A DNA stretch of 64,000 nucleotides from Boswellia sacra (Eukaryota; Streptophyta; Magnoliopsida; Sapindales; Burseraceae). The stretch lies in the NCBI GenBank assembly GCA_013180625.2, contig SNVD02003467.1, positions 1 to 64,000 of the forward strand, written 5' to 3'. A program made the position numbers and the translations under genes. Every line of letters starts with the position of its first letter. Positions within the stretch are counted from its first letter, which is position 1. Below, one piece after another: positions 1 through 64,000 of the stretch. The notes below the pieces were generated by a model. That model saw only the letters and a program-made list of their open reading frames with translations, was not told the DNA's origin and did no database searches.

Positions 1-2859
1 GGTGAAATAAAAAATATTTTATTTGTTCCTGAGTTAGATACAAATTTGTTAAGTGTGGGGCAATTTTTACTGGAAGGTTTTTCACTTGTTTTTGAAGATT
101 TGAAATGTTTTGTGTTTAGTGACAAGGCTAAAAATAATTTGTTGTTGAAAGTTCCTATGGCCAAGAACAAAATTTTTCCTCTTACCCTTGATAGTGACAC
201 GTTTGCTTACAAGGCTTCGTTATTAGAGGAAAGTTGGTTGTGGCATCTTAGATATGGGCATTTGAATTTTGGAAGCTTGGAAAATTTGTCTCAACAAAAT
301 TTAGTAGTGGGTTTGCCTAGCAAAATTGAGCATATTGTCGACAAATGTGAAAGTTGTGTGTTTGGAAAATATCACAGAAATTCCTTTTCAAAAGGAGCAG
401 CAATAAGAGCTACTAAGCCGATTGAGTTAGTCCATACAGACCTTTACGGGCCCATGCGAGTTTCTTCTCTTAATAACAACTTATATTTTGTTGTTTTTGT
501 TGATGATTTTAGCAGAATGACGTGGGTGTATTTTGCTAAAGAAAAATCAGATGCTTTGCCTATTTTCAAGAAGTTCAAGAATCATGTTGAAAAGCAAAGC
601 GGATTCTCCTTGAAGATCTTGAGAACTGATCGTGGTGGTGAGTTTGTTTCCAATGAGTTTGACAAATTTTGTGAAGAATTTGGCATTGGAAGACAATTGA
701 CAGCTAGCTATACGCCCCAACAAAATGGCGTAGCAGAGAGGAAAAATAGAAGTCTTGTAGAGATGGCTAAAAGCATGCTCAAAGCAAAGGATCTTCCAAA
801 GAAATTTTGGGCAGAGGCTGTCCACACTGCAGCCTATATCCTTAATAGAAGTCCCACATCTGCATTACGAAACCAAACTCCTTTTAAAGCTTGGAATGGT
901 TGGAAGCCGAAGGTAACACATTTTAAGGTTTTTGGTTGTATTGCGTATGTTTATGTACCTTCTCAAAAGCGACATAAACTTGATGACAATAGCATGAAAT
1001 GCATATTTGTGGGATATAGTAATGAGACAAAAGAATATAGACTTTTTAATCCTCTCACAAAATAACTAATTATTAGTCGTGATGTTGTGTTTGATGAGAG
1101 AAATGCTTGGAATTGGGAAGAATTACAACAATTTCCAGGTGTAATTTTTGAGAATGAGGTGGAGCATGACATTCAGATTGGAGAAGGCTCAAATCCGTCT
1201 ACACCGAGAGGCAGCCCACTCACTTCACCAAGTACTACATCTCCAGAAACACCTCCAATAAAGATGAAGGCTTTGGAAGAAATATTTGAGCAATCTGAAA
1301 TGTGTCAGTTCACTCAAGTTACTGAGCCCAGTATTTTCCAAGAAGCTGTGAAACTTAAAGAATGGTGTGCAGCAATGGATGAAGAAATCAAGGCATTGGA
1401 GAAAAATAAAACATGGGAGCTTGTCGACTTACCTGATGACAAGGAAGTTGTGGGGCTGAAATGGATCTATAAGACAAAATATAGATCTGATGGTTCAATT
1501 CAAAAATTCAAAGCAAGGCTAGTTGCCAAGGGCTACATGCAGCGTGAAGGTATTGATTTCAATGAAACTTTCGCACCAGTAGCTAGATTTGACACTATTA
1601 GAACTATTTTAGCTATAGCAGCTCACATGAAATGGAGTGTCTTTCAGTTTGATGTCAAGTCTGCATTTCTGAATGGTTTTTTGGATGAGGAGGTTTATGT
1701 ACAATAGCCTCAAGGTTATGAAATTCCTGGTGAAGAAAGCAAAGTTTATCGGTTAAAAAAGGTACTTTATGGCTTGAAACAAGCCCCAAGGGCTTGGTAT
1801 GATCGAATCAATGGTCATTTCAAGCAAAATGGGTACAAGAGAAGTGAAAATGAGCCCACCTTATATGTCAAAACAAGAGGCACAACTGAGGTACTTATTG
1901 TTTGTCTCTATGTTGATGATCTTATTTATAATGGTAATAGTGTTGCTTTGATGGATGAATTCAAGTCTATTATGGTTAATGAATTTGAGATGACTGATCT
2001 TGGCTTGATGAATTATTTTCTTGGACTTGAGGTGAAACAATGTGATGCTGGAATTTTTCTTTCTCAAGAAAAATATGTAAATAATCTTCTTGAGAAATTT
2101 AAATTGAAAGATTGCAATCCAGTAAAGACTCCTGTAAATTCCAATCAAAAATTCAGTTTGAATGATGGGGAAGAAAAAATTGATGGTCATATTTATCGGA
2201 GTATAATTGGGAGCTTATTGTATCTGACAAATAGCCGGCTTGATATTATGCAAGCTACATGTTTTTTGTCAAGGTTTATGCAGAGTCCAAGCAAAATTCA
2301 TTATGGGGCAGCCAAGAGGATTCTGAGATATTTAAAAGGGACTATCTCTTATGGTATTCAGTACACTAATGTAGCTGACTCCAAGTTATGTGGGTTTTCT
2401 GATAGTGACTGGGCAGGTTCAATTGATGATCGTAGAAGCACCACAGGCTATGTTTTTAATCTTGGCTCAAGTGTTATTTCCTGGAGTTCTAAAAAGCAAT
2501 CATCTACAGCACTTTCATCCTCTGAAGCAGAGTATATGGCAGCTACTTCAGCAGCATGTCAAGCAATTTGGCTCAGGAGAATTTTAGAAGACATGATGCA
2601 GCCTCAAAATAAGCCAACAATTATCTTTTGTGATAATCAGTCCACAATTGCAATGACCAAAAATTCAGTTTTTCATAGTCGTACAAGACACATTGAGATA
2701 CGACATCACTTCATCAGAGAATTGGTGGAGAAAGGAAGCATTAAGGTGTCATATTGTAGTACTGATGATCAATTGGCTGATGTGTTTACAAAGCCTGTAC
2801 CTACGGAGAAATTCCAATATTTTAGAGATTTATTAGGCATTGTAAACATTCTGCATTAA
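1..2859 (+). pseudogene. Copia-1 pol: integrase, reverse transcriptase, RNase H (two stops)
   Basis: Reading from base 1, the frame gives a GAG-pre-integrase segment with the HHCC zinc-binding pattern (HLRYGHLNF ... CESCVFGK). The integrase core follows with Asp in VHTDLYGP, Asp in RTDRGGEF and Glu in QNGVAERKN. After a linker comes the copia reverse transcriptase with the catalytic YVDD in CLYVDDLIY near 1910, then RNase H ending with the usual ADVFTKP motif near 2780. Two in-frame stops break it: TAA at 1063-1065 at the end of integrase, and TAG at 1705-1707 in RT just after EEVYVQ. The rest is open to the stop at 2857-2859. No single protein can be made without readthrough, so it is called a pseudogene. 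Confidence 0.93.
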
Positions 2860-2866
2860 GGGGGAG
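2858..2866 (+). promoter_or_regulatory. Polypurine tract of Copia-1
   Basis: The purine run aagggggag lies directly before the 3' LTR and primes plus-strand DNA synthesis in LTR elements. The same run is found inverted at 24387-24395 in Copia-2. Confidence 0.85.
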
Positions 2867-3315
2867 TGTTAAAGTTAATGCAGAATATATTAATATTTTT
2901 ATGTTATTTGTTCCTATTTTTATGTAACTAGTGGTTAGTCCATGTTACTTATTGAGTCCTAAATTATAGCATTTAGTGGAGTGTTTTTTTAGGAAGACAT
3001 GAGTAGTGGTGATCATGGGTTGAGGTAGTGCTTAGTGGTACTAATATTTAGGAAGACATGAGTAGTGGTGGTCATGGGTTTAGTTAATGTCTTAGTGGCA
3101 CTAATGTTTAGGAGTCATGTTCATCTTTGTATGCCTATATAAAGGCTTATTTCCATTTCAATAATAAAGAGTAGAATTTTCTTCACAATATAGTCTTTTA
3201 TTTTGTGCTTACCTCTCTTACTCTAATCAGTATTGAGAGAAGTTCCAATTGTATTTGCTCAACTTTTGAGTGTTGAGTCTTTGATTTTGTTTGCCAAGTC
3301 TCATTCAAATCAACA
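2867..3315 (+). repeat. 3' LTR of Copia-1 (449 bp)
   Basis: It begins TGTTAAAG and ends CAACA, and it matches both inverted LTRs of Copia-2. A TATA box (ctatataaag, about 3136-3145) and an AATAAA-type signal (about 3163-3168) lie in the second half, as expected for U3/R. A tandem duplication upstream of the TATA box is listed separately. Confidence 0.92.
2991..3109 (+). repeat. Tandem 59-60 bp repeat in the U3 region of the Copia-1 LTR
   Basis: Two imperfect units, each starting aggaagacatgagtagtgg, begin at 2991 and 3050. A third partial unit starts at 3110. They lie about 30-150 bp upstream of the TATA box, where U3 enhancers sit. In Copia-2 the right LTR keeps both units, while the left LTR lost about 26 bp between them, consistent with slippage or recombination in this repeat. 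Confidence 0.8.
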
Positions 3316-3334
3316 CCTGTGTCATATATTTTAG

Positions 3335-3473
3335 GTATCGCATTTCTCTATTTTCTCGGTGGAAGTAAAGAGGAATGTATGCAACATGCATGTGGATTGT
3401 GCAGTTGCTTTTGGTTCTTAGCAAAGTGGATTGAGTGTTCATTTATATGCCAGAATTTTACCTTGAGACTCTG
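3335..3473 (+). pseudogene. RKP: RKP-like exon 1 of those visible
   Basis: The acceptor tattttag precedes 3335 and the donor gtaaat follows 3473. The 5' part reads GIAFLYFLGGSKEEC. The 3' part reads QLLLVLSKVD, then TGA at 3432-3434, then VFIYMPEFYLETL. The two parts are in different frames, so a length change not divisible by three occurred around 3385-3405. The end joins in phase to VDCFHVLRK in the next exon. Confidence 0.8.
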
Positions 3474-4264
3474 GTAAATCTCCTTTCTTTTGTGTGGACA
3501 TGGTGTATCATTTAGCAACAAAAATTTCTATTCTTTGACAACATATAGTAGTTGCACTTGCATTTTAACTCATTATTGGCTTGGAGCAAGTATTTTGTTA
3601 TTCCATGCTTATAGTTAGTTTTTTACACGTCTTCTTAGGCAAATTCCTATTCTGTAAGTGTCATGATTGGTAGAATTAGATCAAACTGAAGTCTGTAGTG
3701 CATTTTGATAGAAAAGCATGCAAGTTCTTCTGGACCTTATGGAAATAGGTGATGCAACTTCAAATTGAGATTTTAAGAATATGGATACATTTTTGATTTC
3801 TTTTTTTGTTCTAGTATTAAATCATAATATAATTGATATGTGATTTGTCAATATATAACATTGTGTGTCACTTATCTGAAAGAAAAGAAATAGACATGAA
3901 CTTATGTCAGTTAGTGGCAATTCTTGAATAAATTTGGTCAGGGTGCGGATCTGAATTCTTTATATTTTGACACACTTATATTTTTCTCAGGCCATCCTTT
4001 TATTTATCTTTGCATTTTTTTTTGAATAAATTGTATTTCAAAAAGGGGGAAAAGGGGAAGGATGTCATTTCCTTAGGCGGAGTGCTAGATGTGCCGATTA
4101 TAGCTGTGAAGAATCAAGTTTTACCGAGTCAAGTTCACTGAAACATTTCACATTTTTCGCTTGATTATTTTGTTATATGAAGTACCTTGTGTGTGAGATA
4201 TTTTCTGGTATTTACTTCTATTATTTTTCCTGAGTTATTTTTAATGGCCTGGTGATTCTTTCAG
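3474..4264 (+). other. RKP-like intron
   Basis: This is AT-rich host intron sequence between donor gtaaat and acceptor tttcag. I see no gene, LTR or structured repeat in it. Confidence 0.7.
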
Positions 4265-4348
4265 GTTGACTGTTTTCATGTCTTACGTAAGAGTGACCCT
4301 CCTTTTGTTCCTTCCGCAATATTTATGAATCAAGGACTTGCTTCATTT
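4265..4348 (+). pseudogene. RKP: RKP-like exon 2 of those visible
   Basis: This 84-bp, 28-codon exon in phase 0 reads from VDCFHVLRK through SDPPFVPSAIF to QGLASF. It is undamaged, with acceptor ctttcag and donor gtacgt. The next exon starts ITFVVTHF, which continues the protein directly although it lies 24.5 kb downstream. Confidence 0.85.
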
Positions 4349-4578
4349 GTACGTATCGTCTCTTGATCTCTCTGATTTTTTTTAATTATAATTTTTTCCT
4401 GTTCATCTTCTGTTGCCTCTTTAGAGTTTATTTGACCCGAAACGAAGTTGATTAAAAATGTAAGCATGTGTTCAATAGAGTTTGACGTGATATGTTGCTG
4501 GTGAAATGATTGCATAAAAGGGATTTAGATGTTCACAATGGACTTGGCGAATGCTTCAATATCATATGACTGGGTTAA
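4349..4578 (+). other. Host intron, left piece
   Basis: This is the start of the RKP intron up to the TR-GAG insertion. The last five bases, gttaa (4574-4578), are the left copy of that element's target-site duplication. I see no gene in it. Confidence 0.75.
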
Positions 4579-6681
4579 TGTAACGCCCCAAAATCGAAAC
4601 ATAAATATTGCTAATATGTCTGGACATTACTAACAATAAACCTCTAAATAAAACTTCAATAAATCTTCTTATTAGAAAATAGGGAATATAACAACAAATT
4701 TGATATCTCTCTACGTCAAAACAAAGTCTAATAATCTAAAGTTTCAGACATAATTATTAAAATAAAAGGGGATCTTCTTATTGCATAATTCCAAAAATGA
4801 ACTAAAGCCTTGACATCAACCATCACGCCCAACCACTCTTCCGCTGCGCTACTCTGATAAAACTTAGAGACGAGGGGTGAGCTATCAACTCGGTAAGTAA
4901 AATCATACACAACCATTTAATATCTTAAAACAATTAAAAAAATCATAAAATTCATAGTTTAATACTTTAATTTCAAAAATCATATCTTAACAAAAACATA
5001 GTTATAAGCATTTGAAACATTTAAGATCAAAGAAACCATTCACAATCATTAAAGGTCAGAAAACATTTATCGACTCATGTCACATAGTGCCACCCGTAAT
5101 CCCAATGACCCGGCCCAAAATGTATCACCTGTAATCCCGGTGACTCGGTCCAAAAGTATGTCACCTGTATCCCTGGTGATCCGGTCCAAAAGAATGTCAC
5201 TTGTATCCCCGGTGACCCGGTCCAAAAATATGTCACCTATATCCCTAGTGACCCAGTCCAAAAGTATGTCACCCGTAATCCCGGTGACCCGACCCAAAAG
5301 TCGTATACACACTAAAACCACAGCTGGGTTCAGAATTCATATCGATACTAAGGACAATGAGTCAAAACATTCCAAAAACCATTGCAAATCACAAAATCCT
5401 CAAAGTATATATACAAATAACTTTTCATAGATAATAATAAGATTCGTCAAAAGTTTCTTTCACTAAAAACTGTCTTTAATATGAAAACAGTTTTTGAGAA
5501 TCAATTTAAACACTTTGCTAAAACTCTAATTCTATAATTTTCATTCTAAAACAGAAAATAATTCATATAATATCACATAAAAATATATTCTAACAAATCA
5601 AAATATTTATTAAGAACACGTTACACTTTAACCATAGTACATGTATGATGTTACTTACCTTGATCGATCCGAAAAGACAAATATCCTAGCTCCTACTCAC
5701 CCAGTGATTGTCCTAAGACATAACCAGAAAATATCTTGATAAATTCATGATCTCAAAACCTTAAATGTTCTACAAAATTCCCTTAAAATTCCTAGACAAA
5801 CCGTTCTACCTAAGTCTGATACCCAGAGTAGAGCTCATTCCAGAAATTTTAGAAAATTATATCCTAATCTGATTAACATAGAATTTTGTAGAGGCTAACT
5901 AGACACATGAAGTATTCAACTGAAAATTTTTCAAAGCAAATTACATTCAGAAACTATTTTAAATGATTTTCGTTTTCTACAGTCAATTCTGTCCAGAATT
6001 TTCAGATTAAAACGTTTCAAACTCAAAATTTCATAAAAATTATTCTACACGTTTAAAAATCGTGAAAATTTATAGAAACGTATATGTTATCTTGAAGAAG
6101 CAGCATATAAAATTTGAGGATTTTCTGACTCCTCTAGCATATGAAAAAAAATTTCGAAATTCGCAACATCCAGAAATTGCAGTATTTTCCAGATTTTCAA
6201 CAGAGAGTTCAAAAATTCGTAATAAATTGAAATCTTAATATTTTTTTTTGTGAAATAAAATTTTATACATTCATATACATGTCTATAATAACATATAAAA
6301 AAACCAGGCTGAAAATCGAATTGTAAGTATCAAAAAAAATTCGAAAATCCTAAGCTGTTCATAAATTCTCTGCAGAAACCCTATCACAAATCTAGACAAC
6401 AAAAATAATTCTAATAAAGATTATTAAATCAAACTAAAAGAAATATAATCTTACCTTGAAATCTATGAGTTCCAAAGCCTCCCCTAAAATTTTTACGTTA
6501 AAAACCTTATTTGCAATATTATAATATTGCTTATATACTAGATAGGGTTAAGGTATCCTAAAAGGAATAAAACTTCTAATTTAAATATAAATAATACTCT
6601 TTTTTTTTTTTTTTTTAATTATAATCCTTGTCCAACTCCCACAAAGACTATTATAGCCCTAAAAAAATTACGGTTGTTACA
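4579..6681 (-). repeat. 3' LTR of the TR-GAG element (left copy, 2103 bp)
   Basis: It is collinear with 7979-10050 over its whole length, with scattered substitutions and small indels. It holds six units of a 36-bp minisatellite (5087-5303) and a long AT-rich half with T/A runs near 6240 and 6600. Confidence 0.93.
5087..5303. repeat. 36-bp minisatellite in the left TR-GAG LTR
   Basis: About six units of the form TCACCTGTATCCCCGGTGAC plus CCGGTCCAAAAGTATG are arrayed head to tail. The unit length is a multiple of three and lacks stops in some frames, so it gives long open frames on both strands that are not genes. The other LTR has about five units. Confidence 0.88.
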
Positions 6682-6695
6682 TTTCTCCCCCTCTT
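6682..6695 (-). promoter_or_regulatory. Polypurine tract of the TR-GAG element
   Basis: The + strand reads tttctccccctctt beside the 3' LTR, which is a purine run on the coding strand. Confidence 0.8.
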
Positions 6696-6740
6696 AACAA
6701 AAAATTTCATCCTCGAAATTTGATGCATACCTCACCTTCC

Positions 6741-7819
6741 TTAGTCTTGAGTCCTTGGCTTCTTTGCTTGACTATTGTGTACCTGATTACTAGTATTAAA
6801 GTCTCTCCTCTTTGGGCAATCCTTAATCCTGTGTCCTATCTGACCACAACCAAAGCAAGCTCCAGTGTTCCAATAGCAATTCCCACGATGTGTATTGCCG
6901 TAATGATCACAAGGGGTTGTATTGTTTTGAGAAGATCCATCTCCATCCTTTATTTGGGAAGGATAATTATTAGTATCCCCCTGGCTTGACCAGATGTTAC
7001 CATCACTCTTGGGATTTTGTCTGTTCTGACCGTCTATCTCATTCTGAGGTTCCACCAAGTATCTCTCAGCAATCATAGCTCGGTCTACCATTTTTGCATA
7101 CATGTCCAATTTCAACAATGCCAGTTGGGACTGAATAGTCGAACGTAAGCCCTCAAAGAACAATCTTGCTTTAGCAGCATCACTTGGTATGGTCGTAAAT
7201 CAAGATAGAGAGTTGAATTATTCTTCATATTCAGCCATTGATCTATTTCCTTGAGTCAAACGATGGAATTCTGCCTTCATCCTATGGCGAACTCGATCAG
7301 GAAAATACTTCTCATTAAAGAAGTCTACAAACATCTTCCAAGTAATTTGTGCACCTTCTCCCATACGGTTAATCATCAATCGCAAAGTGGCTTCCCACCA
7401 ATGGTTAGCCTCACCCTCCAAGACAAAAGACGCAAACGTAACCATCAAATTACCCGTGCATCCTAAGGAAGTGAATATCTTTTCTATCTGCTTCAGCCAA
7501 GCCTCAGCAACTAGAGGATCCGTAGTACCCTGAAAAGTAGGTGGACCTAGTTTCCTGAACTGCTCCAAGGTTACCACAGCTTCACCCGCTGCAGTAATCC
7601 TTCTCTATTATCACCACGCCCAGTATTATGATTTACCATTTGCTCCATAAGCCTATTCTGCTGCTCCATGAATCTAGTAAATGCACGCATCCATGGAGGA
7701 TTATCCTGAGCCATTTCTTGAATAGTAGAGTTGTCATTAGCCTGATTATTACCACCTCTAGTTCGATTATTGTTACCCCTTGAGTTAGCAGCCTCTGTAG
7801 TCTGTCTACGTGGTGGCAT
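6741..7819 (-). pseudogene. TR-GAG gag nucleocapsid gene (frameshifted)
   Basis: Three overlapping - strand frames read as one Gypsy gag. The start at 7819 gives MPPRRQTTEAAN and an Asn/Gln-rich region. A frame change near 7570-7610 follows, then the retrotransposon gag domain (FRKLGPPTFQGTTDP ... ANHWWEA ... KYFPDRVRHRMKAEF). There is a TAA at 7218-7220 and another frame change near 7165-7200. The C-terminal part has the CCHC knuckle CFGCGQIGHRIKDC at about 6800-6850. The domain resembles the Gypsy-B gag at 14947-15528, so the two are from related lineages although their LTRs differ. No pol domain follows before the LTR. Confidence 0.88.
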
Positions 7820-7961
7820 CTTAAACTAGCATAACATAAGAAATTTAATAAGAAATCATATGAATGTTCTAGGTTTCTAAGATCAAAAGAAAACTTATCA
7901 ACTTCGATCTAAGTCACTACTTTCTATTGATATTTTATAGTCTACAGAACCATATACCTAA

Positions 7962-7973
7962 GTTCTGATACCA
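7962..7973 (-). promoter_or_regulatory. Primer-binding site of the TR-GAG element (initiator tRNA-Met)
   Basis: The - strand reads TGGTATCAGAAC five bases inside the 5' LTR (7979). It matches the usual tRNA-iMet site TGGTATCAGAGC except for one base. Confidence 0.82.
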
Positions 7974-7978
7974 TAAAC

Positions 7979-10050
7979 TGTAACGCCCCAAAATCGAAAC
8001 ACAAATATTGCTAATATGCTTGAACATTACTAACAATAAACCTCTAAATAAAACTTCAATAAATCTTCTTGTTAGAAAATAGGGAACATAACAACAAATT
8101 TAATATCTCTCTACGTCAAAACAAAGTCTAATAATCTAAATTTTCAGACACAATTATTAAAATAAAAGGGGATCTTCTTATTGCATAATTCCAAAAATGA
8201 ACTAAAGCCTTGACATCAACCATCACGCCCAACCACTCTTCCGCTGCGTTACTCTAATAAAATGTTAGAGACGATGGGTGAGCCGTCAACTCGGTAAGTA
8301 AAATCATACACAACCATTTAATATCTTAAAACAATTATAAAAAAAACATCATAAAATTCATAGTTTAATACTTTAATTCCAAAAATCATATCTTAACAAA
8401 GACATAGTCATAAGCATTTGAAAACATTTAAGATCATAGAAACCATTCACAATCATTAAAGGTCAGAAAACATTTATCGACTCATGCCACATAGTGCCAC
8501 CCGTAATCCCGGTGACTCGGTCCAAAAAAATGTCACCTGTATCCCCGGTGACCCGGTCCAAAAGTATGTCACCTGTATCCCCGGTGACCCGGTCCAAAAG
8601 TATGTCACCTGTATCCCCGGTGACCCGTCACCTGTAATCCCGGTAACCCGGCCCAAAAGTCGTGTGCACACTAATACCACAGCTGGGTTCAGAATTCATA
8701 ACAGTATTCAGATACTATGAACAATGAGTCAAAACTTTTAATAAAACCATTGCAAATAACATTATTCTCAAAGTACATATACTAATAACTCTTCGTAGAT
8801 AATAATAAGTTCGTCAAATGTTCCTTTCACTAAAAACTGCCTGTAACATAAAAACGGTTTTTGAAAATCAATTTAAAAGCTTTGCTAAAACTCTAATTCC
8901 ATAATTTATATTCTAAAACAGAAAATAATTCATATGATATCACATAAAAATATTTTCTAATATATCAAGATATTCATTAAGAAAACGTTATACTTTAATC
9001 ACAATACATGTATGATGTTACTTACCTTGATCGATCCAAAAAGGCAAATATCATAGCTTCTACTCGTCCAACAATTGTCCTAAGACATAACCAAAAAATA
9101 TCTTGATAAATTCATAATCTCAAAACCTCAAATGTTCTACAAAATTCGCTTAAAATTCCTAAACAAACCGTTCTGCCTAAGTCAGATACCCAGAATAGAG
9201 GTCATTCCAGAAATTTTAGAAAATTATATCCTAATATGATTAACCTATAATTTTGCAGAGGCGAACTAGACACATAAAGTATTCAACTGAAAAGTTTTCA
9301 AAGATAATCACATTGGGAAACTATTTTTAAATGATTTTCGTTTTCTGCCAGTCAATCCTGTCCAGAATTTTTAGATTATAATGTTTCAAACTCAAAATTT
9401 TGTAAAAATTATTCTACATTTTTAAAAATCATGAAAATTTATATAAACATATATATCATCTTGAAGAAGCACCATATAAAATTTGAGGAATTTCTGACTC
9501 CTCTAGCATATGAAAAAAAATTCTGAAATTCGCAACATCCAGAAATTGTAGTATTTTCCAGATTTTCAACAGAGAGTTCAAAAATTCGTAATAAATTGAA
9601 ATCTTAATATTTTTTTGTGAAATAAAATTTTTTACATTCATATACATGTCTATAATAACATATAAAAAAACCAGGCTGAAAATCGAATTGTAAGTATCCA
9701 AAAAAATTCAAAAATCCTAAGCTGTTCATAAATTCTCTGCAGAAACCCTAGCACAAATCTAGACAACAAAAATAATTCTAATAAAGATTATTAAATCAAA
9801 CTAAAAGAAATATAATCTTACCTTGAAATCTCTGAGTTTCAAAGCCACCCCTAAAATTTTTACGTTAAAAACCCTATTTACAATATCATAATATTGCTGA
9901 TATACTAGATAGGGTTAAGGTATCCTAAAAGGAATAAAACTTCTAATTTAAATATAAATAATACTCTTTTCTTTTTTTTTTTTTAATTATAATCATTGTC
10001 CAACTCCCACAAAGACTATTGTAGCCCTAAAAAAAATTACGGTTGTTACA
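7979..10050 (-). repeat. 5' LTR of the TR-GAG element (right copy, 2072 bp)
   Basis: This is the partner of 4579-6681. It carries about five minisatellite units (about 8491-8660), one of them truncated. The perfect target-site copy gttaa follows at 10051-10055. Confidence 0.93.
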
Positions 10051-10055
10051 GTTAA

Positions 10056-10537
10056 CTTAGGATAAAAGATACTCTCTCCATTCTCCAATACCTATTGGTG
10101 CACTTCCTATCCAACTAGCTAGTTTCCAATCAATGCAACAGATCCTATAGAAGAAAGACTAGTAATTCTAAATCTCTAAAAACAGAGCACTAGTTATATT
10201 TCGCATAAATCGGTAAACCCATTGTCATTTCACCTCCTACCCATTCCATTCTCCTTTTGCTTGGAGTGGTAAACTTTCCCTACTTATTACCTCATGAAGT
10301 CATAGCCTTTTTTCTGGACTCCATGTTTTCTTAGCATTTAAATTTTTACATCCTTCAGAAATTTACCTTATTCTCAATTTCTTATAGATGCTTGAGATAT
10401 TTATCACAATTTTCTCCCTTGATGATTTTAGAGAAAGTACATGGGACGGATTTTTGGGAAAATATTGTTTTCAATCACTTTCAGTTAGAAGGTCTGATAA
10501 CTAGGTGTTACAATACATTTTGAACTCAATGATCATA
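10056..10537 (+). other. Host intron, middle piece
   Basis: Intron sequence between the TR-GAG and Gypsy-B insertions. I see no gene or repeat in it. The last five bases (tcata, 10533-10537) may be the left target-site copy of Gypsy-B. Confidence 0.6.
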
Positions 10538-11284
10538 TGTCATATCCTAAGTTTTTCAATTTATATTATACCATGTATTGTGGTTACATGTGTAATAATA
10601 TATATTAATGTATTGGTGATGTATTGGATTTATAGTGCAATGGATGAGAGATGATGGGCTTAATGGTAATGAGGAAAGGAGAGCGAGCACTAAATAGAAA
10701 TTTGCTTTATGTTTATCTATAAAGTAGGAAGGATTCTAGAATTTCTTCCATCTTTGCTCTCTAAGTTCATGTTTCCAACTCTTCACTCTCTCTAAGCTTC
10801 CCATACAAAAATTTACCAAGAACTCAAGGAAGGAAGTGGTAAGAACTCCTCTCTTCTTTAGAATTCTTATTTTGTTGTGTATGCATTTGTAAGAATTCTT
10901 TTGGTTTGTGACGTGAGTATGAGAAATGTTGTTTGTATTGCTTGAAATTTATGTGGAAATATGAATTTGAATGAGAATTGAATGTATCTAAGTAACGGTT
11001 GAAGATACCAAGCTAAAAATGAGAGTTTGGTTAAATCCTGAAATTTTTGTGTGCACTGAGCAGTGCATGTTCCAAAAATTGCCATAAATCAGTGGGATGT
11101 TTTCTTGTTTTGAAATTCTAAAGGATGAAAATAGACATGTCCATGAGTTACTAGAAATTGGAATCACTCAAAAATCCAAAGTGTGTGAATTATGGTGAAT
11201 TTTTGAACTTCTGGTATGGGATGTGCATGTCTCCCCTGTTTTAGAAACATAGTAAGGAAAAATCGGGTTGAAACATGGCTACTG

Positions 11285-11565
11285 GCAATGTGCTCGACAA
11301 AATACATAGGCGAGTGTCGAGTGGTCAGGTAAGGTGTTGTCGAGCATCGAGTGCTTGACTGTCTAGTGTTGAGTGGGACTCGATGGTAATTGTCGAGCAT
11401 CGAGTGGGACTCGACAGTAATTGTCGAGTGTCAAGCGGGACTCGATGGTAATTATTTAGTGTCGAGAAGACTCGACGGGTAATTAGTGAGCGTCGAGCAC
11501 TCGATCGAGTGATGCATTGTCGAGCGTCGAGTGTCGAGTGCAGGACTGTCGAGTGTCGAGCGAAT
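11285..11565. repeat. TCGAG-rich minisatellite in the Gypsy-B 5' LTR
   Basis: More than twenty copies of cgag or tcgag are packed in about 280 bp, with a higher-order unit of the type gagtgggactcgatggtaat. Open frames on the - strand here are by-products of the repeat. A similar cgag-rich composition occurs near both ends of the Mutator-like element (44630-44700 and 51830-52120). Confidence 0.85.
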
Positions 11566-12286
11566 TTACAGAATTGCTCCAATTGCACTATTTTGGCAGG
11601 GCAGTACGAAATAATTGAATTTGAAGTGGCTAAACACTTTGAAAAGCTACGATTTTTGGTATGAAGGTATATATATGTGTTATATACCAACCTATAAATT
11701 TTTGTAGCCATTTAAGTAGGATTAAAATTCCTAGAAAATTTTTAAATCTATACTGTTTCGTGAAATGTGTGCGATGGTAGAATTGTTAAGTTAACGAATT
11801 TGGTTATTTTGAGTGAGCAAATGGCCTCAATTGGCTCTAAAAATTTTAAGGAGACAAGATATGTGAGTGTAATATATGTCTACCTAACCGTGTGAATTTT
11901 AGGAAGTAGACAATTGTTGTTGTAAATTGTTTGACAGAGTGCGTAAAGAAATAGAGCCAAAAAGGGGGAAAAGTTTTGCAAGGTCTATGATGACCTCAAA
12001 AGAGATTTTTGTTTTGTTTTTACGTTAATCACAAGCATCAAAAAGGAGCTGTACAAGGTAAGTAAGCTAACTACTATAAGGCCATAATAAATTGTGTTAT
12101 ATTGTATATTTTGGATTTAACACTGTTAATTGTTAACATCTTGATACTTGAATGTGGGATACTGTAACTGATGGTGAATTGTGAAACGTGATTGGCATGC
12201 CAAGACATAGGAATCTTAGCTCTCATAACTTGAGGAGAGGTCTGGACCATGTGTTTCGCTAGACGAGATTTGGTAGCATGGGCCCG

Positions 12287-13698
12287 TGTTTACGCCCAAA
12301 ATATACCGCGGTTATTGTAGTATACGTTAAGGTGTCGAATCCACAAGGAGGCCTTCGATAAAAGAGGTTCGTAAAACAAAAATATTAAAAAGATAATAAA
12401 AATGTAAAATTTAACTTTGAAGTGATTAGTTCTAAAGAAAATTCAGTGTTTAATAATTGGAAACAATCGATGGTAATTAAGAAGTAAGGCATCGAGAATC
12501 ACTCATATGTTTTGTAAATCTAATCCCCACTTTGATTTAATAATTATAACTCAATTGAAAGTTTCACATCCCAAACAATCAATCGGAAAATATGTATAGT
12601 ATAGCATAAATGATAAACACATGTATTTGATATGCATAAACTCTTTACAAGCAATATTACCAACAACATTCATCCTTACAAGTTATCCAAGAGCGACAAT
12701 ATATCATATGACAATATTGTAGTAAATGACTAACTCATTAAACGAAACTACCAGTAACAATTATAATTCAACATGAATCACATAAAGAAAGCATGACTGA
12801 ATTTATATGAAATTGAGAATTATAATTTCTGGATTAAAAAGAAATCACAAGATGAAAAAAAATTTAACACATAAAACATATAATCTTTATAGCCCTTGAG
12901 GTAGAATGAAAGTGGAGAAATAGATAAACTACACATACAAGTTCATCTCTAGCCTTACCAAGAGTTCTAGCCTAACTTACAATTCATTCTTATCATTTCT
13001 AAAGAGAAAATACAAGAGAGAATTGCAATATACAATGATAAAATGTGAACTCAAATGATTTTTTTCTCTCCCCACATTCAATTCCTCAAGTTGTCCTTAA
13101 ATAGGTGATGAAATGGAACTATTACACCAAACTTCCATCAATTTTTCCACAATGTCGGCCACCAACTTGCAGCTGATTTTTGACCACCAAATGGACCGAA
13201 TTGGGCTTTGTGGAAAACATGAAAGTTGTAGCATTTTGTCTCAGCTTTCCAGGGCCACCAGATTCATGCAATTTGGACAAGTATTCTCTGAGATATGGCT
13301 CAAATACTGGACATGGGTCGGGCTGAGAAACAACTACAATTTGGTTTTGTTGTGTCTCAATTTCGGCCCATCAAATATTGGATTTGGGCTTTTGATTGTT
13401 CTTCAACTTTGTGTAAAATTGAGACATGTTGCTCCAGGTTCAATAATCTCTCCATTTTGATCTATAGATTGAGAGTTGTGTCCATTTTATTAAACCTGAA
13501 AAAATGATTTCCATTAATCACAATTTAAGGACAACATTTTATTTCAAGATAAAGACTAAAGAAAATGCAAAAGAAATGAAACAAATGTAAAAGAGGCATA
13601 AGTAAAATAATTATGCTAAAATATCATAAAATCTTTATAATACTGTCCAAATAGCATTAATTATTTATGCTTAAGAGTGTACTTTCATGCGTTTATCA
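12287..13698 (-). mobile_element. Solo LTR (1412 bp) inside the Gypsy-B 5' LTR
   Basis: It begins TGTTTACGCCC, ends GTTTATCA and is flanked by perfect gcccg duplications (12282-12286 and 13699-13703). The 3' LTR of Gypsy-B lacks it at the corresponding site. It has no internal coding region. Its length and some landmarks (tcgaatccacaagga near the left; ttttgatctatagattgaga near the right) resemble the Gypsy-A LTRs, so it probably came from a related Athila/Tat-type element in the same - orientation. It most likely arose by LTR-LTR recombination. Confidence 0.88.
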
Positions 13699-14717
13699 GC
13701 CCGGTATCACCCGGATTGTCAGACTAGCCTCGAGCTATTTCAAGTGTAGGCATCTGACTGTATTTATACTATACCGTACTCCCATAGCTTGAGGGGAGGT
13801 CTGAACCATATGTTTTTCTATATCAGATTCGGTAGCATGGGCCCGGTATCACCTGGATTGTCAGACTAGCCTCTAGCAACTTCAAGGGTAGGCACCTAAA
13901 TGTATATGTACTGTTCCATTTGGCAGGATAGAGTCCAATAGGACTATATAGAGGTGATGGCGGATTCGTGCAATGTGAGAATATGATAAATACTCACTGC
14001 GGCGATGCCTTGCCTACGGATGCTGCCAATGTATTGCTAAGTGAGTTGGGCCTACATATGGGAACTGACTGTGAAATGAAAAGTCCTACCTGGATTTGAG
14101 AGCCGTTTTCCCTAGGTGACTGTAATTGATACTGTGGAAGCTTTCTTATTATGTGATTTTGCTTGTACATGAGGATTTATCGAAGGGAGAAATGTGAACT
14201 CACTCAAGTGAGATTAAATCGACCTACAGAGGTCTAAATAGAGAATTAGCGCTAGAGCGCAATTGTAATTGAAGTGAATTCTGAGTCATTTCTCCTTTAA
14301 TAAGTCAACTCAAGCTTGTGTACAAAGAAATGAATGGTCTTCGTACTGCAGATTGAATTTTGCTATTATTGTATCATGTTATATATCTACCTAGCCTACT
14401 TACTGAGTTTTACTCACTATAGTTATTGTTTGCCTTAGGTGACCAATAGATGAGATATGGAGGAGGACTTTTAGCATGGCAGACAGAGTTCTCTTTGCAA
14501 CCACAGACCGCTGCTTTATATTATCCTAGCCATACTGTAGTAATTCTTTTGATTTTTGAATGTACCTATACATACAGTAAAATAGTGTAGTTGTAATTAG
14601 GAACTCTATTTTGGATGATACCTCTATTAAATTTTTTGAAAAAGATAACAAAGTTTACATTTAAATAACCGTATAAAATGTTACTCTCCATATGTACAGT
14701 ATGGGTTGTGATAGTAG

Positions 14718-14730
14718 TGGTATCAGAGCA
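14718..14730 (+). promoter_or_regulatory. Primer-binding site of Gypsy-B (initiator tRNA-Met)
   Basis: TGGTATCAGAGCA lies four bases after the proposed LTR end and is complementary to the 3' end of tRNA-iMet. Confidence 0.9.
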
Positions 14731-14946
14731 TAGATATAAGGTTCTATAGACATTTTTGTTGTAAGCGGTCAAAGGAACCGAGTCCATGCCAAATCCTCCA
14801 TAGTAAGTAAGGTTGATAATTGTTTGATTTCCTTGTGGAAATCTCTGAAATGGTTGTAAATGAATGAGGACTGCTAATTATCATTATTGATATTATTGTT
14901 ATTATATGGTGCCTCATTCTGTTCTGATGATCAGAATTGAATAGTC

Positions 14947-15528
14947 ATGTCTCAACCGGGACGACCCAAGAGACCCGATAACCCCACCGTGGAGGAAATG
15001 AGGAGAGTCAGCTCCACATTGAGAGTGAGACGAACTTCAGAGCTAGATGAACCTGCTTTGGTTGGAAATAGAAAATCGAAACGATATGCTGGGACTAGTA
15101 GCAGCTCATAGGCTCAGGACACTATGGTCGAGGAGTTGGTACAGATTTTGATTGGTGTGGGACGAGAGACTGCACAACCTAGTTTCACCACTTCTGAAAA
15201 TATACAAGTTGTGGAGCAGTTTAGAAGACTCAATCCTCCATCCTTTATGGGCTCAACGGATCCATTCATTGCAGAAGAGTGGATTCATGAAATGGAGAAA
15301 ATATTCGAGCTTATGGGGTGTACTGATGCACAACGGCTCACATGCGCTACTTTTATTCTAAAGGGTAGTGCAAACTATTGGTGGGAAATGACAAAGACAG
15401 CTTACACCGGGGAAGACGGAGTGCTTACTTGGGCTCGGTTCAAAGAGTTGTTTTATGACAAGTATTTCCCTCAGTCATTGAAGAATGAAAAGATTACTGA
15501 ATTTGTACAGTTGACCCAGGGGTCCATG
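14947..15528 (+). pseudogene. Gypsy-B gag, 5' part (split by a nested element)
   Basis: From ATG at 14947 the frame reads MSQPGRPKRPDNPTVEEM, is stopped by TAG at 15109-15111, and continues as the Gypsy gag domain (FRRLNPPSFMGSTDPF ... SANYWWEM ... DKYFPQSLKNEK). At 15528 the coding sequence is cut by the nested gag-protease element and resumes at 18640. Confidence 0.88.
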
Positions 15529-16045
15529 TGTCACGAGCTTGGAGTTTAGCGCAGCTTGCTCGTGCGGCACTTAGGCAACTCGAACCCGAAGTTGCTAAGT
15601 AAGCCTTGCGGATAGCTTGCTTCGCTTAAGGAAGAAGCTTGTGGACCGTTGAGCTTAAGAACTTGAAGGCAACAAGGAGAAGAGTAGGAAGAATGAAGGC
15701 AAGTATTGCTTACTCAAAGAATTGCTTTGTATTACGATTGAAAGCTTACAATGCTTGAAATGCTTACAAATGCTTGGATAGCTTGGATATGTTACAAATG
15801 AGCCTTGAGGGGTTTTTATAGTGAGCTACCTCCTCAATAACGGCTAGTACAACTAAGCACACAACTAGCATAACGGCTAGTTTCTAACGGCTATATTACA
15901 ACGGCTAGTTAGAGCATCTAGAAGATTGTACAATGGATGCCAACTAGCATGCCAACTAGCTAGAGCTTCCGGAAGATGGACTTGGTTTGGGCCAAATCTT
16001 GTGTGATTGGGCCAACTCTAGCTTGTAACTTGGCGGGCTGCAACA
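15529..16045 (-). repeat. 3' LTR of the gag-protease element (517 bp)
   Basis: It runs from TGTCACGAGC to CTGCAACA. On the element's strand, a TATA-like box (ctataaaaac, about 15812-15821) and several acggctag motifs lie in the middle. A purine-run partner (ttctcccccacc on +, 16046-16057) adjoins it as the polypurine tract. Confidence 0.93.
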
Positions 16046-16426
16046 TTCTCCCCCACCTGATTTTGCAACGTCCCCGTTGCGTCCTTGAGGATGTAACATC
16101 GGTTGTGGGCGAGAGGTCTTGTTTCGACGCTTCCCTTTTCCACGCTTGCGCGACCTCTTGGTTGCCTTCGCGATCTTGGGAGGCATCATTTCGTGAGACA
16201 CCATAGATGGAGGTTCGGTGTTAAATTTTAACTTGTTTTGATGAACCCCCTGTCTTGGCGATTGTCTCTCCGACGTCTTTTGAGCCACAACATCCTTGTT
16301 TTTGTCAAGGATGGGCAGAATTTGTGGGCTCTTAGTGACGAGGTTTTCCCCATCGTTGAGCTCCCGAATGGGAGTAAGGAGGTTCGGCTCTTCCTTGATC
16401 CCTTGTTCGAATTGTAGTGCGGACAT
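15956..16426 (-). pseudogene. Post-protease segment of the gag-protease element
   Basis: After the stop of the main ORF near 16456, another frame continues with SALQFEQGIKEEP, which resembles the linker that normally leads from protease into RT in Gypsy pol. No RT follows. Instead there is a basic stretch (KATKRSRKRGKGKRRNK), and the frame then runs into the LTR. This looks like the deletion boundary where pol was lost. Whether the basic tail is ever translated is unknown. Confidence 0.6.
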
Positions 16427-16455
16427 TATCTTCTTCTCGACCTTAGCTACACGTT

Positions 16456-18072
16456 CTATGCCAACCGTGCATGAATGACCTCCATCGAGATGCTAAGGGA
16501 GTTAGAAGATGGTATGGGAAAGGCATGGGCTTGATCGAAGAATTCCATGCCGAGCACTACTTGGAAATCATCCATAGGAATAATGGAGAAATCAAGCTTA
16601 CCATTCCACGTGCCAAGTTGGACGGATGTGGCTTTAGACACCCCCACAATTGCCTTGGCAGCTGAGTTTATGGCTTTGATGGCGCCACCTCCCTTGGTGT
16701 ATTTGAGACCTAACCGTTTGGCCTCTTCTTCGGAAATGAAATTGTGCGTGGCTCCCGTGTCGAGCATTGCACGCACATCTTTGCCGTTAATGGTGGCACT
16801 CACATACATTAAACCTTTCTTGGCAGGTGTGGTTTTCTTGAGTGCACCAATGATATGAAGGGAACCCATTTCCGCTTGCGGCTCTTCCTCATGGACACCC
16901 CCATCTTGAGTGACAAGAGCATTGAGAGCCTTCCTCTTTGGGCAATCACGAACCCAATGAGGACTATCACAGATGAAGCAAGGGCTTTTCGGTTTAGGGG
17001 CATCAAACTTACCTCTATTGGGTGTGTTTCGTTTGTCCCCTCCGAATGTTTTGCGTTCGCCACTTTCCTTGCGAGGATGATGTTGCTCTTCCCCCTCTTT
17101 CTCGTGGTTGGGCTTCCTCTCCTTGAATTGGGTAGAGTAATCCACAAGAGATTCGGCTACGGCTATAGCATCATCGAGATTTTGCACGTTGCGCCTCTCT
17201 AGTTCAATTCTTGCCCAATCTTTGAGCCCATCAAGAAAATAGAAGAGGGAGTCCTTCTCGGACATGTCCTCAATTTCAAGGATTATAGTAGTGAAGTCTT
17301 TAATGTACTCACGGATTGTGCCGCTTTGCTTCAATCGGCGGAGACGACCTCTTGCCTCCTTCTCGGCATTGCTAGGAGAGAAGTGCTTTCGGAGTTCTCT
17401 CTTGAAATCCTCCCATGTGCGGAGGGAAATGATGCCTTTGCCCGCGTCGCCATGCTTTCGACGCCACCATAGTTGGGCTGCATCACGTAGAAATGTGGGC
17501 GCAACACCGATCCTCGAAGCATCATCGTGGGCACATTTAGCTTCGAAGTATTGTTCCAAGCCAAAGAGGAAGTTTTCCACTTCCGTTGCATTGCGGGTGC
17601 CATGGTACGTGGGAGGAGTAGGCACTTGCATATTTATCAACGCATTACCGCTTGTGTAGGAAGGGCTAGCGCGCTCGCATTGGTGCTTCTCCCATTCCGT
17701 GCGAGTTTCCTCTACTTCGGCACGGAGTCCTCGCAACTCATGTTCCATAAAGACCCGCAAGCTTGTGAGCTCTCGTGTAATGTTACGAAGCTCCTTCTCA
17801 TAAGCCTTACTAAACTCGTTGATGTTGGACTTTGTGGCTTGGGTGATCTCTTCATATTCCGTCTCTAGACCTTCGAGACGTGCGGAGAGCCCTTCAATCG
17901 CATTGTCCATCCCCGAGATAGTTTGTTCAAGGCTTGAAACACGAGGCTCCAAGACTTCCGTAAGTGGAGCTTTAGCCTTACCACGCTTTCCTTGTAGGCG
18001 TGGTTGTGGGAGAGATTGTTCCTCTCGACCACGGACTTGCTCCTCGATGTTCAACTCCATGTCGGATGCCAT
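16456..18072 (-). CDS. Gag-protease polyprotein of the nested non-autonomous element
   Basis: An uninterrupted ORF of about 538 codons from the Met at 18072 (MASDMELNIEEQ). An earlier in-frame Met at 18150 lies within the LTR upstream of the primer site, so it is less likely to be used. Domains in order are a coiled-coil-like N-terminus rich in Glu, Leu and Arg; the retrotransposon gag domain (PTPPTYHGTRNATEVENF ... AAQLWWRRKHG ... LRKHFSPSN); a CCHC knuckle (CFICDSPHWVRDC); and an aspartic protease with DTGATHNFIS and VVLGMEFF. It lies between a tRNA-Met primer site and the LTR. Being unbroken fits a recent insertion. Transposition would need pol from another element. Confidence 0.9.
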   Translation of the reverse strand: MASDMELNIEEQVRGREEQSLPQPRLQGKRGKAKAPLTEVLEPRVSSLEQTISGMDNAIEGLSARLEGLETEYEEITQATKSNINEFSKAYEKELRNITRELTSLRVFMEHELRGLRAEVEETRTEWEKHQCERASPSYTSGNALINMQVPTPPTYHGTRNATEVENFLFGLEQYFEAKCAHDDASRIGVAPTFLRDAAQLWWRRKHGDAGKGIISLRTWEDFKRELRKHFSPSNAEKEARGRLRRLKQSGTIREYIKDFTTIILEIEDMSEKDSLFYFLDGLKDWARIELERRNVQNLDDAIAVAESLVDYSTQFKERKPNHEKEGEEQHHPRKESGERKTFGGDKRNTPNRGKFDAPKPKSPCFICDSPHWVRDCPKRKALNALVTQDGGVHEEEPQAEMGSLHIIGALKKTTPAKKGLMYVSATINGKDVRAMLDTGATHNFISEEEAKRLGLKYTKGGGAIKAINSAAKAIVGVSKATSVQLGTWNGKLDFSIIPMDDFQVVLGMEFFDQAHAFPIPSSNSLSISMEVIHARLA

Positions 18073-18088
18073 TTGTTCTTTTAGCTCG

Positions 18089-18106
18089 AACCGTGCTCTG
18101 ATACCA
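18089..18106 (-). promoter_or_regulatory. Primer-binding site of the gag-protease element (tRNA-Met)
   Basis: The - strand reads TGGTATCAGAGCACGGTT two bases inside the 5' LTR. This is a long match to the 3' end of initiator tRNA-Met. Confidence 0.92.
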
Positions 18107-18108
18107 AC

Positions 18109-18639
18109 TGTCACGAGCTTGGAGTTTAGCGCAGCTTGCTCGTGCGGCACTTAGGCAACTTGAATCCGAAGTTGCTAAGTAAGCTTTGCGGATAGCTTGC
18201 TTCGCTTAAGGAAGAAGCTTGTGGACCGTTGAGCTTAAGAACTTGAAGGCAACAAGGAGAAGAGTAGGAAGAATGAAGGCAAGTATTGCTTACTCAAAGA
18301 ATTGCTTTGTATTACGATTGAAAGCTTACAATGCTTGAAATGCTTACAAATGCTTGGATAGCTTGGATATGTTACAAATGAGCCTTGAGGGGTTTTTATA
18401 GTGAGCTACCTCCTCAATAACGGCTAGTACAACTAAGCACACAACTAGCATAACGGCTAGTTTCTAACGGCTATATTACAACGGCTATATTACAACGGCT
18501 AGTTAGAGCATCTAGAAGATTGTACAATGGATGCCAACTAGCATGCCCACTAGCTAGAGCTTCCGGAAGATGGACTTGGTTTGGGCCAAATCTTGTGTGA
18601 TTGGGCCAACTCTAGCTTGTAACTTGGCGGGCTGCAACA
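18109..18639 (-). repeat. 5' LTR of the gag-protease element (531 bp)
   Basis: It matches 15529-16045. The 14 extra bases are a tandem copy of acggctatattaca at about 18480-18507. Confidence 0.93.
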
Positions 18640-19134
18640 CATGTCTCTCACAGACAATGAAAGGAAGTTTGAGGCCCTGTCCAGATTTGCCCCACACCTC
18701 ATCAATACAGAATAGGAGAAAGCCAAGTTCTTTGAGAGAGGTTTGAAACCAGACATTTGAAGGCATGTGGCAGTTTTAAAATTGAAGAGCTATATTGCAG
18801 TGATGAGGAAGGCTCAGATATTAGCTAGAGATGAAGAAATGGCTAAAAATGGCAAGTCTAAAGAAGAGGGTTCTGGTTCTCAATCAAGGAAGCCATAGAG
18901 GAACAATAGTAAACAGTTCGAGGGAGGCAAGGGAAAGAAGAAGCAGAACATGGGTAGAAGAGAATTTCCAGTATGTGATACATGTCATAGATCACATAAA
19001 GGAATGTGTCATTTCAAGATGGGAGCGTGCTTTCGATGTGGCAAAATCGGACACTTTGTTGCTTCATGTCCTGAAGCTAGTACAGCTCCAACTGCTCCTG
19101 GTAGAGTTCAGAATGCTTCAGGAAGAGAACCATG
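18640..19134 (+). pseudogene. Gypsy-B gag, 3' part with CCHC knuckle
   Basis: The gag frame resumes as MSLTDNERKFEALSRFAPH, is stopped by TAG near 18713 and has further stops. It contains FFERGLKPDI and a Lys/Gly-rich stretch. The CCHC zinc knuckle CFRCGKIGHFVASC is at about 19028-19070. Confidence 0.87.
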
Positions 19135-22100
19135 AGTGCAAGGGAAAGTCTATGCCCTCACCACTATCGAAGAATGAGGAGCTCCGTCGGTTGTCTCTGG
19201 TTTTATCTCTGTTCTTGGTCACAATGCTCACGTATTGTTTGACTCGGGTGCCACTCATTCATTTATGTCTCGTACTTTTGCTCATAAAGTGGAAGTAAAA
19301 CCTTCCATAGTGGTGATTGAGATGTGTGTCTCTACTCCTTCGGGGACGGCATTGTGTGCTAGAGAAGAGTTGAAATTCTGCCCGATCAAAATAGATAATC
19401 AAGAATTGGAGGCCAATCTAATCATATTAGAGATACATGATTTTGATATGATTCTGGGTATGGATTGGTTACCTAAATATCGTGCAGATGTCAAATGTTT
19501 TGAGAAGAAAGTGGTGTTTCATACTCCACTCGAACTGGAATGCAGTTTTGTCGGGGGGGGATATAGTTTCATTGCCACTGTTTGTCTCAGCCTTGAAAGC
19601 TCAAAATTTCCTTCAGAAGGGATGTATGGGTTTCTTGGCTGGTGTTATGGAAACACTAAAGGAAGAAAAGAGTATTCAAAATATTGGAGTGGTAAATGAA
19701 TTTACAGATGTATATCCAGAAGAATTACCCGGACTCCCTCCTGATCAAGAGATTGAATTTACTATCGATCTTTTACTGGGAACCACTCCTATATCCAAAG
19801 TTCCATACCGGATGTCACCGATAGGACTCAAGGAACTGAAGGAGCAGTTGAGGAGTTATTGGATAAGGGTTTCATCCGTCTCAGTGTCTCTCCTTGGGGA
19901 GCACCAGTTCTGTTTGTGAAGAAGAAGGATGGGACATTGAGATTGTGCATCGATTATCGTGAGTTGAATTCGATGATTACAAAGAACAAGTATCCACTTC
20001 CAAGGATTGATGATTTGCTCGATCAGTTGCATGGGGCAAGTGTGTTTTCCAAGATTGATCTTCGATCTAGATACCATAGTTAAAGAATCGAATGGAAGAC
20101 ATTTCCAAGACTGTGTTTCAAATGAGGTATGGGCACTATGAATTCTTGGTGATGCCTTTCAGGCTCACGAATTTTTATGGATCTCATGCACTATGTTTTT
20201 AAAGAATTCTTACATAAATTTGTCATTGTATTTATTGATGACATCTTGGTGTATTTTAAGAATTCTGAAAAACACGAAGAGCATTTAAGAATGGTGTTGT
20301 AATTATTGAGAGAGAAGAAACTGTATGCCAAATTCAAGAAATGCGAGTTTTGGCTCCATCAGATTTCCTTCTTGGTTCATATTAGTTTAGGTGATAGGAT
20401 TTCTGTAGATCAAAACAAAGTAAAAGCTATTGTGAAGTGGCCGAGACCAACTAATGTGACTGAAGTATAAAGTTTTCTGGGATTGGCTGGATACTGTAGG
20501 AGATTTGTTGAAGGTTTTTCCAATATAACATCGCCCTTACCAAATTGACCAGGAAGAATGTAGCTTTTGTATGGTCGAAAGACTGTGAAAAGAGTTTCCA
20601 GGAACTCAAGAATCGATTGGTAACAGCTCTAGTACTGACCATTTCTTTTGGTTCAGAAGGATTTGTGATAAACAGTGATGCTTCTAAAAATGGGTTGGGG
20701 TGTGTTTTGATGCAAAATGGTAAGGTTATAGCCTATGCATCTCGACAATTGAAGGACTATGAGAAGAATTACCCTACCCATGATTTAGAAATGGCAGCAG
20801 TGGTGTTTGCATTGAAAATATGGAGGCATTACTTGTACGGAGCAAGATGTGAGATCTATACTGACCACAAGAGCCTCAAATATTTCTTCACTCAGAAGGA
20901 ATTAAATATGAGACAAAGGCAATGGCTTGAGTTGGTCAAGGATTATGACTATGTTATCAATTATCATCCTGGAAAAGCGAAGGTAGTGGCGGATGCCTTG
21001 AGTCGGAAGTCTTCTGGACATATGAACATATGACTGCTCTAATTATCACACAACGATCAATAATGTAAGATCTGTAGAAACTTGCTATTGAGATTGCTCA
21101 ACTAAGTAAATGCCTATACTTGGCCTCATTGATCGTGCAACCCACCATTATTAAGAAGATCAAGAAGAGTCAATGTGAGGATGCCTTTTTGAAGAAGGTG
21201 AAAGAAGAAGTTCCATTGGAGAAGAGGCCAGGTTTTGCTACCTTCTCCGACATGGTATTATATTTCGAAGGAAGATTATGTGTGCCTAATGTGATGGAAT
21301 TGAAACGAGAAATTTTGAATGAAGCACATAATTCTCCTTATTCAGTGCGTCCTGGCTATACAAAGATGTATATGGATCTTCGGAATAACTACTGGTGGGT
21401 TGGTATGACGGGGAGATGGCTAAATTTGTTGAACAATGCTTAGTCTGCCAACTAGTTAAAGCTGAACATCAAAGGCCATCGGGGTTGCTTAATCCACTAT
21501 CAATGCCAGAATGGAAATGGGAACACATCACAATGGATTTTGTTGTGGGTCTACCAAGGACTAGAAATAGATGTGATGCAATTTGGGTGATTGTGGATCG
21601 GTTGACGAAATCAACCCATTTTCTTTCTATGTGCACTACCTTCACTATGGACAGATGCCCAACTCTATGTAGATGAGATTGTTAGACTACATGGAGTACC
21701 GTATCTATTGTTTCTGATCGAGACCCAAGATTTACCTCCTAATTCTAAAAAAGTTTGCATAAGGCAATGGGCACCAAACTGAAGTTCAGCACGACTTTTC
21801 ACCCTCAAACAAACGGTCAATCGGAAAGGACCATCCAGATTCTGAAAGATATGCTTAGAGCCTATGTGTTGGACTTCAAGGATAGCTGGGACATGCACTT
21901 GGCTTTGGTCGAATTTGTATACAACAACAACTATCAATCCACAATTGGAATGGCCCCTTATGAAGTCTTGTATGAGAGGAAGTGTAGATCACCCATCCAT
22001 TGGGATGAGGTTAGTGAAAGAAAGATACTTGGGCTCGAAATTGTACAGCGAACATGTGATATCATCCGAAAAGTGAAGGATAGAATGAATGCAGCATAGA

Positions 22101-22236
22101 GTAGACAAAAGAGTTATGCTGATCAGTGAAAGAAGAAGTTAAAATTTGTAACAGGAGATAAAGTTTTTCTTAAAGTTGCTCCTATGAAAAGAGTGATGAG
22201 ATTTGGAAGAAAAGGGAAACTAAGTCCAAGATATTG
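19135..22236 (+). pseudogene. Gypsy-B pol: protease, RT, RNase H, integrase (broken, 3' truncated)
   Basis: The aspartic protease motif FDSGATHSFMS starts at about 19235. RT begins near 19700 ([14 protein letters not shown]) with LCIDYRELN at about 19950, and the catalytic box appears as FIDD near 20230, where many Gypsy RTs have YxDD. RNase H covers about 20545-21033 ([13 protein letters not shown] ... [10 protein letters not shown] ... ADALSRK). Integrase covers about 21300-22236, with core residues in ITMDFVVGLP and in HPQTNGQSERT. Stops and frameshifts occur, for example near 20080-20300 and at 22097. Coding stops abruptly at KGKLSPR, where it is fused to the middle of the 3' LTR at ATATTG (22231-22236). 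Confidence 0.9.
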
Positions 22237-23439
22237 TATATTTTGGATTTAACACTATTAATTGTTAACATCTTGATACTTGAATTTGGGATACTGTAAC
22301 TGATGGTGAATTGTGAAACGTGATTGGCATGGCAAGACCTAGGAATCTTAGCTCTCATAGCTTAAGGAGAGGTCTGGACCATGTGTTTCTCTATACGAGA
22401 TTCGGTAGCATGAGCCCGGTATTACCCGGATTGTCAGACTAGCCTCGAGCTATTTCAAATGTAAGCATTTGACTGTATTTATATTGTACCGTACTCCTAT
22501 AGCTTGAGGGGAGGTCTAGACCATGTTTTTCTCTTTACGAGATTCGATAACATGGGCCCGGTATCATCCAGATTGTCATACTAGCCTCGAGCAACTTCAA
22601 GGGTAGGCCCCTAAATGTATCTGTACTGTTCCGTATGGCAGGATAGAGTCCAGTAGGATTATATGCCTGACACCTCTGGTGATGGCGGATTCGTGCAATG
22701 TAAGAATATGATAAATACTCACTTTGACGATGCCTTGCCTACGGATGCCGCCAATGGGTGGCTAAGTGATTTGGGCCTACATATGGGAACTGACTGTGAA
22801 ATGAAAAGTCCTACCTGGATTTGAGAGCCATTTCCCCTATGTGACTGTAACTGATATTGCGGAAGCTTCCTTATTATGTGATTTTACTTATACATGAGAA
22901 TGTACCAAAGGGAGAAATGTGAACTCACTTAGGTGAGATTAAATCGACCTACAGAGGTCTAAATAGAGAATTGGCGCAAGAGCGCAATTGTAATTAAATT
23001 GAATTCTGAGTCATTTCTCCTTTAATAAGTCGACTCAGGCTTGCGTACAAAGAAATGAACGGTCTTTGTACTGCAAATTGAATTTTACCGTTATTGTATC
23101 ATGTTGTATATCTACCTAGCCTACTTACTGAGTTTTACTCACTATAGTTATTGTGTGCCTCAGGTGACCAGTAGGCTGAGATATGGAGGAGGACTTTTGG
23201 CATAGCCGACAGAGTTCCCTTGGCAATCACAAACCGCTGCTTTATATTATCTTAGCCATACTGTAGTAATTCTTTTGATTTTTGAATGTACCTATACATA
23301 CAGTAAAATGGTGTGGTTGTAATTAGGAACTCTGTTTTGGATGATACCCCTATTAAATTTTTTGAAAGAGATAACAGAGTTTACATTTAAATAACCGTAT
23401 AAAATGTTACTCTCCGTATGTACATTATGGGTTGTGATA
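22231..23439 (+). repeat. Truncated 3' LTR of Gypsy-B
   Basis: It matches the 3' portion of the 5' LTR (from about 12094), including the tandem unit of about 150 bp, but without the solo LTR. Its first roughly 1.5 kb, together with the end of integrase and the polypurine tract, are missing. It ends GTTGTGATA and is followed by ccata. Confidence 0.85.
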
Positions 23440-23965
23440 CCATAACATCATGAGGGGTTTACAATAGTGGATGTATTATAGGATAGAAATGGGCTTCTAG
23501 CTTCTATATGGGCCTCACTTTCCAAGGAATTCGAAGACTTCTCTTTCTTAATTCTTCTCAATTGAGGAGCATCTGGAAAGATAAATTGTATAGTTTGGGT
23601 TCTGTTTGTATAGGGAGAGGACGTTTAGCAGGTTATTGGATGCTTTGTGCTATTTTGGCATAGGTTTGCTGCCCCCCATTTTATGCGTTCCCTTTCAGAC
23701 AACTGGTCCCCTGCACCAACGTAACACTTGAATATTCTTATATTAATGCACTTTCTTAGGAAAAAAGGAAAAGAAAAAACTGAAGATGATAATGATCTGG
23801 AGTTAAAACCGACTTATTTTGTCTGTGACATGGATGATTGAAGGGTTCATGTACCATTTATCTAGCTCAATTGTAACATATGCTTTATGTGAAGAATATT
23901 GTTTAAGGTATTCCTGCATGGGGTCTCTGAGTTTGTTTTCATTTTTTTTCTTTGGTTGATTAGGT
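23440..23965 (+). other. Host intron, right piece
   Basis: Intron sequence between Gypsy-B and Copia-2. It ends in a pyrimidine-rich tract (ttttttttctttggttgattag) directly before Copia-2, which is the natural 3' end of the RKP intron. I see no gene in it. Confidence 0.65.
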
Positions 23966-24386
23966 TGTTGATTTGAATGAGACTTGGCAAACAAAATCAA
24001 AGACTTAACACTCAAAAGTTGAGCAAACACAATTGGAACTTCTCTCAATACTGATTAGAGTAAGAGAGGTAAGCACAAAATAAAAGACTATATTGTGAAG
24101 AAAATTCTACTTGAATTATTGAAATGGAAATAAGCCTTTATATAGGCATACAAAGATTAACATGACTCCTAAACATTAGTGCCACTAAGACACTAACTAA
24201 ACCCATGACCACCACTACTCATGTCTTCCTAAATATTAGTACCACTAAGCTTCATGTCTTCCTAAAAAACACTCCACTAAATGCTATAATTTAGGACTCA
24301 ATAAGTAACATGGACTAACCACTAGTTACATAAAAATAGGAACAAATAACATAAAAATATTAATATATTCTGCATTAACTTTAACA
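23966..24386 (-). repeat. 3' LTR of Copia-2 (421 bp)
   Basis: It is collinear with 28391-28837 except for a gap of about 26 bp at about 24250 inside the 60-bp tandem repeat. It ends at the polypurine tract 24387-24395 (ctccccctt on +). Confidence 0.93.
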
Positions 24387-27300
24387 CTCCCCCTTAATGC
24401 AGAATGTTTACAATGCCTAATAAATCTCTAAAATGTTGAAATTTCTCCGTAGGTACAGGCTTTGTAAACACATCAGCTAATTGATCATCAGTACTGCAGT
24501 ATGACACTTTAATGCTTCCTTTCTCCACCAATTCTTTGATGAAGTGATGTCGTATCTCAATGTGTCTTGTACGACTATGAAAAACTGAATTTTTGTCATT
24601 GCAATTGTGGACTGATTATCACAAAAGATAATTGTTGGCTTATTTTGAGGCTGCATCATGTCTTCTAAAATTCTCCTGAGCCAAATTGCTTGACATGCTG
24701 CTGAAGTAGCTGCCATATACTCTGCTTCAGAGGATGAAAGTGCTGTAGATGATTGCTTTTTAGAACTCCAGGAAATAACACCTGAGCCAAGATTTAAAAC
24801 ATAGCCTGTGGTGCTTCTACGATCATCAATTGAACCTGCCCAGTCACTATCAGAAAACCCACATAACTTGAAGTTAGCTACATTAGTGTACTGAATACCG
24901 TAAAAGATAGTCCCTTTTAAATATCTCAGAATCTTCTTGACTGCCCCATAATGAATTTTGCTTGGACTCTGCATAAACCTTGACAAAAGACATGTAGCTT
25001 GCATAATATCAGGCTGGCTATTTGTCAGATACAATAAACTCCCAATTATACTCCGATAAATATGACCATCAATTTTTTCTTCCCCATCATTCAAACTGAA
25101 TTTTTGATTGGAATTTATAGGAGTCTTTACTGGATTACAATCTTTCAATTTAAATTTCTCAAGAAGATTATTTACATATTTTTCTTGAGAAAGAAAAATT
25201 TCAGCATCACATTGTTTCACCTCAAGTCCAAGAAAATAATTCATCAAGCCAAGATCAGTCATCTCAAATTCATTAACCATAATAGACTTGAATTCATCCA
25301 TCAAAGCAATACTATTACCAGTATAAATAAGATCATCAACATAGAGACAAACAATAAGTACCTCAGTTGTGCCTCTTGTTTTGACATATAAGGTGGGCTC
25401 ATTTTCACTTCTCTTGTACCCATTTTGCTTGAAATGACCATTGATTCGATCATACCAAGCCCTTGGGGCTTGTTTCAAGCCATAAAGTACCTTTTTTAAC
25501 CGATAAACTTTGCTTTCTTCACCAGGAATTTCATAACCTTGGGGCTATTGTACATAAACCTCCTCATCCAAAAAACCATTCAGAAATGCAGACTTGGCAT
25601 CAAACTGAAAGACACTCCATTTCATGTGAGCTGCTATAGCTAAAATAGTTCTAATAGTGTCAAATCTAGCTACTGGTGCGAAAGTTTCATCGAAATCAAT
25701 ACCTTCACGCTGCATGTAGCCCTTGGCAACTAGCCTTGCTTTGAATTTTTGAATTGAACCATCAGATCTATATTTTGTCTTATAGATCCATTTCAGCCCC
25801 ACAACTTCCTTGTCATCAGGTAAGTCGACAAGCTCCCATGTTTTATTTTTCTCCAATGCCTTGATTTCTTCATCCATTGCTGCACACCATTCTTTATGTT
25901 TCACAGCTTCTTGGAAAATACTGGGCTCAGTAACTTGAGTGAACTGACACATTTAAGATTGCTCATATATTTCTTCCAAAGCCTTCATCTTTATTGGAGG
26001 TGTTTCTGGAGATGTAGTACTTGGTGAAGTGAGTGGGCTGCCTCTCGGTGTAGACGGATTTGAGCCTTCTCCAATCTGAATGTCATGCTCCACCTCATTC
26101 TAAAAAATTACACCTGGAAATTGTTGTAATTCTTCCTAATTCCAAGCATTTCTCTCATCAAACACAACATCACGACTAATAATTAGTTGTTTTGTGAGAG
26201 GATTAAAAACTCTATATCCTTTTGTCTCATTACTATATCCCACAAATATGCATTTCATGCTATTGTCATCAAGTTTATGTCGCTTTTGAGAAGGTACATA
26301 AACATACACAATACAACCAAAAACCATAAAAAGTGTTACCTTCGACTTCCAACCATTCCAAGCTTCAAAAGGAGTTTGGTTTCGTAATGTAGATGTGGGA
26401 CTTCTATTAAGGATATAGGTTGTAGTGTGGACAGCTTCTGCTCAAAATTTCTTTGGAAGATCCTTTGCTTTGAGCATGCTTTTAGCCATCTCTACAAGAC
26501 TTCTATTTTTCCTCTCTGCTACTCCATTTTGTTGGGGCGTATAGCTAGCTGTCAATTGTCTTCCAATGCCAAATTCTTCACAAAATTTGTCAAACTCATT
26601 GGAAACAAACTCACCACCATGATCAGTTCTCAAGATCTTCAAGAAGAATCCGCTTTGCTTTTCAACATGATTCTTGAACTTCTTGAAAATAGGCAAAGCA
26701 TCTTATTTTTCTTTAGCAAAATACACCCACGTCATCCTGCTAAAATCATCAACAAAAACAACAAAATATAAGTTGTTATTAAGAGAAGAAACTCGCATGG
26801 GCCCGCAAAGGTCTGCATGGATTAGCTCAATCGGCTTCTTAGCTCTTCTTGCTGTTCCTTTTGGAAAGGAATTTCTGTGCTGCTTTTCAAACACACAACT
26901 TTCACATTTGTCGACAATATGCTCAATTTTGCTAGGCAAACCCACAACTAAATTTTGTTGAGACAAAGTTTCCAAGCTTCCGAAATTCAAATGCCCATAT
27001 CTAAGATGCCACAGCCAACTCTCCTTTAATAATGAAGCCTTGCAAGCAAGTATGTCACAATCAAGGGTAAGAGGAAAAATTTTGTTCTTGGCCATAGGAA
27101 CTTTCAACAACAAATTATTTTTAGCCTTGTCACTGAACACAAAACATGTCAAATCTTCAAAAACAAGTGAAAAACCTTCCAGTAAAAATTGCCCCACACT
27201 TAACAAATTTGTATCTAACTCAGGAACAAATAAAACATTTTTTATTTCACCTGATTTTGCTTTCATAGTACCTCTACCATGAGCTTCTCTAATTGTTCCA

Positions 27301-28049
27301 TCACCCATCTTAACTTGAATATTTTCTGACTTATCCAAGCTAATAAAGGACTCCAAATTTGCTGACATATGGTTGCTGCAACCACTATCAATATACCAAA
27401 TATCATGAGATAATTCATTAGCAGAGTAGCAAGCAAAAAATAAACTTTCAGATTCTTCCTTTTCTTTTTTCTCTTCAGCAAATTTTGCTTGCTGTTGTTT
27501 AAGCCGACAATATCGTTCTATATGCCCATATCTTTTGCAATAATAACATTGAGGCTTTCGATTACTGCTCTCACCTTTGCTACCATTCTCATTTTGTTGT
27601 TGATTGTTACCTGATTGGCCAAAATTTTTTCCTCCTTTCTTATCACGAGAATAGTTGTTTCCACGCCCTTTCTTATTGTTCCCATTGTTGGTATTGCTTG
27701 GCTTTTCCTTGGAAATCTGCAAATTAGTATGAAAAGCATTTTCCACAACTTGCTCATCATATATTTTGAACCTATCTTCATGAGATAAAAGCGAACCAAG
27801 TAACTCATCAATTGTTAGTACACTTAAATCCTTATATTCTTCTATTGCAGCCACAATCTGATCATATTTAAAAGGCAAGCTTCTCAAAATTTTTTCAACA
27901 ACTTTCTCATCAGATAAATTCTCACCAAATTTTCTGATTTGATTCACAATTTCCATCAAAGAGCAAAAATAATCATGAATTGACTCACCATCCTTCATCA
28001 GTGAAGTTTCAAATTTTCTACGAAGAGTTTGAAGCTTTACAGTGAGCAC
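24387..28049 (-). pseudogene. Copia-2 gag 3' part and pol (several stops and a frameshift)
   Basis: From 28049 the frame gives the end of gag and the CCHC knuckle CYYCKRYGHIERYC. A protease-type segment with WYIDSGCSNHMS follows, then GAG-pre-integrase, integrase, RT with YVDDLIY and RNase H. Stops lie at 26703-26705, 26442-26444, 26136-26138, 25953-25955 and 25545-25547. A one-base loss near 24590 shifts the RNase H end out of frame. The TAG at 25545-25547 is at the same codon as the TAG at 1705-1707 in Copia-1. The other stops are private. Confidence 0.93.
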
Positions 28050-28061
28050 CTTTGCATTACC

Positions 28062-28361
28062 CTAATACGCTTTCTGTAATGCATCCCATGCCTCCTTTGC
28101 ATTTGTCGCTGCAGAAATACGTGGAAAGATGGAATCAACAACAGCTTGTTGAATGACAAACAAGGCTTTGGCATCTTTCTTCTGAATATCTTTGAGATTC
28201 TCTGTAGAAACTCCTTCATCTGAGTAGCCATTCTTCACCAGCTCCCATAAATCTTGAGAGATAAAAAAGGTCTTCATCTTTGTGCTCCAAACATCATACC
28301 CACTGCCTTGAAACAGAGGAATTGTTGGTTGTGTAGAAACCAAACTAGCATTGTTTGCCAT
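28062..28361 (-). pseudogene. Copia-2 gag, N-terminal part
   Basis: From the Met at 28361 (MANNASLVSTQ), just after the primer site, the frame reads a UBN2-type copia gag start (IPLFQGSGYDVWSTKMKTFF ... AKEAWDALQKAY). It ends at TAG 28062-28064, and gag continues in the same frame downstream. Confidence 0.88.
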
Positions 28362-28376
28362 TTTGAAAACAACTTG

Positions 28377-28388
28377 GCTCTGATACCA
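28377..28388 (-). promoter_or_regulatory. Primer-binding site of Copia-2 (initiator tRNA-Met)
   Basis: TGGTATCAGAGC on -, two bases inside the 5' LTR. Confidence 0.92.
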
Positions 28389-28390
28389 GA

Positions 28391-28837
28391 TGTTGATTTG
28401 AATGAGACTTGGCAAACAAAATCAAAGACTCAACACTCAAAAGTTGAGCAAACACAATTGGAACTTCTCTCAATACTGATTAGAGTACGAGAGGTAAGCA
28501 CAAAATAAAAGACTATATTGTGAAGAAAATTCTACTTGAATTATTGAAATGGAAATAAGCCTTTATATAGGCATACAAAGATTAACATGACTCCTAAACA
28601 TTAGTGCCACTAAGACACCAACTAAACCCATAACCACCACTACTCATGTCTTCTTAAATATTAGTACCACTAAGCACTATCTCAACCCATGACCACCACT
28701 ACTCATGTCTTCCTAAAAAACACTCCACTAAATGCTATAATTTAGGACTCAATAAGTAACACGGACTAACCACTAGTTACATAAAAATAGGAATAAATGA
28801 CATAAAAATATTAATATATTCTGCATTAACTTTAACA
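28391..28837 (-). repeat. 5' LTR of Copia-2 (447 bp)
   Basis: It has both 60-bp repeat units and the TATA region, and it is very close in sequence to the Copia-1 LTR (2867-3315). Confidence 0.94.
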
Positions 28838-28840
28838 TAG

Positions 28841-29123
28841 ATCACTTTTGTAGTAACCCACTTCAATGATCCAAGAATATCAAGTGCAGATTTTAGGGAT
28901 CTCCTTTTGCAATCTATACCAGTCCTGGTTCAGTAGAAAGAATATTTTGGCAGCTTTTGAGAGCAACGAGGCAGCCACTCTGAGAATGCCAAAAGCATTA
29001 TTGGCAGCATTTGATAATCGATCCTGGATTCCAGTAACTAATATTCTTCTGCGGCTGTGCAAGGGTTTTGGCTTCGTTGCTTCAAAAAATGGAGAATCAT
29101 CATCATCGTCAGTTGTTTTCCAG
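28841..29123 (+). pseudogene. RKP: RKP-like exon 3 of those visible
   Basis: It starts ATC directly after the tag of the Copia-2 target site and reads ITFVVTHFNDPRISSADF, then QSIPVLVQ and TAG at 28934-28936. An extra T in the run 28945-28948 shifts the frame, after which it reads NEAATLRMPKALLAAFDN and NILLRLCKGFGF to VVFQ. The donor is gtgaat. Both lesions lie within 15 bp of each other. Confidence 0.87.
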
Positions 29124-29209
29124 GTGAATAATGGACCACTTCTACTGCTTCTTCTTATCTCTTTCTCCATTGTAAATTCTGACTTGAATCATTTTGTACT
29201 CTCTTACAG

Positions 29210-29339
29210 AGACCGCTTCGTGAAGCTTGTATAAATGATGAAGTTCTATTTTCAGCTTTTCAAAATCGCTTGTTTAACACTTAGCTGGACAATGACCGAA
29301 TTCTCAGTTTCAGTTCGAGAAATCCAAGAAAAATACCAG
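29210..29339 (+). pseudogene. RKP: RKP-like exon 4 of those visible
   Basis: Acceptor cttacag; reads LREACIND and NRLFNT, then TAG at 29282-29284 caused by loss of about two bases. The family frame resumes as SWTMTEFSVSVREIQEKYQ. The donor reads GC (gcacga) where the family would have GT, so it is either a rare GC donor or another lesion. Confidence 0.82.
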
Positions 29340-29745
29340 GCACGAATCTTCCCAAATTAACTTGGATACAAGGAGCTTTGAAGCTGTTCATTTTCATTTC
29401 TTACATGAAAACATAGGAAAGGAAAAGTACTTTTTGTATTTTGTTAAATAAATGTTTTCTGTACTGTGCATTAGAGGATTATGATGTCACCATGAGAAGG
29501 ATATGTTAAAGTTGAAAAGATGTGAAAACAATGAGCATGCAAAAAAATATTATTCAAGAACATTGAGCATTATATACAGATAATGAGTTGGCGCGAAATA
29601 CGGTTATAATTGGATGGTAGAAAGGTCCAGGGACACGTCCCAATGAGAACAAGTTATAGAACAGTGACAGTGCTAGTTTTATCGTTTCTTCTTCCAACCC
29701 TTTTCTTCGTCTTTTCTGTAACTTTTATAAAATGTTCTTGTGCAG
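29340..29745 (+). other. RKP-like intron
   Basis: An intron of about 400 bp with acceptor tgtgcag. I see nothing else in it. Confidence 0.7.
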
Positions 29746-29945
29746 GTTTCCGACTTTCAGCAAAGGAAATGTTGTGACATCTTTGACCTCTCCTGCAATC
29801 TGGCTAGAGTTTTGGAGTTTTGTACTGGTGAGATCCCTCAGGCATTCTTGTCAGGAACTGATACAAACCTCCGAAGGCTCACTGAGTTGATTGTTTTTAT
29901 TCTTAACCATATAACTTCAGCAGCTGATGCTGAGTTTTTTGACTT
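29746..29945 (+). pseudogene. RKP: RKP-like exon 5 of those visible
   Basis: It reads VSDFQQRKCCDIFDLSC through LSGTDTNLRRLTELIVF to AEFFDL with no lesion. The acceptor is tgtgcag and the donor gtaagt, with the last Leu codon split (TT|G). Confidence 0.88.
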
Positions 29946-30172
29946 GTAAGTTTTTTGCCTTGTAAATACAATACTTATAAGTCTGTTCTTTTTCTCCCTT
30001 CATACTTCCAGTTAAAATTAGCCGTAATAGATTGTTATTTTGGAAACTCAGTTTCATTGAAACTTTGATCATTAACTGTGCATCTGAACTTGTTTATTTA
30101 TTACTTCTCATCGGCTTGGGTACTTTAGCTCGAATGTATTCATTTCTCGTTATGGTGTGTTATTTTTTGTAG

Positions 30173-30377
30173 GTCACTAAGACGACATGGCCAATCCTTG
30201 GAGAAAGTAAACCGAGGCACAATATTAGGTCCTCTGGTTGGGATCATCTTGAATTTGTTGGATGCCAGCACAGAGGCAGAAAGCAGAGCGCAGAATGATG
30301 TTGTGGGCGTGTTTTCAAGCATGGACTGCCCTGATACCATTCACTGTGGATTCCAGTACCGGCTGGAGTATAACTGG
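30173..30377 (+). pseudogene. RKP: RKP-like exon 6 of those visible
   Basis: It reads SLRRHGQSLEKVNRG through LVGIILNLLDAS and SSMDCPDTIHCGFQY to LEYNW with no lesion. The acceptor is ttttgtag and the donor gttagt. Confidence 0.88.
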
Positions 30378-30478
30378 GTTAGTACTTGCCAGCTTTAATC
30401 TCGCTCTTTGAGAATGCACATGTAGTTAGCATGACTTGCACTTTCTTCTGTTTATAATCCATCATCTTAATTTACCAG

Positions 30479-30777
30479 GCTGGACCTTCAAGGGAGATTC
30501 CTATCTTTCAAAGCTTGGTCAGCTAAAGTGCTTTCTGAGCCTCATCCTTCGCCGGATTGAGACACAAGAAATCGAGAGGACAAGGGCTGGAGGAACGGAT
30601 GCTGATGATGGCATGTGCTGCATCTGTTATGCAAGTGAAGCAGATGCGGAGTTTGTGCCTTGTTCGCATAGGTCATGTTATGGATGCATAAGCAGACATC
30701 TTCTAAATTGCGTGAGATGTTTCTTCTGCAATGCAATAGTCGTGGGGGTTGTCAAGATTGGTGAGAAGACAGCTTAA
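30479..30777 (+). pseudogene. RKP: RKP-like terminal exon with RING finger
   Basis: Acceptor ttaccag. The phase from exon 6 and the downstream reading frame differ, which implies loss of one base near 30490-30500. From there the frame reads GDSYLSKLGQLKCFLS, a Glu/Arg linker and a C-terminal RING with CCICYASEAD, PCSHRSCYGC and CVRCFFC. It ends at TAA 30775-30777. All RING cysteines and the histidine visible in the motif are retained, so this domain decayed less than the rest. Confidence 0.87.
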
Positions 30778-31792
30778 AATTCTGTTCCATTCATTTTGTT
30801 TCCCAGAATTATCTCACTTTCCTGGACTCTGATGATGAATGGTAGCAAGTTTAAGCTTGAAATCTATATCTGGTTAACGATACCGTGAAAAGGAAAAAGA
30901 AGAAAAGGAGCGGTACTTAATCTATAGTTCAAATTTCAAAGTTGTGAAATTAGAGATATATGATGGTCATACATGTTATGTGTATATGACGTTAATTAAT
31001 ACAGTAAAGAGGGTGGGATAATTGTGACTAAGAATTTTTGTAGGGGAAGTTGAGGGCATTATTCTGTAAATATGAGATGTAAATGGCAAAGCAAAAATAT
31101 CTTTCACTTCTTTGTCCGTCTCTCTTACCTTCTTTTATTTTATTTTTAATTTAAATTCTAACGACACAAGCAAGAAAATTAATAGCAGCGGCCAGATAAA
31201 TTTTTAAATGTTTGAATTTAAAAGGTTAAAGTACGTTGCATATATAAAATGTTTTAATTTAACTCAATTTGATTTTAATTTAAAATGCAATATAATACAA
31301 TATTGAGTGCTATATTTGACTGCAATTTTGTTCTTAAAAAAAAATTCAATCCCATTCGGCAAAGTATCAGTTATTCTTTTAATTGTAAATTAAAGCTAAT
31401 TTATTTCATTGAAGCTCATTCAGCCGAAGAATTGGTTTAATTACAGATTAATTTAAAAAAGAAAAGCGAACGCAAGGTTTTTTTTTTTTAATAAATAAAT
31501 TTCATGACAGTATTTATTTATAAAATAATAATGATAATGATAATAATAACAATAATGAGATTTGGCGGTACTGACGATGATTTTGTGAGACTCAAGGAAC
31601 TTTAGACGGGCTTTTCTGTAAAAGCCCAGAAAGGCCCAAATCAAATAAGCATTGACGGCCCAATCTGGCACCGGTCGGACATTTCAAAGCAAAATCGGAT
31701 GAAGAGCGAGAACCGTTCGGTGGTTCCACTATCGCTACCAGCACAGCGGCAAAACACATTCTACCTCCACAGAGAGTGAGAAAGAGAGGGCG
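30778..31792. other. Intergenic sequence
   Basis: AT-rich sequence between the RKP-like 3' end and the next gene. The last 200 bp are more GC-rich with a GA-rich stretch (gagagtgagaaagagaggg, about 31772-31790), as in many plant promoters or 5' UTRs. I see no other feature. Confidence 0.6.
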
Positions 31793-33093
31793 ATGCACTG
31801 TACAGTGAAATTGAAAGCACTCTCTCCGAATTGCAGCGACAGCTCCTTCCATAGGATCCATGACCACTCGTTTCTTCATCGGCAGTACGGTCTAAGGCTA
31901 AGGCTACCCGTTCGAGATGGACCGTTCACATCGCTGACCGCACAATCGGAGTATGCGTCGTCATCACAGCCGTCGGCTTCGTCTCATTACACATCGTCTG
32001 TTGGAACGTCTTCTCTCCGGCTATCGCATTGGAACCTCATGCAGCGGCATATCGTGATGCTGAATGTAATTGCTTGCGCGGTAAATTATTAGTTTCACGC
32101 TTAATCTGTTACTGTCCCTTGATATTTACTTTGAAATTGAAACATGATATCGGTTCAAATTTAATTTAGCCACTTGTAGTTTTGTTTACAGTAAATTAAA
32201 TTAAATTTATTTGTTTATTTTTGTTTCGTAAGAGTGGCTTCAAGTGCTTTTATTGAAACTGTTTCTGCTAGATCGCTGCTAAACGCAGCACCGGATACAT
32301 AGAATATTCTGTTTGAATCTTGAGAAAGATAATGATTTTAGTTTTGCTGGAGTTTAATTGGAAAGAGATGATAGAATATGTCACCTCGTAATTTTGATCA
32401 GTTGGGAACTATTTGTAGGCAGCGGTTAGTAACTTCTGATAACTTTTTCTTGAATCTATTCGAATTTCTGCATTTTTGATGATTTGGCTTACTTATTTTT
32501 TTTATTAATTTCATTGTCTAATGGGGTAGGCTCTCAAAAGGGCAGCGGAGTCACTAGAGAAATTGATGGATGTTACCAGGGAAGAGCTACCTGAAACACT
32601 GGCTGCTGTTAGGTTATCGGGCATGGAGATTAGTGACTTAACGATGGAGCTTAGCGATTTAGGGTTAGCATCTTAAACTTACTCTAAACCAACTCGTGAA
32701 TTAGATCAGACTCATTTATGTTTGTTTGCAGCCAGGAGATTACTCAAGGTGTTAGGAGCTCCACTAGAGCTGTTCGCTTGGCTGAGGAGAGATTGCGCAG
32801 TTTAACTGAAATGGCTCCATCAGGTTCCTCCCTCTCATTTATCACTTCAGTTTTTTACTGTGACGACTGAAACATATTTGGAACGATGAATTTTACCCCA
32901 TCTTTACTTGATTAGCATTGGTGCAGGGAGTAGCCAGCCAGAAAAATGATGCAGGAGGGCCTTTGGAGGCTAGAACAGCGAGGGGCTTGAGGGAGAGCAT
33001 TGTGAAGGGTCGCATGATCTGGCAATGTTTTTTACCCTCACACGATTTTCTAGAATTGTGCTTAACTATTTTGCTAATTGTGCTAAGAAGTAG
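31793..33093 (+). pseudogene. Conserved plant protein of unknown function, probably organelle-targeted; frameshifted
   Basis: Four exons on + can be joined. 31793-32080 reads MHCTVKLKALSPNCSDSS, a Ser-, His- and Arg-rich start resembling a transit peptide, ending HWNLMQRHIVMLNVIACA. 32530-32663 reads ALKRAAESLEKLMDVTREEL through RLSGMEISDLTMELSDL. 32732-32823 reads QEITQGVRSSTRAVRLAEER. 32916-33093 reads LVQGVASQKNDAGGPLEART and GLRESIVKGRM. After MIWQ a one-base loss before the T run at 33028 shifts the frame; the other frame reads FFTLTRFSRIVLNYFA and stops at TAG 33091-33093. The middle is helical and coiled-coil-like. I recognise the pattern from plant genomes but cannot name a function. 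An exon with a membrane segment may be missing between 32080 and 32530. Confidence 0.65.
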
Positions 33094-33253
33094 TCATACA
33101 GATGTGCACTGTGGTGAGGAAATCTAAATTTTCTTTTGTAAAAGTATGTAATTTTATCACCTTTAGTCTTGATTTGTAGCGGAATTTCTTTCTTTTTTTT
33201 TTTTTTCCCGTGAGATGTGAAGAGAGTGCTAGGTCGTAGTTATGGGTGAGTTC

Positions 33254-34666
33254 TGACACATCCGAAAAAGGATTATCTCTAAAGTATAAGAGTGTCGAAG
33301 TAATAAACTTGTTAATACCGGGGTCGATCCACGATTTTAGCGCTACAAACTATAAGTAAGCAAATATGATGTGGATGATTCAAAGGGATGACAAGATAAT
33401 ATCAACAAAGATGAGTAAAGAACAAATTCTTAAACAATAAATAAGAATAACACAAGAGAAATTAAAACAATAATAATGAGAGCTAAGGTTAGGGGATCCG
33501 CCCTTGATATTTAGAATAAGGATAAACAACCCATTTTAGTTATATGAATTATATTTTGTTTTGTTACCAATATTTATACTACTATTTGTAAATGGGTTCA
33601 AATATCCAATGTGTCAATCTCCATATGTCGACAATAAATCAAAGTTCATAACTAGATTTGTGTCGGTAAAGAAAAACTATACGACATCTAGAAAGGATCC
33701 AAGCATTTGATGTGTCAAAGATTGTCTACAATGGATCAAGACCTCCACTTTACGAATGGTGTCAAGATTGATTAAGAAAGTAAATATAAATAATCTAAAA
33801 TAAACAACATAAGATTATGATAATTAAGCACATATCAAGGGTTAGAGAATCCTTACTTTTATATTAAGAGTTTCACCCTTTCACCTTAGTAAGAGAGAAA
33901 TTAGAAAGACATTATAAGAGAAAGAAAACAAATTACAAGAAAAAGGAAATTAAGAAAACAAATTACAAGAAAAAGGAAATTCATTAATAACATTAACACA
34001 CTAGAGAGAAAAACACAATAATAAGAGATACACAATACAAGATTCTAGCTAAGGCCAAGATGACCCCAATGGGTCACAAGGTACCTTTATTTATAGATAC
34101 ATTCAGGGGTAAACTTGTTAAATCATAAAGGAATAATTGTCAAATATTAGATGCACCAACTTTGACAATTAGGGTAATTAGGTGAACCGATTTTGACCAC
34201 CGATTTTGACCTTAAATTATTATGAATTTTAATCACATGTCTCCATAAAAGTCGTAGATATTTCTTTCAGCTTTCTAGAACATCTTGATTCATACGATTT
34301 GGATACGTATTCTGAGATATATGGTCAAAATACTGAGGCATGGTCAGGCTAGGCCGAAAGTGCAGATGGGTTCACTTCAAGCCCATTTTTGGTCCACTAA
34401 GAGCCCGAATTTGATGATGCTTGTGAAATACAATCTTGTAGATAATTTATTTAACTTTTCAAAACATTAAGATTTGCACCATTCTGATCTATAAATAGAG
34501 AGTTATGTCCATTTTACCAAACCTGTAATAAAATCAAAATTAAGAGGAAGTTAATTCCAAAGATGCAAAGGCTACAAATATGCTTAAGTTGAGAAATTTA
34601 ATGACACTATTAATGCAATATGATGAACTAAGCTCTTATTAAACATACATATTTAAGTGTTCATCA
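33254..34666 (-). repeat. 3' LTR of Gypsy-A (1413 bp)
   Basis: It runs from TGACACATCC to TTCATCA and is collinear with 43041-44427. On the element's strand, a TATA-like box (ctataaataaagg) lies at about 34085-34098. The polypurine tract adjoins at 34667-34676 (caccccccaa on +). Confidence 0.93.
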
Positions 34667-34676
34667 CACCCCCCAA

Positions 34677-35982
34677 CTAGCTTATTGCTAGTCCCTAGCA
34701 ATTAAAGCGTTATTATTTAGAAGTGATTTATAGAATTTTACATCCAAGGTGGTCATTATTGCACTCTCCTTAATTTTATCCAAATAAATAAACTCTCAAC
34801 CATTTTTTTTTTAATTTTATGGCTTATGTACCCTTTAGTCAAGATATCAATAAACCTTCTTTTTGTGCTCAGTCAACATATGACTATGGGGCTTATTAAA
34901 AAGAAGTCATATCGGTTCTAATATTTGTTAAGGCTAACAACCTTAGGTAGGGGGTATTTATTGATTTTATATATATATATATTTTTTTTTCTTTTTTTTT
35001 TTAAAGAATGCATCTTTAACCTATGTAGTGAGCCTTACGCTAATGACTCCCAGACTAGTTGACCTTAGGACATTAGGTGTTAAGATACCCCTACGAGCTT
35101 AACGACTCGGATTGTCGATGCTTTATTTTTGCTTAGAAACTTGTGGATAGTACAATGTTCAATCCCATTAAGCTTTCTCCTTAATCCATGTAGCGAGCTT
35201 TGGGCCAATAGCTCTCAAACCAGTTGATCTTAGGGTATTAGGTGTTAAGGCACCCCTCGGGCTTAATTGCTCGAATTAAGGAGGCTACGAGATTAAACTT
35301 ATCCACAGTTGCTTTCTCTCTTTTTTTTCTTTTTTTTACTTTTTTTTTTACGCTTTCCCCTTCCTTTGTGTTGTTATCCTAAACAAAACAAAAGAACTCA
35401 AATATTACAACATTTCATTTCGCCACCCATAATCATGCATCAAGGTATGTGTGTGTGTGTGAAGAAAGGTTCGTGAATACTTGCTTAATGAGTATATAAG
35501 CACAATTTATTAAATGATAAGGTTGTGAGAATTCATAGATTTGAATAATTCAAAGTGAAATGAATAAGACCTCTTTGTTATAAAATTCAAAAATAAAAAC
35601 TAAATAATATCAAGTTAGCTAAAATGAGTTCACAAAATCAAAATAAAATGACAAATTGGTTAGAATGGGTTTCAAGAGTTCAAACTGGTCCTCCTTACTC
35701 TGCCATTCCTGACTCAGAATGCTTATCAAGAGGATTTGAACTCCTTACACCGCACTATGAATCTAATTACTAACTCGCTTTTTTTTTATTATGAGAAAAA
35801 GGAAAAGTCAAGACACACTTATGTCTACTATTTTTCCCCCCAATCAAATGAAACATTGTCCTCAATGTTTAAATGTAGAGAGATAAAGTATATGAGACAT
35901 TACCTGAGGCTTCTGTTATTCAAGAGAGATGACCTGAAAGACTTATAAAATGCTAAAAATAAAAGACAAGAAAAGAAAAAAA
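34677..35982 (-). other. Gypsy-A noncoding region between the LOG-like gene and the 3' LTR
   Basis: AT-rich sequence with long T runs (near 34980 and 35320-35350), a short GT microsatellite (about 35449-35461) and a diverged duplicated block, listed separately. I find no coding frame of interest. Confidence 0.7.
35016..35285. repeat. Duplicated block of about 105 bp, offset about 160 bp
   Basis: Copies at about 35016-35120 and 35179-35285 share catgtag(t/c)gagc, agttgaccttagg or agttgatcttagg, attaggtgttaag and cttaa-ctcg. They are diverged and lie in the element's 3' noncoding region. Confidence 0.65.
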
Positions 35983-36625
35983 TTACAAATGGAGATTTAG
36001 ATCCAATTTGCACTTTTTGTTTTGCCCTCCTGACCAATTAATTTGAATACTAGCTGGGTCAGGTTTATACTCAACTGCTTGTAATTTGTCAAGTAACTCA
36101 CTAGTAGAAGTGGCAGAAACAAGGATTCGTCTCACTGAATGAGAGATAAAATTTTGTTTAATAGCTGCATCAACAAAACTTATTAAAGGATCAAAGAAAT
36201 TGTTAACATTCAACAAACCTATGGGTTTTTGATGGAGGTTTAGTTGGGCCCAAGAGGCAATTTGAAAATTTTTTTTAATAGTACCAAAGCCATCTGGTAA
36301 AGCAATAAAGGCATTTGAATTGATGAGCATATGCGTCATGCGTTCATGCATAGAGGAGACCTGTAACTCCGTCCCAACCGTTTTTCCAACAATGCTTTCT
36401 ACAGCCAAAGCTTTGGGAATAACTTCTAAAACTTGCTACCTCCTACATGTGCAGCTCTTGACACACAACCCATTAACCTGAGGCTACCTCCCCCATAAAC
36501 CACATGAATCTTTCTTTCAGCCAGTAGTCTACCAAGATAATTTGCTGCCTCGACAAACTCTTAACTTTTATCTGGTCGAGATCCACAGAATACACATATC
36601 TTTTGGATTCGACGTTTTGAAGTTC
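35983..36625 (-). pseudogene. LOG-like: LONELY GUY (LOG)-like gene, intronless, carried by Gypsy-A
   Basis: LOG enzymes release active cytokinin from its riboside 5'-monophosphate. On - the sequence reads ICVFCGSRPDKS, EAANYLGRLLAERKIH, VVYGGGS (about 36485-36503), VIPKALAVES, HERMTHMLINSNAFIALP, then P-D-G-F-G-T-I-K-K where the catalytic motif is PGGxGTxxE (about 36270-36300). After that come IASWAQLNLHQKPIGLLNV, SHSVRRILVSAT and a Lys/Arg-rich tail before the stop at 35983-35985. All of this is contiguous, whereas plant LOG genes have several introns, so it probably came from a spliced mRNA. Lesions are TAA at 36561-36563, a frameshift near 36436, and loss of a Gly and the Glu of the active-site motif. 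Confidence 0.87.
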
Positions 36626-37039
36626 CCTCCACATTTATGCAACTCTCTAACTATTTGTGAAGAAGAGAACAAGAAATGTGGTATTTATGGAGTGCAAAAA
36701 GGTATGCTAATGATGACATCTAAATAGGTAGCTTGGTTGCTTTTTGAAAAATATGACAATAATGCATAGAAATTCAAAAAAAATGATGAAATAAGACACC
36801 ATAAGTAAAAAAAAAGATACAAATTCAAAAATGACAGCTATGAGGCATTAAAATTCAAAAATGATGGCACGCATGCATATGTACAGGTAATTGTGACTGT
36901 GGCTCACATCTTTCTCTGATTTTACGTCCAGAAACGACTTAATCACCTTCTATGAGTTAGGGATATGCTTCCCATCCAGTTTTCTTATAAACTGACAAAC
37001 ATGGTTGTTTTGAGTCAGATTCCCAAGACTATAGCGTTC

Positions 37040-37498
37040 CTACTCATCTCGGAATTGTGTCCACAAGTTAAAAATTTCACGCTGCACAAGTCCACAACAA
37101 TTCGTCTCAAGAGTCATTCGGATATCATCCAAAGACTCCCTACTCAGTCCATTCTTGATGAACTGTAGTTTATCCTCTCGATTATTAGACAAATATCCCA
37201 AGGAGCGACAACGTTGGTTACAAGTCCATCTTGCACATTTGGGACAAGCTTGTAACCTTTTCGCTCTTCGCTTTTTGGCGTAAGAGCTTTTTCCCATACC
37301 TGGCATGTGAGAAACAAGATTATCTGAAAATTCATAAGAAAACCGAACATTGGCTTCAATTAACCATCTTACTTCAACAGACATACCCTTACGCATCAAC
37401 ATCCTTAGTCTTTCTACGCGAGCTTTGTAAATTTTAAGCAAATCATTTGGAGGAAGAGAGGGAAAATGTTTGTGCAGATTTGAGAGAATGGTGTCCAT
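37040..37498 (-). CDS. Accessory ORF resembling flexivirus nucleic-acid-binding (zinc-finger) proteins
   Basis: An intact ORF of about 152 codons from MDTILSNLHKHFP (a longer frame starts at 37543). The first 65 residues are helical and rich in Arg, Lys and Leu (LKIYKARVERLRMLM). A basic block follows (GKSSYAKKRRAKRL), immediately followed by a cysteine cluster C-P-K-C, T-C and R-C (spacing C-x2-C-x4-C-x3-C), then DKLQFIKNGLS. A basic stretch joined to a small zinc finger and a short hydrophobic-basic segment is the layout of the 3'-terminal nucleic-acid-binding proteins of vitiviruses, carlaviruses and trichoviruses (Pfam Viral_NABP). The ORF starts about 190 bp after pol, on the same strand. 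It is not part of gag, pol or a known envelope-like ORF. The family call is from pattern memory. Confidence 0.6.
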   Translation of the reverse strand: MDTILSNLHKHFPSLPPNDLLKIYKARVERLRMLMRKGMSVEVRWLIEANVRFSYEFSDNLVSHMPGMGKSSYAKKRRAKRLQACPKCARWTCNQRCRSLGYLSNNREDKLQFIKNGLSRESLDDIRMTLETNCCGLVQREIFNLWTQFRDE

Positions 37499-37684
37499 GT
37501 GAAAATGCGAGAAAAGAAAATAAAATGAATGCAAGGTAAGCAACAGTTTTTAGGGAACTGAAAAACCGACTTTAAAAGTCACGGAGTACTGTATCCGCCA
37601 CTTGATCGGGAAAAATCAATCCTTAAAAAGGATCGATTAAAGAAATAGACTCTTCATTTTGGTCAAAATTTTCAAAGAATGGTT

Positions 37685-38756
37685 TTAACTATTGTCCATT
37701 AACTTTAAACACATTACCATTCTTTGGGTTCTCAATTTCAACTGCTCCATGAAGGAAAACATTTTTAATAATGAAAGGCTAAGTCCAACGAGACCGAAGT
37801 TTACCAGGAAACAAATGTAATCTTGAATCATACAAAAGAACTTTTTGTGAAGGTTCAAAAGATTTTCTAACAATGGATTTGTTATAAAAAACCTTCATTT
37901 TTTCTTTGTAAATTTTAGAATTGTCATAAACCTCATTCCTGATTTCTTCAAGTTCACTCAGTTAGAGTTTACGTAACTTGCAAGCATCATTCAAATTTGT
38001 GTTAAATATTTTAGTGGCCCAATAAGCTTTATGCTCAATTTCCACAAGCAAATGACAAGGTTTTCCATAAACTAATCTATAACGAGATATTCCTAATGAT
38101 GTTTTGAAAGCAGTTCGGTAAGTCCAAAGTGCATCATCAAGTCTTAAAGACCAATCTCTACAATTTAGGTTAACCGTTTTTTCTAAGATTTGTTTTATCT
38201 CCCTATTAGCTAATTCAACTTGTCCACTTGTTTGTGGGTGATAAGGTGTAAAAATTTTATGGGTTATTCCATATTTCTTTATTAAAGTTTTAAATGGTTT
38301 GTTACAAAAATGTGTACCCCCATCACTAATAAAGGTTCGAGGAATTCCAAATCCAGACAAGATATTCTCTTTCAAGAATTCGATAATTGTTTTGTGATCA
38401 TTGTTTCGACATGGAATTGCCTCGATCCATTTTGAAACATAGTCTACTGCAACAAGGATGTACACAAAACCAAATTACAGTAGAAAAGGTCCCATAAAAT
38501 CAATACCTCAACAGTCAAAGATTTCAACAACAAGAATATGATTCAAAGGCATCATGTTTCGTTTTGAAATGGATCCCAATTTTTGACAATTTTCACAAGT
38601 TTTGCAAAATCCACATTGTAAGATCTTAGCAGCTATTTTTCTAGATAATGTTCTCCACATGCTTCAGAATGACAAAAGTTAATGATACTATTTACCTCAT
38701 TGTCGGGTATGCATCTTCTTATTATTTGGTCAGGATAATATTTGAACAGATATGGG
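37685..38756 (-). pseudogene. Gypsy-A integrase
   Basis: The core at 38465-37962 reads [26 protein letters not shown] and [16 protein letters not shown], giving the Asp, Asp and Glu of the catalytic triad. The C-terminal part at about 37860-37685 reads [17 protein letters not shown] and ends with GAVEIENPKNGNVFKVNGQ. The N-terminal zinc-finger half (38756-38470) is broken by stops and frame changes, and there is a further stop near 37960. Confidence 0.9.
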
Positions 38757-40400
38757 TCATCCCAATAAAAATTTTTCACCTCGGTTAAAAATTTCTGATG
38801 AATTTTTATTTTTCGTTGCTACTGTACCTTGGTTTGCTAACATTGTAAATTTTCTTACAACAGGAAAAGAATCATTGATAGGTGAAGTTTCAATTAATGT
38901 CTCTGTCGTTAGTCTTGAAAGATGATCTACAACGACATTTTCGGCTCCTTTCTTATCCTTTATTATGTTGTTGAATTCTTGGAGCAATAAGATCCACCGT
39001 ATAAATCTAGGTTTTGCATCCTGTTTAGATATTAAATATCTCACAGCTACATGGTCAGTGTAAACAACTATTGGAGAACCAATTAAATAAAATCTAAATT
39101 TGTCCAATGCAAATACTACTGTAAGTGGTTCTTTTTCAGTTGTTGTGTAATTCATTTGGGTATCATTTAAAGTCCTACTTGCATAGTATATCACATAAGG
39201 CTTACCTTCTTTTCTTTGTCCTAAGACAGCACCAATGGTGTAGTCACTTGCATCACACTTCAATTCAAAAGGCAAGGACCAATCAGGAGATTGCATAATT
39301 GAAACAGTTGTTAAAAGTCCAATTAATTTATCAAAGGCATTTTGACATTCTTGAGTCCATTCAAAAGATGTGTCTTTTATTAAGAGGTTACAAAGAGGTT
39401 TAGATAGAGCATTGAAATTTATTATGAACCTCCTATAAAATCCAGCATGCCCTAAGAATGAATGAACCTCTTTGACTGTTTTTGGTGGAGGCAAATGGGA
39501 AATTAATTTCACTTTTGCTTTGTCCACTTCAATTCCCTTAGAAGACACCACATGACCTAAGACAATTCCCGAAGTGACCATATAATGACATTTTTTCCAA
39601 TTTAAAATAAGACCTTTTTCTATACACCTTTTCAGGACTTTTTCTAAGTTTTCAAGACAATTATCAAAAGAGTTTCCAAAGACAATTAAATCATCCATAA
39701 AAACTTCTAAACAATGCTTAACCATATTACTGAAAATGCTTAACATGCATCTTTGAAAAGTGGCTAGGGCATTACAAAGTCCAAAAGGCATTCTCCTAAA
39801 TGCAAAAGTGCCGAAGGGGCACGTGAATGTGGTCTTTTCTTGGTTTTCGAGTGCAATGAGAATTTGATAATAGCCTAAGTATCCATCAAGAAAGCAGTAG
39901 TAGAGGTGTCCTACTACTCTTTCAAGAATTTGGTCAATGAAAGGTAAGGGAAAATGGTCTTTTCTAGTGACAGCATTTAATTTCTATAATCAATGCACAT
40001 CCTCCAACTAGATGAGACTTGAGTTGGCAATGATTTCCCCTTTTCATTTTTAACTACTGTAATACCAGATTTTTTAGGTACTACTTGTGTAGGGCATACC
40101 CACTTGCTATCAGAAATGGGTAGATAATTTCCACATCAAGTAGTTTAAGAACTTCAGCCTTAATAACTTCTTTCATATGTGCATTCAATCTTCTTTGAGG
40201 TTGTTGGGATGTTTTGGCATTTTCCTCTAAATGTCTCTATTTGTGCAAATTAAAAGGTTAATGCCTTTTATGTCTTTTAAAGTCCATCCGATTGCATTTT
40301 TATGCCTTTTAAGCACTTTTATCAACTTACCTTATTGCTCGCTTGTGAGGGATGACAAAATTACTACCGGATATGTTTAATTCTCCCTAAGATATGCATA
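38757..40400 (-). pseudogene. Gypsy-A reverse transcriptase and RNase H
   Basis: The N-terminal RT part (about 40130-39800) is in broken frames (WVCPTQVVPKKSG, CIDYRKLNAVT on the - strand). The main frame 39791-38757 begins MPFGLCNALATFQRCM, has the catalytic FMDD in EVFMDDLIVFG, and runs into RNase H (ELKCDASDYTIGAVLGQ ... YTDHVAVRYL ... VVDHLSRL). It is typical of Athila/Tat RT. Confidence 0.9.
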
Positions 40401-40622
40401 TTTCAGTCTTTCAGGTAAGGGCTTCAGTTCTAACTTGGGAGCTTCCTCTTCCTTGCTTTCATTCATTTGCCCCAATTATTCGAATTTTGGTTTTGAGCCT
40501 TTTTCCATTACCTGTGCATAATCTAGTGAAGAATACATATCAGAAAGATCAGGTTTTAGTTTCATACTTGATTCTAATAAATTCACTAAACAAGTTTGTA
40601 AAGGGTCAGAAAAACTCTTTTT

Positions 40623-41111
40623 TTAGATGTGATCTTCCACAATAAATTCAATCATGTTGGCCTCATCAATTTCATCTTCTTCTTCATGTGGTTGTTTGCA
40701 CATATTAAAAACGTTAAGTTTCAATGTCATGTTTCCAAATGATAGCTTCATGACTCCATTCTTGCAATTAATCAAAGCATTAGAGGTAGCTAGAAACGAA
40801 CGCCCTAAAATAACAGGAATTGAATTGCATACTTCCACTGGTTGTGTGTCCAAAACGATAAAATTCACTGGATAGATGAATTTATTAACTTGAACTAACA
40901 CATCTTCTACTACTCCTCTTGGTACTTTGATTGATCTTTCAGCAAGCAAAAGAGTCACAGAAGTTGGTTTTAACTCACCTAGATTGAGTTTTTGAAAAAC
41001 CGAATATGGAAGCAAATTCACACTAGCACCAAGATCAAGTAAAGCTTGTTCAATTTTATGGTCTCCAATAACACATGAAATTGTAGGACAACCTGGATCC
41101 TTATATTTCAT
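40623..41111 (-). pseudogene. Gypsy-A aspartic protease region
   Basis: It reads KYKDPGCPTISCVIGDHKI, then the active-site box LLDLGASVNLLPYSVF (D-L-G-A-S where many retroelements have D-T/S-G-A), then LLLAERSIKVPRGVVEDVLV and PVILGRSFLATSNALI. The DLGAS variant is usual in this lineage. It follows gag after a frameshift near 41112. Confidence 0.88.
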
Positions 41112-41115
41112 TGTA

Positions 41116-42847
41116 TTATTGTTTTGAAGAATAGCATACTTGCTCAGCTAGAAAGGCTTTCTTTTTCACATTCAATTTCCTTTTAACAGTGCATAAGTCT
41201 TTCAAAAATTTTGCATAAGAAGGTACCTGTTTGATCACATCAAGCAAGGGAATATTGACCTTTACCTGTTTGAAAATTTCAAAGATTTCAGAATTGTCAG
41301 TTGGCTTCTTTTGTGTGGCTAATGCTTGAGGTAATGGAGGAATAGATGAGGATTTGGTTTCTTCTTTGCTAAGTGTTGGTTTGGCAACCTCTTCTTGCCC
41401 TTTAGAGATTGATTCTTCTTCTTTCTCACAAGGGTCAGGAATGTGTTTTTCAACAACCTTACCATTGCGAAGGGTCATGACTGACTTGGCTTGGTCAAAA
41501 TAATGGTTACTTGAACTCCTTGCATTTGCGTTAGATTGATCTTTGGGGTTTTGCAATGTTTGAGAATGAAATTTTTCCTTCTTTTGGATGCTAAATTTAG
41601 ATGCAAATTTTGCAAGAGTTTCTGATAAATTTGCTAATGTTTGAGCAGTTTGACTATTGAAAGTCTCTTGCTTTGTAATGAATGAATGCAATGTCTCTTC
41701 AAAGTCATTCCTAGGAGGAGGAGCATATGCATGATCATGAGAATTTTAAAAATTTTGTCGTGTTTGAAAAGGGACTTGTGAAGATTGTGTATGATTATCA
41801 TTTTTCCAACTAAAATTTGGATGATTTCTCCAACCAGGATTGTAGGTTTGTGAATATAGATTGTGATTTGGCCTTTTAAAAGTGTTCAAGGTATTGGCTT
41901 CTTCATGGAGACATTCCCTAAAGGCAGGCAAAGTTGGATAATCATCAGTAGAATAGTCATTGTCATTACAAATGTTACAGACATTTTCTTGAATAGAATT
42001 CAATTGACCACTCTTTTTAATCTCTAAAGCCTCGACTTTTCTAGCTAGGGATGCATATTTGGCTTGAAGGTCATGGTCTTCCCTAAGGTTGTAAATGCCT
42101 CTGTTGGATGTCAAGGTTGGGGTCTTGCCTGGTACCTCATAGGTGCCAGCAGTGTCCCAATTTTGTGCCTTTTCTGCCAAGGAATCTAGGAAGTCAATTG
42201 CTTCCTTAGGGTCTTTTTCTCCAAATTCTCTATTACACATTAATTCTACTAGTTGCCTATCTTGAGGTGTTAACCCTTCATAGAAGTGTGCAACTATTCT
42301 TCAAGTTTCAAAACTATGGTGAGGATGGTTATTAAGTACTTCCTTATACCTATCCTAATATTGGTAAAGGGTTTCCCCTTGTTTTTTTAGAGAAATCAGA
42401 AATTTGTCTTTTAAGAGAATTTGTTCTATGGGTAGGAAAATTTTTTTTCAAAAATTTTTATTTCATCTCATCCCATGAACTGATAGAATTCGACATCAAA
42501 TTTTGTAGCCATGTTCTAGCTTTATCTTTTAAAGAAAAAGGAAAAAGCTTTAATCTAATGGTGTTTATGCTACAATTTGGGTCAGTGTAGGAGTTACATA
42601 CCTCTTCAAAGATTTTCAAGTGCGAATATGGGTTCTCCATATCAAGGCCATGAAAGGTGGGTAGAAGTCGAACAAAACTTGGTTTGAAATTGAAATGGAT
42701 TGAATCTGGAGGAGAAACTACACAAGATGAAGTACTAGTCCTTACCAGATTCATGTAATCTCTGAGGGTTCTTGGTTGGTTTTGATCATTTTGTTGAGAA
42801 CGATTGTCCCCTTCATCCGTGAACCTTTCCACTTGATTGTCGACCAT
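41116..42847 (-). pseudogene. Gypsy-A gag
   Basis: Three frames on -. 42847-42458 is the N-terminal gag (FKPSFVRLLPTFHGLDMENP ... LKDKARTWLQNL). 42240-41746 reads GEKDPKEAIDFLDSLAEKA with a cysteine cluster in VCNICNDNDY. 41691-41116 has a coiled-coil-like Gln/Thr-rich region and VPSYAKFLKDLCTVKRKLN just before protease. Stops and frame changes separate the three parts. Confidence 0.88.
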
Positions 42848-43018
42848 GTTTTCTAAGGAAGATGATGTTTTTCTAACAAGTCTACCACTAGATGTTCATG
42901 ACCAAATTTTCATACAAGAAAGAGAGAAAAAAAGATGAACACACAACAAAGTAAAAAATTTAATATCTAAAATGAGATAAGAGAATAATTACAATTTTGC
43001 ACGCCAAATTTTACCTTT

Positions 43019-43034
43019 CCCGGCAACGGCGCCA
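43019..43034 (-). promoter_or_regulatory. Primer-binding site of Gypsy-A (tRNA-Asp)
   Basis: The - strand reads TGGCGCCGTTGCCGGG six bases inside the 5' LTR. This is the tRNA-Asp-complementary site typical of Athila/Tat elements. Confidence 0.9.
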
Positions 43035-43040
43035 AAAACT

Positions 43041-44427
43041 TGACACATCCGAAAAAGGATTATCTCCCAAGTATAGGAGTGTCGAAGTAATAAACCTGGT
43101 AAGACCGAGATCGATCCACGAGGAAGGAGATTTTAGCGCTACAAACTATAAGTAAGCAAATATGATGTGGATGATTTAAAGGGTTGGCAAGATAATATCA
43201 ACAAATATGAATAAAGAATAAGTTCTTAAACAATAAATGAGAATAACACAAGAGAAATTAACATAATGATAATGAGAGCTAAGGTTAGGGGATCCGCCCT
43301 TGATATTTCGAATAAGGATAAACAACCCATTTTAGTTATATGAATTATATTTGCTTTGTTACCAATATTTATACCACTACTTGTAAATGGGTTCAAGCAT
43401 CTAATATGCCAATCTCCATATGTTGACAACAAATCAAGGTTCCTAACTAGATTCGTGTTGGTAAGGAAAAACTATACGACATCTAGAAAGGATCCAAGCG
43501 TTTGATGTGCTAAGGATTGTCTACAATGGATCAAGACCTCCACTTTACGAGTGGTGTCAAGATTGATTAAGAAAGTAAATATAAATCATATAAAATAAAC
43601 AACATAAGATTATGATAATTAAGCACATATGAAAGGTTAGAGAATCCTTTCTCTCATATCAAGGGTTTCACCCTTTCACCTTAGCAAGAGAGAAATTAGA
43701 AGAACATTATAAGAGAAAGAAAACAAATTGCAAGAAAAAGGAAATTCATTAATAACATTAACACACGAGAGAAAAACACAATAGTAAGAGATACACAATA
43801 CAAGATCCCAGCTAAGGCCAAGATGCCTCAATGGGTCACAAGGCACCTCTATTTATAGATATATTCAGGGGCAAACTTATCAAATTATAAAAGAATAATT
43901 GTCAAATATTAGATGCACCAACTTTGACAATTGGGGTAATTAGGTGAACCGACTTTGACCACCGATTTTGACCTTGAATTATTGTGAATTTTAATCACAT
44001 GTCTGCATGAAAGTCATAGATATTTCTCTCAGATTTCTAGAACATCTTGATTCATATGATTTGGATACGTATTCTAAGAGATATGGTCAAAATACTGAGG
44101 TATGGTCCGGTTGGGCCAAAACTGCAGATGGGTTCACTTCAAGCCCATTTGTGGTCCACTAAGAGCCCGAATTTGATGATGCTTACGAATACAATCTTGT
44201 AGATAATTTAATTATCTTTCCAAAACATTAAGATATGCACCATTTTGATCTATAAATAGAGAGTTATGTCCATTTTACCGAACCTGTAACAAAACCAAAA
44301 TTAAGAGGAAGTTAATTCCAAAGATGCAACGGCTACAAATATGCTTAAGTTGAGGAATTTAATGACACTATTAATGTAATATGATGAACTAAGCTCTTAT
44401 TAAACATACATATTTAAGTATTCATCA
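43041..44427 (-). repeat. 5' LTR of Gypsy-A (1387 bp)
   Basis: This is the partner of 33254-34666. It has many substitutions and several short indels relative to it. Confidence 0.93.
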
Positions 44428-44772
44428 ACATCGAGTGTCAATTTCATGAAAACCGATATATCGATGTATCAAACCATGTATCCGACAGTCGACATGTCGG
44501 ATGAAAGTGAAAACAATGATACGTCATCCGAAGAGTTTACAGTGTCGGATTTTGCATCCGACACTTGAATAATCTGACATCCGACATAGTCATATTGTCA
44601 GTGGGAGATATCCGACAGGAGTTTCATCAATTTATGTTGTCGAGCTCTATCGAGCGCGTCGCTTTCCGTCGAGTTTTGTTGAGTGTGTCGAGCGTTTTGA
44701 TAGTTTGCTTGTTTTAGCCTTATTTTTTTGTCTTTTTGCATCACATTTAATTATAACGGATTTGTTTTTGCA
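44428..44772. other. Left subterminal region of the MULE
   Basis: Noncoding. It contains repeated and inverted gtcgga/tccgac words (44470-44620), then cgag-rich sequence (44640-44700) resembling in inverse the right end near 51850. An acceptor ttttgcag at 44765-44772 leads into the first Ulp1-like exon. Confidence 0.6.
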
Positions 44773-47700
44773 GGTTGAAGCAAATGGCAAATGAATTTGG
44801 ATTGTCCTTCACCTTAAAGACGCCGTATGATGAGCACTGTCATACGGTGATCACAAACTTGGTAGGTTTGGACTGTATAGAATGGATTCACGCAAAGTTA
44901 AGTGCGAGGCAAAAAGACATGTTTCGTAATACATGTTTTGGGTTTCTTTTAGACATTCAAGAGCTATCCTTTCCATCTCAGTTGGTGCACAATGTGCTTC
45001 TGTGGGAGGTTAACACAACAGGGTACGATGAAGAGATCTGGTTCCTTATTAAAGGTAAAAATATGGTTTTGAACTACAATGTAGTTAAAAATTTTTTTTT
45101 AAGCATCTGGTATTTGTAGTTATTTTTTTGTTACCATTATTGGCATCTTTTTTTTTCTTTCTTTGCAGGAAGACTGATTCGTTTTTTGCCCACGAGTTTG
45201 GTTTGGTTACCAGATTAAGATTTGCTTCCATCGTCCCACCAATACCGATTGTCATGAATCCATGCCCTGTCATGAATCCGTGTCCTTTGTTGGATACGTA
45301 CTTCGAGGGCGAGGACATGGAGCTCAAGGAATTCTACGAGAGACTTCATAATTTGAATGTCTCAGCTATGCCAGACGAGGATGTTGTGAAGCTGGCCTTG
45401 CATGACGTGTTGGAGCATTTTTTCATGGCACGGGATCGACGCCGACTTGTCTCCTATGTGTGGTTGAATTTTGTCAACACACTGGATAATTTTAACAATT
45501 ATCCATGGGGTTCGGTGTCTTTTGATAAGACACTTAAATGAATGAAAAATGATTTGGACGGGAGGTTAGAAAAGTATAAGAAGCGAGCCCAAGCCAAGAG
45601 TAAGCAGGTAGAGAGATATAACTTAGAAGGGTGCCCCTATGCTATTCAGGTACATGCTACAAAACAAGTGTGTTGACGTATTTATTATTTTCTTTGGCGT
45701 GCAAATTTAAATACATAGTGTCACTAAATAACCCTCATGTTATTAAGGTTTGGTTGTACGAGGCCCTGCCGTATATTGGCGTAACATATGGGTGAGTGGA
45801 CAAGGACTTTGAGGGGAGGACCCTTCAGAGGACATCGTCAAACGTGATGTCCTATTGGTTAAGAGGCAGCTATGTAAGGTTCCCTTGTTTTTTTTTTCCT
45901 ATTTTTGGTCACAACGAAGTAATGTTTAATTTGATGGCTTATTTGTTGATGCAGGCTCATCCACTCGTCGTTTTGGAGCCATATGAGGTGTAGCAGATGA
46001 CACATTGGTATATTAGGCTTGCTGAAGTAGTTGGCATCCGGAGAGGTGCACATGTAGCCTGGGCGACATCTGTGGATGCTCCTTTAATGCCCGATGAGAG
46101 GATTGAGCCACTTCCGATAGAGAATCCATCAGCTCCACCTCCTGCTGGTCAGAGTTCCCCTATTGGACTTGAGGTGGGGCCGGTCATAGACACAATCAGT
46201 GCTACGAATGAACGTGTATGATCTCCATACATGCTAGCAACCCCTATTAGACATGAGGTGGGGCCAGTCAGAGACATAGCCAATGCTACAGGTGAACGTG
46301 TATGGTCTCTGTCACCTGCGTCCCCCGTTAGTCCTAAATGTCTAGCTTACGAGGGTCACGGTCATGGGGATCCTTTTGGAACTTATCCCCATGGACACAG
46401 TCTCGTCGATAGACTTGATGTGAGGGCAGACATGGACACATTCAGTCCCCCCATCAGTCCTATGCCTACCACATTTGATAGATATGGGCATGCAAACGAT
46501 TCGATTCCTCTGTCGGATGGTGCGACCACCTACCGTGACATTTTTCCTCCTATAGACGATTTCCCTTCAAGCTCGACGGTACGTAATGAAAAAAATTGAT
46601 TCGTATACTTGTCCATTTACTTTGATGGTTGTTTGGTTTGTCGTGGTGATCCTGAATAATGATATATAAGCGCAGCCGTTCCATGATGGGTTCGAGAGTA
46701 CAGTGTTGCGTGAGCTTGTAGGACTCTGAGAGGAGATCACAATGTTACGGGCGGAGAACAAGGCCATGCTAGAGGAGATAGTTCGTTTGCATGAGGCTGT
46801 TGTTCTACTGGGTGGCCATTTCGGATACACTGCCACGGTACGTAGCACAAGTTAAAAAACGGATTTTGTGCTTTTCATTATGTCACAATGCTTAACCTGA
46901 CGTTCTATTTTTCTTTAATACAGGATTCGGATGGAGGTTCGGGCGATGACGGTGAAGGTCAAGAGCCAACAGAACCTGAACCCATGGACACGAGTGCTCG
47001 CGCCGCCGATGCTTCTCCCACGGGCTTCGTTTCACTTCGAGGTCACGTCTATTTTCGAGAAAGCATAAACGGAGCCCCTTTGTCAGTCCACCGGGTAGAA
47101 AGAGGGCGAGGGTTGAGCCCACGATACAGCCAGAGTTCTTTAAGACGTTAATGATGCCGTCAGAGTGGCTTGCATCTGAGGTTTGTTTAACTTATTCTCC
47201 TCTCCTCCAATATTGCAATATACATTTTGAATTTTATACATTGACGAAGGCTACTACATGTAGTACATGGATAGCTACTTGTGGGTGTTACGTTGTAGAG
47301 CTCGCGATATGGGCGCAGCCAGTATCCAAAGGTCTGCTTTCTTGGACACCACTTTTTGCGAAGGTATTTGCTAAACATATGAATTTATAGTTACTTTCTT
47401 ATTCTTTCGATGTGGTAACCGTGCTCATAAAATTACAGTTAAAAGTAAAGTACTCGGACAGACTGAATGACATTAACTAGGTGAATGAGGTCGATATGGT
47501 CTAGTTTGTCCTCGAGGAGATGCCCCTCGATGGATGACCATGGGTCGATATGGACAGGGTGAGTTCATTTATATTCAGTGTGTTAGTACGTGCCGTTTTA
47601 TTTGAAATATTGATCTCGATTTTCATGTTCTTAACTTCCTTTTCAGCTCTATGTCCCTGTTAACATCGGAGACGATCATTAGGTGGTAACCGAGGTGGAT

Positions 47701-48288
47701 TTGATTCGCAGTGTCGTAGTCATATATGACTCATGTATATTGCACACAGTTCCACTGACACGGTCAAAGATACAATCTGGTATTTGGCAGAGTTGATACC
47801 CCGTATGGTGTCAATGGATGTTTACGGTCGCTCTAACTACCCTGCAACCCCGTACGACATTGAGCTCATCAAGGATGAGTCCGAGGTGCCATAGGAGGAG
47901 GCTGAGGGAGGAGCATGCGTAGTGTACTATTTGAGGTATATGGAGTTCTTAACGGGGGGCGTTTCATTGGTAACCTTTAAGACATTCACGGACCAACAGC
48001 AACGGGAAAGAATGGCATTCCAGCTTTGGGCGCATTGAGTTCGGCCACAGGCGGAGGAGGTCGTCCATAGTGTCACAGGGCCTGTCGAGGTTGAGGCTAT
48101 CACAGGACCTGTCGGTGTTCTGCCTTCCGATGTTGCGACCACCACTAGGATGTCGACGTTCTACCTTTCGATGTTGTGGCTACCACCAGGGCTGCCGATG
48201 TTGTTTCAGTTGATGTTGCAGCTCCACAGGGACATCTGATGTTGTGTCAGTGGATGTTGAGTAGCAGCCTAACACGACTCCTTCTTGA
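44773..48288 (+). pseudogene. DUF1985/Ulp1-like cysteine peptidase gene of the MULE
   Basis: Exon 44773-45054 reads a DUF1985-type segment (RQKDMFRNTCFGFLLDIQEL, QLVHNVLLWEV), with donor gtaaaa. The exon from 45169 continues AHEFGLVTRLRFA after a one-base shift, has TGA at 45539-45541 and reads LEKYKKRAQAKSKQVERYNL. A further exon near 45750 reads VWLYEALPYIGVTYG. Pro/Ser-rich linkers follow (46000-47150). The C48 peptidase part at about 47420-47980 reads LYVPVNIGDDH with the Trp after the catalytic His replaced by TAG, then VVVIYDS, and GGACVVYYLRYMEFLT, where the Cys fits the catalytic position. The end has a Val/Thr/Ala repeat-like tail. Many stops make it a pseudogene. Confidence 0.78.
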
Positions 48289-48906
48289 TTTCTTGTCCTG
48301 TATATATTTTGTATAGTTACACATTTTTATGGATATATAGTTTGTGGATATTTACACATTTTTGTATAGTGTCATATTTTGTTTAGTAGCACATGTTTTC
48401 CATGAATATTTACTCCACGAATGTTTTATACCTTGACGAATCACATAAATGAGTGTCTCATACACGAATATTTATTTCAATGACAAGGCACATAAATTCT
48501 TAGCGGGAAAAAAAATGTAAATTGCATACATTGACGAAGCATATAAATGAATATTTTATACATGAAAGTTTTATAAATTGACAATAAATTCCTTTGAACG
48601 ACAACAAGACATGTATAAATGATATGTGCTGGCCTGACCATCTTTGTCACCAAGAGAGTCTTACGCCCATAATATGCAAGAATTCTTTCACCCAAGTATT
48701 TCTCTTGGCAAAGTCGAGTGAGCTCTGTGATCGCATCTCTGTTGATCTTCCTTGATGTTACTTCTGGAGTTATAGTCACCTAAACAATTAATGAATACAA
48801 AATGAGAGTTGTTTCATTCTGAGAATAATGTAAATAGACTACGTCACTGAAAGTAAACAAATAATATTATATAGACAAAAAACCCCTTGCCTATATTTGG
48901 TAGCCA
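48289..48906. other. Spacer between the convergent MULE genes
   Basis: AT-rich noncoding sequence with short repeated words (cacatttttgta, atacatgaa). I see no gene in it. Confidence 0.6.
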
Positions 48907-51868
48907 TCATCCCCTATCATGAAGTAGAACTGGGTGGTTTCGGCAGGTTTGACGATTGTGCCTGGAAGTTCCACACCGCTCGCAAGTTTGAGACGAGCTA
49001 GACTCACCGATAGAAGGGATTTGATCCCTCCGAGGATGACCGACTGGTCTCCTTATGACTGGCGGTAGGACCACTCTACTGCGTACCTCCTCAGGAACCA
49101 TCCAATCCTCACTAACTCCAACATGAACAACTGGCACAGCATATACATGTAGTAATGTTTCAGTCGTATACCAATGGGCATAATAATCATGGCACGTCAG
49201 TAGGTTCATACGTTTGCAAATGGCTAATACATGTGCACACAGAAGCTGGTCAAGATCAAACACCCGACACGTGCTTGTCCGAGTATGCATGTCAACGATG
49301 CTAACATGGTCGTTGCCTCTCACCTCATACATAGTAAGAGAGATACCGCCAACCCTCATACGTTTGCCATCCTTTAAATGCTCCTCCATCAACTTGTTAG
49401 CCCACAGTGAGAGATGTAATTCTGAGTTAGCAAATAACTATCGACGCTCATAGAACCATTGCTGCAAGTTCGCCCAGTAATAATCTGCTAACAATGTCAC
49501 CGAAAAGAATCGCGTATGTTGCAAGTAGCTGTTCATCGACTCAGCTATATTTGTTATCATGATGTTATACCGTCGACCATGAAACTATGAATGTGCCCAT
49601 CTATCAACTCCAATCTCTTGAAGATAAGTTGCTATTGCTGGCATACACGATTCAATTTGCCGCATATGATAGTTGAAATCAGCACAGTGATATGTCCTTG
49701 CAACTCGGGAGTATATATCTAACAAAGTCTTGTCCTTAAACATGGCCTTCAAGTGACCCTTCAGATGATGAGTGCACAATCCATGTAGTGCATGAGGAAA
49801 AACTGCTACAATAACTCATTCAATGCTACGATGACAGTCAGAAATGAAAACAAGACTCGAAAATTTTGTACAACATGATCACACAACTGTCTCATGAACC
49901 AGTTTTACAAGTCATCATTTTCAGAATGCCTAACTCCAAATGCCAAGGGGTATATTTGTTTATTTCCATCCATACAAGAAGCCAAAAACATTGTACCTCT
50001 ATATTTTTCTTTCAAAAAAGAACTATCAATTGCGATAACTGGCTTAATTGATGATACAAATCTAGCAATAGAGGCCCTCATACTCATGAAAAAGTATCTA
50101 AAATGGTTGTTGTTATCAGTTTCTAAAGACATTTTGGTCTTTGGGTTTACTTTCTCAATCATGTACATGTACTATGGAAGTAGTGTGAATTATTCCTCAT
50201 GAGATCCGTGAAGTTCTTGCAAAGCTGCCTCCTTTGCCCTCCATGCCTTGTTGTATGTGATATTAACACCTAATAACTCGTCAACATTAGCCATGATATC
50301 CTTCAGACGATATATTCTTGAAGCCTCAGCGAATTTGCTGTTAATATGTTTGCCAATGACATGTGCAATTACCTGTTTGTGATTTGGGTGAAGTCCGGCT
50401 CTGGAGCATGTGCGATGGTTCTTATACTTTTTCACTTGGAAGAAATGTGAATCGACTATCTTTGTGGGACGTAAATACCATTTACAAAATTTAGCACGGC
50501 AAATATCCTCAAACCTTGTTGCATTGGAGTTCCTCACCTTGAATTGAAAATTGTGTCTTAATGCCAAATTTGATAACTTCTCACGAAGCTTCGTTTTGCT
50601 GTTAAACATCTGCCCAACCCTAACCTTAATCCCATCAACAACAAACGATGAAGCATCATTGCCAACTACGGATGATGAATGCACAATAGGCGGCATCCAC
50701 CTAATTGTGTTAGTCCAACGGCTGTCATTTTCAGAGCCTATATTAGCTTCTTCATGTCTAGGATTTGCATCCATTCTTGGCTCATTATTTGACACCGGAT
50801 CTTGTTGATGTCCATATAGTGGAGGAGTACGTGCGGAGTGAATTGGAGAAAGGAATGGTAAACGACACATCCTGGTTCACATCATTGAAGATCTCCGTCT
50901 GTTCATCATTATTAAAATGCAAACCGTCTACATCCTGGCCATCAACAATAAAATCATCCAAACCCTCAACATCATTCTTAATACGAATAGTGCAATCATC
51001 ATTGTCAATGTTAACATGCTCACTAACATCATCACTACCATCATCATTATTTTCATAATCTTCATCACCACCATCTTCATCATTAACATCATCACTAGCA
51101 TTATTAACATCAATATTACCTAAACTCTCAAACTCTCTAATACTATCGAGATGACGTACCAATCTTAATGGCATCGACGGGGACACCCCTTCTTCATTTT
51201 CAACTAACATCCCAACTGAGTCATGCCCCGCATGCCTTGAATACTGCTCAAACTCAATGTCAACGTCATCATTCAATTGTGGTTGTGCACAAACAGGAGT
51301 GGACTCACTTAATTGGTTGCTTCCACTTGCTGAGTAAAACAAAAAGGGATGAGAAGATCTCTGTCGCCTACGTACTGCATCGGATCCTGACCTCTGTCTT
51401 TGCTTCTCCTTATCTTCAACTTTAACAATTAATGGTGTATATGACTATTGGTCCGCCAAACAATTTTGTATAAAGAGACAAACATTGTTGTCAGTCTCAA
51501 TAGGAGTCGGCATTGGTGAAACACTCTTAAAAGCAAATTGAACCTCTAAACTCATATTATGCTTACGAAGATCCCAACCCATTTCAGTACTAATACAGTC
51601 TACCAACTCATTATAGGTAGCAAACCTGTGAATTATCAATGGCTTCACCTTCCTAGCGGTGTACAAATAACCACCATTCTCTTGTATAGTCTAAGAACCA
51701 TTGTATAGAATAAGTATGCATAAAGTTTTCATTTCCTGCATAATAGAGACATATCATATAAGTTCGTGGACAAAAAATCATTATGAAATTGCTTACAAAA
51801 GCCACAAAAATGACATTTCTGCCTAAACGCTTGACAAAACTCGACGCTAAACGCTCGACACTCAACAC
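48907..51868 (-). pseudogene. MuDR-type MULE transposase
   Basis: On -, in order: an N-terminal PB1-like segment (51666-51445, FATYNELVDCISTEMGWDL); an Asp/Asn/Glu-rich linker (51342-50900); the MuDR DNA-binding domain (50800-50300, VGQMFNSKTKLREKLSNLAL ... AKFCKWYLRP ... HRTCSRAGLHPNHK); and the transposase core with the first Asp in VIAIDSSFLKEKYRG (about 50010), the second in FISDCHRSIE (about 49850) and a NIAESMNSYL segment (about 49540). A SWIM-type finger (TCRVFDLDQLLCAHVLA, about 49250) and a terminal CCHC-like knuckle (CERCGTSRHNRQTC, about 48950) follow. Stops and frame changes occur near 51660, 50180, 49900, 49800, 49584 and 49440. Confidence 0.88.
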
Positions 51869-52190
51869 GACAAAAAACTCAAAATGCGATGCACGACGAT
51901 CGACGCTCGACTAATGCGACACATATACTCGACACACGAACTCGACGAAATTGACATTTGACACTCGTCACGTTCGGCACTCCACTAGACGCACTAACAC
52001 GACACTCGATCCTAGACTCCACATAACCCCTATACACTCGACATGACCATCTGACATGTCGAGAATCGATCTGACGCAACCCCTCGACAGTCGATGACTC
52101 TCGACAAATCTCGTCTTCTTCCCTGTCGACTGCGATACTAGATTTTCTCAAAACGATTGGTAATTTTCAACAAATTTTGACAAAAACCGC
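51869..52190. other. Right subterminal region of the MULE
   Basis: Noncoding, with many copies of ctcgac/cgacac words, complementary to the cgag words of the left side. The exact end could not be set. Confidence 0.55.
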
Positions 52191-54543
52191 ACTATCTCTA
52201 ACCTTAGTTCACATATATATTCCTATTTTAAGCTACATAATCGGGTTGACAGTTACTCAAACAATAAATAACAAAAACATTACAACCTACTGAAATTTTC
52301 ATGCCATTTAGAGAGAGATTAAGGAAATTTTTTTTTGCCTTGTTGCTCAGTTTCAGCTGTTGAAGATTGTTTCAGACAGTGATATGTATGAAGCAGTGAC
52401 TGGTTTCTTTGTTTCATTTACTTTTTTCTTTGTTTCCTAAATTCAATTACATAAGGGTATTTTAGTCATTTTCTTAATAATGTGTCTATGACTTGAAAAT
52501 TTTTCAGGATGTGTCCAAATTTCACTAAAGGCCCTTAATTCTGTCCATTTTTTTAATTTTCTCTTGTATTTTTTTGATAGAAATTTTAATAATTTGTTTA
52601 ATGGCTTTGTTAATGTGACTAAAACTCTAGCTTGCAGTTGCAGAACTATAAAATATAAAAATTTGAAGATAAAGACTACAGGGTGTTGATCATAACATGC
52701 ATATTTCATTCAAATTATCAATTGGTTTGGAAAATAGACCTGAAAGAAAAAGAAAGAAAATCGACTAATGTTAATTTAACCAAGTTATAGAGGCTAAATT
52801 GACAAATAATCAGATTTATGTTCACCTTGTCAAGTACCTGACCTTGCCTAGTTAACTGACTTCACATTGACAAACCGACTGAAATACCTCCGATTTCTAT
52901 TAACAGATCAGGGAAGGAAATAAACCGGGTTAAGTGTAGTCAACGCAAGAAATTGGGTCGCAACGGTAAAATGTGTAGAAATTAATCCAATAATCCTTTT
53001 TGCAACAGGGACGTCCGAGTTATGGCATTTCAAACCGCAAATACAACATGATAAATGTTTGATGGTTGTAGTTGTTCACTGATGCGATGATGATTGATTT
53101 TTCTTTTGCAATTTTGCAATGGTTCTGATGGTGATGATTGCATAATGATAATATGTTTTAGCGTAACTAAAAGTGATTTCTGGGAGGTCATAAAGTGATA
53201 ACGTAAACCTTCAAAAATCAAGATTTTTTTTTTAGTCTGAAAAGGGGTAATTAATTAACAGTAATTTGATCTCCCTTCAATTTAAAGTCTAGATGATATG
53301 AGACTGACCATATTGGCTCAATTAAATTAATTTCTCAAGTGGACTGCACATGGAGACACGTAGAAACTGAAGCTGCGATCAGGAGTGAGACTAGACTGAA
53401 ATATGATTAAGATTTGAACTGCAACTGAAAGTTTGGAAGTGGACTACTGATAATACCGTCTTATTTTTTGTGTAGCATGAAATTGAATTATATTATATAA
53501 TAATTTTTAAAAAATTAATTTAATTATTTATAAATTATTTTACATAATTATATTAGTTTTTATTTGTTATTATATTATTATTTATATTAAATTTTAGCCA
53601 TAAAAATACCATTGTTTTGAATATAAAACATTTAATATATATATGATATAAAATTATGTATTTTATTTTAATATTTTAGTTATTTATTCATTATATATTA
53701 TATTATTATTTATTTTATTCATTGATATATACTACTATATTATTTTAAGTTATTAATAATTGTCATTTAATATGATAATATTTAATTATAATTTAATATA
53801 ACGATTGATAATATGATGATGGAATATTTACTGTATATTAGTATTTATTTATTATAATTTATAGAAAATATTATTAATAAAATATAAATTATTTAATACA
53901 ATTATTAATGATATGTTATATAATTTTTAATTGAATATTAATGTTTATTTAATAATAATTCAATTATTTATCATTATGTTATGAATCATGACTATTTAAT
54001 AAAAAAAAATTGGTCCAATCCTGGCACTAAAAATATCGGCGTAAGTACTACTGTCCCTAAGGGACCTTGCTGTCGACGGGCCTGTGGGACACCATGATTA
54101 TTCTGGATTTCAGTCTAACTCATAGAAGAACAACCAAATACCAATTCAGGACAAAAATCACTTAAATTATCGTACGCTCCCAAAAGAGGCCTGTGTTGAA
54201 TTCAGTGATGCTATTTATTGAAGGAAAAATTTCACTAACGACTTTGAGGTTTGACCTAATTATGGAATGACCTCACCTTTTTAGAATTGGGCAGAAATGA
54301 CCCTACAATTAGTCTCCTTCTGTTACCGTTACAAATTTAAGCAGCATTATCTATTTTAGCCTTCTGTACATTCTGACATATGTTCTGTCACATAGGCTTA
54401 GAATTGCAGAATATATTTTGTAATTTTTATTTCTGTTTACAATAATTAACAAAAGCACTTAAATTACCAATGACCCTACTAATTTAAAAAATAACAAAGA
54501 GAGAACTACTATTCTCTAAAGGCTACAACACAGCTTGCCTATA
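52191..54543. other. Gene-free sequence, very AT-rich in the middle
   Basis: No coding frame of substance is seen. About 53460-54000 is almost pure A/T with recurring atta/tatt words and no clear tandem unit. The rest is ordinary AT-rich plant intergenic DNA. Confidence 0.6.
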
Positions 54544-54930
54544 CACTACAACAGGGAAGAGTATTTACGGCGGGCCAAAACCGCCGTAAAAACACATTTG
54601 CGACGGTTATGCGGCGGTTTAGAACCGCAGTAAAAGCTTTTACGGTGGGCCAAAACCCGCCGTAAATAAATTTTTACGGCGGTTTAGTTGTTCGACGCAA
54701 AAACAAACGACGAAGTAGGAATGGCAAACACCACACCTTTTTACGGCGGTTTTGTGTCCGTCATAAAAAGTCGAATATTTACGACGAACATAAAACCGCC
54801 GTAAAAGGTCACAAAACCATCGTAAAAAGTTTTTTATACAATTGTCGTGGGTTGATGGGAAACCGCTGTAAATAGTTAAGAAATTTTTTTTTTGCGTCAA
54901 CCAAAAAACCGCCGTAAATAGTTAGCAAAA
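54544..54930 (+). mobile_element. Terminus of a CACTA (En/Spm) DNA transposon
   Basis: It starts CACTACAACAGGG and is followed by about a dozen direct and inverted copies of the subterminal motif TTTACGGCGG/CCGCCGTAAA or close variants (54568-54925). CACTA elements have this structure for transposase binding. The body would run to the right. The opposite terminus is not in the window, and Copia-3 interrupts the body. Confidence 0.83.
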
Positions 54931-55255
54931 AGTTTTCAAATTTTCGTTGCTTGTGCTATTCTATATTTATTTACTGTTTACAAAATAATTAACCTGTCTC
55001 AAAAAAATGTTTTGATATAATTTTGTAATCATTCATTCAATAAATATAATGAAATCAAATCAAATACAAAAATATCTCATATAATGGTTCAATCATAATC
55101 CAAGAAAACCAAATATAATGCAATCATCGTCCATGCTATTTAACATGTTATAATCAAACAGTTAAACAATATGTCAATTACATAGTTAATCATCTGATAA
55201 GTAAATTTACAGAAAACTCAGTAAACAAAATTATCAATTTTTTGTCTTAGACGTA
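54931..55255. other. Noncoding stretch inside the presumed CACTA body
   Basis: AT-rich sequence. The last bases (about 55215-55255) are the continuation of an exon-like segment on - that Copia-3 split; see 62265-62446. Confidence 0.5.
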
Positions 55256-55260
55256 GCCTT

Positions 55261-57081
55261 TGTTGACCCAGGTATGGCAACCCAAGAGGAGGGGTGAATT
55301 GGGTTTTTATTTATAAAAAAGAATTTAGAAACTTTTCTTGAAAGTTCAAAATTATTTAACTCTTTATTTGAGAATAAAGATGAAGAAGATGAAAATAGAA
55401 TGCAATCAAGAGAATAGCAATAAAGTACAATCATAAGTGCAACTAAATATAAAGAGATAGGGATAGAGAGAGTGCAAACTCAATTTACGTGGTTCGGCAA
55501 ACCTTGCCTACGTCCACGGGCTCCTAGCTCCACGAGCTAAGCTTTCCACTAAGTTGTAGAAATCTTTACAACTTGCTTGATGAACAACCTCACAAAGACT
55601 TTTTCTTTCAACCCTTGATAACACCACACCAAGAGTTCTTCTTGATGAACAACCTCACCAAGGCAACTTCCTTCAACTCTTGATAACACCACACCAAGAG
55701 TTCTTCTTGATGAACAACCCACCAAGGCAACTTTCCTCAACTCTTGATAACACCACACCAAGAGTTCTTCTTGATGAACAACCTCACCAAGTCAACTTTC
55801 TTCAACTCTTGATAACACCACACCAAGAGTTCTTCTTGATGAACAACCTCACCAAGGAAAGAATTCTCTCAAGGATAACTTTTATCCTTTACAAGTAGAT
55901 TTCACTCTCACCACAATACAAGAACAAAGAAAATTGTTTACAATAAAAGTACAACTCTCTTCAAAGAGTAGATGAAGAATATAAAAGCTCTTTACTTGAT
56001 ATTTCTCTTATTCGTGGCTTGCTGGATTCTTTTCTCTTTGTCTTGCTAAATGCATTGGAGAAGGGCTCTTTTTATAGGCAAATGAGATGAACTTGAACAA
56101 GTGAAGACACCAACTCCAAATTTTCTGCCCACCATAAAAACCGTAATTTTGTCTGCCATTTTTGTCAATGTTTCGTTTGAAATTTGAAAATATGAAAAAC
56201 ATAAAATATCTTCACATTTGACTAAGCTTTCCAACGCATCAAGAACCAAGTCATTTGGATATCTGTAGCTCAAGATATGGCCAAAACACCATTCGGTGCT
56301 CAAGTGACTTGATTTTTCTTCCATGTGTCAGTCCATTGACTTGAATGATAATTCTGTCAGCCTTCCGTTTGAAATTTGAATTTTTTTTTAAAAAATAAAT
56401 ATCTTTTGTATTGAATAAGGCTTTTCCAAACATTAAGAATCAAAGCATTTAATTCTCTATCTTTAGGATATGGCCAAAATATCATTGGTGCTCGTGAGTT
56501 GATTTTTCTTCTCTGTGTCAGTCCACCGAATTGCATGGTCAATTATGTCGGCCTTCCATTTGAAAATTTGATTTATTCAAACATAGAATATTGTCATTAA
56601 GTCCTCTTTCCAATGACGTAAGAATCAAGTTATTTTGATTTTTCTAGCTCAAGATATGTCCAAAAGAGTATTCGGTGCTCATGTCAGCTGCTTCCATTTG
56701 TCTTTCAACTTGCATGATGATTTGGACGATCTTACACTTAAAATTTGAATTTCTTTAAACATATGAAATGTTATAAATTGAGTAAGCTTTCCAAAGGCTC
56801 AAGAATCACATTATTTGGATATTTGTATGGAAATATATGACCAATTGATTGAACATTGCTCATGTGTCACATTCCTTAAGTCAATCCTTGTTCTTAAACT
56901 TTGGTGCCTTTAACATGTAGTCTTCTCCTTAGCTTCAAAACTTCATTTTAATAAGCCTCTTCTTGATTTTAAAATTATTTCAATGATCTTACTCTTGCAC
57001 ATAAATAAACATGTTAGTAAATCTCAATTAATCAATGTGTATTGTTATCATCAAAATTATCATGTAGTCATAGGGCTAACA
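55261..57081 (-). repeat. 3' LTR of Copia-3 (1821 bp)
   Basis: It runs from TGTTGACCCAGG to GGCTAACA. It contains the ttacgtggttcggcaaacc segment common in SIRE LTRs, a 64-bp tandem repeat, and on the element's strand a TATA box (ctataaaaag, about 56068-56078). Confidence 0.93.
55575..55860. repeat. Tandem repeat of about 64 bp in the left Copia-3 LTR
   Basis: Four to five units of the type cttgatgaacaacctcacca plus aggcaacttccttcaactct plus tgataacaccacaccaagag. The right LTR has a matching array at about 60745-61030. Confidence 0.88.
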
Positions 57082-57095
57082 ATCTCCCCCTTTTT
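57082..57095 (-). promoter_or_regulatory. Polypurine tract of Copia-3
   Basis: aatctcccccttttt on +, beside the 3' LTR. A second similar run (ctcccccttttgttatcatc) lies near 57212, a feature of SIRE-type elements. Confidence 0.8.
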
Positions 57096-57385
57096 GATGA
57101 TAACAAACCATTGATTGCTTTAAATTATAATCTAAAATCAAGAATGAAAATAAAATCAATAATAAGCAAAAAGAGAGCAATTGTTATAAATACAAGCAAT
57201 CCAACCATTTCTCCCCCTTTTGTTATCATCAAAAAGATGTAATCAAATTAATTACTCCCCCTAAATATATTCTCCCCCTTAACATAGGCTACCATTCAAA
57301 GATTATCATATAAAAACAAGATTAAGACATATCCAACATGCCTAATTCTCTTCTAATTATGCAAAATATATCTTGACTAAGGGGT

Positions 57386-58950
57386 TTAGTCATATTTAGG
57401 TCTAGGGACTAATTCCCAAACATGATTTCTCTCAAATTGGTTCAATTCATTTTGCATAGCCAAAATCCAACTTTTCTCATTTTTGGCTTTTTTAAAAGAT
57501 TTTGGTTCAAATTGAGAGACAAATACAAAATGATTACAAAAGTTCCTAAAAGAAGATCTATTTCTCATACCTTGTGATGGTTCACCAATAATGAGATCTT
57601 TTAAGGTGAGCTTTTGCATACCTCCATTCCTTTGGTAATTCTTGGGAAGAATCATTTATTCCTCAAGCTTTTCTTGTCGAAGTTGTAATTTATCTTGGCT
57701 CTTTTCATCAAGCCTTGATTCCTTGATTTGCCTTTCTACCTCAACAATATCATCATCTAAATTCTTTGAAGAAATCACATTAGTTTTATCAAATTCAACA
57801 TGCATAGATTCTTCAATAGTAAGAGTCTTTTTGTTAAAAACTCTATATGCCTTACTATGTTGGAGTAGCCAACAAAAAATTCCAACATCGGCTTTTGCAT
57901 CAAATTTTCCAAGGTTATCCTTAGTGTTTAAAATAAAACATTTACATCCAAAAACTTTAAAAAATCCAATGTTTGGTTTTCTTCCTTTCCAAAGTTCATA
58001 AGGAGTTTTCTTTATTAAAGCTCTAATATGGACTCTATTGATTATAAAGCATGCGGTATTAACGGTTTCGGCCCAAAAATATTTTGGCAAATTATTTTCA
58101 AGTAACATGGTCCTAGCCATTTCTTGGATAGTCCTATTGTTCCTCTCAACAACACCATTTTGTTGTGGAGTTCTAGATGCGAAAAAATTATGTTCAAAAC
58201 CATTTTCATCACAAAGATTTTCAAATGCACCATTGTCTAATACCCTTTTTGATTTTGGATTCTTTTTGCAAATTTTGAAAAAGCTTGTATGGCCTCATTT
58301 TTAGTTTTCAAGAATAATACCCAAGTGAATCTTGAATAATCATCCACAATAACAAAAACATAATACTTTCCACCAAGGCTTTGAGTTCTTGATGGTCCAA
58401 ATAAATCTAAATGAAGTAATTGTAGAGGTTTATTTGTTGAAATAAATTTCTTTTGTTTAAAAGAAGTTCTCACTTGTTTTTCAAATTGACAAGCATCACA
58501 AATCTTATCCTTTTCAAATTTTATTTTTGGAAGAACATCAACTAAATCATTTTTAGAAATTTTTGAAATTGTGTCCATGCTAGCATGACCTAACCTTCTA
58601 TGCCATAACCAGGCATCATGATTAACACTGAAACAATTTTCTACATGATCATTAACATCAATATCAATTGTATATTACAAACAAATAATGTCTTATTATT
58701 ACTAACATCCTTAATCACACATCTATTAGGCTCAAAAGCAACAAAATACCCCTTATCACACAATTGACTAATGCTAATCAAATCATGTTTCAAACCATGA
58801 ACAAGCAAAACATCTTTAATAATAGGTGAAGAAGGGTTACCAATATCACCATGTCCCAGTACCCTTCCTTTGGCATTATCACCGAATGTCACATATCCTC
58901 CTTTATTCATGATTAATCTTGAGAACTTTGAGGCATCTCCGGTCATATGC
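57386..58950 (-). pseudogene. Copia-3 protease end, integrase and start of RT
   Basis: About 58980-58670 reads WYLDSGCSRHMTGDASKF and GYVTFGDNAKGRVLGHG (protease and spacer). 58578-58237 reads CDACQFEKQVRTSF and the first integrase Asp in LLHLDLFGPSRTQ. 58233-57656 covers the rest of integrase (MARTMLLENNLPKYFWAETV). 57655-57386 reads KSWILAMQNELNQFERN and HVWELVPRPKYD, the first RT residues, and then stops. Nothing after that matches RT or RNase H before the polypurine tract, so a large deletion ends at about 57240-57385. Frame changes separate the blocks. Confidence 0.9.
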
Positions 58951-58966
58951 CTTGAGCATCCACTAT

Positions 58967-60372
58967 CTAAGTACCACTTGTGTTTGCCACTCCTTTGTCC
59001 CTACAATCAACATTTAAGGAGTAACTTTTTGGTACCCAAAAGTTCTTGGGTCCTTGGGGGTTAGTTATGATACTTTTTGGAACCCATATTTGTTTCAAAT
59101 TAGGATTTCTCTTAATATAACAAGAATACACTTTGTGTCCCTTTCTTCCACAATAAGTACATGAATGATTAGGATTATTCCTAGAAGATGCATGGGCAAA
59201 ATAATTTTTAAAATACTTTTGATTTTTATGAGTTTTATATCCTAAACCTCTTTTATTAAAAACACACCTTTGGTTTTGTAACATAGAATTCAAATTTTTT
59301 GTGCTTTTTGTAAAACTATCAACAATATTTCTTAAGTCATTATTTTCCTTTTTCAAATTAACATTTTCTTTCTCTAATTTATCAAATCCTTTTGTTTTAA
59401 AATCTCATTTTCAGTTTTTAAAAAATGCATTTGACTTTCCAAACTTTCAAAATCTTTTTGCCTTAAAATTTCATTTTCATTTTCCAAAGCTTCATTTATT
59501 TCCACCAACTCTTCTAATTGAGATAACATGATTTTTGACTTCTTTTTGAAAGCATTGATTTTTGAATTTTGCTTATCAACTTGCACATGTAAATTTTGGA
59601 ATGCTTCAAGTAATTCATCATATGAAAGTTTAGGATCATGGTTTAGAATACTTATCTCATTTTCTATTAAAACCATGAAGCACATGTTTGCCACTTCGCA
59701 ATCTTCTTCTTCATTCTCCTTCAAGATGATTTCACGAGTTATGAGAGAACCCATAAGTTCTTCTAATGGTAGTTTGGTGAGGTCCTTTGCTTCTTGAATT
59801 GTCGTCACCTTTAGCTCCCAAGATTTTGGTAGACACCTAAGAATCTTTCTCACCATTTCAACATTAGAATAAAATTTGCCAAGAGATTTCAAACTATTGA
59901 CAATATCCGAAAATCTAGTAAACATTTCAGAAATTGATTCATCCGGTTTCATCTTAAAAAGTTCATAACTATGAACTAGCATACTAATTTTAGAATCTTT
60001 AACTTGACTAGTTCCTTCATGAGTTACTTCAAGTGTGTGCCATATTTCTTGTGCCGTAGAACAAGTAGATATTCTATGAAACTCATTTCTATCTAGAGCA
60101 CAATACAACACATTCATAGCTTTAGCATTCAAACTCAATTTCTTTTTATCATCTTCACTAAACTCTTTAGGTTCTTTAAGTATGCATTCCCCATTTTCAA
60201 TTTTGGTAGGAACAAAAGTTCCTTCCAAAACAATAGACCACAAATCATAATCAAAAGATTTCAAGAAAATACTCATTCTAGTTTTCCAATAAGAGTAATC
60301 ACTTCCATTAAAAAATTGAGGTCTAGAGATAGAAAGTCCCTCAACATATGAAGTTGAATTAAAAGTTGTCAT
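58967..60372 (-). pseudogene. Copia-3 gag
   Basis: 60372-59374 reads MTTFNSTSYVEGLSISRPQF, a UBN2-type gag domain (FNGSDYSYWKTRM ... IWHTLEVTHEGTSQVKDSK ... PLEELMGSLITREI), and a long Glu/Lys/Asn-rich coiled coil with repeated ENEILRQKD-like units. A frame change near 59370 is followed by 59356-58967 with the zinc knuckle CTYCGRKGHKVYSC. A further frame change precedes protease. Confidence 0.9.
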
Positions 60373-60413
60373 AGCTCAAAAATCGATTAAGATTTAAAAA
60401 ATTGAGTAACCTT

Positions 60414-60425
60414 GCTCTGATACCA
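60414..60425 (-). promoter_or_regulatory. Primer-binding site of Copia-3 (initiator tRNA-Met)
   Basis: TGGTATCAGAGC on -, two bases inside the 5' LTR. Confidence 0.92.
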
Positions 60426-60427
60426 CT

Positions 60428-62259
60428 TGTTGACCCAGGTATGGCAACCCAAGAGGGGGGGTGAATTGGGTTTTTATTTAACAAAACAGATTTAGAAAAC
60501 TTTTCTTGAAAGATCAAAATTAGTTCACTCTTTCTTTGAGAATAAAGATGAGAGATGAAAATATAATGTAATCACGAGCTAAGCAATAAAGTCCAATCAT
60601 AAGTGCAAGTAAATGTAAAGAGTATAGGGATAGATAGAGTGCAAACTCAATTTACGTGGTTCGGCAAACCTTGCCTACGTCCACGGGCTCCTAGCTCCAC
60701 GAGCTAAGCTTTCCACTAAGTTGTAGACATCTTTACAACTTGCTTGGATGACAACCTCACCAAGAACTTTTTCTTCAACCCTTGATAACACCACACAAGA
60801 GTTTTTTCTTCTGATAACAACCTCCCACGGCAACTTCCTTCAACCCTTGATAACACCACAGCAAGAGTTCTTCTTGATGAACAACCTCACCAAGGCAACT
60901 TCCTTCAACTCTTGATAACACCACACCAAGAGTTCTTCTTGATGAACAACCTCACCAAGGTAACTTTCTTCAACCCTTGATAACACCACACCAAGAGTTC
61001 TTCTTGATGAATAACCTCACCAAGGAAAGAATTCTCTCAAGGATAACTTTTATCCTTTACAAGTAGATTTCACTCTCACCACAATACAAGAACAAAGAAA
61101 ATTGTTTACAATAAAAGTACAACTCTCTTCAAAGAGTAGATGAAGAATATAAAAGCTCTTTACTTGATATTTCTCTTATTTGTGGCTTGCTGGATTCTTT
61201 TCTCTTTGTCTTGCTGAATGCATTGGAGAAGGGCTCTTTTTATAGGCAAATGAGATGAACTTGAACAAGTGAAGACACCAACTCCAAATTTTCTGCCCAC
61301 CATAAAAACCGTAATCTTCTCTGCCATTTTTGTCAATGTTTCGTTTGAAATTTGAAAATATGCAAAACATAAAATATCTTCACATTTGAATAAGCTTTCC
61401 AACGCATCAAGAACCAAGTCATTTGGATATCTGTAGCTCAAGATATGGCTAAAAAACCATTCGGTGCTCATGTGAATTGATTTTTCTTCCATGTGTCAGT
61501 CCACTGACTTGCATGTGTATTATGTCAGCCTTCTGTTTGAAATTTGAATTTCTTAAAAAAATAAAATATCTTTGTATTTGAATAAGCTTTCCAAAACATT
61601 AAGAATCAAAGTATTTGAATATCTCTATCTTAAGATATGGCCAAAATATCATTTGGTGCTCATGTGAGTTGATTTTTCTTCTCTATGTCAGTCCACCGAA
61701 TTGCATGTCAATTATGTCAGCCTTTAATTTGAAATTTGAATTTCTTCAAAACATATGAAATATGTGTCATTAAGTCCTCTTTCCAATTCCACAAGAATCA
61801 AGTCATTTTGATTTTTCTAGCTGAAGATATGTCTAAAAGAGTATTCGGTGCTCATGTCAGCTGCTTCCATTTGTCTTTCAACTTGCATGATGTGATTTGG
61901 ACAAACCTTGCACTGAAATTTGAATTTCTTTAAAACATATGAAATGTTATAAATTGAGTAAGCTTTCAAAGGCTCAAGAATCACGTCTTTAGATATTTGT
62001 AGAGATATTATGACCAATGAATTGAACATTGCTCATGGTCACATTCCTAAGTCAATCCTGTTCTTAAACTTTGGTGCCTTTTTAACACATATAGTCTTCT
62101 CCTAGCTTCAACACTTCATTTCATAAGGCCTCTCTCTTGATTTTAAAATTATTTCAATGATCTTTACTCTGATATAATAAACATATTAGTTAAATCTCAA
62201 ATTAAATCAATGGTATCTGTTATCATCCAAAATTATCATGTAGTCATAGGGGCTTAACA
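60428..62259 (-). repeat. 5' LTR of Copia-3 (1832 bp)
   Basis: This is the partner of 55261-57081. It is followed by gcatt, the target-site copy. Confidence 0.93.
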
Positions 62260-62264
62260 GCATT

Positions 62265-62446
62265 CGTACTAGCATCCCCATAAACTTCAAAATTTATCCT
62301 CTTCAAAATCTGCTATTGGGTGATAACTCACACTCTTCTTTTTCAATTTGGGAGGGTCTAACAGATTCTTCATGATATTTATTGACCTTAGCACCATCTT
62401 TAAAAACTCCATTAGCCAATGGAGCAGGTTTTGCAAGATCACCACC
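62265..62446 (-). pseudogene. Exon-like segment of an unrecognised gene, split by Copia-3
   Basis: On -, the acceptor tttctcag is followed by GGDLAKPAPLANGVFKDG, then VNKYHEESVRPSQIEKEEC. Downstream the sequence would continue across the Copia-3 site to YGDAST | NATSKTKN and a stop near 55218, if Copia-3 and one target copy are removed. The frame changes at least once near 62295. I do not recognise the protein. It may belong to the CACTA element or to a captured gene. Confidence 0.45.
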
Positions 62447-62615
62447 CTGAGAAACCAATTACATATTAACATTAGAACGCAAAAATAAATAACACATTGT
62501 TCTCTCAGCTGATGACTTCTACATCAAGTAGGATTTCATAGTTGTCAAAACTGCAAAATCATACCTTCCTCTAAAGCAAACTCTGATTTTAGTTCATTCT
62601 GCGTAGAAAAGTAAA

Positions 62616-62640
62616 ATAAAATAACATAAGCCTCACCATC
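62616..62640 (-). pseudogene. Start of a fimbrin-like exon
   Basis: After acceptor atgcag the - strand reads DGEAY, the residues that follow SSDLK in plant fimbrins. The homology then breaks off into unrelated sequence (VILFYFSTQ). Confidence 0.5.
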
Positions 62641-62867
62641 CTGCATATGTTTAAGCAGAAGTTATCAATATAAACATCTTATATTCATATTTAACTATTC
62701 ATGTAAGACAAACGTAACTAATTATTACTCTATCTACTAGTAGAAAATTCAAAACCCGTTTACATCCCATTAGAGAGAAATGCTACATTAAATGCATTAG
62801 CAAGCAATCCAACTCATGACAACTTAACAAAAAACTGCAATTACAACTAGATGCACAAGCTAAATAC

Positions 62868-62975
62868 CTTCAAATCAGAAGAAAAATTTGTAACAGACTT
62901 CTTGTATCCTGCCTTTTTCAGGTGGAAATTCATCCATTTCAGTACAGGGGCTAATCCTATGAGCTCCTCAACATC
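62868..62975 (-). pseudogene. Fimbrin-like exon (calponin-homology domain fragment)
   Basis: A 36-codon segment on - with acceptor ctgcag and donor gtattt. It reads [26 protein letters not shown] and [10 protein letters not shown]. This matches the start of an actin-binding CH domain of plant fimbrins (actin-bundling proteins), with about three residues missing between LAP and LKW. The next exon start, DGEAY, follows at 62640. No other fimbrin exons are visible up to 64000, so it looks like a captured fragment or a remnant. Confidence 0.72.
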
Positions 62976-64000
62976 CTGCAGATATAAAATACATCATTAG
63001 ATGCGGGCACAACATCTCAACAGATAAATTTTCATTAGATCTGAAGATACCACGGTAAGCAAGCAATAAATTTTTTTGAGTACACTTATATGTAAAATTA
63101 AATAAATTTTTTCACTGTATATATGTTTATAATTTCAGTTTATTTTCATATAATCCTTTATGCAAGATATAATAGATCAAGAGAATTAATAAATTAGTAT
63201 GAAAAAGAAATGAACGCATATATATGAGCTAAAATATTTTGTCGCTTCCAAATTGCAATGGCCAATGAAGTGTGAAATGGCCATTCCAATTAATTATAGT
63301 ATAAATTAATGATGTTTATCCTTGGATTACATGTTCATGTTTTCCACTAATTAATTATTTAACCAGCATAATGATTAGCAAGAGCCTAAAAATTAAAAGC
63401 ATGCAAGAGATGAGTTTGACAACATATATCGTAGATAAAGAATCAACCAAAAAGACTATAACTTATGCCTCATCTTGGTCAAAAGTTAAATTCAAAAGAC
63501 TAACTTTTCAAACTATGATTAAGACTAGACTTAAATTCAAAAACACCATCATTTTCTAACATTATCTTATATAATTATTAAATGGACCACTCGATGACTC
63601 AAATTTAAAGCAGCATGGAACATCTCGCCAAGGACATGGTCATTGAGATTCTTATTGACTTTCCGCAACAAGAACTCTAATAGTCTACCTCTAAGACTAG
63701 ACTTGGATTTCTTTTTCCATTAAGTCCTGTATTTTTTTTTTTTACTTTTAATTCAATCAATTAAAAGTAATTCCCAACAATTATTTTTATATTTTATCTC
63801 AAACAGTGAAGAAATAAACCAGCAGTAGTGTTAAGAGACAAATGGAATAATCTAGTTCTATTTGTACTTTTTTTTGAACTACTAAATCATGTAAATTTCT
63901 GCAACTAAAATTAAAAGTTAAAACAATTGGAGACTTTTAATTGAGGTCAACAAGTAAAAAGAAGCAGAATGGACTTAGCATATCGATTTCAAGGGCCAAA
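62976..64000. other. Noncoding sequence to the window end
   Basis: AT-rich sequence with no convincing exon, LTR or terminal repeat. It could be an intron of the fimbrin-like fragment or part of the CACTA body. Confidence 0.5.

What the first reader, a model, noticed from the sequence alone, without database searches (positions are those of the whole stretch)
37040..37498. Intact virus-like nucleic-acid-binding ORF inside a plant Gypsy retrotransposon
Between integrase and the 3' LTR of Gypsy-A an unbroken ORF of about 152 codons encodes a basic block (GKSSYAKKRRAKRL) joined to a cysteine cluster and then DKLQFIKNG. This layout is known from the 3'-terminal nucleic-acid-binding proteins of vitiviruses, carlaviruses and trichoviruses, some of which suppress RNA silencing. 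It is unbroken while gag, pol and the neighbouring LOG-like gene are full of lesions, which hints at later constraint or late acquisition. A retrotransposon that took up an RNA-virus gene for RNA binding or silencing defence would be new to me.
Basis: partly seen in the sequence, partly recalled or inferred. Interest (0 to 1): 0.88.

Follow-up and report, generated by a model that had tools for sequence, protein, structure and literature searches.

The report
Virus-type RNA-binding gene in plant retrotransposons
A very common plant jumping gene carries, next to its integrase, a small conserved gene whose protein matches a family of nucleic-acid-binding proteins of plant RNA viruses, some of which are reported to block RNA silencing, so it likely helps the element evade its host, although the copy first spotted is itself damaged.

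Summary
The ORF is real (minus strand) and the viral match holds. It passes Pfam's cut-offs for Carla_C4 and Viral_NABP. A cousin copy in the same genome reaches 47.7 bits, E 2.5e-12, over 106 residues and just passes with its basic block masked; the window ORF masked that way does not.

It is not a late oddity. It is one copy of a 182-codon accessory gene of a high-copy Gypsy family. Of 20 loci read, integrase lies directly upstream in 19, and a LOG (cytokinin-activating) gene and an LTR lie downstream in 20. A 29-nt pol-NABP junction block occurs 2308 times in the host genome, control 0. Named relatives are rosids and Orobanchaceae.

Amino-acid changes shared between copies are depleted relative to singletons (odds ratio 0.32, p = 0.0004, 43 copies; wrong frames not significant): purifying selection while the element moved.

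Likely role (inferred): nucleic-acid binding that protects the element from RNA silencing. Viral origin is likely; its direction is untested.

The parts
43041..44427 (-). 5' LTR
   Evidence: LTR pair, 90.1% identical over 1422 alignment columns with gaps; K2P 0.0756 over 1378 aligned bases
43019..43034 (-). primer binding site TGGCGCCGTTGCCGGG, tRNA-Asp type
   Evidence: sequence next to the 5' LTR; tRNA-Asp assignment recalled; tRNA-Asp use by plant non-chromovirus Gypsy elements seen in a passage of PMC6317226
41116..42300 (-). gag, broken; its CCHC knuckle is altered in this copy
   Evidence: named gag by position and knuckle, no significant Pfam match
40623..41147 (-). aspartic protease region
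   Evidence: Pfam Asp_protease_2 1.9e-6
38757..39983 (-). reverse transcriptase and RNase H
   Evidence: Pfam RVT_1 3e-20, RT_RNaseH 6.3e-34
37629..38600 (-). integrase and C-terminal tail, with in-frame stops
   Evidence: Pfam rve 2.4e-14; tblastn with the L001 pol protein
37578..37606 (-). conserved non-coding block between pol and NABP
   Evidence: 2308 matches at up to 3 mismatches in the host genome, control 0; a similar stretch in L001 by eye; coordinates
37558..37567 (-). putative 3' splice site, T-rich tract plus CAG, 59 nt before the ATG
   Evidence: pattern present within 150 nt upstream in 35 of 44 sequences; coordinates; function inferred
36953..37498 (-). NABP accessory gene (182-codon family frame); this copy ends early at 37040-37042
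37208..37276 (-). basic block KKRRAKR and C-x2-C-x4-C-x3-C cluster (residues 75-97)
   Evidence: all four Cys kept in 43 of 43 copies
35986..36617 (-). LOG-like gene, no intron seen, broken in this copy
   Evidence: two pieces match plant LOG-family structure 2a33 (1.8e-32 and 1.4e-13); position
34667..34676 (-). polypurine tract next to the 3' LTR
   Evidence: TTGGGGGGTG
33254..34666 (-). 3' LTR

Best explanation
The ORF is a truncated copy of a 182-codon accessory gene that a high-copy plant Gypsy retrotransposon family carries between integrase and a LOG gene; its protein matches the Viral_NABP family of plant RNA viruses, and it likely binds nucleic acid and is predicted to shield the element from RNA silencing. 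Shown here: the position, the high copy number, the family match and purifying selection across copies. Inferred: a KKRRAKR block plus a four-cysteine (predicted zinc-binding) cluster grips RNA or small RNAs; the protein is made from a downstream ATG, perhaps after splicing at the T-rich CAG 59 nt upstream; and the gene was taken up long ago from a vitivirus- or carlavirus-like RNA. The neighbouring LOG gene, a copy of a cytokinin-activating enzyme in which no intron was seen, suggests a two-gene cassette acting on the host cell.
For: Family match: Carla_C4 28.9 bits (cut-off 20.9) and Viral_NABP 26.5 bits (cut-off 23) for the window ORF; 82 of 95 relatives match each family at E <= 0.001; L093 scores 47.7 bits over model 118-225 of 227, and 24.0 bits with the basic block masked. 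Of the shuffles submitted (5 full and 1 core shuffle of the window ORF; 5 of L093) none hit either family; three gave unrelated matches below their cut-offs. In the BFVD structure search rows 2, 3, 4 and 6 of 14 are plant-virus proteins named RNA silencing suppressor or nucleic-acid binding protein, each weak (E 0.89-4.0). Layout parallels vitivirus p10 as printed in PMC9104223 (passages): arginine-rich motif, cysteine-histidine finger, and in GVA a ...DRLRFVKEG stretch, against ...DKIQFIKDG here.

Element gene: INT directly upstream in 19 of 20 and LOG plus LTR downstream in 20 of 20 loci; same INT-NABP order in L001; by eye, cotton and Rhamnella gene models join NABP to LOG and INT pieces.

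Selection: shared versus singleton N/S 25/33 versus 101/42, OR 0.32, p = 0.0004; other frames p = 0.14 and 0.22; window versus L001 dN/dS 0.22, bootstrap 0.12-0.35.

Silencing link: carlavirus and vitivirus relatives reported as RNA silencing suppressors (PMC10141686, PMC8839810, PMC9104223 passages).
Against: No test of binding or silencing was possible. In the window ORF the Pfam match vanishes when the basic block is masked, and with the Cys cluster masked only a sub-threshold Carla_C4 match remains; in L093 masking the Cys cluster drops the match below the cut-off and masking both removes it. Finger spacing differs from the carlavirus C-x2-C-x12-C-x4-C and from the vitivirus finger, whose paper prints C-X-C-X4-H-X4-C and says the ...VKEG stretch is not conserved across vitiviruses. 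No viral sequence could be fetched, so there is no tree and no direction. BFVD and PDB fold matches are all above E 0.4 and the model is low-confidence (pLDDT 70, pTM 0.32). Against L001 the NABP dN/dS (0.22) is higher than integrase's (0.12). Copies were chosen from the best-scoring 150, which favours conserved ones. L001 scores below the Carla_C4 cut-off.
Confidence: 0.45

Rival explanations
1. The protein works inside the element's own cycle as a nucleocapsid-like chaperone or packaging factor that binds element RNA, not as a silencing suppressor.
For: Its C-x2-C-x4-C-x3-C cluster resembles a zinc knuckle. In 12 of 13 readable gag matches outside the window (12 loci, L054 twice) the gag knuckle C-x2-C-x4-H-x4-C is complete but rich in acidic residues, so basic RNA binding could be supplied separately.
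Against: Gag keeps its own knuckle; the viral relatives are described as silencing suppressors and pathogenicity factors in the passages read.
Confidence: 0.22
2. It is a nuclear DNA-binding regulator which, together with LOG, pushes cells into division so that new insertions reach the germ line.
For: [quoted passage not shown] the original Plant Cell paper was not held). LOG is adjacent in 43 of 43 host-genome copies examined, and PGGFGT[LF]EE is kept in 27 of 42 LOG alignments.
Against: L001 has NABP without LOG in the 1 kb downstream, so the two are separable; nuclear entry and DNA binding untested.
Confidence: 0.15
3. The gene arose or long resided in plant retroelements and RNA viruses took it from there.
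For: The element family is diverse: 760 and 703 protein clusters at E <= 10 in two profile searches, best 120 listed each; named hits in rosids and Orobanchaceae.
Against: Nothing tested directly; virus-to-element is preferred only because the domain is known mainly from several virus genera (recalled).
Confidence: 0.13
4. The resemblance to viral NABPs is convergence: a basic patch next to cysteines in an unrelated accessory protein, perhaps from a host gene.
For: The score leans on the basic block and Cys cluster; no significant fold match.
Against: With the basic block masked L093 still passes the curated cut-off over 105 residues, narrowly; shuffles did not hit either family; no other Pfam or NCBIfam family and no PDB chain matched significantly.
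Confidence: 0.08

Closest known systems
Vitivirus ORF5 / GVA p10 (Viral_NABP, PF05515)
   Same: Arginine-rich block (KRRRARR), then a Cys-rich finger, then in GVA a D-R-L-x-F-V-K-E-G stretch like D-K-I-x-F-I-K-D-G here (PMC9104223 passages); passes the Pfam cut-off
   Different: Paper prints the finger as C-X-C-X4-H-X4-C against C-x2-C-x4-C-x3-C here, and says the third stretch is not shared by other vitiviruses; 74 residues precede the basic block here, while p10 carries it in its N-terminal portion; here it sits in an integrated retrotransposon
Carlavirus CRP (Carla_C4, PF01623)
   Same: Basic quartet six residues before the first Cys, as in CiCV1 RRRR47-50/C57 (PMC10141686 passage); 82 of 95 members match at E <= 0.001
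   Different: Finger spacing C-x2-C-x12-C-x4-C not shared; L001 falls just under the cut-off (19.8 versus 20.9)
Sense extra ORFs (env-like) of plant Gypsy elements, and the LOG/YgdH ORF of Citrus and Populus elements
   Same: [quoted passage not shown] LOG in the element (PMC7264820 part 1 of 3, PMC9289625 section 12)
   Different: Neither text as read names an NABP domain; PMC6317226 predicted only extra ORFs of 250 codons or more (passages), which would miss a 182-codon gene
AlkB (2-ODD) ORF in Phalaenopsis Gypsy elements
   Same: Retrotransposon with an added RNA-acting protein whose domain also occurs in Betaflexiviridae (PMC9289625 abstract and passages)
   Different: Closest to human and Arabidopsis demethylases and found only in Phalaenopsis; here the relatives are viral and several plant genera carry it
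Endogenous betaflexivirus replicase-like sequence of cucumber (CsFRLS1)
   Same: Betaflexivirus-related sequence in a plant nuclear genome (PMC3136472 passages)
   Different: A replicase fossil, not a gene carried and kept by a retrotransposon family

Membership tests
Viral_NABP protein family (Pfam PF05515, by profile) | HMM score above the curated cut-off (23 bits) | tested here: met
   26.5 bits window ORF; 33.8 P0002; 34.2 L001 and 47.7 L093; 150 of 150 scored host-genome places over cut-off, 0 of 14 control genomes, whose identity was not shown
Viral_NABP protein family (Pfam PF05515, by profile) | Match does not rest on the basic block alone | tested here: inconclusive
   L093 with basic block masked: 24.0 bits over 42-146; window ORF masked the same way: no match
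Viral_NABP protein family (Pfam PF05515, by profile) | Nucleic-acid binding, silencing suppression | not testable with these tools
   Needs bench work
NABP gene of a flexivirus genome | 3'-terminal gene of an RNA virus genome | tested here: not met
   Integrated LTR retrotransposon, LTR downstream in 20 of 20 loci; not filed here
Carlavirus CRP (Carla_C4, PF01623) | HMM score above 20.9 bits | tested here: met
   28.9 bits window ORF, 28.5 P0002, 23.8 L093; L001 below at 19.8
Carlavirus CRP (Carla_C4, PF01623) | Finger C-x2-C-x12-C-x4-C (PMC10141686, PMC8839810 passages) | tested here: not met
   C-x2-C-x4-C-x3-C, Cys at 85, 88, 93, 97; not filed here
Athila-type Ty3/gypsy element | gag-PR-RT-RH-INT order, LTRs, PBS, PPT | tested here: met
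Athila-type Ty3/gypsy element | Placement in the Athila clade of an RT tree | not tested
   No reference RT set on hand; the Athila label rests on the tRNA-Asp-type PBS and on the LOG ORF being reported for Athila-like elements (recalled)
Athila-type Ty3/gypsy element | Sense extra ORF between pol and 3' LTR | tested here: met

The most novel reading that the evidence does not exclude
A widespread plant retrotransposon lineage captured an RNA-virus silencing suppressor and, in some branches, a host cytokinin-activating enzyme, and has kept both under selection as a host-manipulation cassette: one gene to blunt RNA silencing, one to drive cell division. Retrotransposons thus carry virus-style counter-defence genes, and the plant arms race with transposons can be read from them.
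Probability: 0.35. Interest if true: 0.88.

Novelty: new variant of a known kind. Interest (0 to 1): 0.72.

Why it matters
Plant transposons are held down by RNA silencing, and how they escape it is largely open (general knowledge). A conserved, high-copy gene whose relatives in RNA viruses are reported to suppress silencing gives a concrete, testable candidate for a transposon counter-defence. If the homology holds it also shows gene flow between positive-strand RNA viruses and LTR retrotransposons, in one direction or the other. The gene is short enough to be missed by a survey that predicts only extra ORFs of 250 codons or more, and cotton and poplar are among the named hits.

Tried and rejected
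Late acquisition or special preservation of this copy: rejected. Standard pol or gag ORF: rejected, no retroelement domain in the ORF. Host plant protein: nothing significant in Pfam, NCBIfam or PDB (PDB best E 0.59). Carlavirus CRP in the strict sense: rejected on finger spacing.

Scans of viral contigs with the protein, the alignment, a pol protein and three motif patterns gave no relative; the 41 pattern loci were checked with the family profiles, best 10.0 bits. Phages: no match. First structure model poor (pLDDT 59). The PF01623 search of the host genome did not complete.

Left out of counts: LOG and INT used 42 of 43 copies each, one stretch being too short; INT singletons are inflated by frameshifted copies. 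Variants seen in exactly two copies were left out at threshold 3; thresholds 2 and 4 gave OR 0.33 and 0.42. A 60-codon RNase H piece had saturated synonymous sites and gave no dN/dS. Of six shuffles made each time, five were submitted.

Full report
What was checked. The window ORF lies on the minus strand, 37498-37040, 152 codons from an ATG, with the basic block, the cysteine cluster and DKLQFIKNG as described. Pfam puts it over the curated cut-off of two viral families, Carla_C4 (28.9 bits, E 1.1e-6) and Viral_NABP (26.5 bits, E 7.4e-6), and finds no retroelement domain in it.

The element. Two LTRs (33254-34666 and 43041-44427, 90.1% identical with gaps, K2P 0.0756, about 2.9 million years at the recalled rate of 1.3e-8) frame gag, protease, RT-RNase H, integrase, the NABP ORF and a LOG-like gene, all on the minus strand. 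A tRNA-Asp-type primer site follows the 5' LTR and a G-rich tract precedes the 3' LTR. The flanks show no target-site duplication (GAGTTC against ACATCG). The Athila assignment rests on the primer site and on the reported LOG ORF; an RT tree was not made.

The ORF is a truncated family member. Full-length database relatives are about 182 codons long. In the window the frame runs on after its stop with conserved residues, so this copy ends at codon 153. Gag-pol needs at least 16 lesions in 1553 codons, which predicts about 1.6 lesions in 152 codons; an open stretch of that length is not evidence of special constraint.

The gene belongs to the element family. In the host genome (638.6 Mb, 7431 contigs, unnamed) 150 of 150 scored places matched at 88-100% identity, out of 12168 first-look candidates. 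I chose 20 of these places and read 7-10 kb each: integrase lies directly upstream in 19 of 20 (L070 shows none), and LOG and an LTR lie downstream in 20 of 20. A 29-nt block between pol and NABP occurs 2308 times at up to 3 mismatches, with 0 for the pattern read backwards; it marks the junction, not an intact gene. L001, evidently a plant contig misfiled in a bacterial MAG, has the same integrase-NABP order, an intact 182-codon gene and no LOG in the 1 kb downstream. By eye, annotated proteins of cotton (P0103, NABP joined to a LOG end) and Rhamnella (P0065, integrase end joined to NABP) show the same neighbours. Named relatives: Acer, Xanthoceras, Populus, Rhamnella, Parasponia, Gossypium, Orobanche, Striga. 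A tree of 21 named proteins plus the window groups Populus, Orobanche, Striga, Parasponia and Rhamnella each by genus, with weakly supported deep nodes.

Selection. Between the window and L001, dN/dS is 0.22 for NABP (178 codons, bootstrap 0.12-0.35) and 0.12 for integrase (319 codons, 0.06-0.18); reading the NABP alignment in the other frames gives 0.70 and 1.44. Among 43 copies of the host genome (window included), changes seen in three or more copies (mostly made while the element was moving) were compared with changes seen once (mostly decay after insertion). NABP: 25 N and 33 S against 101 N and 42 S, odds ratio 0.32, p = 0.0004; without CpG changes 0.25, p = 0.0001. Integrase 0.54 (p = 0.001) and LOG 0.46 (p = 0.002). 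In the wrong frames the NABP ratio is 1.93 (p = 0.14) and 0.58 (p = 0.22). All four cysteines are kept in 43 of 43 copies, and 25 of 43 are open over 180 codons. The sample comes from the best-scoring 150 places and so favours conserved copies; both classes of change come from the same sample.

How strong is the viral link. Of 95 relatives, 82 match each viral family at E <= 0.001; of the 21 in A1, 21 (Viral_NABP) and 20 (Carla_C4) match at E <= 0.01. Searching the host genome with Viral_NABP gave 150 of 150 scored places over the cut-off and 0 of 14 control genomes (not named to me); the four places from that list that I read belong to another subfamily. One of these, L093, scores 47.7 bits (E 2.5e-12) over residues 41-146 against model 118-225 of 227. 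Masking its basic block leaves 24.0 bits, just over the cut-off of 23; masking the cysteines leaves 16.5, below it; masking both leaves nothing; 5 of 5 submitted shuffles do not hit either viral family. For the window ORF itself, masking the basic block removes the match and masking the cysteines leaves a sub-threshold Carla_C4 match of 16.8 bits. Foldseek against BFVD found nothing at E <= 0.001; rows 2, 3, 4 and 6 of 14 (E 0.89, 0.89, 1.5, 4.0) are proteins of Chrysanthemum virus B, Grapevine Kizil Sapak virus, Helleborus mosaic virus and Garlic virus A named RNA silencing suppressor or nucleic-acid binding protein; row 1 has no name and row 5 is a circovirus-like protein. The model is of low confidence and the PDB gave one match at E 7.7. 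The published vitivirus p10 layout (PMC9104223, passages) is close, though it prints the finger as C-X-C-X4-H-X4-C and says that the third stretch is not conserved across vitiviruses; the carlavirus finger spacing (PMC10141686, PMC8839810, passages) does not match. I therefore count the protein as a member of the Viral_NABP protein family by profile, nearest in layout to vitivirus p10, and not as a carlavirus CRP or a viral gene.

How it likely works (inferred). The conserved basic block and cysteine cluster would bind nucleic acid. Relatives in carlaviruses and vitiviruses are reported to suppress RNA silencing, and plant retrotransposons are silenced by small RNAs, so protection of element RNA is my first choice. 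A T-rich CAG 51-62 nt before the ATG in 35 of 44 sequences could be a splice acceptor for a separate message. Rivals are a nucleocapsid-like role, prompted by the acidic gag knuckle, and a nuclear regulator acting with LOG. LOG keeps PGGFGT[LF]EE in 27 of 42 alignments, but not in the window copy.

Second subfamily. L094 carries integrase then NABP. In L091-L093 no integrase match precedes NABP within the 1.4 kb read; by eye, protease-like or RT-start-like frames lie upstream, but Pfam found no domain in the two such frames that I submitted, from L093 and L091. Deletion derivatives that kept NABP while losing pol are thus only a suspicion. NABP is open over its full length in L093; in L091 and L092 the match is split, and in L094 the frame ends early. 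Only four such stretches were read.

What is known. LOG (YgdH) in Gypsy elements of Citrus and Populus is published (PMC9289625, section 12 read, which credits an earlier paper that I did not read). That section names no NABP domain; its supplement was not seen. PMC6317226 predicted only extra ORFs of at least 250 codons (passages). PMC7264820 (part 1 of 3 read) describes sense extra ORFs as env-like. PMC3136472 (passages) reports an endogenous betaflexivirus replicase-like sequence in cucumber. Searches for the domain names or for their pairing with retrotransposons listed no paper that, by title, start of abstract or the passages read, describes this gene, within an open-licence library only. 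Automatic labels do exist: one JGI protein and one Parasponia protein are named Viral nucleic acid binding.

Noticed in passing
35986-36617 (-): LOG-like cytokinin-activating enzyme gene in the same element, no intron seen over the span matched to 2a33; found in 43 of 43 host-genome copies examined, PGGFGT[LF]EE kept in 27 of 42 alignments, degenerate in the window.
   Followed up: partly
37578-37606 (-): A non-coding block between pol and NABP looks conserved even in L001 and occurs 2308 times in the genome at up to 3 mismatches; several copies show a short inverted repeat (ACGG..CCGT) in it, and it may be regulatory.
   Followed up: partly
L091, L092, L093: No integrase match in the 1.4 kb before NABP; possibly elements that lost much of pol yet kept NABP, intact in L093. 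Pfam found no domain in two upstream frames submitted.
   Followed up: partly
gag, loci L051-L068: The gag CCHC knuckle (CNICDDNDHSTDDC in several copies) is strikingly acidic for a nucleocapsid finger.
   Followed up: no
L001: An evidently plant retrotransposon contig is filed in a Candidatus Nomurabacteria MAG (DAIEQH010000041.1), apparently a contamination.
   Followed up: no
26703-28421 (-): Copia-type gag and integrase frames (by eye, not searched) about 5 kb from the Gypsy element.
   Followed up: no
30430-30777 (+): A RING-finger-like exon (MCCICYASEADAEFVPCSHRSCYGCISRHL, by eye), perhaps the end of a host E3 ligase gene.
   Followed up: no
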